Positions 1-34,264 of a stretch of 34,264 nt of DNA are shown piece by piece. Position 1 is the first letter of the stretch; each line of letters begins with the position of its first letter. The stretch spans positions 1 through 34,264 of IMG/VR virus record IMGVR_UViG_3300017735_000046; one strand, written 5' to 3'. Origin of the DNA: a virus. The notes under the pieces are model-generated. The model was not told the DNA's origin, ran no database searches, and was given only the letters and a program-made list of their open reading frames with translations. The position numbers and the translations under genes were made by a program.

Positions 1-140
1 AGTCTAGCTGGTCTGCGGGTTTGCGGGCTGTTTCGCCAATGTTTCGCCAATGTATCGCCAAAAGGTGCGCAGGTTTTTGTAGGTGGGAGCATATACCCCC
101 CCCCTTATATTTCGCGCGGGGGCAGGTCTAGCAATACCCC
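1..140. repeat. terminal redundancy, left copy
   Basis: This stretch is repeated at 34136-34264. The right-hand 70 or so bases are identical in the two copies. The left part differs by three substitutions (near positions 11, 22 and 32), and this copy has one extra 11-bp unit. The simplest reading is that the window is a linearised circular or terminally redundant genome whose ends were assembled from slightly different population variants. A true direct terminal repeat is possible but would normally be identical in both copies. Confidence 0.85.
29..61 (-). repeat. three tandem 11-bp repeats (TTGGCGAWACA on minus strand)
   Basis: Plus-strand units TGTTTCGCCAA (29-39), TGTTTCGCCAA (40-50) and TGTATCGCCAA (51-61) lie head to tail. 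Read on the minus strand they give TTGGCGATACA-type units, the same motif that flanks the attP core at 24012-24063 and 24225-24246. The right-end copy of this region (34164-34185) has only two units, so unit number varies. They may be protein-binding sites (integrase arm type, or terminase). Confidence 0.8.
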
Positions 141-156
141 CCCCTTACGCCCCCCC
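93..156. other. oligo-C tracts in terS-terL intergenic region; candidate packaging site
   Basis: Three C-runs of 9, 8 and 7 bases (96-104, 137-144, 150-156) are separated by a GC-rich block with CGCGCGGGGGC. The first two sit in a shared context TACCCCCCCC-TTA. The position between the small and large terminase genes of the circularised genome is a common place for cos or pac. The contig ends inside the second C-run (34261-34264), which fits a hard-to-assemble homopolymer. That this is the packaging site is inference only. Confidence 0.35.
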
Positions 157-225
157 TTTGCATCTGGGAAGCATTGGGACTCCGGCACGAAAATTTTTGG
201 CAGAAGCGCATCTCCCAGACGCGCT

Positions 226-1635
226 TTGGGATTGGGGTGGGCTTTGACTGACCTACAGGACACGCTGTTACAGCTTAGGAACGACCCTGAGATGTTTGTC
301 CGGCACGTTATCGGGGCTGACCCGCAACAGTGGCAGACAGAGGCTTTGCGGGCTATAGCGGCGAATGATAAGGTTGCTATTAAGTCTGGGCATGGTGTTG
401 GTAAAACGGCGTTTTTATCGTGGCTGATATTGTGGTGGTTGCTGACGAGGTATCCCACCAAGATTGTTGCTACGGCGAACACTGCGCACCAGTTGAATGA
501 TGTTCTGTGGACTGAGGTTGATAAGTGGGCCCGTTTGATGCCCGAAGGCTTTAAGAAGCAGTTAGAGTTCAAGAGCGACAAGATTAGCTTGTCCGGCAGT
601 AGTGATAGCTTCTGCGCTTTCAGAACGAGCCGCAGAGAGAACCCAGAGGCGCTTCAGGGCTTTCATAGTGAGAATATGCTCATCGTGGTAGATGAGGCGT
701 CTGGCGTGCCTGATGTGGTTTTTCAGGTAGGTGAAGGCGCTATGTCGACTAAGGGCGCTAAGACGGTGCTTACAGGCAACCCAACGCGTGCAGAGGGCTT
801 TTTCTTTGATGCCTTTCATAACAACAGGGAACAGTTTGAGTGCATGACGGTGTCCTGTGAGGACGCTGATACGGTAGACCCGAAGTTTGTAGAGGACATG
901 ATCGCTAAGTATGGGGCGGAGAGTAATGTAACTCGCATCCGCGTTTATGGCGAGTTTCCGACCCAATCGGATGATGTTCTATTGCCCCTACATTTGGTAG
1001 AGGACGCAGTAAAGCGTGACATAGAGCCAAGCCCTATGACCCCTGTAGTGTGGGGTATAGACGTTGCCCGCTTTGGTGGTGATAGAAGTGCTTTATGCAA
1101 GCGTCAAGGGCAAGTGCTTGTTGAGAAATGCAAGACTTGGCAGGGCAAAGACTTAATGGAAATGGCGGGTATTATCCTGTCAGAGTATGAGGCCACGCCT
1201 TATTCGCTTCGCCCTGTAAGCATTTTTATTGACTCGATTGGGGTTGGCGGCGGTTTGGCTGACAGGCTGTCTGAGTTAGATCTTCCGGCTATCGGTGTTG
1301 CTGTTTCTGAAAGCCCTTCTTTGAAAGAGCGTTTCACGCGGTTGCGTGATGAGTTGTTTTGGAAGGCGCGCGAGTGGTTTGAGGCGCGGGATTGCAAGAT
1401 CCCAAGTGACGAATCCCTTATCAGCGAAGTAACGGCTGTGAGGTATAAGTATCAATCCACAGGCAAGCTAAAGATTGAAAGCAAGGACGAAATGAAGCGG
1501 CGCGGGCAAAGAAGCCCTGACGTTGCAGATGCGTTTGTCCTTACTTTTGCGCAAGAAGGTGCAACGGCTCTTGGGCAGGCTTCTCGCTGGAACGCCAGAG
1601 CCACTTACAAGCCAGACACGCGGTGGGTGGTGTGA
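226..1635 (+). CDS. terL: terminase large subunit (ATPase-nuclease)
   Basis: This is the DNA packaging motor, which pumps phage DNA into the prohead through the portal and cuts it. The N-terminal ATPase has a Walker A motif at about residues 55-61 (GHGVGKT) and a Walker B motif MLIVVDEAS at 151-159 with D156/E157. The C-terminal RNase H-fold nuclease shows acidic positions at D279 (GIDVARFGGD), D336 (FIDSIG) and D432/D435 (SPDVADAF). About 469 residues is normal for the family. No ATG lies near the 5' end: TTG codons at 226, 232 and 244 are all possible and the ribosome site is weak. TTG at 244, giving MTDLQDTL, is an attractive alternative start. The small subunit lies just upstream across the circular junction. 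Confidence 0.95.
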   Translation: MGLGWALTDLQDTLLQLRNDPEMFVRHVIGADPQQWQTEALRAIAANDKVAIKSGHGVGKTAFLSWLILWWLLTRYPTKIVATANTAHQLNDVLWTEVDKWARLMPEGFKKQLEFKSDKISLSGSSDSFCAFRTSRRENPEALQGFHSENMLIVVDEASGVPDVVFQVGEGAMSTKGAKTVLTGNPTRAEGFFFDAFHNNREQFECMTVSCEDADTVDPKFVEDMIAKYGAESNVTRIRVYGEFPTQSDDVLLPLHLVEDAVKRDIEPSPMTPVVWGIDVARFGGDRSALCKRQGQVLVEKCKTWQGKDLMEMAGIILSEYEATPYSLRPVSIFIDSIGVGGGLADRLSELDLPAIGVAVSESPSLKERFTRLRDELFWKAREWFEARDCKIPSDESLISEVTAVRYKYQSTGKLKIESKDEMKRRGQRSPDVADAFVLTFAQEGATALGQASRWNARATYKPDTRWVV

Positions 1636-1907
1636 GCGATAATATTATTGAGTTTCCGAAGCGCCCAGAGTTTGAAATTGTTTTTGAGCCAGAGGGTTCT
1701 GCTAGGGACTTTGAAGAAGAGGTGGATGCCAGCCACGCTTCGTTGGTGTGTTATATAAACGGACTTCACGTTACTGCTGACATAGGCTTTGAGGCATTAA
1801 TGCACGCTTGTTTATTAGCGGCAACAAATTGTGCGATTGAGGCGGGTTTAACGGCAGATGAGTTCAACCGCCTTTTGCAAAGCATAGAGGTTGAGGATGC
1901 CGAATAA
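1632..1907 (+). CDS. conserved small phage protein, unknown function
   Basis: The 91-residue acidic protein has no function I recognise. GTG at 1632 overlaps the terminase stop as GTGA, which suggests translational coupling; a GTG at 1623 in the same frame is less likely. The C-terminal third (ALMHACLLAATNCAIEAG) looks like an amphipathic helix followed by a helical hairpin. It sits between the terminase and a block of small basic proteins. Similar short acidic proteins often follow terL in marine podoviruses, but no role can be assigned here. Confidence 0.75.
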   Translation: MSDNIIEFPKRPEFEIVFEPEGSARDFEEEVDASHASLVCYINGLHVTADIGFEALMHACLLAATNCAIEAGLTADEFNRLLQSIEVEDAE

Positions 1908-2187
1908 AAAAGACCCCCGCTTAGATCGTGCCGGAGTTAGTGGCTACAACAAGCCCAAGCGCACCCCAAAGCACCCTAAGAAAAGCCACATCGTTGTGGC
2001 AAAAGAAGGCGAAAAGATTAAGACCATCCGTTTTGGGCAACAGGGCGCAAAGACCGCCGGAGATCCTAAAAAGGGTGAAAGCCGCGCAACAAAGATGAAG
2101 CGGAAAAGTTTCAAAGCGCGTCACGCGAAAAATATAGCAAAGGGCAAAATGTCTGCGGCCTATTGGGCAGACAAAGTTAAGTGGTGA
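1897..2187 (+). CDS. small Lys/Arg-rich phage protein
   Basis: The 96-residue protein is strongly basic and contains motifs RAGVSGYNKPKRTP, KTIRFGQQG and FKARHAKNIAKGKMSAAYW. I recognise this arrangement as a conserved small protein of many marine phages, located near the terminase and portal, with no assigned function. ATG at 1897 is preferred over a TTG at 1891; the gene overlaps the end of its upstream neighbour. The high charge suggests binding to nucleic acid, for instance packaged DNA, but that is inference. Confidence 0.85.
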   Translation: MPNKKDPRLDRAGVSGYNKPKRTPKHPKKSHIVVAKEGEKIKTIRFGQQGAKTAGDPKKGESRATKMKRKSFKARHAKNIAKGKMSAAYWADKVKW

Positions 2188-2192
2188 TTTTT

Positions 2193-2339
2193 ATGGATTA
2201 TTGTAATGCTTGTCCCTACCCAGCGAAATGCGCACAGCGCGCACGCTGTCAAATGGGTCGTGAAGTGGTGAAGCCTGTAGCGCCTGCACCAATTATTTCG
2301 GCAAAACCTAAAACTCAAAAGAAAAAGGTGTCAAAATGA
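2193..2339 (+). CDS. 48-residue Cys-rich small protein
   Basis: ATG at 2193 opens a 48-codon frame. The product has four cysteines near its N-terminus (C4, C7, C13, C19 in a CxxCx5Cx5C pattern), which could bind one zinc ion, followed by a Lys/Pro-rich tail. It starts six bases after the previous stop and its own stop overlaps the next ATG (ATGA), as is usual for genes in this operon. Function unknown. Confidence 0.6.
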   Translation: MDYCNACPYPAKCAQRARCQMGREVVKPVAPAPIISAKPKTQKKKVSK

Positions 2340-2401
2340 AAAAGTATGGCAAAAGCAAAAAAAAGGGCGGGAACGTTAAAACAGGAAAATATTGTTCCTA
2401 A
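2336..2401 (+). CDS. 21-residue basic micropeptide (tentative)
   Basis: ATG at 2336 overlaps the preceding stop as ATGA and opens a 21-codon frame, KKYGKSKKKGGN-type, nearly all Lys/Gly. Lysine content and position match the other tiny basic proteins of this block. With so short a frame, chance cannot be excluded; the stop-start overlap is the main support. Confidence 0.35.
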   Translation: MKKYGKSKKKGGNVKTGKYCS

Positions 2402-2440
2402 ATGATTTTGATCCGTCATCTCTCTAGACCAAAAAAGATC

Positions 2441-2473
2441 GCACCCCCCGCTTTCTCCCTTTGCGCGGGGTGC
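2441..2473 (+). other. GC-rich stem-loop without T-run
   Basis: GCACCCC..GC at 2441-2451 can pair with GCGGGGTGC at 2465-2473 around a pyrimidine-rich loop. There is no oligo-T after it, so it is not a standard terminator. It lies in a 109-base gap between 2401 and the gene at 2511 and could act in mRNA processing or stability. The gap holds no other convincing gene. Confidence 0.4.
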
Positions 2474-2510
2474 GTGACACCAAAGAGGTGCAAAAGCAAG
2501 GAGAACTGTG

Positions 2511-2675
2511 ATGCCCCGAAAGCCATCAAAGCCAAAGTCTCCAAAACCAAAAAACCCAAAGCTATACGCGCAGGTCAAAGCCGCCGCAAAGCGTAAATTT
2601 GATGTGTACCCTTCTGCTTACGCAAATAGCTGGTTGGTTCGTGAATATAAAAAGCGCGGTGGTAAATACGCATGA
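2511..2675 (+). CDS. 54-residue conserved basic phage protein
   Basis: ATG at 2511 follows a good ribosome site (AAGGAGA, 2498-2504). The product begins with a Lys/Pro repeat and then carries KLYAQVKAAAKRKFDVYPSA and ANSWLVREYKKRGGKY. I recognise this as a conserved short module in marine phages, of unknown function. Its stop overlaps the next ATG (ATGA at 2672). It lies in a different frame from a 64-codon open frame at 2402-2596, which is probably spurious. Confidence 0.85.
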   Translation: MPRKPSKPKSPKPKNPKLYAQVKAAAKRKFDVYPSAYANSWLVREYKKRGGKYA

Positions 2676-2926
2676 GTCTGACGCGATGGTACAAGGATCG
2701 ATGGGTAGATATCGGCGCTCCTAAAAAAGATGGGAAGTATCAGGCCTGCGGCAGACCCTCTGCTAAAAATTCTAAAAGAAAATATCCTAAGTGCGTGCCA
2801 GCCGCAAAGGCGGCAAAGATGACTGCTAAAGAGCGTGCATCCGCAGTTAAGAGGAAACGGTCAAAGCGACAGGGCGTTGGCGGTAAGCCGACAAATGTCT
2901 CCACCTTCAAAGGTAAAAAGAAATGA
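2672..2926 (+). CDS. small basic phage protein
   Basis: The 84-residue, Lys/Arg-rich protein starts with MSLTRWYKDRWVDIGAPKKD and ends in a run of basic residues. The WVDIGAPKKDGKYQACGR and KYPKCVPAAKA motifs are conserved in homologues from other marine phages, and two cysteines lie in this part. It is coupled by ATGA overlaps both to the upstream gene and to the portal gene. No function is established; together with its neighbours it makes a block of four or five DNA-like-charge binding proteins placed between terminase and portal. Confidence 0.85.
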   Translation: MSLTRWYKDRWVDIGAPKKDGKYQACGRPSAKNSKRKYPKCVPAAKAAKMTAKERASAVKRKRSKRQGVGGKPTNVSTFKGKKK

Positions 2927-4908
2927 TGGATGATGAACAATTAGGCTCAGTGATCTCGCGTGAGATTACAGAAAGCCTTAATCATTTCGACACTGAATAT
3001 ACGCAAGACCGTATTGACGCTCTTGATTATTATTTGGGTCGGCCTTTTGGAAATGAAGTCGAAGGGCGTTCGTCCGTAGTTAGTACAGAGGTTGCTGATA
3101 CGGTTGAACAGATTATGCCTTCGATGATGCGCATCTTTACAGGCACAGATAAAGTTGTTCGCTTTTCGCCTCGCACTGAAGAGGACGTGGAGAAGGCTGA
3201 ACAGGCCACCGATTATGTGAATTTTATACTGCAAAATGATAACGATTATTACCGCGTCTTATATAACTTCATCAAAGACTCCTTGTTGTTTAAAATTGGA
3301 GTTGTCAAAGTGTCGTGGGACGAAACTGATGAAGTGCAGTCGGAGACCTATGAGGGCTTGGAGCAGGGAGAGCTTGCGCTCTTACTGGCAAACCCTGATG
3401 TCGAGATTGTTGAACAGTCTGAAGAAATAATCGTTAAAGGCGATGAGGAGTTAGGGATTGAAGAGGTTGCGCGTTATGACGTGACGCTCAAGACCCGCAC
3501 CAAGTCTGGTCGCATACGCGTCGAGAATGTGCCGCCAGAAGAGTTCCTGACAAATAGACGCTGTAAGAGCCTTGATGACGCACGCTTTATTTGCCACCGA
3601 ACCACAATGACCGTTTCTGAGTTGGTCAGCATGGGTTACGACCAAGACGAGATAGAAGCCTATGCGGGCATCGGTGAGCTTGAAACAGAAACAGAGCGCC
3701 GCAAAAGATTTGAAGATCTGGACGCCCAGCAAGATTATAATTACTCCGACCCTTCACAGCGCGAAGTGCCAGTCTATGAGAGCTATATCCGCGTGGATTA
3801 TGACGAGGACGGAGTTGCGGAACATCGCCGCGTTTTAAGCATTGGTGACGGCGGGGAACACGTTTTAGAAAATGGTTTAATTGATTACTGCCCCTTTGCC
3901 GTCATTAGCCCTATCCTTATGCCGCACCGTCTGATTGGGCGCTCTATCTTTGACCTGACAAAAGATTTGCAGGTTATTAAATCAACCCTCATGCGCCAGT
4001 ATCTCGACAGCACTTATTTAAGTGTGATGCCGCGTATTGTGGCTGTAGAGGGGCAAGTAAACCTCGATGATTTATTAGATGGGACTGCCGGCGGTATCAT
4101 TCGGGCAAGAAACGCAGGCGCGGTTCAACCGCTAAACACAGGCGGCGTTGGTGCTGAAATACAGCCTTTGATGCGGTATCTGGACGAAATCAAAGAAAAC
4201 AGAACTGGCATGAGCAAAGCCTCGCAAGGCTTGGATGCAAACGCCCTACAGTCGACAACTGCGGCGGCGGTAGCGGCTACGGTTAAGGGCGCAGGCCAGA
4301 AGCTAGAATCTTATGCCAGAACCATTGCCGAAACAGGCATGAAGGACTTGCATAAAATTATTCTTAAACTTGTTTCCACTTACCAGCAACAGCCCAGAAT
4401 AATTCGCCTGAGAAACAAATTTATTCCTATAGACCCGCGTGAGTTTGAGGGCTTCGATATTACGGTAAATGTCGGGCTTGGCACGATGGACGAGCAAGAA
4501 AAGATGAGCCGCTTGATGGAGATCATAGTCAAGCAAGAGCAAATCCTTCAACAGCTTGGCGCAAATAACCCGATTGTCTCAATGGAACAATATACAAACA
4601 CTCTGCGCCAATATGTAGAGCTTGCGGGGATGAAGGACGCGGGGCGTTACTTCAAAGATCCGGCGCAGGTGCAAATGCAGATGCAAGCGCAACAGGCACA
4701 ACAGCCAGCGCCTAACCCTGCAATGGTTAAGCTACAGCAAGACTTTGAATTGAAGAAAGCCAAGATGGAAGCTGAGATAGCTCTAGAGCGTGAAAAGCTA
4801 CAGATGGAAATGGATTTGCGGCGTCAGGAGTTGGCGGCTGAAAGTCAGCTACGCGCGGCGAAGGCTATAACCGATGCAGAGATAAGCACTAATCTGCCTC
4901 GCGCATGA
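2923..4908 (+). CDS. portal protein
   Basis: The portal forms the dodecameric ring at the special head vertex, through which DNA enters and leaves and on which the tail is built. The 661-residue length fits the podovirus/P22-type group. N-terminal features include DALDYYLGRPFGNEVEGRSS and EQIMPSMMRIFTGTDKVVRF, and the middle holds the PFAVISPILMPHRLIGRSI and RTGMSKASQGLDANALQ blocks typical of these portals. The C-terminal 100 residues are Gln/Lys/Glu-rich and predicted as a long coiled helix (barrel). ATG at 2923 overlaps the upstream stop; ATG at 2926 is also possible. Its last bases overlap the acyltransferase gene. Confidence 0.92.
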   Translation: MMDDEQLGSVISREITESLNHFDTEYTQDRIDALDYYLGRPFGNEVEGRSSVVSTEVADTVEQIMPSMMRIFTGTDKVVRFSPRTEEDVEKAEQATDYVNFILQNDNDYYRVLYNFIKDSLLFKIGVVKVSWDETDEVQSETYEGLEQGELALLLANPDVEIVEQSEEIIVKGDEELGIEEVARYDVTLKTRTKSGRIRVENVPPEEFLTNRRCKSLDDARFICHRTTMTVSELVSMGYDQDEIEAYAGIGELETETERRKRFEDLDAQQDYNYSDPSQREVPVYESYIRVDYDEDGVAEHRRVLSIGDGGEHVLENGLIDYCPFAVISPILMPHRLIGRSIFDLTKDLQVIKSTLMRQYLDSTYLSVMPRIVAVEGQVNLDDLLDGTAGGIIRARNAGAVQPLNTGGVGAEIQPLMRYLDEIKENRTGMSKASQGLDANALQSTTAAAVAATVKGAGQKLESYARTIAETGMKDLHKIILKLVSTYQQQPRIIRLRNKFIPIDPREFEGFDITVNVGLGTMDEQEKMSRLMEIIVKQEQILQQLGANNPIVSMEQYTNTLRQYVELAGMKDAGRYFKDPAQVQMQMQAQQAQQPAPNPAMVKLQQDFELKKAKMEAEIALEREKLQMEMDLRRQELAAESQLRAAKAITDAEISTNLPRA

Positions 4909-5300
4909 GCAAGTTCGGGGACATTTGTACGTTACTCGCAACGTCAGGAACTTACACGCACTGGTCATTAGCAAAGATTGGTGAGGCTATTGGATACCCG
5001 CTTAGTTTAAATCAGTGCTTTGTATATTACCGCGATGAAAAGCCTGTCGGCATCATCACTTATGCTTATGTAAGCGATGAAGCGCTATCTGCTTTGATGT
5101 CTGGTGAGCGCGTTATACAGCATGAAGATTGGCAAAGCGGAGAGCATTTATTTGTGCCGGACTTAATAGCGCCTTTTGGCGATGTTCGCACAATGACAAA
5201 ACACTTTCACAAATTTGTGAAAGGCTTTCATGGAGAGGGGTTTCGGTGCAACTGGTATCGACCCGCTTTAAAAAGGACAGGATATGCAAAAACACGCTGA
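4905..5300 (+). CDS. HlyC-like toxin-activating lysine acyltransferase
   Basis: The 131-residue protein matches the HlyC/ApxIC family (PF02794), which uses acyl-ACP to fatty-acylate internal lysines of RTX toxins. Shared blocks are NQCFVYYRDEKPVGIITYA (HlyC NQYALLTRDNYPVAYCSWA), EDWQSGE (EDWTSGD) and PDLIAPFGD (IDWIAPFGD). HlyC catalytic His23 and Asp92 align with H19 (in YTHW) and D86 (in VPDLIAP). HlyC is about 170 residues, so this is a compact form missing the C-terminal extension. It is coupled to the portal by an ATGA overlap and overlaps the next gene by 17 bases. No RTX toxin repeats occur in the window, so a phage structural protein or a host protein is the likely substrate. Family assignment is strong; the role in the phage is unknown. 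Confidence 0.85.
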   Translation: MSKFGDICTLLATSGTYTHWSLAKIGEAIGYPLSLNQCFVYYRDEKPVGIITYAYVSDEALSALMSGERVIQHEDWQSGEHLFVPDLIAPFGDVRTMTKHFHKFVKGFHGEGFRCNWYRPALKRTGYAKTR

Positions 5301-6714
5301 CATATTCAAGCTAGATATTTCCGAAAAGATTGAACGTGCTTTCTATTGCTTTGGCTCAGACGATGGCGGCGGTGGTGGAGATGAGCCGGACGGCGTTACC
5401 TTTACTGGCGCAGGCGGTGGTCAGGGCGTAAAAATAAGCTCCGACACTTTAGCTTCTAATTCTACTGAGGACACCTTTGGCGGGCGGAATACATCTGCCG
5501 CCGCGCTTGACCCCTTTGGCGGTGCAGGCGGAAATGTTAGCGATATTTTGGCTGGCAATATTAACGCTATGGGCGAAAGCCTTGCCAACGCATCATCCGG
5601 CGGATTTGGCGGCGGTGGCTCAGAGAGCGATGCGCTTGCTCAAATTGCGGCGGCGGGTGGAAACACTTTTGCCACCTCTGCGCCAGCACGCGCGCAAGCT
5701 ACTGGAATCGGTGCGCGTCCGTTTTCTAGAACATCGGCAACAAACGATGTGGGCATCACTACATCTAGAGGAAGCCCATTACCCGCTTTGGCTGGCGCGT
5801 TGTTAGCGCCTGAATTGCAAAACCCAGCTTTTAGAAATGCTTTATCGGCTGGCGCGCCTGCCCCTGAGTTACAGAGCCCAGCTTTCAGAAATGCTCTGTC
5901 GCAACAGCCTCAGACGCTTTCTCAGCAAGCCGCATCGCAAGCGCGTGGTCAAAGCACTGTTGGCGACTTTGTTGATGATGAATATAATTCTGTGCAGAAC
6001 CCAAATATTCAGCGTGGCGCTGGGGTGGATGTCAGCACTTTTGATGAAGAGCAAACGTCCGCTATTTCAGACGGCTTTCTAGATGAAAGAGGCCGCGCTG
6101 ACACAGATGTTCTTGCGCAAGAGGCAATAGATTATTTTAGCAGTCCATTAGTGCAGGCGGTTCAAGCGGCTGAAAATTTCAGCCCAACTTTGGGCATCTT
6201 AAATTCAATAACAGGAAACCCAAGCCTTACTAGAGACAAAGCTGGCCTGCCGATAAATAGGATCGGCGATATGCAACGTGGCGTCCAGATGGGCGGGCGT
6301 TTGGAATTAGGCGAAGATGGTAGCCCTGCTTTTGTCACAATGCCGGATGGGTCTATTGTTGGCGATAGCCTTTTTAGTGGGGCAACCTCTGCATCCTCTG
6401 GCGGTGATGATGGACAGCCAGTAGCGCCGCAACCAAACCCAATAACAGGCCAGCCACGCTGTCCTAGTGGCTACGCTTTTGATGCAAGTGTTGGTGCTTG
6501 CATGCCAACTAAACAATCTGGAAGCCCTGTGTCCAACTTCCCTGCCAACCCAGATATGTATGTTCGGCAGACAGCGCTGGATAGCGCGCCATCGAATGTT
6601 CCAACTGGTTTTGATTTCAACTCGGCTAACCGCCGCTTCCAAGAGTCGTATGCTTACCGTCCACAATATTATGGACGCGACCCAATGCAATTAACAGGAT
6701 TCACTAAAATATAA
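5284..6714 (+). CDS. Gly/Ala-rich structural protein with tandem repeat and Cys-loop
   Basis: The 476-residue protein is rich in Gly, Ala, Ser and Gln with low predicted order. It contains a GGGG-rich N-terminal part, a tandem repeat of PELQxPAFRNALS (about residues 178-208, bases 5812-5904), and a small motif CPSGYAFDASVGAC with cysteines at about 393 and 406. Position between portal and scaffold suggests a virion-associated protein, possibly internal. As the gene directly after the acyltransferase it is one candidate substrate. Several lysines are present but it is lysine-poor overall. No family name is known to me. Confidence 0.75.
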   Translation: MQKHADIFKLDISEKIERAFYCFGSDDGGGGGDEPDGVTFTGAGGGQGVKISSDTLASNSTEDTFGGRNTSAAALDPFGGAGGNVSDILAGNINAMGESLANASSGGFGGGGSESDALAQIAAAGGNTFATSAPARAQATGIGARPFSRTSATNDVGITTSRGSPLPALAGALLAPELQNPAFRNALSAGAPAPELQSPAFRNALSQQPQTLSQQAASQARGQSTVGDFVDDEYNSVQNPNIQRGAGVDVSTFDEEQTSAISDGFLDERGRADTDVLAQEAIDYFSSPLVQAVQAAENFSPTLGILNSITGNPSLTRDKAGLPINRIGDMQRGVQMGGRLELGEDGSPAFVTMPDGSIVGDSLFSGATSASSGGDDGQPVAPQPNPITGQPRCPSGYAFDASVGACMPTKQSGSPVSNFPANPDMYVRQTALDSAPSNVPTGFDFNSANRRFQESYAYRPQYYGRDPMQLTGFTKI

Positions 6715-6971
6715 TGAGTGAAATAAAACAGCGTCAGGCAGTAGACCGCGCGGCGAGAGCTGAAGCCCTATTAAATGACCCATTAATTATTGAGGCGTTT
6801 GAAACGCTAGATAAAGAATTTGTGTCCGCATGGAAAGAGTCAGCAATAGCTGACCAACAAAGCCGCGAACACATATACCAGCTTCTGCAAGCACTCGAAG
6901 CTCTCAAGGGACACTTTTCAAAAGTCCTTGAGGACGGAAAACTTGCAAAAGAAAGGCTGAAGTTTAATTAA
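6714..6971 (+). CDS. small helical protein, unknown function
   Basis: The 85-residue protein appears wholly alpha-helical and charged, with heptad-like spacing (ALLNDPLIIEAFETLDKEF, then ALEALKGHFSKVLEDGKL). The gene overlaps the previous stop as TAATG. Small helical proteins at this position, just before the scaffold, are common in this phage group; a head-assembly accessory role is plausible but unproven. Confidence 0.75.
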   Translation: MSEIKQRQAVDRAARAEALLNDPLIIEAFETLDKEFVSAWKESAIADQQSREHIYQLLQALEALKGHFSKVLEDGKLAKERLKFN

Positions 6972-6985
6972 TTTAGGAGATAAGA

Positions 6986-8011
6986 ATGGATCAACCTGAA
7001 CAGGAATCCAATTCACTTTCACTTTCTGATGCGGCTAGTTTGCTAGTTGAGTCTCGTACAGAGGAAGCTCAACCGCAAGAAGCCCCCCAACCTGAAGAAG
7101 CCGTTACTGAGGAAGATCAGGTTATGCCTTCTGAGGCTCAAGCCGATGAGGATAGCGATTACGAGCTATCTGAGGCAGAGGCCGATGAAGAAGATCGCGC
7201 CAGCGAAGATGAGGACGTCGAGGGAGATTACGAAGAGCATGAGGTCTACACTGTCAAAGTAAATGGACAGGAAGTGGATGTTACGCTCGACGAAGCCCTT
7301 AAAGGTTATCAGCGCGAGGCAGATTACACGCAAAAAACGCAACAACTTGGGGAAGACCGCAAGGGGCTAGAGGCTGAGAAAAATCAGTTTGAACAGACCC
7401 GCGCAGAGACCGCAAGATTGCGAGATGCGTATTCACAGTCACTTGAGCAATTATCGCAACATCTACAGGCTGGCTTGGAACAAGAGCCAAACTGGGATCA
7501 AGCGTATGAGCAACTTGACGCGAAGGAATATGCTCGCTTAGTCCAAGACTGGCAAACGCGCAAAGAGAACGCCCAAAAGGTGCAGATCGAACAAGCGCGG
7601 GTGTCAAAAGAGCGTGCGGCTGAAACAGAAGGTCTGATGCGCAGGCATTTAGCCCAGCAATCAGATTTGATGTTAGAGAGATTGCCTCAGTGGCGGGATG
7701 AAAAAACCCGCGATACTGAGCGCGAAGGACTCATCAAGCACGCAAAGACGTTGGGTTACACTGACGACGAAATAGCAAACGCGGCTGATCACAGGGCTAT
7801 TGTGGCTCTGTATCATTCATGGCAACTGAGCAAGCTGAATGCCAGCACTCCTGATGCCAAGAAAAAAGTCCGGCGTGCGCCAAAGATGGCAAAAGCAGGC
7901 GTTCCTCGTAGCAAGAATGAAGTGGCTAGCAAGCGCAAGCAAAAATTGCGTGAGCGTCACGCGGCAGAAGGGTCTATCCAATCTGCTGTGGATCTTCTTC
8001 TTAATCGCTAA
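6986..8011 (+). CDS. capsid scaffolding protein
   Basis: The scaffold organises capsid subunits into the prohead and is then lost. The 341-residue protein has an extremely acidic Glu/Asp/Ala N-terminal 85 residues, a folded-looking motif VKVNGQEVDVTLDEALKGYQ (about residues 89-108), then a long coiled-coil to about 210, and a basic C-terminal tail (KKKVRRAPK, KRKQKLRERH) of the kind that contacts coat protein. It has a strong ribosome site (AGGAGA) and lies directly before the major capsid gene, the standard order. Confidence 0.88.
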   Translation: MDQPEQESNSLSLSDAASLLVESRTEEAQPQEAPQPEEAVTEEDQVMPSEAQADEDSDYELSEAEADEEDRASEDEDVEGDYEEHEVYTVKVNGQEVDVTLDEALKGYQREADYTQKTQQLGEDRKGLEAEKNQFEQTRAETARLRDAYSQSLEQLSQHLQAGLEQEPNWDQAYEQLDAKEYARLVQDWQTRKENAQKVQIEQARVSKERAAETEGLMRRHLAQQSDLMLERLPQWRDEKTRDTEREGLIKHAKTLGYTDDEIANAADHRAIVALYHSWQLSKLNASTPDAKKKVRRAPKMAKAGVPRSKNEVASKRKQKLRERHAAEGSIQSAVDLLLNR

Positions 8012-8027
8012 ATAATGAGGTTTTAAA

Positions 8028-8978
8028 ATGGCGACTTTAACATCCGCAACCAAAATTGGTGAAAATGAAACATTGAGTCAGGTAATTTCGAGAATTGATG
8101 CCGACGAGACACCAATTTATAGCGGTGCGCAGAAGCGCACTAACGATGGTATCTTTGCAGAGTTTCTGGTTCAGGAACTAGCAAGTGCCGCAACCAATAA
8201 CCACCGCGCAGAAGGCGTGGCGATGACCGATACTGGCGTCACTGCACTGACCAGACTTGGAAATTACCACCAGATCTCAACTCGCGGTTTCATCATTTCT
8301 GGCACAGTCGAAGCCGTTTCCAAAGCGGGGGTCGAATCAGAAGTGGCCTATCAAACCGTCCTTGCGGGCTTGGATCTGCGTAAAGATATAGAGAAGGCAA
8401 TCGGCGATACAGATGTTGCGCGTGACTCAGGTAGCCCACGCAAATCAGCATCACTGTCATGCTGGATCACAAATGGTTCAGTCGGTTCAGGCGGTGCGTT
8501 TGCGACAGGTGACGGCACTGATGCAGTGTCAGGCGGCACTGACCGCCCGCTGACACTGGATTTGGTTGACGATGCCATGCAAGACGCATGGACAGATGGT
8601 GGTAATCCAAAGCTGTTGGTTGCAAGCGCAACTAACCGCGCCAACATCTCTGACCTAACTCAGTCAGGCACAAACTTGGTAACAAACCAAGCTACCACAA
8701 CAGCATCAAAGCCTGTGTCTTTCAACGGCGCAGTCTCGATTCTGTTCAACGATTTCGGCCAGCTTGAGGTCGTTCCATCACGCTTCCTGTCAAATGACCG
8801 CGTTTATCTGGTTGACCCAGATCACGTTGCAGTAGGCGCGATCAACGGACGTAACTTCGTTGAGCAGACCGAAGATGATTTGGCTGACGGCACAAAGACC
8901 CAAATTCTTTGTGAATGGACACTGATGCCAGATGCGCCAAAAGCGCATGGCATGATTTTGGATCTGAACGGCTCATAA
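8028..8978 (+). CDS. major capsid protein, DUF5309/SU10 type
   Basis: The main shell protein is 316 residues long. It matches the DUF5309 family of capsid proteins by LSQVISRIDADETPIYS near the N-terminus, LTRLGNYHQISTRGFIISGT and VEAVSKAGVESEVAYQ in the middle, and VVPSRFLSNDRVYLVDPDHV toward the C-terminus. This family has the HK97 fold. ATG at 8028 follows GAGGT. A strong terminator follows at 9001-9026, so head genes form a distinct transcription unit or are produced at a raised level relative to the tail genes. Confidence 0.93.
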   Translation: MATLTSATKIGENETLSQVISRIDADETPIYSGAQKRTNDGIFAEFLVQELASAATNNHRAEGVAMTDTGVTALTRLGNYHQISTRGFIISGTVEAVSKAGVESEVAYQTVLAGLDLRKDIEKAIGDTDVARDSGSPRKSASLSCWITNGSVGSGGAFATGDGTDAVSGGTDRPLTLDLVDDAMQDAWTDGGNPKLLVASATNRANISDLTQSGTNLVTNQATTTASKPVSFNGAVSILFNDFGQLEVVPSRFLSNDRVYLVDPDHVAVGAINGRNFVEQTEDDLADGTKTQILCEWTLMPDAPKAHGMILDLNGS

Positions 8979-9000
8979 GGCTGTTTACCAAAACAATGAA

Positions 9001-9026
9001 GGGCGGCTTTCGGGTCGCCCTTTTTT
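9001..9026 (+). terminator. intrinsic terminator after the capsid gene
   Basis: GGGCG pairs with CGCCC around a 10-base loop and is followed directly by TTTTTT (9021-9026). It lies 22 bases after the capsid stop and just before the ribosome site of the next gene. It may only partly stop transcription, lowering expression of the tail genes relative to the capsid gene. Confidence 0.85.
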
Positions 9027-9039
9027 ATTGAGGGAAAGC

Positions 9040-9369
9040 ATGACAGTTAAGAAATTAATCTCTTCTGACAAATCATCCGGCAAAGAAACTTGGATGCACT
9101 TTGACCGCGATGGTCAAGCAGAGATAATTGAAAAGCAACATATCAAGCAAATTCTGGAAGAAAACAAGCGACAGCAAAATGATTGGCAATATGGGAAGCT
9201 AATAGGCAACACCCAGCGCCATCATCAGAAAGTCGCGGATATCCCGAACCAGCTTTATGTGCAACTTCGTGAGAAGTTTGGGCATCCGGCGGACAACCCA
9301 AGAGATTGGGCGCGTTGGCTTAATGACCCAGAAAACAGGTTTTTTAGAACAGGCGGTGGGCGAGTTTAA
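9040..9369 (+). CDS. conserved phage protein, unknown function
   Basis: The 109-residue protein starts at ATG 9040 after GAGGGAAAG; a TTG at 9028 in the same frame falls next to the terminator and is less likely. The product has HFDRDGQAEIIEKQHIKQIL and a C-terminal DNPRDWARWLNDPENRFFRTG block. I recognise this as a conserved gene between capsid and adaptor in this type of phage, with no assigned function. It is coupled to the next gene by a TAATG overlap. Confidence 0.75.
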   Translation: MTVKKLISSDKSSGKETWMHFDRDGQAEIIEKQHIKQILEENKRQQNDWQYGKLIGNTQRHHQKVADIPNQLYVQLREKFGHPADNPRDWARWLNDPENRFFRTGGGRV

Positions 9370-10010
9370 TGGCTATCTCGACATATACAGATCTGCAAAC
9401 GGCTATCGCGAACAGCCTTGCTAGAACAGATCTAACCACAAATATTCCTGACTTTATTTCTTTGTGCGAGGCTCGTCTTTCGCGGGAACTGGAAACAAGA
9501 GAGCAAGAAAAGCGTGCGCAAGCAACGCTGACCGCAGGCGATGAATATACAGCCCTGCCAACAGACCTACGCGAAATTCGTGAGGTTAAGCTGAACACCT
9601 CGCCAAACACTGTTCTGGAGTATATGTCGCCTGTAGCATTGGATAACACTTACCCAAGCGGGGGTCAGGCCAAACCGTCAGCTTATTCTATCGTTGGCGT
9701 GGAGATGAAGTTGCGCCCGATACCTGATAGCAACTACACGGCTGAGATTATTTATATAGGTAGCTTAGACCCACTCTCTGCAAGCAATTTAACAAACACT
9801 ATGCTTACTCGCCACCCAGACGCTTATTTAACAGGGTCGCTAGTTGAGGCTTATTTATACCTGATGGATGATCAGCGCGCCCAGCTTTATGACCAAAAAT
9901 TTACACGCATCATTGAAGAAATCCGAAAGGATGAGCAACGCGCTCACTACGGCACTGGCACGTTGCAAATTCAATCTTCTTACCAACGCCAAGCAAGCAT
10001 CAGGAGTTAA
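9369..10010 (+). CDS. head-tail adaptor protein
   Basis: The 213-residue protein probably forms a ring below the portal, the role of P22 gp4. It contains YTDLQTAIANSLARTDLT, IPDFISLCEARLSRELETR and TALPTDLREIREVKL, the pattern of SU10-type adaptor proteins, and a C-terminal helical part ending in KDEQRAHYG. Gene order (capsid, unknown, adaptor, then tail) supports the call. Confidence 0.85.
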   Translation: MAISTYTDLQTAIANSLARTDLTTNIPDFISLCEARLSRELETREQEKRAQATLTAGDEYTALPTDLREIREVKLNTSPNTVLEYMSPVALDNTYPSGGQAKPSAYSIVGVEMKLRPIPDSNYTAEIIYIGSLDPLSASNLTNTMLTRHPDAYLTGSLVEAYLYLMDDQRAQLYDQKFTRIIEEIRKDEQRAHYGTGTLQIQSSYQRQASIRS

Positions 10011-10013
10011 AAT

Positions 10014-10400
10014 ATGTCTGCGATGTCGGATTACTTGGAGCTAAAGTTCCTTGATCATTTCACTGGCACAGCCAGCACCTCTGCACCTGCGGCGGTTTAT
10101 CTTGGCCTGTCTACAGCATCAATAAATGACGATGGGTCTGGGACAGAGCTTTCTGGAAACAACTACACCCGAAAGGCGATCACTTTTGCCTCTGCGGCTA
10201 GCGGTAGCATTTCAAGCAACGCGGCTGTCGAGTTTAACGCCGCGACAGGTTCATGGGGTACGGTGTCCCATTGGGGTATTTGGGATGCCGCATCAAGCGG
10301 GAACCTTCTTTATCATGGCGCGTTTACCACAGGCAAAGCAATCGGCTCTGGTGACATTCTAAAAGTAGCAAGCGGCTCTCTTACCATCACAGCCGCCTAA
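10014..10400 (+). CDS. small beta-rich tail/fibre protein (Gp80-like)
   Basis: The 128-residue protein has AAVYLGLSTASINDDGSGTE, NYTRKAITF and WGTVSHWGIWDAASSGNLLYH, which I recognise as the 'phage tail fibre protein' family often placed next to the adaptor or tail genes. It is likely all-beta and virion-associated. Whether it is a true fibre or a decoration protein cannot be told. Starts three bases after the adaptor stop. Confidence 0.8.
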   Translation: MSAMSDYLELKFLDHFTGTASTSAPAAVYLGLSTASINDDGSGTELSGNNYTRKAITFASAASGSISSNAAVEFNAATGSWGTVSHWGIWDAASSGNLLYHGAFTTGKAIGSGDILKVASGSLTITAA

Positions 10401-10412
10401 TAGGGGGCAGTT

Positions 10413-11141
10413 ATGGCTTTGGGGACTCCAAATCTTGACCAGATAACCACGCCGCTTGATAGCATAGTGGGGTCGCTGGATAGTGCGACAGATCTGGGAA
10501 AGGTTGAATTTAACAATCCCACTCTCCAGCAATTAGATAGCTGGGGGTTAATGGACGCGCTTGACGGCTTTGGAAATCTTGATGCGCTTTCTTCGTTAGC
10601 CGTAAAGCAGGGAGAGGCTTCGGCTTCTACTTCTGCAAGCGCAACCGCAGACATTCAGTTTGCGATTGAGGCAGACGCCACCGTAGCAACCAGCGCATCG
10701 GCAAGCGCCAGCGCAAATGTTATTCGCACGATGGACGCAACGATTGCAACCATCGGGTCTGTATCTGCTACAGCCAGCGCAATTAGGATTCCAGATGGCA
10801 GTGCGGTTGTTAGCGCAACGGCTACCGCTACTGCAATATCAATTAGAACGGTTGATGCCAGTGTCTCAACTGAGGCGACAGCCGCCCCTGTAACGGCAAA
10901 CTTCGTCTTTATAGTTGGTGCAAATGTGGCAACTTCTGCGTCTCTCTCTGCGGACGCGACAGGCAAGTTTGTTGTGGACGCGACTGTGGCGACGGCATCA
11001 AGCGTTTCAGCCACCGCCAAGATATTAGGCGAGGAGTGGCAGGCAGTAGCGTCTGGTAATGAGACATGGACAGACCTTGCAGTAGGGTCAGAGGTTTGGT
11101 CGGTTCAGCAACAATCTAGTCAGAATTGGTTGGGTATATGA
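10413..11141 (+). CDS. Ala/Ser/Thr-rich repeat protein, tail-associated
   Basis: The 242-residue protein has a globular N-terminal part (to about residue 65), then roughly six degenerate repeats of about 22 residues, in the form of xRTxDAxxxTxxSxSAxA (about 70-210). The C-terminal tail reads EEWQAVASGNETWTDLAVG, a Trp-containing motif that recurs in tail proteins of related phages. The repeat pattern suggests a beta-solenoid or an extended fibrous segment. ATGA overlap couples it to the gp10-like gene. Function unknown. Confidence 0.75.
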   Translation: MALGTPNLDQITTPLDSIVGSLDSATDLGKVEFNNPTLQQLDSWGLMDALDGFGNLDALSSLAVKQGEASASTSASATADIQFAIEADATVATSASASASANVIRTMDATIATIGSVSATASAIRIPDGSAVVSATATATAISIRTVDASVSTEATAAPVTANFVFIVGANVATSASLSADATGKFVVDATVATASSVSATAKILGEEWQAVASGNETWTDLAVGSEVWSVQQQSSQNWLGI

Positions 11142-12598
11142 TACGCTTTGGAGAATGGTTGCCGGATCAGCCTGACGTAAATAACGCGGGCGTTACTGTT
11201 GCGACTAATGTTATTCCGGCGGCTAACGGCTATCGGAGTTTCAATTCTTTTGTGCAGTTTAGCAACGCCGCAGATGAAAGAATAAGAGGCATTTTTGCTG
11301 GCAAAGATAATGATGGCACGATTAGCCTTTTTGCTGGCGATGATAACAAACTTTATAAATTTAATCAGGGGACAAGCGCGCTTGATGACGTAAGCAAGTC
11401 CGGCACACCTGCTTATGATTTGGTTGGCGAGGAGCGTTGGCGTTTCGTTCAGTTCGGTAACATTGTTATAGCGGCTGGCGGTACAGGCGAGGAGCTTCAA
11501 AAGTTTCAGCTTGGAACAGATAGTGCGTTCAGCAACCTTTCCGGCACTGCTCCAAAAGCAGATTATATTGCTGTTGTTCGGGATCAGGTGTGGACGGCTA
11601 ATATTGATGAAGGTTCGGGTCGCGTGCCAAACAAAGTACGCTGGTCTGGCCTCAATGATGAAACAAGCTGGACGATTGGCACAGATCAAGCTGACTCACA
11701 GGTTATTCCTGATGCGGGGGCTATTACTGGTCTAGTTGGTGGCGAGAGAGCCGTAATCCTTATGGAGCGCGCTATCGCTGTTGCTTACTATGTGGGCTCA
11801 CCGCTTATTTATGAAATCAACCGCGTGGAAACACAGCGCGGCTGTCCATATCCAAACAGCGTCGCAAATGTCGGTGGCAACGTTTTCTATTTATCGCAAG
11901 ACGGCTTCTACAGCTTCGATGGGCAAAAATCGACACCTATCGGCGCAGAGAAGGTGGACAAGTTTTTCTTTGAGGACTTTGACGATGCGCATACTGATAA
12001 AATGTCTGCGGCTGTTGATCCATCAAATCAAATTGTTTGCTGGTCTTATGTATCAAACAGCGCGACAGGTGACACGCCGGATAAAATTCTGGTCTACAAC
12101 TTTGCCCTCAATCGCTGGTCTATTTTGGAGGTTGAAGCAGAGCTTATTGCCCCTCTCTTTACGCCAGCTTATACGCTTGAGGACTTGGACAATCTTGCAT
12201 CAAATCTGGACAGCCTTCCAGCGCCTCTTGACTCTAGTCTTTATAAGGGTGGGACATTCTTCTTTGGCGGGAGCTTTGATAAAAAGATTCATGGATTTAC
12301 TGGATCAGTTCTTTCAGGAACTATTGAAACGTCTGAATATGCGTTAACCGAAAACAAGCACACAGTGGTCACTCGTTCTGTGCCTTACTTTGAAAATGGC
12401 TCTGTAACTATGCAGGTCGGCTCAAGAGACAGGCAAGACGATCCAGTTGTTTTCGACACCGCTTCAAACCTTACTGATGAGGGCTTTTGTCAGCACAGGG
12501 TTCAGGGGCGCTTTCATAGAACCCGAATGAATATCACTGGTAACTGGTCTTTTGCGCAGGGCGTAGATATCGAGGGTCGGACTATTGGCAGACGCTAA
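11138..12598 (+). CDS. P22 gp10-like tail/DNA stabilization (nozzle) protein
   Basis: In P22, gp10 forms the lower tube of the short tail and helps keep packaged DNA in. This 486-residue protein has the same beta-propeller-like look: FGEWLPDQPDVNNAGVTVAT, DNKLYKFN, RWRFVQFGNIVIAAGG, RVPNKVRWSGLNDETSW, RGCPYPNSVANVGGNVFYLS with repeated GxxxFY/YSFDG strands. ATG at 11138 overlaps the upstream stop; a TTG at 11126 is less likely. The protein is a strong marker that the virion has a short podovirus tail. Confidence 0.87.
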   Translation: MIRFGEWLPDQPDVNNAGVTVATNVIPAANGYRSFNSFVQFSNAADERIRGIFAGKDNDGTISLFAGDDNKLYKFNQGTSALDDVSKSGTPAYDLVGEERWRFVQFGNIVIAAGGTGEELQKFQLGTDSAFSNLSGTAPKADYIAVVRDQVWTANIDEGSGRVPNKVRWSGLNDETSWTIGTDQADSQVIPDAGAITGLVGGERAVILMERAIAVAYYVGSPLIYEINRVETQRGCPYPNSVANVGGNVFYLSQDGFYSFDGQKSTPIGAEKVDKFFFEDFDDAHTDKMSAAVDPSNQIVCWSYVSNSATGDTPDKILVYNFALNRWSILEVEAELIAPLFTPAYTLEDLDNLASNLDSLPAPLDSSLYKGGTFFFGGSFDKKIHGFTGSVLSGTIETSEYALTENKHTVVTRSVPYFENGSVTMQVGSRDRQDDPVVFDTASNLTDEGFCQHRVQGRFHRTRMNITGNWSFAQGVDIEGRTIGRR

Positions 12599-12908
12599 CT
12601 TTAGAAGGCTTCCGTCTGCGGCAACCAATCCCCGCGAAATATCGCAGGTGGTGAATGGTGTTCTAGATGGCAAGCTGAACAGCACAGGCTCTTTCACTTG
12701 CACTGCAAGCGCGGCTTCGACCTCTGTTACTGATTATCGCGCTGGCTTGGACAGCGTAATTTTATTGATGCCAACCACCGCAAACGCGGCGGCAGAGATT
12801 GGTGCTGGTACTATTTTTATCAGCGCTAGAAACAAGCAGAGCTTCACAGTTACTCATGCAAACAATTCACAGACCGACAGATCCTTCGGATACGTCATTA
12901 TCGGCTAA
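12585..12908 (+). CDS. small tail protein, unknown function
   Basis: The 107-residue protein starts at TTG 12585, inside the end of the gp10-like gene. Motifs ANFRRLPSAATNPREISQVV and FTCTASAASTSVTDYRAGLDSV indicate a helical N-terminus then a beta domain. Proteins with this layout accompany gp10-like genes in marine podoviruses; a tail-tip role is inferred. Overlaps the next gene by 53 bases in another frame. Confidence 0.75.
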   Translation: MADANFRRLPSAATNPREISQVVNGVLDGKLNSTGSFTCTASAASTSVTDYRAGLDSVILLMPTTANAAAEIGAGTIFISARNKQSFTVTHANNSQTDRSFGYVIIG

Positions 12909-13254
12909 GTGGGCGCACTGTCACTCGTTTATTGAGGCGGCTTTGGAACACGCGCACAACTCTCATAAAATGAGCGATGTGTTTAAGGCAATCGTGGAAG
13001 GTGATGCGCAGTTTTGGTCGGCAAAAGATGCAGGCTTGGTGACTGAAATTATTAGCTACCCTCAACGCCGAACGCTCCGCTTTTGGCTGGCGGGGGGAAA
13101 CTTGGAAACTTTGCAAGAATTAGAAGAGTCAGCAATCGAGTGGTCAAAGGGCTGGGGTTGCGTGGCTTGCGAAATCATAGGGCGGCGCGGATGGGTTCGC
13201 GCTTTAGATGGCTATCACGAAGCCGCAACGGTAGGAGTTAAAGAATATGTCTAA
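12856..13254 (+). CDS. possible GNAT-like virion-associated protein
   Basis: The 132-residue protein starts at ATG 12856; an in-frame upstream start at 12799 would lie even deeper in the previous gene. It has EIISYPQRRTLRFWLAGGN, then SKGWGCVACEIIGRRGWVRAL, a Gly-Cys...Gly-Arg-x-Gly-Trp pattern found in small podovirus proteins placed before ejection genes. The fold appears alpha/beta and may be GNAT-like (an idea only; no acetyl-CoA loop is obvious). It sits between tail and ejection genes and overlaps the next start. Confidence 0.7.
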   Translation: MQTIHRPTDPSDTSLSAKWAHCHSFIEAALEHAHNSHKMSDVFKAIVEGDAQFWSAKDAGLVTEIISYPQRRTLRFWLAGGNLETLQELEESAIEWSKGWGCVACEIIGRRGWVRALDGYHEAATVGVKEYV

Positions 13255-13987
13255 AGGTGGTGGTGGCGGCGGTTCTCAGACTGTGAACACACAGGTTCAG
13301 CCGCCAAGTTATGCAATGCCGTTTTTGCAATACGGCTTGGATGAGGCGAGAGCGCAGTACGATAACAATGCGCCAAATTATTACCCTGCGCAGACTGTAG
13401 TGGGCTTTTCGCCAGAAAGCGAAATGTCTTTGGATATGATGCGTGACCGCGCTTTAGATCCAAATAGCATGACAGCGCAGACGGCTAATGTCGTTCAGCA
13501 AAACCTGATGGGAACTAACCCTCTTATGTCTGCGGCTTTTCAGCCTGTAGTAAATGAGGTGCAGAGCCAGTTCGCAAAAGCGGGTCGGTATGGGTCTGGC
13601 GCAAACCAGCAAGCGCTGGCGGCGGCACTAGCCCCTGCGGCTTTGCAGGCACAGCAGACAGCTATCGCTCAAGCTCCGCAGATACAAAATCAAGACCTAT
13701 CTCAGCTAGCGGGGGTTGGTGCGGCACGCGAGGGTCAAGCGCAAGCTGAGTTGCAGGATCAGGTTAACCGTTTCAATTTCGAGCAAAACATCGAACAGCA
13801 AAAGCTGAAGGATTATTTAGCTTTGGTCGGTGGCGGCACAATCGGGTCTAACACTGTTCAGCCTGTGCAACGTAACACTGCGGCATCTGCTTTAGGTGGC
13901 GCTCTTGGTGGCGCGCAGTTAGGTGCGGCGGCTGGTTTTAACCCGATGCTGGGCGCAGTTGGCGGTGGCCTGTTGGGTATGCTTTAG
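13247..13987 (+). CDS. presumed ejection/internal virion protein 1
   Basis: The 246-residue protein begins with a KGGGGGGSQTVNTQVQPP segment and then helical Gln/Ala-rich sequence (QSQFAKAGRYGSGANQQALA). It ends in a glycine/alanine-rich hydrophobic segment (ASALGGALGGAQLGAAAGF) of the type that inserts in membranes. This layout and the first position in a three-gene block after the tail genes fit DNA ejection proteins (P22 gp7/gp20/gp16 by analogy). Direct family evidence is limited. Confidence 0.75.
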   Translation: MSKGGGGGGSQTVNTQVQPPSYAMPFLQYGLDEARAQYDNNAPNYYPAQTVVGFSPESEMSLDMMRDRALDPNSMTAQTANVVQQNLMGTNPLMSAAFQPVVNEVQSQFAKAGRYGSGANQQALAAALAPAALQAQQTAIAQAPQIQNQDLSQLAGVGAAREGQAQAELQDQVNRFNFEQNIEQQKLKDYLALVGGGTIGSNTVQPVQRNTAASALGGALGGAQLGAAAGFNPMLGAVGGGLLGML

Positions 13988-13996
13988 GAGTTTAAG

Positions 13997-14923
13997 ATGG
14001 CAATAGGTGGCGGCAAAAACATGAGTGGCCTTCTTGGCAAAGACTTCAACGACCCTCGCACGCAGGGCGTTATGGGTCTTGCCACAGGATTATTGGCGGC
14101 TGGCGCTCCAAGAGTAGGCGGCGCTCCTCAATCGTTGGGCGGTGCGCTAGCGCAGGGTCTACAGATGGGGCAAAACGCTTTTAATCAGGCGCAGGCTCGT
14201 CAAGACAAGATGGGCAAAGGCAAGTTTCAAGTGGTGGGCGGTTCTTTGCTTGACCTGTCAGATCCATCAAATCCGCAGGTGGTTTATGAACAGGCTAAAA
14301 AGCCTAAAACCGGACTTTTAGGCGATGGGAAGTTTACTTATATCCAAGACCCCGACGGCAACATTAGCGTTCAGAGAAGTAACGCCTATGATGATATCGT
14401 GGCGCTTGAGCAACAAAAGAAAACAAGCAAGTCACTCAGCACCGCCGCGCAAAAAGCAGAGGATGATGACTTTTTTGCGATTGATACTTCTGCGGGCATC
14501 ATGTCTGACCTTGATAGATATACTGGCTTAATCGAGAGTGGCGATTTGAGCTTCGGTGCTATAGAGGGCGTGACCGATAGCGTTATGCGGGGTCTGGGCA
14601 TCGCCGGAGAAGAAGAAATCAACTCCGCGCAGTTTGATACTTTCTTGGAAAAGCTCCGCAACGACACTTTGCGGCTGAATAAAGGTGTTCAGACAGAAGG
14701 TGACGCTCAACGTGCGTTAAACGAAATCATCGCAAACAAAAACGATACCAAAGTAGTTCGCGCCCAGCTAGAGCGTCTGCGTGATTTGAACGAGCGTGCG
14801 ATTGAACTGCGCAAGCGTAATGTTAACCGCCGCCGTAAAACTCAGGGCGTTGGTTCGTTTGATTTCTCTGGGTATCAAGACCCGACAACCAGCGATGACG
14901 TTAGCTATGAGGTGGTCAAATAA
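13997..14923 (+). CDS. presumed ejection/internal virion protein 2
   Basis: The 308-residue protein has an N-terminal Gly/Ala-rich stretch (TGLLAAGAPRVGGAPQSLGG), a linker, then a long helical C-terminal half with RVVRAQLERLRDLNERAIEL-like coiled-coil sequence. The RGLGIAGEEEINSAQFDTFL and LNKGVQTEGDAQRALNEI blocks recur in internal virion proteins of related phages. Good ribosome site (AGGAG); overlaps the next gene start by the TAATG join. Confidence 0.75.
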   Translation: MAIGGGKNMSGLLGKDFNDPRTQGVMGLATGLLAAGAPRVGGAPQSLGGALAQGLQMGQNAFNQAQARQDKMGKGKFQVVGGSLLDLSDPSNPQVVYEQAKKPKTGLLGDGKFTYIQDPDGNISVQRSNAYDDIVALEQQKKTSKSLSTAAQKAEDDDFFAIDTSAGIMSDLDRYTGLIESGDLSFGAIEGVTDSVMRGLGIAGEEEINSAQFDTFLEKLRNDTLRLNKGVQTEGDAQRALNEIIANKNDTKVVRAQLERLRDLNERAIELRKRNVNRRRKTQGVGSFDFSGYQDPTTSDDVSYEVVK

Positions 14924-16932
14924 TGACTAAGATAAAAGTGGACGGTGTCGGCGTTATAGAAGTTGGTGACGACTTCAACAATATGAGCGCTAGACAAAAG
15001 CAAGACTTTGTAAACCGCGTCGCAAGTGAGCGAAAGAATGTTGAAACCAAAAACACGCGCAAAAAAGACGATGATGGTTACGTTGCAAACTTAGCCAGAA
15101 CCGCATTGGGTCAGGGCGCTCTGCTTGGCTTTGGCGATGAAGTTGAGGCAGGTTTGCGCACTGGTTTTGGCCTGCTTGGCGACTACGATGAAACCGTCAA
15201 AGATGTTCGCGGTCAGGTAAAAAACTTCGCTGATGAGAACCCAGCCACAGCCCTTGCGGCAGAAATAGGTGGCGGTCTGGTGACAGGCGGGTTAGGCGGT
15301 GCAAGAGCCGCAGGCACAGCATTGGGACGTAAGATTCTTGCAAAAGGCGGCACTGCCGGATTGGCTGGCGCTATTGGCGCTGGTGAGGGCGCTATAGCTG
15401 GCGCTGGTGCAGGCGAAGGTGCTGGCGGCAGATTAAGTGGCGCTCTGGTTGGCGGCACTTTGGGCGGTGCGTTGGGGGCTTCTGCACCTGCCGCGATTAA
15501 TGCAGTAAAGTCTGGCGTGAATAGATTTAAAACAGAGGTTAGCGATAAAGCGGCTCAAAGCACTGCCGACCTAAAGGCCATTCAGGCTCTTGAAGAAGCT
15601 GGCACAACTCCGCAGGCAGTTCAAAAGTCTTTGGACGAAACTTCTGCGATGGGTGTAACAGATGCGATGATCCCTGACGTAGCTGGTGAGGCCACACGCA
15701 GGCTGGCTAGAGGTGCGACCACTATTGCTGGGGATGGCGGGGATGTAGCCACAAAAGCACTAGACGAGCGTGCGGCTAATCTTGGCGATGAGATCGCCAA
15801 TGATGTTGGAAGTGTTCTAGCAGGGGGCAAAAGCGCGACACAGGCACTTGATGAGATTGCTACCCGCCAAGCCGCTAACGCTGGGAATGATTATGATGCG
15901 GCGTTTAATTTAAACGGCAGGCCAGTCACTGTGCCTGTCACTGAAAACTTAAAAGACCTATTGAGCCTGCCCGCTTTTGATGAAGCTGTGGAACAGGCAA
16001 GCCAGTTAGCGATGGTTGACAAGGTTGGGTTGCCGTCTGCAAAAGACCTAATCTCAGGCAAAAAGATTGAAAACCTCTCAGTGCAAGAGCTTCACTACAT
16101 CAAAATGGGGCTGGATGAGGTGATGGGTCTGGGCAAGCGTGGTCAGTCCAAAACATCAATCGGCAGAGGTTTGGAGCGTGGTTTGAAAAAGGCGCGCGCT
16201 GAGTTGATTGACATTATTGATGATGCCTCTCCAAAAGTTGACGGCGTTAGCGCATACCAAACAGCTAGAAACAAGTTTGCTGGTGATGCGCGTCTGCGTG
16301 AAGCTATTGAGGACGGAGAAGGCTTCTTTAAGCTGAAGCCAGATGAGCTAGAGGGCAGAGTGGGTACTATGTCCGACTCTGAGAAAGAGGCTTTCCGCAT
16401 CGGCGTGGCACAGGCTGTTCGTAATAGCGTGGATAACACCGCCGATATGGCAGACGCAGGCCGTAAGATTTTCGGCAACAAAAAACAGCGCAAACTGCTT
16501 CGTTCTGCGTTCCCAGACGATGAGACATTCAACGCCTTTGAAAAGCGAATGAAGTTACGCACAGAGCAGGTTAAGACACGCGCCCGCACCTCACCGCAGG
16601 CCGGAAGCCAGACAGCTTTGCGCCAACAAGACGCGGCAAATCTGACAGAGAGCGCAGATGCCATTTCATCAATGCTTATGGGCAACCCTCTACCAGCCGC
16701 CAGAGGTATGTTGGGCAGAGTAACAGATAGGGCAACAACATCCGGCAAAGTCGGTAGCGCTTTGTCGCGTGATTTGTTTAGCACAGATGCCGCCCAACAA
16801 CGTGCATTTTTAGACCGCCTGATTGAACGGCAGGCAGAGGAAAGAGCGCGGCTAGCACGCGCAGGGCGCAACGCTGGTTTATATGGCGGCACTGTAGGAA
16901 CAATGTCCGGCCTGCTAACAGGAGAGAGATAA
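14923..16932 (+). CDS. presumed large ejection protein
   Basis: The 669-residue protein is third in the ejection block. Residues about 60-200 are hydrophobic, with long Gly/Ala runs (GALLGFGDEVEAG, EIGGGLVTGGLGGARAAG, GLAGAIGAGEGAIAGAG) that could form a membrane channel. The rest is helical and charged, with KTSIGRGLERGLKKARAEL in the middle. DNA-ejectosome proteins such as P22 gp16 also combine a hydrophobic segment with a large helical domain. No muramidase motif is visible. GC-rich codons in the Gly/Ala part leave a long open antisense frame, which is an artefact. Confidence 0.78.
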   Translation: MTKIKVDGVGVIEVGDDFNNMSARQKQDFVNRVASERKNVETKNTRKKDDDGYVANLARTALGQGALLGFGDEVEAGLRTGFGLLGDYDETVKDVRGQVKNFADENPATALAAEIGGGLVTGGLGGARAAGTALGRKILAKGGTAGLAGAIGAGEGAIAGAGAGEGAGGRLSGALVGGTLGGALGASAPAAINAVKSGVNRFKTEVSDKAAQSTADLKAIQALEEAGTTPQAVQKSLDETSAMGVTDAMIPDVAGEATRRLARGATTIAGDGGDVATKALDERAANLGDEIANDVGSVLAGGKSATQALDEIATRQAANAGNDYDAAFNLNGRPVTVPVTENLKDLLSLPAFDEAVEQASQLAMVDKVGLPSAKDLISGKKIENLSVQELHYIKMGLDEVMGLGKRGQSKTSIGRGLERGLKKARAELIDIIDDASPKVDGVSAYQTARNKFAGDARLREAIEDGEGFFKLKPDELEGRVGTMSDSEKEAFRIGVAQAVRNSVDNTADMADAGRKIFGNKKQRKLLRSAFPDDETFNAFEKRMKLRTEQVKTRARTSPQAGSQTALRQQDAANLTESADAISSMLMGNPLPAARGMLGRVTDRATTSGKVGSALSRDLFSTDAAQQRAFLDRLIERQAEERARLARAGRNAGLYGGTVGTMSGLLTGER

Positions 16933-17256
16933 ATGGCTAAAAACTCGATAAGAGATTTTTCGGCAACCGCCTCGTCAAACACCGATATTCAGTCGGTAGA
17001 CATTGACGAGAACTGCGCGGCCTCTGGCATAAATAACGCCATTCGAGAGTTGATGGCCGATCTGGCTGATGTTGCAGATGGCACAGAGGGCGTCACCGCC
17101 TTTACTGTGCAAAACTCCGCAGGGACAAGCAAATATAAACTGGAAATTAGCGGCACTGACTTGGTTCTCAGCTATAACGGCACAGGCATCTTGAAAGTGG
17201 AGTCTGACGGTCATTTAACAGTCGCAGACGACTTAACAGCATTTGGGACTATATAA
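16933..17256 (+). CDS. tail fibre base module A
   Basis: The 107-residue protein carries SATASSNTDIQSVDI and NAIRELMADLADVADGTEGV, an N-terminal tail-fibre module widespread in marine phages that links fibres to the tail. It then has a short beta-rich part (KYKLEISGTDLVLSYNGTG). Usually this module heads a long fibre polypeptide; here it is a separate short gene, followed at once by the adhesin gene. A paralogous module opens the gene at 18629. Confidence 0.8.
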   Translation: MAKNSIRDFSATASSNTDIQSVDIDENCAASGINNAIRELMADLADVADGTEGVTAFTVQNSAGTSKYKLEISGTDLVLSYNGTGILKVESDGHLTVADDLTAFGTI

Positions 17257-18251
17257 TGGCTATTGCGGCATCAGGTGCAGTAAGTTTTTCAGACCTACGA
17301 ACTGAATTTGTGGGCGGTTCTTCTGCCGTATCTTACTCAGATTTATATCGTGGCGGCTCAAACATTAGGTCTAAGGCCGCAAACAATACTGGCCTAAACT
17401 TAGCCGCATCTGTACCAACAAGCGGCACAATAAACATGACAAATTTTAGAAGCCAAGCTAAAGGATTTAGGTTTACTTTTTCTGCTACAGCTACAGATCA
17501 AAATGCGTCAGCTTTATTTGGTTCTGACTATGGTGTGAACTATCCTAAACAAATTGTTATTGATAGTGGCGTAGAGCTTGGTGCAACAAGCACATCAGAG
17601 GAAGCGTTAGAGATTGATACTGGTGGTGTGGGCACGATTACCATTACTAACAATGGCACGCTGTCTGGTGCTGGTGGTTCAGCAGGGGCTGACGGTGGCG
17701 ATGCTTTTGAAGCGGCAGTCAACTGCACCTTTATTAATAATGGTATTGTTCGTGCTGGTGGCGGCGGTGGTGGTGCTGGTGGTAATGGCAGTTCTGAAAG
17801 TGTAGGCAGTTTTATAGGTGGTTCTTATCCTTATCTCTGGGGTGTTAAAAGCAACAGATTAGAATTTTATTGGGGTGGCTCTAGAGTTGTAAACCAAGCA
17901 GTGTCTAACGGCTTTAGCTACACAGCTTTTGGCATTTATCGTAGGGGTACTTTTGTAACAACTGGTGCGCTTGGGCATCACTACACGATAGCACAGGCAA
18001 GCACTACAAACACCACAGGCGGCTCTGGCGGTGTAGGGCAAGGGTATAATCAATCTGCTGGCACTGGTGGAGCCGGCGGCACTAACGCCGGAACAGGCGG
18101 TGCTGGTGGTAGTTTTGGTGCGTCTGGTTCAACAGGCGCAAATGGGAATAGCACAAACGGTTCTTCTAGTGGTGTATCAGGCAAATATTTGCGTGGCTCA
18201 TCATTCGTAACATTTACAAATAACGGTACAGCACAGGGGGGCACAGCATAA
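17256..18251 (+). CDS. glycine-rich tail fibre adhesin
   Basis: The 331-residue protein is the likely receptor-binding tip. An N-terminal part (GAVSFSDLRTEFVGGSSAVS, SDLYRGGSNIRSKAANNTG) resembles fibre attachment sequences of T4-like marine phages. From about residue 145 it has many poly-Gly motifs (GAGGSAGADGGDA, AGGGGGGAGGNG, GGSGGVGQG, GAGGTNAGTGGAGG) separated by variable loops, as in the gp38-type adhesins, where polyglycine helices form a sandwich with receptor-binding loops. The middle loop, about residues 190-250, is Tyr/Trp-rich and may be host-specific. Confidence 0.8.
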   Translation: MAIAASGAVSFSDLRTEFVGGSSAVSYSDLYRGGSNIRSKAANNTGLNLAASVPTSGTINMTNFRSQAKGFRFTFSATATDQNASALFGSDYGVNYPKQIVIDSGVELGATSTSEEALEIDTGGVGTITITNNGTLSGAGGSAGADGGDAFEAAVNCTFINNGIVRAGGGGGGAGGNGSSESVGSFIGGSYPYLWGVKSNRLEFYWGGSRVVNQAVSNGFSYTAFGIYRRGTFVTTGALGHHYTIAQASTTNTTGGSGGVGQGYNQSAGTGGAGGTNAGTGGAGGSFGASGSTGANGNSTNGSSSGVSGKYLRGSSFVTFTNNGTAQGGTA

Positions 18252-18613
18252 TGCAGTACACAGTAGCAGAAATTAATAACAACGTGGCTAAGATACAGTT
18301 TAGCGATGGCACATGGACGTTTGTTGAACTTCGCTCTGATATGACAGAGGCGGAGATGGATGATTATGTAGCAATGTTAATCCCGCCTCATCTTAAAACT
18401 GGTGGCGGCACACCTTCATTTTTAAGTGCTGGCGCAGAAAGAACAGCCATCAAGATTGAATATGAAGATCCAGAGCCGAACCCTGCGTGGCTTGATGCTC
18501 GTATTGAGGCTTATGGAACCACAAACAGTCAGCTTGAATACATCACAGAAAATGGTCTTGAAGCGTGGCAAGCGCATGTAGCACAGATTAAAACAGATAA
18601 TCCGAAAGATTAG
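18251..18613 (+). CDS. fibre-region protein, possible fibre chaperone
   Basis: The 120-residue acidic protein has an N-terminal beta part (IQFSDGTWTFVELRSDMTEAE) and helical C-terminal (AWLDARIEAYGTTNSQLEYI). It overlaps the adhesin stop as TAATG. Small acidic proteins straight after a fibre gene are often assembly chaperones; this one lacks a motif that would prove it. Confidence 0.65.
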   Translation: MQYTVAEINNNVAKIQFSDGTWTFVELRSDMTEAEMDDYVAMLIPPHLKTGGGTPSFLSAGAERTAIKIEYEDPEPNPAWLDARIEAYGTTNSQLEYITENGLEAWQAHVAQIKTDNPKD

Positions 18614-18628
18614 CTATAGGAGCAAAGC

Positions 18629-19159
18629 ATGGCTAAAGATAAACTCTCCGAATATGATGCTACCGCCGTTAATAATACAGACGTTGGCGGCGTAAATCTG
18701 GCAGAATCTAGTATGCTCCCAAGCGATGTCAATAATGCCATCAGAGAGCTACTTTCGCATCTGAAGAACTTTGCGGCAGGGACGGACGGCATTGACGTTC
18801 TGTCGCTGGCTGACGATGACGCAAGCCACTCTATCAAGTTCCAAGCTCCCTCTGCGGTAACAACCACAACCACCTTCACCCTACCTGATGGCGATGGTAC
18901 AGCAGATCAAGTGATTAAAACCAACGGTTCTGGCACACTGGCATGGACAAGCCTTTCCGGCGGTGCTGGCTACTTTCAGGGTGAAAACGGTGTAACTGGT
19001 GATGCAACTAACGGCAAGGGTGATATCTTTCGGGTGCATGAGCAACAGCTAGACACAAACACCACCATCGCGGCTGGTGATAACGCTGGGGCTTTCTTTA
19101 GCCTGACAGTTGCAACAGGGGTTACGTTGACGGTTAACGGAAACTTGGTGATAGCATGA
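18629..19159 (+). CDS. tail fibre base module B
   Basis: The 176-residue protein has the same fibre-base pattern as the gene at 16933: ATAVNNTDVGGVNLAE and NAIRELLSHLKNFAAGTDGI. This is followed by VTTTTTFTLPDGDGTADQVI and GSGTLAWTSLSGG, a classic fibre beta-repeat linker, and ends with NGNLVIA, like the tip cassettes downstream. It probably starts a second fibre that carries the cassette products. Overlaps the next gene by ATGA. Confidence 0.8.
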   Translation: MAKDKLSEYDATAVNNTDVGGVNLAESSMLPSDVNNAIRELLSHLKNFAAGTDGIDVLSLADDDASHSIKFQAPSAVTTTTTFTLPDGDGTADQVIKTNGSGTLAWTSLSGGAGYFQGENGVTGDATNGKGDIFRVHEQQLDTNTTIAAGDNAGAFFSLTVATGVTLTVNGNLVIA

Positions 19160-19596
19160 GTACGATAAAAGCAGATACAATCGTAGCGGCAGACGGCACT
19201 AGCCCTGTCACGCTGACGAAGCAAGAAGCTGTGAAACAGTGGATTTCTTGGGATGGTCATAATAATGTCATTGAAGGTTCGCTCAATGTGAGCAGTGTTA
19301 TAGATGAAGAAACTGGCGTTTATACGCTTAACATAACATCTGCGTTTTCATCTCAACATGATAGGTGCATTTTTACAACTTTATATAACAGTAATGACGA
19401 TGGGGCTACCGTTGAAAGCGGTTCTTCAAGAGCGATGGGTACAGTAGTTGTTGGCACAAACTCAAACAACACGATAGACCCTCTTTCTACAACAACAATT
19501 CAATATAGCACAGCTTACGGTTCAACTGGTCAATCTGATGGTGGCATGTTTGATTTGTGTAATGTTTGGGTTACGTCACTAGGAGACCTAGCATGA
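19156..19596 (+). CDS. fibre tip cassette 1
   Basis: The 146-residue protein starts with STIKADTIVAADGTSPVTLT, then KQWISWDGHNNVIEGSLNVS, and ends in GDLA. The central W-x-G-x...S-x-N-V-S...G-x-Y-T-L-N-I pattern is the C-terminal beta domain of many marine phage tail fibres. It is the first of three tandem paralogues. The end sequence GGAGACCTAGCAT supplies both its GDLA C-terminus and the ribosome site of the next gene. Confidence 0.78.
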   Translation: MSTIKADTIVAADGTSPVTLTKQEAVKQWISWDGHNNVIEGSLNVSSVIDEETGVYTLNITSAFSSQHDRCIFTTLYNSNDDGATVESGSSRAMGTVVVGTNSNNTIDPLSTTTIQYSTAYGSTGQSDGGMFDLCNVWVTSLGDLA

Positions 19597-20009
19597 GTGA
19601 GATTATTACAGACAAACTCACTGGCAAGACTTCTGCTGGCGATGTGACGATTACCTCTGAGGGCGGTTCTGCTACAATGCAACTGCAACAGGGAGTTGCG
19701 AAGGCTTGGGGCTACTTAAACGGTGACAACACTACCTTTTATGACAGCTTTGGCATAAGTAGCGCATCAGACGAGGGAATTGGAGACACGAATTTTACAT
19801 TAAGCAATGCAATGTCTGGCACAAATTATGCTTGTGTATGTGCGGCTGGACAAAACACAGATAGTGAACACGTCTCAAATGCTTGTCCTAACAATGGTAC
19901 TAGAACAACTACTGTTTTTCAAATAGGTACAGGATACGTTGTTCCATCTGCCAGTGGTCAGGCTGATAGAGATAGCGTTAACTTTACTATCACAGGAGAC
20001 CTCGCATAA
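19593..20009 (+). CDS. fibre tip cassette 2
   Basis: The 138-residue protein starts at ATG 19593 (ATGA overlap; an in-frame start at 19566 would run into cassette 1). It has the same plan: SEIITDKLTGKTSAGDVTI, KAWGYLNGDNTTFYDSFG, GDTNFTLSNAM and a GDLA ending. Cysteines in YACVCAAGQN are unlike the other cassettes. The loops after the conserved core differ, as expected for receptor-facing surfaces. Confidence 0.78.
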   Translation: MSEIITDKLTGKTSAGDVTITSEGGSATMQLQQGVAKAWGYLNGDNTTFYDSFGISSASDEGIGDTNFTLSNAMSGTNYACVCAAGQNTDSEHVSNACPNNGTRTTTVFQIGTGYVVPSASGQADRDSVNFTITGDLA

Positions 20010-20413
20010 TGGCTGGCAAGATTATAGCAGACCAAATAGAACACAGCACCGCTGGGTCACTTGATACGCAGTACGTTGTTAATGGTAGTGCGAAGGCTTG
20101 GGTGAACTTCAATGGCACAGGCACTATTGCGGCAAGGGATAGCTTAAATACAAGTTCTTTAACGGATAATGGTACAGGAGATTATACTGTTACAATTAGT
20201 AACGCTCTTTCAAATGCAAATTATTCTTTTGTAGGAACTTGCGCTCATACTAATAATGGTGGTTCTAGCCGTTGTCATAGCGTCAGCCAAAAAGGAAGCC
20301 AAACGCCTACAACAACTGTATATCATCCGTATTTAATTTTTATGGATAATGGCAATTCTGGGATAACAGATAGTGCTTATGTGATGACACAAATTATTGG
20401 AGACCTAGCATAA
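20009..20413 (+). CDS. fibre tip cassette 3
   Basis: The 134-residue protein has AGKIIADQIEHSTAGSLDTQ, KAWVNFNGTGTIAARDSLNT, GDYTVTISNALSNANYSFV and the GDLA ending. KAWVNFNGTGT followed by S-x-TDNGTGDYTV is the most canonical version of this fibre domain. The TAATG overlap with cassette 2 and the GGAGACC junction at its end continue the cassette pattern. Confidence 0.8.
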   Translation: MAGKIIADQIEHSTAGSLDTQYVVNGSAKAWVNFNGTGTIAARDSLNTSSLTDNGTGDYTVTISNALSNANYSFVGTCAHTNNGGSSRCHSVSQKGSQTPTTTVYHPYLIFMDNGNSGITDSAYVMTQIIGDLA

Positions 20414-20871
20414 TGCAAACACCTGACTTCAAAGGCATAAAGCTATTTGACCGTCTGTGCTGGGCTAAAGAAAACCTTGAGCCTGTGCAGTCAGATTATC
20501 GTGTGGTCTATGAGGACAGCATTGATGAGTGCGCCAAGATACTTGTGCCTGACCCTAACTGGATGGCTTGTGCCTTACAGGGCGGCATCTTACCGCCTGT
20601 ATGGGTGTATCACGAACTGGCAAAAGATGAAGCACAGCCAGATTTTAAGAAGCATACCAGAGGCTACCTTCTGCATGAGACTGAGCCAATGCCAGCCATG
20701 ACAGAGGAGCAGGCCGTTGAATACTTAATTTTGAAGGACTGCCCAGCCGATGTTGTCGCTAACTTCGACAAGGGCAACCGCAAAACTTTGGTTATCTGCA
20801 AGAAAGAGCAGATACCGCAACAGCGCACTTGGCGTAATGCTTGGCGCATCAATCAAGACTTAGCCGCATAG
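20413..20871 (+). CDS. fibre-region protein with C-terminal RxWRNAWR motif
   Basis: The 152-residue protein overlaps cassette 3 by TAATG. It ends in QQRTWRNAWRINQDLA; an [RF]RNAW motif is found at the ends of small tail-associated proteins across marine phages. The rest (DRLCWAKENLEPVQSDYRV, LPPVWVYHELAKDE) has no function I know. Its neighbour at 20881 has a matching motif (NRDFRGAWSL), so the pair may act together in fibre assembly. Confidence 0.7.
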   Translation: MQTPDFKGIKLFDRLCWAKENLEPVQSDYRVVYEDSIDECAKILVPDPNWMACALQGGILPPVWVYHELAKDEAQPDFKKHTRGYLLHETEPMPAMTEEQAVEYLILKDCPADVVANFDKGNRKTLVICKKEQIPQQRTWRNAWRINQDLAA

Positions 20872-20880
20872 GAGAAACTG

Positions 20881-21249
20881 ATGGCTGTAACAACATATAT
20901 TGTTGATAAAGATGGGAACAGCATAGACGCCTCAACTGCTACCGTTCCTGCAAACAGAGACTTTCGTGGTGCTTGGTCACTGTCAGGCTCAGTGATTTCT
21001 GAGGACATGGATAAAGCCAAAGAGATATTTAAAGACAAAATCCGTGAAGTACGCGCCCCACTTCTTGAAGCTAAAGATGTGGAACTGATGAAGGCGTTGG
21101 AAGCTGGCACTAGCACAACCGCTATTGCCGCCGCAAAGGATGCACTGCGTGACGCACCAGCCGCATCTGCTATTGATGCCGCTACTGACATCGCTGGCTT
21201 GAAGGCCGCTTGGGATACAAGCGTTCTTGGTGATAGCCCTTACGCATAG
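20881..21249 (+). CDS. small tail-associated protein with FRxAW motif
   Basis: The 122-residue protein begins TTYIVDKDGNSIDAS, followed by NRDFRGAWSLSGSVISEDM and helical AKEIFKDKIREVRAPLL, VELMKALEAG, AAKDALRDAP. This order (FRNAW, DM-xA, helix, D-x-L-x-R-D-x-P) is the common small protein next to tail fibres in podoviruses and myoviruses of marine bacteria. Function not established. Ribosome site AGGAG is clear. Confidence 0.8.
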   Translation: MAVTTYIVDKDGNSIDASTATVPANRDFRGAWSLSGSVISEDMDKAKEIFKDKIREVRAPLLEAKDVELMKALEAGTSTTAIAAAKDALRDAPAASAIDAATDIAGLKAAWDTSVLGDSPYA

Positions 21250-21257
21250 GCCGCGTC

Positions 21258-21485
21258 ATGGAGATGAACGGCATGATGTTCTGGAACATAGTCCTGACGC
21301 TAATTATAGCTCCGGCCTTTTGGGCGTTCCGTCAAATGTATGCGGAAGTGAAAAGACTCCAAATACTCCTTAACCAAACCAGAGAGACCTACGCACGCCG
21401 CGATGACGTGCGCGAAGATATGGGTCAGGTGATGCAACACCTTCATCGCATCGAGGACAAGTTAGACAAAGTCCTCACTCGCTAA
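21258..21485 (+). CDS. small membrane-anchored coiled-coil protein (lysis candidate)
   Basis: The 75-residue protein has one hydrophobic segment (about residues 8-23) and then a charged coiled-coil (MYAEVKRLQILLNQTRETYA, HRIEDKLDKVL). Such a plan is seen in XhlA-like and some spanin-like proteins. It opens the lysis region. A lysis accessory role is inferred from shape and place only. Confidence 0.65.
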   Translation: MEMNGMMFWNIVLTLIIAPAFWAFRQMYAEVKRLQILLNQTRETYARRDDVREDMGQVMQHLHRIEDKLDKVLTR

Positions 21486-21508
21486 CTTCCCAAAAAAGTA
21501 GGTTAATT

Positions 21509-21988
21509 ATGCTTGAGATAGGTGTGGCTGTTTCAGTCGCCACGCAGAGTTTCACTTTGTTGAAATCTGCGTTTGCGGCGGGGCGTGATATTGAGCAGAT
21601 GTCGGGGGACATAGGCCGTTGGCTTTCAGCCGTATCAGATGTCGAGCGTAAAGAGAAAGAGGTTAAACGACCACCATTCTATAAAAAACTTTTTGCGGCT
21701 GGTTCAGTTGAGCAAGAAGCCATCAAAGTTTTTGCCGCTAAGAAAAAGCTAGAGAAGCAACGTCAAGAGTTGCGGAATTTTGTTCTAGCGCATCATGGCA
21801 TGGCAGGCTGGGATGAACTTGTAAAGCTGGAGGGCCGGATTAGGAAAGAACGCCAGCGCGCTATTTATGAGCAACGTGAAGCGCGTCAGCAATTATTAGA
21901 GTGGAGCATCGTTATTGCCTTCGGATCATTAGCCATACTTTTGTTGATTTACTTCGTATGGCTGGCGCGTGAAGCACAGGCGGCATGA
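21509..21988 (+). CDS. membrane protein with coiled-coil, lysis region
   Basis: The 159-residue protein starts with ATQSFTLLKSAFAAGRDIEQ, followed by GDIGRWLSAVSDVE, a long helix (KKKLEKQRQELRNFV) and one strong membrane segment at about 131-151 (WSIVIAFGSLAILLLIYFVW). The same kind of protein occurs before lysozyme genes in marine phages. No known name. It could be spanin-like, with an internal orientation still unclear. Confidence 0.72.
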   Translation: MLEIGVAVSVATQSFTLLKSAFAAGRDIEQMSGDIGRWLSAVSDVERKEKEVKRPPFYKKLFAAGSVEQEAIKVFAAKKKLEKQRQELRNFVLAHHGMAGWDELVKLEGRIRKERQRAIYEQREARQQLLEWSIVIAFGSLAILLLIYFVWLAREAQAA

Positions 21989-22412
21989 AGTAACCACAGG
22001 CCGCATCGGCGAGTTGTTTGCGGCAGGTATCATTGAAGAGATGGGCTGGGGGACGGCTTTCTGTCAGCAAGCGGGTGTCGACCTACTGTGCTGGAACAAT
22101 AACAGGTTTTACAGATGCCAAGTTAAGGCCAGCACTTACCACAATTATTACGCAGGCAAGTTGCAGTTTAATTTTGGCTTGGGCGGTAAGAAGCGTCTGC
22201 CGACGCCAGATGATTATGACTTTGTGGCTTTGGTCAGTGTGCCGCAACGCAAGGCATATTTTTTGCCGATAACAAAAGTCAAGCAACTTACGATGTCTCG
22301 CCTGCACAGCTTCTTTGAAAAAGACGATTTAGAAATTGATAGCTTTCAAAAAACCATGAGGAATTTGGATGAGTTTTATAGACATTCTGGCAGACCAGCT
22401 AATCGAACATGA
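21969..22412 (+). CDS. PD-(D/E)XK nuclease-like protein
   Basis: The 147-residue protein starts at GTG 21969 inside the end of the previous gene. It carries E15 (GRIGELFAAG), D38 (GVDLLCW) and QVK at 51-53 (YRCQVKAS), the E...D...(E/Q)xK signature of the PD-(D/E)XK fold as in small group I intron/Holliday-type nucleases. The acidic residue of ExK is Gln, as in some families. Its position between a membrane protein and lysozyme is odd for a nuclease. It overlaps lysozyme by 44 bases. Confidence 0.75.
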   Translation: MKHRRHEVTTGRIGELFAAGIIEEMGWGTAFCQQAGVDLLCWNNNRFYRCQVKASTYHNYYAGKLQFNFGLGGKKRLPTPDDYDFVALVSVPQRKAYFLPITKVKQLTMSRLHSFFEKDDLEIDSFQKTMRNLDEFYRHSGRPANRT

Positions 22413-22821
22413 GAGCCTGCGTTTAGCGGTCTATGACGACGCTACAGGCAAGCCCATCGAGAAGGGCGACACTTTGCAGGGACACCCGACCATCGGCGTG
22501 GGGCGGCTTCTAACGAGTGACAGGGGGATAAGTCATGAGGAAGCAAAATCTTTGCTTATGAACGATTTGAAGTGGGTTGCTGAAAAGGCAGAGGGTTATG
22601 GCTTTTGGCATAAACTGGATACAGCCCGCCAGATGGTGATCATGAATATGATATTCAACATGGGCAATCGCTTCGACCAGTTTAAGAAAATGCACGCGGC
22701 TTTAGAGCGGGGCGATTACCAAGAGGCCAGCGTTCAGATGCTCGACAGCGTTTGGGCGAAGCAGGTCAAATCGCGCGCCACACATTTAGCGGAGCAGATG
22801 CGTGAAGGGGTTTTAAAATGA
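22369..22821 (+). CDS. endolysin, T4-type lysozyme (GH24)
   Basis: The enzyme cleaves peptidoglycan to release progeny. It is 150 residues and carries the T4 lysozyme catalytic triad: E15 (HESLRL), D24 (YDDATG) and T41 (HPTIGVGRLL). LSMIFNMG-like VIMNMIFNMGNRF matches the conserved C-terminal lobe. There is no signal peptide or N-terminal membrane segment, so it depends on a holin. The insertion KPIEKGDTLQG between D24 and T41 is somewhat longer than in T4. Confidence 0.95.
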   Translation: MSFIDILADQLIEHESLRLAVYDDATGKPIEKGDTLQGHPTIGVGRLLTSDRGISHEEAKSLLMNDLKWVAEKAEGYGFWHKLDTARQMVIMNMIFNMGNRFDQFKKMHAALERGDYQEASVQMLDSVWAKQVKSRATHLAEQMREGVLK

Positions 22822-23015
22822 CACCAGAGATGCTCGACAAGTGGCGGATCATGCCACGCCTGATGATGCTGGCTGTAACTGTGATGTGCTATCAAGTGAC
22901 GCAGTGGTATATGTCACTGCCAACGCCCACGATTGAGCAAAGCGGTTTCTGTTCGGTTGTGTTTGGTTGTCTCAGCGCTAGTTTTGCAATCTGGATGGGC
23001 GGCGAGAAAAAGTAG
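22818..23015 (+). CDS. putative holin, two membrane segments
   Basis: The 65-residue protein has two hydrophobic helices (about 13-31 and 42-60) and a short basic C-terminus (GGEKK), the plan of a class II holin, and overlaps the lysozyme stop by ATGA. Another holin-type gene lies at 23613, so which is the main holin is open. Confidence 0.75.
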   Translation: MTPEMLDKWRIMPRLMMLAVTVMCYQVTQWYMSLPTPTIEQSGFCSVVFGCLSASFAIWMGGEKK

Positions 23016-23414
23016 ATGGCAACCAAGCTCAGTGAAAACACTGAACTGTCCATGCCGCTAAAATCAATCATTTCGATGGTTGGTGCGGCCTCACTGGCAA
23101 CATGGGCATATTTCGGCGTCATAGGCAGGCTCAATTCTATAGAGACCAGCATCACAATGATGAAGTCCGATTTGGGTCAGAATACGGAGTTTCGCATTAA
23201 ATGGCCTCGCGGAGAAATGGGTAGCCTGCCTGCTGACTCTGAGCAGTTTATGCTGATCGAACACATCGCTAGTGAGCTTGAAAAGTTACAGACTGAAATT
23301 GAAGAGGGCAGAGCGCCTTACGACCAACAGCAAAAACTTACTTTAGATTTTTATGAAAAGCGCATCACCAATTTAGAGGAGCGCTTGGAAAAAATGCGGA
23401 ACGGCGATGGTTGA
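23016..23414 (+). CDS. membrane-anchored coiled-coil protein (possible spanin-like)
   Basis: The 132-residue protein has one N-terminal membrane segment (about 15-37), then a domain with LIEHIASELEKLQTEIEEG and a C-terminal coiled-coil (YEKRITNLEERLEKMRNG). An anchored helical protein after endolysin and holin recalls Rz (inner-membrane spanin), and the next small gene could be a partner. It starts on the base after the holin stop. Confidence 0.65.
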   Translation: MATKLSENTELSMPLKSIISMVGAASLATWAYFGVIGRLNSIETSITMMKSDLGQNTEFRIKWPRGEMGSLPADSEQFMLIEHIASELEKLQTEIEEGRAPYDQQQKLTLDFYEKRITNLEERLEKMRNGDG

Positions 23415-23616
23415 ATTAACATTTGTTTTGCTATTAGTGATTGGCGGGGAAAAGGTTGAATATACGCCTTACGGGTCTCTTTCTGAGTGCCTGTCTGTCC
23501 GGCGTAAGATAAAGCGCAACGTGGGTCATACCAATAACTTTGACCAGAAATGGTCGTGCAAAGAGTTGAAGGTGATGATGCTGGAGGGCGAAATTTTGGA
23601 GTTTATAAAACAATGA
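23407..23616 (+). CDS. small conserved protein with N-terminal signal-like segment
   Basis: The 69-residue protein begins with a hydrophobic ELTFVLLLVIG stretch, followed by KVEYTPYGSLSECLSVRRKI and a second cysteine (WSCKEL). Such small proteins are found in many marine phages next to lysis genes. An exported, disulphide-linked protein is possible. No lipobox is visible, so the Rz1 (o-spanin) idea is weak. It overlaps genes on both sides. Confidence 0.65.
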   Translation: MVELTFVLLLVIGGEKVEYTPYGSLSECLSVRRKIKRNVGHTNNFDQKWSCKELKVMMLEGEILEFIKQ

Positions 23617-24008
23617 TACAGGCGCTCATCCCTGCCGTCAGTGGCATCCTTGATAAGTTTGTTGAAGATAAAGACCAGAAAGCAAAGCTGGCGCATGAGA
23701 TCAGCACTATGGCAGAGCGCCATGCTCAAGAGTTAGCGAAAGGCCAGCTTGCGGTAAATGCTGAAGAGGCGAAGCACCGAAGCATATTTGTAGCGGGCTG
23801 GCGTCCCTTTATTGGCTGGTGCTGTGGGCTAAGTTTATTCGCGCATTTTCTAATAATCCCGACAGCCGATGTGGTAACTGCTTATCTTGGCTATGAGCCC
23901 GTTCCTTACCCCGCCTTTGATATGGACAGCCTAATGACGATTCTTCTTGGCATTTTAGGACTTGGCGGAATGCGTAGCTTTGAGAAGTTTAAAGGGCTTA
24001 CAAAGTGA
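23613..24008 (+). CDS. 3TM-type phage/GTA holin family protein
   Basis: The 131-residue protein starts at ATG 23613 (overlap with the previous stop). It matches the holin family first described for gene transfer agent release (PF11351): an N-terminal amphipathic helix (ILDKFVEDKDQKAKLA), a middle helix (AQELAKGQLAVNAEEAKH), then FVAGWRPFIGWCCGLSL and further membrane segments at about 65-85 and 107-121. The AGWRPxIGW motif is diagnostic. Last gene of the late operon; a terminator follows at 24171-24205. Confidence 0.85.
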   Translation: MIQALIPAVSGILDKFVEDKDQKAKLAHEISTMAERHAQELAKGQLAVNAEEAKHRSIFVAGWRPFIGWCCGLSLFAHFLIIPTADVVTAYLGYEPVPYPAFDMDSLMTILLGILGLGGMRSFEKFKGLTK

Positions 24009-24011
24009 GTC

Positions 24012-24063
24012 GTGGCGATACAAATCCCCCTTCCCAAAAGCGTGGCGATACATTGGCGATACA
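24012..24063 (+). repeat. left attP arm: three GTGGCGATACA-type repeats
   Basis: Units lie at 24012-24022, 24042-24052 and 24053-24063 (the last TTGGCGATACA); the latter two are adjacent. They are in the same direction as two units on the other side of the core (24225-24246). Direct repeats on either side of an attachment core beside an integrase gene fit arm-type integrase sites. The region also holds no gene. Confidence 0.75.
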
Positions 24064-24093
24064 GTGATTCTCTTTAGGTTTTCCGCCAAAAAT

Positions 24094-24144
24094 GTCAGGC
24101 TCATAACCTGAAGGTCGTAGGTTCAAATCCTACCCCCGCAACCA
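24094..24144 (+). other. attP core: 3' part of initiator tRNA-fMet(CAU)
   Basis: The 51 bases begin with the anticodon arm (stem TCAGG/CCTGA, loop CTCATAA with anticodon CAT at 24102-24104), continue through the variable and T arms (GGTTCAAATCC) and end in CCCCGCAACCA. The A at the position paired with C1 (A72) is the hallmark of initiator tRNA. No 5' half exists in the window, so this is not a tRNA gene but the phage part of an attachment site; integration would restore the 3' half of the host gene. A terminator follows. Confidence 0.9.
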
Positions 24145-24170
24145 AAAATCCATACATATCAATAGTTTAC

Positions 24171-24205
24171 AGCCCACCAAGATTTAGTTCTTGCGTGGGC
24201 TTTTT
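24171..24205 (+). terminator. intrinsic terminator downstream of the tRNA fragment
   Basis: AGCCCAC (24171-24177) pairs with GTGGGCT, with a further CAAG/CTTG pairing separated by one unpaired C, then TTTTT at 24201-24205. It would end the late operon, and in the prophage would terminate the restored tRNA-fMet transcript. Confidence 0.85.
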
Positions 24206-24224
24206 GTATTTGGCTTTATAGTTG

Positions 24225-24246
24225 GTGGCGATACAGTGGCGATACA
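24225..24246 (+). repeat. right attP arm: two tandem GTGGCGATACA repeats
   Basis: Two identical 11-bp units at 24225-24235 and 24236-24246 are directly adjacent, with the same 11-base spacing as 24042/24053 and as the repeats at the window ends. Probable integrase or excisionase binding sites. Confidence 0.75.
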
Positions 24247-24272
24247 CCGTCAGGCTTTCGTGCTTTTTATTT

Positions 24273-24303
24273 GCATAAATGCTTTACTATTGCGCATATA
24301 TGT
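24273..24303. promoter_or_regulatory. two repressor-type operators
   Basis: GCATAAATGC (24273-24282) and GCATATATGT (24294-24303) match palindromes at the CI/Cro control region. They lie 42-72 bases upstream of the ATG at 24345, within an AT-rich stretch that could hold its promoter. This places the attP-proximal genes in the same regulon as the early genes. Confidence 0.6.
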
Positions 24304-24344
24304 GTAATTATGAGTTATAAGGTATTTATCAAAGGGAGACAAAA

Positions 24345-24674
24345 ATGACTTATACAGACCTAGAAATGAACATCCTGAACATCCTCGCAGACAATCACGG
24401 CGATGAGTGGGAGACTGAGCATGATGATAATTCCCCGCACATCGACACATACGAGCTAACAACTGATGGCTCTGGTGAGTGTGGCACAATCTTTTCAAGA
24501 AACAACCTTGACCCAAAAGTTTATCGCGGCGTTGTTTCTAGCCTTATCCAGAAGGGTGCTTTGATGGTTGACGAGTACGATACAATGAAAGACCCACGCA
24601 AAGGTTTCTTGCCAATGATTGCCATTGCTATCAGCTTCGACACATTCAACGAAATCAGAAAGGCGGCGGCTTAA
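24345..24674 (+). CDS. conserved small protein, unknown function
   Basis: The 109-residue acidic protein has TDLEMNILNILADNHGDEW at the N-terminus and PKVYRGVVSSLIQKGALMVD in the middle, a layout like a winged-helix domain, which would allow a DNA-binding role. It lies between attP and integrase and follows two operator-like palindromes, so it is a candidate excisionase or regulator. I see no direct family match. Ribosome site AAAGGGAG is good. Confidence 0.7.
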   Translation: MTYTDLEMNILNILADNHGDEWETEHDDNSPHIDTYELTTDGSGECGTIFSRNNLDPKVYRGVVSSLIQKGALMVDEYDTMKDPRKGFLPMIAIAISFDTFNEIRKAAA

Positions 24675-24699
24675 CAGCCCCGCCTAAAGGGAGAATAAA

Positions 24700-25158
24700 A
24701 TGACAGAAAAAGCACATACATATTGGAGTGGCAACGGGGCTTACGAGGCAGAGCTAGAAGTTTTGCATGACCTAATTGACCAGAAGCTAACCGCAGTTCG
24801 CAAATATCACGATGGCGGTATGTATTGGGACGGCGACAAGCAGGCTCATTACGATGCTCGTATGCCGTCACAGCAAAAGGGTGGCTCTAACTACCACCTT
24901 GAGCGCCTACGCAAAGCAAAGAACGCTTATTATCGGATGTTCAACGATGGCGACAAGAACCGCATTTTTGACGGTGCCGCAGAGCGGTTTGGCTTTTCTT
25001 ACGAGTTCAAATACGGACGCAGGCTTCCGCAACACGGGGATTATGCACAGAGATACGCAAGCCTAGCAGAGAAAGTTTTTGACGAGCGCATCAAGCTGGC
25101 GGCTGAAGAACAGGGTGTTCTGTCTCAGTCAACATATTTAGATCTTTACGCAAGCTAA
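24700..25158 (+). CDS. conserved hypothetical protein, YYR-motif
   Basis: The 152-residue protein has TYWSGNGAYEAELEVLHDLI, RLRKAKNAYYRMFNDGD and a helical C-terminus. Related proteins beginning with YWxGNGKY and having an LR..YYR.YN.G motif occur in alphaproteobacterial phages, of unknown function. It is cotranscribed with the gene at 24345 (25-base gap) and followed at 12 bases by the integrase. Confidence 0.75.
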   Translation: MTEKAHTYWSGNGAYEAELEVLHDLIDQKLTAVRKYHDGGMYWDGDKQAHYDARMPSQQKGGSNYHLERLRKAKNAYYRMFNDGDKNRIFDGAAERFGFSYEFKYGRRLPQHGDYAQRYASLAEKVFDERIKLAAEEQGVLSQSTYLDLYAS

Positions 25159-25169
25159 AAGGCAGAACA

Positions 25170-26285
25170 ATGATCCACATTGGCACACCAACGACCACAG
25201 AGGTGGTGCAGAGGGACGGCACAACACGCATATCGTGGGTCGTCTCTTACAAAGACAACGCTGGCAAGCGCAGACGCATCTATTCAAAGTCTGAAGCTGA
25301 AATGTCGAAAAAGATATCCCAGCTTGAGGATGAATTGAAAGCGGGCCAGCACAATGCAAACCGCATATCTTTTAGCAACGCCGCTATAGAGGCTCTCCAA
25401 GCTAGAGCCGAACTGGTAGGCAAAAAGAACGGCATCCGGCCTCAGACCCACGCTAATGATGAGCGTCACCTGCGGCTCTACCTCACGCCGCATTTTGCAT
25501 CAACGCAAATGCGTAACCTTACCACAGGCGTCATAAACCTGTTCATAGACAAGATGGCGGCTGACGAGGTTAGCCCAAAGACCCAGCGCCACGTTATCAA
25601 CACGCTTAACATGGTCTGCAAGTTTGCGGTGGCTAAAGGCTACCTGTTAACCAACCCCTGTGCTAAAGGCGACAGGCAACAGATACGCGGCTCTATGGGT
25701 GAGCGTAAAGGCTACACCGCAGACGAAGTGCAGGCTATTTTATTGCAGAAAATCACGCCGCAGGTTCGCGCTATGATTACCACCGCCGCCTTTACTGGCC
25801 TTGCCGCTAACGAGTTGCAGGGGCTACAGTGGAAAGATATAGACCTGCACTCCGGCTCATTGTCCGTAGAGCGCACAGGCTTTAGGTACATGGTTCAGGA
25901 CGAAACCAAAACTGAATACCGCCGCCGGACTTTGCCATTAACCTCTGCGCTAATTAGAACGCTCAGAGAGTGGCAACTAAAGTGCCATAGTCAAGTGTGG
26001 GTTTTCCCTGCCGTACATGGGCGCATGGGGGAGCAAAACGCATGGCGCAAACAGATTGCCGGCGTATGCAAACAGGCTGGCGTAGCTGACAAAGGTTTAG
26101 GTGGGTTCAGAAAGTTTTTCCACACACAGATGGAAACAGCATGCGTGCCGGAGTCTATCCGCAAATATCGGATGGGTCACTCGAAGAAGTCGAACACTGC
26201 AAAGGTTCATTACACTGACGCGGATGTGAAGCTGGCTCATAGCGTTTCAGATCTAGAAAAGATTGCTCAGAAGGTGCTTGCATAA
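25170..26285 (+). CDS. int: tyrosine recombinase, phage integrase
   Basis: The 371-residue enzyme should join attP to the tRNA-fMet gene. It has an N-terminal arm-binding domain (about 1-60), a SAM-like core-binding domain (about 68-165) and a catalytic domain (about 175-371). Active-site residues K247 (ETKTEYRRRTLPL), R314 (GGFRKFF), H337 (MGHS) and Y348 (VHYTD) are seen. The first catalytic Arg is missing: the usual TGLRxxEL reads TGLAANEL (A212), and the usual His of HxLR is a Gly (G311). The gene is otherwise intact. Distance to attP is about 1 kb, with two genes between. Confidence 0.9.
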   Translation: MIHIGTPTTTEVVQRDGTTRISWVVSYKDNAGKRRRIYSKSEAEMSKKISQLEDELKAGQHNANRISFSNAAIEALQARAELVGKKNGIRPQTHANDERHLRLYLTPHFASTQMRNLTTGVINLFIDKMAADEVSPKTQRHVINTLNMVCKFAVAKGYLLTNPCAKGDRQQIRGSMGERKGYTADEVQAILLQKITPQVRAMITTAAFTGLAANELQGLQWKDIDLHSGSLSVERTGFRYMVQDETKTEYRRRTLPLTSALIRTLREWQLKCHSQVWVFPAVHGRMGEQNAWRKQIAGVCKQAGVADKGLGGFRKFFHTQMETACVPESIRKYRMGHSKKSNTAKVHYTDADVKLAHSVSDLEKIAQKVLA

Positions 26286-26403
26286 TCACTGAATATTGGG
26301 AGTGATGTGAGCCTTCAAAGCGGCTCACAACCGTCCAGCCTTTTTGTTCATAGATTTCTATCAGGTCATGTACGACATAGCGTACAGTTATTTTAACCGC
26401 CAT
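26155..26403 (-). CDS. small protein overlapping the integrase end (tentative)
   Basis: ATG at 26403 overlaps the end of the gene before it. The first 45 residues (VKITVRYVVHDLIEIYEQKG, WTVVSRFEGSHHSQYSVIMQ) look like a genuine small alpha/beta protein, but the rest runs 131 bases antisense to the integrase C-terminus and is probably read-through. The real protein may have lost its stop. An 8-bp inverted repeat (26306-26313/26322-26329) lies within it. Function unknown. Confidence 0.5.
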   Translation of the reverse strand: MAVKITVRYVVHDLIEIYEQKGWTVVSRFEGSHHSQYSVIMQAPSEQSFLDLKRYEPASHPRQCNEPLQCSTSSSDPSDICG

Positions 26404-26618
26404 ATCCGCCAGCCGTCCAGCAGTTTGCGTATGCGGTAGCAACCCTCTCCATAATGGTAGCGCATACAGTCGCGCAACTGGTGAGCCTCTCGCTCCGTCC
26501 CAACCAGCACCGACTGACCTATCTGCATCTTTTTTGCGGTGATGCCGTTGGCTGTCCTTGCATTTTTGTAAATTGGTGGGATAGGTATCCCACTCTCTAT
26601 TCTTAAAGATCCGTCCAT
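26388..26618 (-). CDS. small conserved protein, unknown function
   Basis: The 76-residue protein begins DGSLRIESGIPIPPIYKN and has AKKMQIGQSVLVGTEREAHQ, then a helical RDCMRYHYGEGCYRIRKL. The pattern G(I/V)PIP..., followed by M..GdSv.V....A, is a common small phage family, sometimes with DNA-binding features. Ribosome site GGGAGAAG is strong. Overlaps neighbours by 16 bases on each side. Confidence 0.75.
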   Translation of the reverse strand: MDGSLRIESGIPIPPIYKNARTANGITAKKMQIGQSVLVGTEREAHQLRDCMRYHYGEGCYRIRKLLDGWRIWRLK

Positions 26619-26815
26619 GTCGCTTCTCCCTTTCGTATTCTTTCACTGCGCAAATAATTTTCACGCATACACACATCACTGCAAAAAAACTGTGGGCTCA
26701 TATTTATTGCCCAACCGTCCCCATTTAAGTCGAAGTTTTTGTCACAAAATTCGCACTTCTTCATGCGGGGTGTTTTGAGGTAATTCTCTTGAGGTTGTTT
26801 CTTTTTACGGCGCAT
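26603..26815 (-). CDS. small zinc-finger protein
   Basis: The 70-residue protein has a basic start (RRKKKQPQ) and a zinc ribbon with C-x2-C at KKCEFCDKNF and F-C-x3-C at FFCSDVCMREN. It is likely a nucleic-acid- or protein-binding accessory of the recombination operon. No more specific family seen. Confidence 0.75.
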   Translation of the reverse strand: MRRKKKQPQENYLKTPRMKKCEFCDKNFDLNGDGWAINMSPQFFCSDVCMRENYLRSERIRKGEATWTDL

Positions 26816-26821
26816 CGACCC

Positions 26822-27019
26822 TTACTCATCACCGCGCCGCCGCAGTGCTTTTTCTATAATATCAACACCCAGAGAGACCTGCTCTTTGGGTGTCAATTTC
26901 ATCATGGCTTGCTCTTCTCCAATCACTAAAAGGACACCATCATTGCGCGCCACACATAAAACAGGGTGAGCGTTTTTTGGCTTCTTAATCCAATCGTCAT
27001 TGAATGAAGTGTCGGTCAT
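26822..27019 (-). CDS. small hypothetical protein
   Basis: The likely start is ATG at 27019, giving 65 residues (TDTSFNDDWIKKPKN); a start at 27037 would reach into the gene upstream. It has a beta part (AHPVLCVARNDGVLLVIGEE) and a helix (SLGVDIIEKALRRRGDE). No function is recognised. It sits in the ERF/exonuclease operon, seven bases after the upstream neighbour ends... with only one or two bases between stop and start. Confidence 0.7.
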   Translation of the reverse strand: MTDTSFNDDWIKKPKNAHPVLCVARNDGVLLVIGEEQAMMKLTPKEQVSLGVDIIEKALRRRGDE

Positions 27020-27020
27020 A

Positions 27021-27245
27021 TCAGAAGGGAAGATCATCTTTCTTCTCTGCTTTTTTTACCTTGCCAGCCATCCAGCTTCCATCGCCCTTTTTGTCATAAA
27101 GGTTTAGGTAATAAAGCTGACCATCGATGGTGATACTGCCATCAAAATCGCAGTGCCAATCTTCGGTCTTTTGATCTTCTGCTTTACGGTTTATGGAAGC
27201 GGTCATTTCGTCCTTTCCATATTTTACTTGTTTAGCTTGTTCCAT
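27021..27245 (-). CDS. small protein with SSB-like DDLPF tail
   Basis: The 74-residue protein contains DWHCDFDGSITIDGQLYYLN and LYDKKGDGSWMAGKVKK, and ends in KKDDLPF. Bacterial SSB ends in D-D-D-I-P-F, through which it recruits repair and replication proteins. Sitting next to the ERF annealing gene, it may be a small ssDNA-related or SSB-mimic accessory. The main part is too short for a full OB fold. It overlaps the end of the ERF gene start region by 14 bases. Confidence 0.72.
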   Translation of the reverse strand: MEQAKQVKYGKDEMTASINRKAEDQKTEDWHCDFDGSITIDGQLYYLNLYDKKGDGSWMAGKVKKAEKKDDLPF

Positions 27246-27948
27246 TTTCTAAGACTTCCTTTCTGCTACTAAACAAATTAATCAAGCCTGTGTTGTCAGG
27301 CTTTAAAGTGTTGAACAGGGCAACCAGTTCTGTTTGCGAACTGGCCTCTGCCAACACTTCTTCAAGAAACGCTTTCTTTTGCTCCAGCGCACTTAAACTT
27401 GTCCATTCGGTTTCAAAGCCAAAAAGTTTTTCTTCAAAAGTCAAAACTTTCGGAGTAAGCGTCTCGCCCCCCTCTTCAGTTGGATCAGAGGGAGGCGAGT
27501 TAGCGCCAGAGGGCAGGGAGGAAACAACCCCTCGCGCTTTATCTGTATTTAATTGCTTTGGTGGGTCGGTCAGGTTGCCGTTTATTTCGCCATCATCGTC
27601 AGCCTCATCAACGCCCTTTTCTGAACCAAACATAGAGGCCAGCGCGTAGCGTTTTGCGTATGTAACAGCGCCGCCGACCTTTTGGTTGTTCGTCACATCA
27701 TCGACCCATATCGGATATCTGCTTTCGCGCTTCTCGCCGCTTATGTGCATCATCACTGTGCGCACGAACATTGTCTGCCCCTCAAAATCAACCTCTTGCG
27801 TAAAGCAAAGGCCAAACTGTGTGGCTTGTTTGATGTTGTTAATTACCGCGCCGATAGAGGCATATTTAGACCGCGCCCCTTTACTATCCGCCTCGAACCC
27901 AGACGAGCTTTTCTGAAACTGCAAAAGCGCTTTAGCCAATTCACTCAT
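27232..27948 (-). CDS. erf: ERF-family ssDNA annealing protein
   Basis: The 238-residue protein promotes annealing of single strands, as P22 Erf. It has the core pattern: ALLQFQKSSSGFEADSKGAR, KYASIGAVINNIKQATQFGL, CFTQEVDFEGQTMFVRTVMM, HISGEKRESRYPIW, and NQKVGGAVTYAKRYALASMF. The C-terminal half after about residue 130 is a flexible linker and a small helical domain. It pairs with the exonuclease upstream in the operon (overlap ATGA). Confidence 0.93.
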   Translation of the reverse strand: MSELAKALLQFQKSSSGFEADSKGARSKYASIGAVINNIKQATQFGLCFTQEVDFEGQTMFVRTVMMHISGEKRESRYPIWVDDVTNNQKVGGAVTYAKRYALASMFGSEKGVDEADDDGEINGNLTDPPKQLNTDKARGVVSSLPSGANSPPSDPTEEGGETLTPKVLTFEEKLFGFETEWTSLSALEQKKAFLEEVLAEASSQTELVALFNTLKPDNTGLINLFSSRKEVLENGTS

Positions 27949-28865
27949 TTAATGATCTCCACTTTCTTGGCATTGTTTTTTGCGACCTTCACGCGGATGC
28001 CATGCCCAAAAGCCTCAGAGGCATGGGGTGGCACTAGCTTTTTGATAGCCGCTTCGGTTTTTTTGAAAGTTTCTGCCGCGCCGGAGACCTGTATGTAAGA
28101 CTCCGCCAACTGCTTCCAGCGCGCGTCATTGTTGCTCTGCGCCATATCAACAGGCAGGCGATCTTCAGGCGGTAGCGCTATTTCAACGCGCTCCATCTCG
28201 TCAGGGTAGACACCCATTTCGATGCAACCCATAAAGTATGTGGCAAGCCCGATAAGGTGTTTGGTGTAATCTTTATCTATTTTTATTTCGTGAAAGGTTG
28301 GCTCGTTGCCACCGCGCAAAATGGATAGCAAGCCATAGTCAACAGGTAAGCCCTCTGTCTCTTCTAACAGATAAGCGTTCCAGTGTAGCTGGGGAGTATA
28401 TTTGCGCACCAAGCGAGGTATTACTTCGTCCCAGCCCTCGCCCTTCATAGGCCGACCCATCGTAAACTTTGCATCAAATACAGCCGCAGAATCTTTGTAA
28501 CTGTAGACCGCGCCGTCCAAAGTGCAACGCATAAAGGCGTGCTTCTGCCCATAAAGGACACGCTGGCGAGACCCGATAGCAATGCCCTGCTTAACTTGAC
28601 ACCACTCTGTGTTTAAGTCCTCAGTGACATGACCCATAACAACAGGCCAAACCATTGATAAATCATCGGGCTTGTTTTCAACCTTTCGCTCATAAAGGTC
28701 GTTAATTTTTTTTGGGTCGCCCTCTGCAAGAATATTGATTTCTGAACCGCCTACCGTCTTGAGGCGTTCTTCTTGCGACTTGGCGCTTAAAGAAAAAAAG
28801 CGAAAAAAGGCTGGTATTTCTTGCCTGTCTTCGCTCTCAGTAGTTTGTTTTGCATTTTCGCTCAT
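27945..28865 (-). CDS. YqaJ/lambda-Exo-like recombination exonuclease
   Basis: The 306-residue enzyme is presumed to resect double-stranded ends for ERF annealing. Motifs: GGSEINILAEG (39-49), MGHVTEDLN with E82, CTLDGAV with D117, VFDAKF with D131 and K133, and YTPQLHWNAYL with Q159. These correspond to the PD-(D/E)XK core of YqaJ-type nucleases. The start codon lies in an inverted repeat. First gene of the minus-strand recombination operon. Confidence 0.9.
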   Translation of the reverse strand: MSENAKQTTESEDRQEIPAFFRFFSLSAKSQEERLKTVGGSEINILAEGDPKKINDLYERKVENKPDDLSMVWPVVMGHVTEDLNTEWCQVKQGIAIGSRQRVLYGQKHAFMRCTLDGAVYSYKDSAAVFDAKFTMGRPMKGEGWDEVIPRLVRKYTPQLHWNAYLLEETEGLPVDYGLLSILRGGNEPTFHEIKIDKDYTKHLIGLATYFMGCIEMGVYPDEMERVEIALPPEDRLPVDMAQSNNDARWKQLAESYIQVSGAAETFKKTEAAIKKLVPPHASEAFGHGIRVKVAKNNAKKVEIIK

Positions 28866-28919
28866 GCCCCTTTTTACTACGGGGCATAGTTTAGGTCAAG
28901 CATTTATGCTCATATATGC
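28863..28919 (-). promoter_or_regulatory. promoter/operator of the recombination operon with start-codon hairpin
   Basis: Palindromes GCATTTATGC (28900-28909) and TCATATATGC (28910-28919) are operator-like. On the minus strand TTGACC (28899-28894) could be a -35 box, with TAAAAA (28876-28871) at 17-base spacing, putting the transcript start at or near the ATG (28865), that is, leaderless. ATGCCCC/GGGGCAT (28864-28870, 28881-28887) forms a perfect 7-bp inverted repeat taking in the start codon, if the transcript starts further upstream. Confidence 0.5.
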
Positions 28920-29512
28920 TATCTAGCAAGATTGATACTAAGCACAGGCGCAACCTGTTTTAAATCACTCCCAAAAGATTCTTCAGTGTTATCTTTCAGT
29001 TTCAACCAAACATCCCCGCCCAATGCCTCTCGCACCACAGCTATTGTTTTGTTCCCCTTTTGCAAGACTAGAACGCAAATGTCGTTCAACTTTGCTTCTA
29101 TATCTGGGTCACAGAAAAGAAAGTCGCCATGCCGCAATCGAGGCGTCATTGCTTCTCCGCAGTTAAACATACCAAAAGCGTTTTGCGCTAAAGCCAAAAG
29201 AGGCGGGCGTGCAATCCGGCTGGTCATAGACATATCAAACCGCACACTTTCGCCATCTGGTTCTGGCAGTGCAAAAACAGGTATATCTTCTGAAAGATCG
29301 ATATTGGTTGGCTGGTATTGGTCGGGCGCTAAAATTGTATCCTCGTTGCACTTTAATATTTTGCTTAGTGCGTTAAGGTGCGTGCCAACCCTTCTCCGGC
29401 CTTTTTCTATCCGGCTGTATTCAGCCTGATTAATGCCAAGTTTTTCTGCAACTTGACCCTGTGTTAGACTTTTTGCGTCGCGCAAACGTCTTAAATTATT
29501 TGGGTACTCCAT
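28919..29512 (-). CDS. CI-like repressor, catalytically dead S24 domain
   Basis: This is the lysogeny repressor, 197 residues. An XRE helix-turn-helix is at about residues 8-60 (LTQGQVAEKLGINQAEYSRI). The C-terminal domain (about 112-197) has the LexA/CI layout: FGMFNCGEAMTPRLRHGDFL, then LNDICVLVLQKGN. Ser of the GxSM motif is Ala (A121) and the catalytic Lys position aligns with V159/V160, so self-cleavage is unlikely. The domain could still dimerise. ATG at 29512 follows GGAG. It faces cro across a shared control region and ends at the operators of the recombination operon. Confidence 0.9.
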   Translation of the reverse strand: MEYPNNLRRLRDAKSLTQGQVAEKLGINQAEYSRIEKGRRRVGTHLNALSKILKCNEDTILAPDQYQPTNIDLSEDIPVFALPEPDGESVRFDMSMTSRIARPPLLALAQNAFGMFNCGEAMTPRLRHGDFLFCDPDIEAKLNDICVLVLQKGNKTIAVVREALGGDVWLKLKDNTEESFGSDLKQVAPVLSINLAR

Positions 29513-29682
29513 TTGAGAACTCCATCAAAACGAGGCGGACTTAAAGTTCCGCATGACGATATCTTTCGGTGCAGACGCGATCCGAAAGCTCTGGACTTTG
29601 CCCTAATTGCAGGGCGATAAATTTGTGTTGGCGGCGCGGTTGGAATGTTTTCCCAACGGGCGGAACAAGTGGATAACTTCAT
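29491..29682 (-). CDS. 63-residue leader ORF upstream of the repressor (tentative)
   Basis: ATG at 29682 has a good ribosome site (AGGAG seven bases upstream), and the frame ends 22 bases inside the repressor gene in another frame. The product has four Cys/Trp-type scattered residues but no clear domain. It is either a real small protein or a leader whose translation is coupled to the repressor. The region also holds CTTTCGG/CCGAAAG, a 7-bp hairpin. It is the only content of 29513-29700. Confidence 0.4.
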   Translation of the reverse strand: MKLSTCSARWENIPTAPPTQIYRPAIRAKSRAFGSRLHRKISSCGTLSPPRFDGVLKWSTQII

Positions 29683-29710
29683 ATCAAAACTCCTATCAAT
29701 TTACTATAAG

Positions 29711-29807
29711 GCATATATGACCATAGCATAAACACGCAGAAATGCTAGTCTTTAGGCAAAATACGGTTTTCAGTTATTGACATAGACGCATAGATGCGCA
29801 AATATGC
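29711..29807. promoter_or_regulatory. divergent CI/Cro control region with operators
   Basis: Operator-like decamers: GCATATATGA (29711-29720), GCAGAAATGC (29736-29745), GCATAGATGC (29788-29797) and GCAAATATGC (29798-29807), the last two end to end. TTGACA at 29777-29782 is a perfect -35 box for rightward transcription, so the adjacent operators lie between -35 and -10. This is the usual place for repression of the cro-side promoter. Confidence 0.7.
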
Positions 29808-29841
29808 GCTATAGTAACTTGCCAACATCTTGTGGTTTGAG

Positions 29842-30051
29842 ATGAAATTAAATCAATATTTAGTAACAAATAGCCTGAGTCAAAGTGATTTTGCAAAGCG
29901 GTGCAACGTATGTCAGGCCACCGTTCACAAATGGATCTATGGGCTGTCAATCCCAAGCGGGAAGCGAATTATGCAAATTCACACGCTTACGGAGGGCGAT
30001 GTAACTTTATCAGATTGGGTCGCGGAGTATGGGCAAAGCGCAGAGAGATAA
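29842..30051 (+). CDS. Cro-like HTH regulator
   Basis: The 69-residue protein has a helix-turn-helix (SLSQSDFAKRCNVCQATVHK) and the Cro-like WIYGLSIPSGKRIMQIHTL. ATG at 29842 is preferred to a TTG at 29830. It is transcribed away from the repressor across the operator region, as expected for Cro. Ends by overlapping the next gene. Confidence 0.85.
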   Translation: MKLNQYLVTNSLSQSDFAKRCNVCQATVHKWIYGLSIPSGKRIMQIHTLTEGDVTLSDWVAEYGQSAER

Positions 30052-30349
30052 GGGCTGGCGCACTGAAAATAATGTGCGCAAAAAGGCTCTGGATCATGGC
30101 TTAGATGCCAGCTACCGCGTTCCTTTAAGCGGTAGCGCATCGATCAAGGGAGATATTGTTGTCGGCAAAAACGATAGCAAAGAGCGTTGGACGTTAGAGG
30201 TAAAGTGCCGCGCTACAGGATTTAAACAGCTTTATGATTGGATGGGCGATAACGATGCGCTGGTAATAAAAGCCGATGGTAAGCCTGAAATGGTCGTCCT
30301 TGATATGGGCGACTTTTTTGATTTATTGGCGGGGAAACATGATCTGTAA
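30029..30349 (+). CDS. PD-(D/E)XK nuclease, Holliday-junction-resolvase-like
   Basis: The 106-residue protein shows E13 (WRTENNV), D42 (IKGDIVV) and E57-V-K59 (WTLEVKCRATG), the E...D...ExK core, at the size of archaeal-type Hjc resolvases and phage relatives. GFKQLYDWMG and ALVIKADGKPEMVV follow the fold. It probably acts on branched DNA in replication or recombination. Overlaps cro by 23 bases. Confidence 0.85.
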   Translation: MGKAQRDKGWRTENNVRKKALDHGLDASYRVPLSGSASIKGDIVVGKNDSKERWTLEVKCRATGFKQLYDWMGDNDALVIKADGKPEMVVLDMGDFFDLLAGKHDL

Positions 30350-30593
30350 TACCTGCCGCAAAAAGCATAGTTTAGCCCTTATCGTGCCCTTTGGCGATGG
30401 CCTGCCTATCCTTACCCGATGCGAAATGTGCCAGAATATGTTTGCATTTCAAAAATCGCATGGGCTGGATTATCGAAACCTATTGCCAAAAAACAAGAAA
30501 AAGCGCGTTGAGCGCCCCACGTTTCATAGGGACTACAAAGACGATTGGCTCGATGTGAACGAGTTCACCGAAAGGGATCTGCGCTTTGATTGA
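30339..30593 (+). CDS. small zinc-ribbon protein
   Basis: ATG at 30339 gives 84 residues; an in-frame start at 30276 would overlap more of the nuclease. Two Cys pairs, CNTCRKKH at 3-6 and RCEMC at about 28-31, form a zinc ribbon. The second half is basic (PKNKKKRVERP). Perhaps DNA-binding, in the replication region. Confidence 0.75.
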   Translation: MICNTCRKKHSLALIVPFGDGLPILTRCEMCQNMFAFQKSHGLDYRNLLPKNKKKRVERPTFHRDYKDDWLDVNEFTERDLRFD

Positions 30594-31077
30594 AGTCACC
30601 CTCACTGATTACGAATTGGCGATGGCCTCTAATGCCGCCTGCTTGCGTAACATTGCGGCGTTGAAAAGGGGTTATGAGAGCAAGATAGGAAACTTGCAAC
30701 ACTGGCAGAACCACGTTGAGGGTGCTTGCGGTGAGGTGGCGGTGGCGAAGGTCACTGGAAAATATTGGGGCGGGTCAGTGAACACCTTTAAGTCCGGCGG
30801 TGACATTGACAGCACTGGCTGGGAAGTAAGGACAAGATCTGACCATGATTACGACCTAATCGTGCGAGAGAGTGACCCAGATGGAAGGGTTTTCGTATTG
30901 GTCACAGGGCAGAGTCCATCCTATCGGATCTGGGGCTGGATTAAATCTGAGGACGCAAAGCAAGAGTGGTTTCGCAAAGATTACGGCGGGCATGGGTCTG
31001 CTTTTTTTGTGCCGAAAGAACATCTAAAAAATATGGGAGAACTAAATGTCGATAGAGGCAGTGAGTTGGGCGTTTAA
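30586..31077 (+). CDS. PD-(D/E)XK-like protein with Arg in place of catalytic Lys
   Basis: The 163-residue protein starts at TTG 30586, inside the gene before. It has an N-terminal helix (LTDYELAMASNAACLRNIA), E50 (ACGEVAVAK), D73 (GGDIDSTG) and E80-V-R82 (WEVRTRS), i.e. an E...D...ExR version of the nuclease core, followed by VLVTGQSPSYRIWGWI. Related phage proteins carry this arrangement. The Lys-to-Arg change could leave binding but weak or no cleavage. Confidence 0.72.
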   Translation: MIEVTLTDYELAMASNAACLRNIAALKRGYESKIGNLQHWQNHVEGACGEVAVAKVTGKYWGGSVNTFKSGGDIDSTGWEVRTRSDHDYDLIVRESDPDGRVFVLVTGQSPSYRIWGWIKSEDAKQEWFRKDYGGHGSAFFVPKEHLKNMGELNVDRGSELGV

Positions 31078-31798
31078 ACAACGCCTAGATGACCCAACAG
31101 CCAAGCTGGTGCTGTTAGGAATAGCGGATAAATATAATGAGGACAGAGGCTATGCGTGGCCTTCTGTGCAACGCTTAGCAGATATGGCGGACTGTACAGA
31201 GCGCACCGTAAACCGCAAAATATCCCTTCTTGCGGACGTAGGTTTGATCCAAATATTGCACAATCCACCGCAAACAAATCGGTATTATTTGCCTACCCTG
31301 ACATCCTGTCACCCTGACACTAGATGTCAGATTGACCCTGACACCCCTGACAGAGTGACCCTGACACCTGATGTCCGACAAACAATAGATAACAATAATA
31401 TTAACAATAAAGATATGATCAATTCGTTTGAATTGTTTTGGAAAGAAGTGCCGAAAAAGGTGGGTAAGAAGTCAGCTATGCGGGCTTATAAGGCGGCCTT
31501 AAAGGATGTAGAAGCCGACACACTTCTCAAGCAAATAAAGGCATATTCAGAAAAGGTGAGGGTAGAAGGTACGCAACAGCAATATATTCTGCACCCCACC
31601 ACATGGCTCAATCAGGGTCGATGGGATGATGAAGTTGCAAAGCCGGATGAAATTAACGACAGCTTTGGCGTGGGCAAACGGTGGATGCCTGCGAATGAAG
31701 ACGAGTTTATGAGCAGAGTTTTAGGCACGATGCGCGGCTATTATCAGGCGCATAGGCCCGATATCTTTCAAGAAGCTAAAAAGCAAGGATGGATATGA
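31046..31798 (+). CDS. replication initiator with HTH and origin iterons
   Basis: The 250-residue protein has an N-terminal winged helix of the HTH_36/replication type (VLLGIADKYNEDRGYAWPSV, RLADMADCTERTVNRKISLL), a linker coded by the iteron region, then a C-terminal helical domain (FELFWKEVPKKVGKKSAMRA, QQQYILHPTTWLNQGRW) similar to DnaD-like/phage O-type proteins. Its coding sequence contains five CCCTGACA repeats and an AT-rich stretch, as in lambda O. It probably binds them and loads host helicase. Confidence 0.88.
   Translation: MSIEAVSWAFKQRLDDPTAKLVLLGIADKYNEDRGYAWPSVQRLADMADCTERTVNRKISLLADVGLIQILHNPPQTNRYYLPTLTSCHPDTRCQIDPDTPDRVTLTPDVRQTIDNNNINNKDMINSFELFWKEVPKKVGKKSAMRAYKAALKDVEADTLLKQIKAYSEKVRVEGTQQQYILHPTTWLNQGRWDDEVAKPDEINDSFGVGKRWMPANEDEFMSRVLGTMRGYYQAHRPDIFQEAKKQGWI
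31295..31440. other. candidate replication origin: iterons plus AT-rich element
   Basis: CCCTGACA occurs five times (31296, 31312, 31336, 31345, 31359), four of them as ACCCTGACA; TGTCAG at 31325 and TGATGTCC nearby add inverted partial copies. Directly after follows an AT-rich stretch (about 31379-31440, rich in AACAATA) that could melt. Both lie inside the initiator gene, in the linker between its domains. Confidence 0.7.
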
Positions 31799-32301
31799 GC
31801 GACGATAATCGAGTAGAGCCGACCACTGAGTTTCTGCGCCATCATAACGTTGAAAAGATAGAGACACGCAAAGCTGGTCAAAAGCGCACGCGCGTCACAG
31901 ACCAGCGTTGGATAGATTATTATTTGAAACACAATCATATCACCCCTGTTCAGCACATGGCGGCTGATAGGCTTCTAGCGTTGTATAGGGCGGCTGGACG
32001 CTCTCAGAAGATAACAGGTAGCTTGGACGGATTGCCTAAAGGATCTGGCGGCGATATGAGCGAATATAGCGCAAACGCTTTGATGGATTATTTTAAGCTA
32101 AAATGGCTTATGGGGACGGACAGCTTTGAGTGCGTAGAGGATATCGTTATCCACGACTTTAGCGCGCCGGAGTGGGCAAAGAAAAACAGCCGCAACCCGA
32201 AGGCCGCGACTGAAATATTAAGGATGAGTTTAGACCATTTAGATGAGGCGTTTAAGAACCTGCGGTCTGTTAAGCATCCTCGTCCACAGCCCAAAGCATA
32301 G
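31795..32301 (+). CDS. conserved protein, possible regulator
   Basis: The 168-residue protein starts at ATG 31795 (overlap with the initiator stop) and carries TDQRWIDYYLKHNHITPVQH, AADRLLALYRAAGRSQ and ATEILRMSLDHLDEAFKNL. The plan is helical and resembles phage proteins sometimes listed as late regulators or DUF6456-like; the match is not firm. It closes the plus-strand replication operon and ends tail-to-tail with the minus-strand gene at 32270. Confidence 0.65.
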   Translation: MSDDNRVEPTTEFLRHHNVEKIETRKAGQKRTRVTDQRWIDYYLKHNHITPVQHMAADRLLALYRAAGRSQKITGSLDGLPKGSGGDMSEYSANALMDYFKLKWLMGTDSFECVEDIVIHDFSAPEWAKKNSRNPKAATEILRMSLDHLDEAFKNLRSVKHPRPQPKA

Positions 32302-32611
32302 TGGTATAAACGTCATATTGACCATTTCGCCAGTGCCCATGCCATTGTGACCTTGCTTTACCAATTAAACGTGCGCCCTTTTCTATCGTGCCAATTTTAG
32401 GCGCAGGGTCAGCATCGTTCCTTCTGCTATTTTGAGAACCACCATCTGGATGATACCTCTTACGCTTTGCAGAACGGTGGTATTTGTGAAATTCTAAAAA
32501 ATACCCTTCAGGCGGTCGCCAAGATTCTCTTTTTGAAGGGATGTTAATTTTAAAATCTCCAGCCACTTTTTCATGGCCTGTTAAATCTTTCGCAAAAGTA
32601 TATTTAGCCAT
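32270..32611 (-). CDS. hypothetical protein
   Basis: The 113-residue basic protein has a middle stretch ESWRPPEGYFLEFHKYHRSA, many Arg/Lys/His residues and QWHGHWRNGQYDVYTTMLWA near the end. No family is recognised. It overlaps the end of the plus-strand gene by 32 bases, and its ATG is next to the stop of the gene upstream. Confidence 0.65.
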   Translation of the reverse strand: MAKYTFAKDLTGHEKVAGDFKINIPSKRESWRPPEGYFLEFHKYHRSAKRKRYHPDGGSQNSRRNDADPAPKIGTIEKGARLIGKARSQWHGHWRNGQYDVYTTMLWAVDEDA

Positions 32612-32763
32612 TATTCGTCCTCAACCTCGACAGCGCCATAACCGTTACACTTTTCACAGGTTTTAACTACGCCTTTCAGGTAGCCGCCATGATCCCAATC
32701 GACGACAGCTTCCTCATATTCGCAACGGCCTTCACCGCCACACTCAGGGCAGTCAACTTCCAT
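32611..32763 (-). CDS. 50-residue DnaJ-type zinc-finger protein
   Basis: ATG at 32763 gives VDCPECGGEGRCEYEE, followed by TCEKCNGYGAVEVE, two C-x-x-C-x-G-x-G units like one DnaJ zinc centre. Small phage proteins of this kind are common and may act in redox or folding. The start overlaps the stop of the tiny membrane protein upstream (TAATG). A longer in-frame start at 32826 would read through that gene. Confidence 0.75.
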   Translation of the reverse strand: MEVDCPECGGEGRCEYEEAVVDWDHGGYLKGVVKTCEKCNGYGAVEVEDE

Positions 32764-32852
32764 TAAAAAGCAACCATTAAAAACATGAACCAAAACGCCA
32801 TAGCTACAAAAAACAGCAGGCCGCATAGGACTTCATAAATAAAATCACGCAT
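32763..32852 (-). CDS. 29-residue single-pass membrane peptide
   Basis: ATG at 32852 follows GGGAGAT and opens a 29-codon frame. The product is a short RDFIYEV head and one hydrophobic helix (LCGLLFFVAMAFWFMFLMV). Its stop overlaps the next ATG (TAATG). The ribosome site, coupling and clean membrane segment make it probably real. Confidence 0.6.
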   Translation of the reverse strand: MRDFIYEVLCGLLFFVAMAFWFMFLMVAF

Positions 32853-32924
32853 ATCTATCTCCCATAATTTGCGTATATATACTCATATATAAGCCTAATA
32901 GTAATAAATATGCAAGTATTATGC

Positions 32925-32972
32925 GCATAAATGCGTTAATTTATTGACGCGCGTCCCCACTTCAGTTACCAT
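32925..32972 (+). promoter_or_regulatory. operator and promoter of the methyltransferase/terminase operon
   Basis: GCATAAATGC at 32925-32934 matches the phage operator. TTGACG (32944-32949) and TACCAT (32967-32972), 17 bases apart, make a good sigma70-type promoter. More AT-rich partial operator-like sequence lies upstream at 32870-32905. The repressor may control entry into the late region from here. Confidence 0.65.
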
Positions 32973-32991
32973 TTTTCTAGAGTAGGAATTG

Positions 32992-33019
32992 ATGGGTGCG
33001 CCGTAGGGGCGCTTTTTTT
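32992..33019 (+). terminator. short terminator-like hairpin with a four-codon leader ORF
   Basis: ATG-GGT-GCG-CCG-TAG (32992-33006) is preceded by AGGA. GCGCC (32998-33002) pairs with GGCGC (33008-33012) over a 5-base loop and is followed by seven T (33013-33019). It could be an attenuator under control of leader translation, or a weak terminator that the late operon must read through. Confidence 0.5.
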
Positions 33020-33583
33020 ATGAGTGAACACATTCCGTTCCCACAAGGAAAGTATCAGGTCATTTATGCTGACCCTGCTTGGACATACAAAGTCTGGAGC
33101 AAGAAAGGGGCGGGAAGAACTGCGGCCTCTCATTATGATGTTATGCAGATTGAGGATATAAAGGCGCTTCCTGTTGCTGAACTGGCTGACAAAAACTGCG
33201 CACTTTTTATGTGGGCGACTTACCCAAACCTAAAAGAGGCTTTTGAAGTGATTGAGTCTTGGGGCTTCACTTATAAAACCGTTGCTTTTACTTGGGTCAA
33301 AAAGAACAAAGTTAGTGATAGCTGGTTTTGGGGAATGGGTTATTGGACAAGAGCAAACGCAGAAATATGCTTGCTTGCAACAAAGGGAAAGCCAAAGTCT
33401 GTTTCTCGTTCTGTTCATCAGGTCGTGGATGCACGCATAGAGAGGCATTCAAAAAAGCCAGATGAAGTCAGGAATAGAATTATAAAATTGATGGGTGATG
33501 TACCACGCATTGAACTGTTCGCACGTCAACGCTTTGAAGGATGGTCAGTGTGGGGAAATGAGGTAAGAGATGCCGAAGTTTGA
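32996..33583 (+). CDS. MT-A70 family DNA adenine methyltransferase
   Basis: The enzyme probably methylates adenine N6 in phage DNA. It has YADPAW (about 25-29) in place of the usual DPPW, followed by TYKVWSKKGAGRTAASHYDV, ALFMWATYPNLKEAFEVIE, FTWVKKN and RANAEICLLATKGKP, all typical of MT-A70 phage enzymes. Two starts are possible: GTG 32996, with an AGGA eight bases before, and ATG 33020 right after the T-run. No partner restriction enzyme is present, so a protective or regulatory role is likely. Confidence 0.92.
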   Translation: MRRRGAFFMSEHIPFPQGKYQVIYADPAWTYKVWSKKGAGRTAASHYDVMQIEDIKALPVAELADKNCALFMWATYPNLKEAFEVIESWGFTYKTVAFTWVKKNKVSDSWFWGMGYWTRANAEICLLATKGKPKSVSRSVHQVVDARIERHSKKPDEVRNRIIKLMGDVPRIELFARQRFEGWSVWGNEVRDAEV

Positions 33584-33671
33584 TGAGGCACTGCATTTAG
33601 AAACAGGGAAAACTTTTAACGAGATTACCAATGGCGAGACCGTACAAGACGAACAGCAAGAAGTCGCCTGA
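33570..33671 (+). CDS. 33-residue bridging ORF (tentative)
   Basis: ATG at 33570 follows GAGGTAAG and opens a 33-codon frame that overlaps the end of the methyltransferase and the first 41 bases of the small terminase. The product is acidic (PKFDEALHLETGKTFNEI). The small terminase start has a poorer ribosome site, so this frame could serve for translational coupling. Confidence 0.35.
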   Translation: MPKFDEALHLETGKTFNEITNGETVQDEQQEVA

Positions 33672-34110
33672 AACAGTAGCGCGCTTTCTGGACATGATTA
33701 GGAACGGACGCTCTTGCGCACAGGCTTGCAAGCAAGAGGGTATGCCGACAAGTAAAACCATCGGGGAGTGGGTAAAGAACGATGCGGCTTTTGCTTTAGC
33801 TTACGAGAAGGCTAAAGAGGAGCGTGGCAACTATTATGGAGAGCTAGTTGCAGAGATATCGCTGGCTGGATTGCAGGGGAAATACAAGGACAGCGCTATG
33901 CTTCGGGCGGCTATTGATGGCCTTAAATGGAGTGCGGCGCGTATGTCGCCAAAGAACTTCGGCGATAGGATGGAAGTAGCACACAGCGCAGAAGGTAGCT
34001 ATGTGGAAGCGCTGAAGGCAGTGCAGACACAGGTAACAGGAGAGGGTGGCTCAAGCAAGCTACCGTTAGAAGTACGCGCGCGAACCGAAGAAAAGCCGAC
34101 AATTCAATAG
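33631..34110 (+). CDS. terS: terminase small subunit
   Basis: The small subunit recognises the packaging site and hands DNA to the large subunit. The 159-residue protein has an N-terminal helix-turn-helix (PETVARFLDMIRNGRSCAQA, MPTSKTIGEWVKNDAAFALA), a helical oligomerisation part (SAMLRAAIDGLKWSAARMSP) and a short basic-acidic tail. Helix-turn-helix spacing and gene position before the large subunit, across the circular junction, support the call. Confidence 0.87.
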   Translation: MARPYKTNSKKSPETVARFLDMIRNGRSCAQACKQEGMPTSKTIGEWVKNDAAFALAYEKAKEERGNYYGELVAEISLAGLQGKYKDSAMLRAAIDGLKWSAARMSPKNFGDRMEVAHSAEGSYVEALKAVQTQVTGEGGSSKLPLEVRARTEEKPTIQ

Positions 34111-34135
34111 GTGGTTAGTTACATAGCCTGACTAA

Positions 34136-34264
34136 AGTCTAGCTGTTCTGCGGGTTAGCGGGCTGTATCGCCAATGTATCGCCAAAAGGTGCGCAGGTTT
34201 TTGTAGGTGGGAGCATATACCCCCCCCCTTATATTTCGCGCGGGGGCAGGTCTAGCAATACCCC
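34136..34264. repeat. terminal redundancy, right copy
   Basis: Same sequence as 1-140, with two rather than three 11-bp units and three substitutions in the first 33 bases. It contains two 11-bp repeats at 34164-34174 and 34175-34185 and the first C-tract, and stops within the second C-tract. Confidence 0.85.
34164..34185 (-). repeat. two tandem 11-bp repeats, right end
   Basis: Two identical TGTATCGCCAA units lie end to end. On the minus strand they read TTGGCGATACA twice, and agree at 21 bases with the pair at 24043-24063 next to attP. Confidence 0.8.

Follow-up and report, generated by a model that had tools for sequence, protein, structure and literature searches.

Slot-specific anchors and exchangeable heads in three adjacent tail-fibre genes of a marine phage genome

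The window analysed here is the whole of IMG/VR virus record IMGVR_UViG_3300017735_000046 (34,264 bases). It encodes an SU10-type portal (PF23899, Pfam scan) and an SU10-type major capsid protein (PF17236), as well as a tyrosine integrase (25170-26285) and an HTH/S24-like repressor (28919-29512), and on account of the latter two genes the phage is probably temperate. A near-identity search with 24 kb of the window returned no match to named phages. An MT-A70 family methyltransferase (PF05063) is located at 32996-33583.

The locus of interest consists of three adjacent genes on the plus strand (19156-19596, 19593-20009 and 20009-20413; hereafter cassettes 1 to 3), which overlap or abut through ATGA at 19593-19596 and TAATG at 20009 and 20413 (Table 1). 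All three match phrog_11355 'tail fiber protein' (E 9e-11, 2e-15 and 3e-20, respectively), and with gene 3 as query gene 2 is recovered at E 8e-12 and gene 1 at E 8e-7, confirming a preliminary description of the locus, made from the sequence alone, as three consecutive paralogues. The KxW and SSxxD core and the GDLA end noted there are present in all three products; the common start pattern is not, as each position carries its own N-terminal type. Also confirmed is the junction motif GGAGACCTxGCAT, which occurs at exactly three sites (19582, 19995 and 20399) and nowhere else in the window with up to one mismatch; 0.05 matches are expected by chance, and none of 100 shuffles contained three. 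Gene 1 has no upstream junction, its start overlapping the stop of the preceding shaft-like gene. Homologues of the latter lie directly 5′ of the array in many relatives, and it weakly matches a tail fibre family (phrog_11439, E 0.008). Further upstream, at 17256-18251, lies a glycine-rich fibre-like gene (phrog_10745). Directly downstream of the array, gene 20413 probably encodes an assembly factor, its homologues being found directly after split arrays and single-chain fibres alike. Its predicted structure (a moderate model, pLDDT 74) has no match in the PDB, and a reading as HNH endonuclease, suggested by a weak match (E 7e-4), was dropped, as the gene follows fibre genes in every context. 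The next gene, 20881, shows weak similarity to tail fibre assembly proteins.

Table 1. Features of the fibre-tip locus and candidate recombination genes in the window
Feature	Position	Strand	Remarks
Shaft-like fibre gene	18629..19159	+	upstream of array; stop overlaps cassette 1 start
Slot A anchor	19156..19236	+	27 aa, MSTIKADTIVAADGTSPVTLTKQEAVK; slot-specific N-terminus
Cassette 1 head	19237..19581	+	96% identical to L050 slot A head
Junction 1	19582..19594	+	GGAGACCTAGCAT; GDLA codons, right border of swapped head, cassette 2 ribosome site
Slot B anchor	19593..19703	+	37 aa, MSEIITDKLTGKTSAGDVTITSEGGSATMQLQQGVAK; slot-specific N-terminus
Left border, cassette 2	19697..19712	+	TGCGAAGGCTTGGGGC, AKAWG codons; repeat D3, second copy at 20089
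Cassette 2 head	19704..19994	+	at most 32% identical to slot B heads of 11 relatives compared
Junction 2	19995..20007	+	GGAGACCTCGCAT; cassette 3 ribosome site; L050 and L005 alignments resume exactly here
Slot C anchor	20009..20095	+	29 aa, MAGKIIADQIEHSTAGSLDTQYVVNGSAK; slot-specific N-terminus
Left border, cassette 3	20089..20104	+	TGCGAAGGCTTGGGTG; repeat D3, border codon bias
Cassette 3 head	20096..20398	+	predicted beta sandwich
Junction 3	20399..20411	+	GGAGACCTAGCAT; ribosome site of gene 20413
Gene 20413	20413..20871	+	conserved, 152 aa; putative assembly factor
Gene 20881	20881..21249	+	phrog_20196 E 1e-39; phrog_4912 E 0.007
Erf-type single-strand annealing protein	27232..27948	-	PF04404 E 5.5e-15; phrog_2324 E 2e-23
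RecE-like recombination exonuclease	27945..28865	-	phrog_434 E 6e-26

Relatives of the locus were gathered through gene 20881 and a far relative of gene 20413 instead of through the cassettes, so that cassette counts are unbiased by the query. Their comparison reveals that each cassette gene is built of two parts, an N-terminal slot anchor of 27-37 residues, which extends to the K of AKxW, and a beta-sandwich head of about 100 residues. The anchors are specific for their slots: slot A is of the type MSTLKADTI..SPVTLTKQSAAK, slot B of the type MSEILVDNLTGKTSAGDITVTSEGGAATxxLQQGLAK and slot C of the type MAGKIIADTLEHSTAGSxTTxYVVNGSAK. The nearest neighbour of an anchor resides in its own slot in 117 of 118 cases, and anchor identity amounts to 0.649 within slots compared with 0.262 between them. 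Heads, by comparison, are practically independent of slot, with identities of 0.284 within and 0.277 between slots and a nearest neighbour in their own slot in 55 of 141 cases, near the third expected by chance. The within-slot excess of 0.007 is small, but is not matched by shuffles, and the clade of the window's cassette 1 head occupies slot A in 8/8 loci, so that head clades are not fully slot-free. Mantel tests, which cover 38 loci and short sequences, detect almost no correlation of head similarity between slots or with flanking genes. In a tree of whole genes the positions form near-clades (8 label changes versus 75.5 in shuffled trees), yet as proof that genes keep their positions this tree is misleading, its signal deriving from the anchors only. 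The anchor would thus act as the address of the slot, probably by docking, as a short segment with beta structure, on the shaft end encoded by gene 18629.

Downstream of gene 20881, several relatives (L017, L022, L041, L053, L054, L076, L077 and others) carry a second set of three cassettes with anchors of their own (A′, B′, C′). With the profiles of the first array these score as A, B and C in that order, slot C being the weakest and some calls ambiguous. In several of these loci a lone cassette, whose anchor is of a fourth type (MALTQ...), stands before the second set.

The head is predicted to be a nine-stranded beta sandwich (model pLDDT 78; anchor about 55). At E of 0.001 or below, the model matches 57 viral proteins, including cyanophage tail fibres and tailspikes in their C-terminal portions. 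Matches in the PDB are weak, though all of a single type, the best being a tailspike C-terminal domain (Z 7.5), followed by H-type lectins (5-6) and the TNF family (about 4). All of these are oligomers, mostly trimers. The same heads also form the tips of single-chain fibres: the tip of L027 shares 91% identity with the L023 head in slot C, and that of L047 80% with the L016 head in slot A. The C-terminal head would contact the host and bind its receptor, and the host-range role ascribed to the cassettes in the preliminary description appears plausible.

Three cassettes are the usual but not the obligatory number. Among the near relatives that possess gene 20413 and a cassette, 53 of 71 loci hold an uninterrupted set of exactly three cassettes, which in 46 cases lies away from contig ends. 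The other 18 loci include 9 cut at contig ends, five with a foreign slot B head (L011, L032, L046, L075 and L087, some of which are also cut), two whose third cassette is fused in frame to gene 20413 or lacks the usual start (L017 and L025) and two single-chain fibres (L027 and L047). The 62 distant arrays clear of contig ends comprise 41 with three cassettes, 8 with four (four of these near-identical), 6 with two (3/6 preceded by a non-cassette head gene) and 7 with one (single-chain fibres in 5/7). Cassettes are therefore gained and lost, as had been suggested, given the sets of two and four and the single-chain fused fibres, but such events are rarer than the exchange of heads described below.

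Heads from other families (C1q, Peptidase_S74, phrog_6942) are confined, in near relatives, to the middle slot (B or B′), as at L032, L046, L075, L087, L030 and L105. The last of these is phage HMO-2011, with such heads at 958-1768 (gp39/gp38) and 4227-5001 (gp31/gp30). Several of the foreign heads are followed by an inserted small chaperone gene of their own (Phage_tail_APC). Among cultured phages, the module is known for instance from HMO-2011 (SAR116), Microcystis phage Mel-JY33 and Nostoc phage Nsp-JY18. In bacterial genomes gene 20413 was found at one locus only (L110, a Methylocystaceae MAG contig), where three cassettes and gene 20413 at 4744-6423 possibly belong to a prophage and may give a clue to the host. 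In Dunaliella viridis virus SI2 (L189, 1433-3399) a single-chain fibre ends in a cassette-type head and GDLA and is followed by a gene 20413 homologue; tailed-phage genes in a record named as an algal virus make its host assignment look doubtful.

How the three chains assemble is a matter of likelihood. Each slot chain probably forms its own homotrimer, an arrangement we hold to be fairly, though by no means overwhelmingly, likely; the heads of the Peptidase_S74, C1q and phrog_6942 families that enter slot B with their own chaperones fit it. Mixed fibres from separate polypeptides, as the preliminary description envisaged, may plausibly exist. A tentative alternative is an obligate A:B:C heterotrimer, in which one chain from each slot gene contributes to a single trimeric tip with three different heads. 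Consistent with such a tip, three is the usual number of cassettes, the second arrays also count three in the order A-B-C, the ATGA and TAATG overlaps fit coupled 1:1:1 translation, and the anchors of slots A and B covary beyond the flanking genes (r 0.25, p 0.001). There is also a precedent in virophage DSLV2, whose three consecutive tail proteins assemble as a 1:1:1 heterotrimer (PMC12724248). The heads, however, do not covary between slots (A-B r -0.01, B-C -0.04), and any combination of heads about 28% identical seems to be allowed, which is hard to reconcile with heads that pack together. Moreover, sets of two and four exist, the same heads also serve single-chain fibres, and slot B accommodates a C1q domain head as well as Peptidase_S74 heads. 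Peptidase_S74 heads mature as homotrimers. Together, these observations lower the fixed heterotrimer as the main explanation. If an obligate A:B:C tip existed, which we consider doubtful, each fibre would display three receptor specificities and recombination would sample their combinations.

The small remaining weight falls on a serial chain of beads, in which each product forms a homotrimer and three homotrimers are stacked end to end on the shaft. A neck fibre built as such a bead chain from several gene products has been described for cyanophage A-1(L) (PMC10966104). GDLA, however, is kept on the last cassette and on single-chain fibres with nothing behind, and hence is not a docking site for a next bead; stacking through GDLA was dropped for this reason. 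In addition, the hypervariable heads would need to carry the next bead, making this arrangement improbable.

Regardless of how the chains assemble, heads are exchanged within and between slots. Four clear pairs of near-identical heads occupy different slots; the head proteins are 97, 86, 82 and 75% identical, the anchors 22-31%. In their DNA alignments, similarity begins at or near the AKxW codons and stops at GGAGACC, and the first pair combines heads of 97% identity over 313 bases with flanking DNA of about 75%. Eight of the head families known from more than one genome are split between slots. Sister phages were compared in 29 pairs of loci whose downstream DNA is at least 88% identical; the pairs share loci and are thus not independent. 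In these, 71 of 87 heads have been replaced and most anchors kept. Aggregated over the pairs, DNA identity drops at the first base of the GGA in GGAGAC, from 0.95 to 0.39, and declines over the AKxW codons from about 0.77 to 0.45. L010 and L044, for instance, share 98.7% identity in 5.2 kb of upstream and 95.3% in 1.1 kb of downstream DNA, but differ in 3/3 heads, and the slot C head of L010 is found in slot B of L044. Similarly, the window shares head 1 with L050 at 96% identity, while heads 2 and 3 are 26 and 37% identical; the alignments stop at 19702 and resume at 19995 and 20399. At the left border of cassette 2 the last aligned position is 19702 with L050, 19696 with L005 and 19709 with L004. 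The loci are metagenomic contigs, many of them fragments, and chimeric assembly may account for a single pair; since the breakpoints agree over many pairs, it is not enough as the overall cause.

On the basis of these results, what is swapped is the head; the unit begins at the AKxW codons, which lie 27-37 codons into the gene, and ends at GGAGACC. The preliminary description had proposed modules swapped by recombination at the junctions, and its breakpoint at GGAGACC is found both as the drop of identity in sister pairs and as the end of the cross-slot alignments; fixed, non-exchanging genes, which would have spoken against it, are not what the relatives show. Its observations and its recombination modules thus stand, but its unit, the whole gene between two junctions, does not, as the left border lies inside the gene. 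Taken literally, such gain and loss of whole cassettes through GGAGACC junctions draws on the two-gene arrays L151, L161 and L174 and the four-gene arrays L118, L121, L122 and L127. The left breakpoint, however, is mostly situated at AKxW within the gene and the anchor stays, replacements of the whole gene including its anchor being the minority (for example slot B of L080/L082), so that whole-gene gain and loss is refuted as the main mode and persists as a minor one.

The DNA at both borders is in agreement with exchange. GGAG precedes the ATG by 7 nt for gene 2 and by 10 nt for genes 3 and 20413, supporting the proposal that each junction is the ribosome site of the next gene, albeit the third serves gene 20413, which is not a cassette. 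In GDLA, GGA is the Gly codon in 93% of cassettes, against 23% in the remainder of these genes, and GAC is the Asp codon in 89% (39% elsewhere). The ribosome site may suffice for the bias towards GGA, but does not require that towards GAC, and junction similarity is therefore more than codon use. The left border provides a second conserved DNA stretch, GCGAAG, inside the gene, where no ribosome site is needed; Ala is encoded here by GCG in 71 of 108 cases (15% elsewhere) and Lys by AAG in 100 of 140. At L011 (587-862) the junction GGAGACTTAGCATAATGG has been joined to the 3′ end of an unrelated ORF (phrog_9114), which thereby acquires the terminal residues KGDLA. Recombination appears to have maintained both borders as shared DNA, with translation also acting on the right one.

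That no exchange takes place, the genes being old paralogues with fast-evolving heads and a junction held by ribosome site and codon use alone, is thus highly improbable: GGAG is a good ribosome site and must account for some of the GGA conservation, but the codon bias extends to the left border, where there is no such site, and cross-slot heads 97% identical in DNA between flanks of 75% already refute this explanation. Diversification by a diversity-generating retroelement or a DNA invertase would suit hypervariable heads, but can practically be dismissed, given that whole unrelated heads are replaced instead of scattered substitutions, that neither a reverse transcriptase (PF00078) nor a serine recombinase (PF00239) is present in the record, which may be incomplete, and that a repeat search found no inverted repeats flanking the heads.

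We propose that these phages replace heads as blocks by recombination at two conserved stretches of DNA, of which GCGAAGGCTTGG (AKAW codons) forms the left border and GGAGACCTxGCAT the right; as the right border carries the ribosome site of the next gene, an incoming head would keep the operon translated. The phage's own Erf-type and RecE-like pair is the likely recombinase and may drive the exchange. With DNA of 78% identity, the recombination efficiency of an Erf/Exo pair was similar to that of lambda Red and greatly exceeded that of RecA (PMC3945230). For the reading as a whole, three fibre-tip slots with interchangeable receptor-facing heads, we estimate a probability of roughly 0.8.

Exchange of receptor-binding domains between phages is well known, usually in the form of long, ill-defined mosaics. 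Here the unit of exchange is very small (about 100 residues) and both borders are fixed within a few codons. The address of the slot and the head are separable, the same heads being at work in several slots and in single-chain fibres, and a single stretch of DNA is at once protein end, recombination border and ribosome site. Phages nearly identical upstream can bear three different heads, and head swapping would let them reshuffle their binding targets. Abundant marine phages may thus possess, in these cassettes, a natural plug-in library of receptor-binding heads, which offers a simple route to study how a phage changes its binding target.

Cassette arrays of this kind were not found described in the open-licence literature, but several known systems resemble them in part. 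The branched tailspike clusters of Ackermannviridae (TSP1-TSP4), large spikes joined by XD and TD domains, likewise place receptor-binding proteins side by side, with conserved N-terminal parts that fix their place and variable C-terminal parts exchanged by recombination at conserved 5′ ends (PMC11414711). The cassettes share this combination of a position-specific N-terminus and an exchangeable C-terminus. In contrast to these spikes, however, their chains measure about 130 aa and their anchors about 30 aa; the three products gave no Pfam match above cut-off, and anchors of 27-37 aa appear too short for an XD domain. Moreover, conserved DNA bounds the head on both sides, heads are passed from slot to slot, and the right border doubles as a ribosome site. 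In virophage DSLV2, too, three paralogous tail genes follow one another, their positions conserved and the tip variable (PMC12724248), but its proteins of 196-247 aa carry a PF07484 collar, which a Pfam scan did not find in the cassettes, and form a heterotrimer that has been measured. The phrog_11355 fibres of Puniceispirillum phage HMO-2011 belong to the same family and have the same neighbouring genes, and differ by a foreign head with its own chaperone in slot B and by a second array. In Alteromonas phages A5, V22 and P24 fibre modules also move between distant marine phages, but there whole fibre-chaperone modules are transferred (PMC10579305), whereas in phages of the window's kind the head moves alone. 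Finally, the relaxed recombination of Rad52-like phage recombinases (PMC3945230) offers a parallel both in the Erf/exonuclease pair and in mosaic borders at short homologies; proven in the laboratory for lambdoid phages, it is deduced here from genome comparison.
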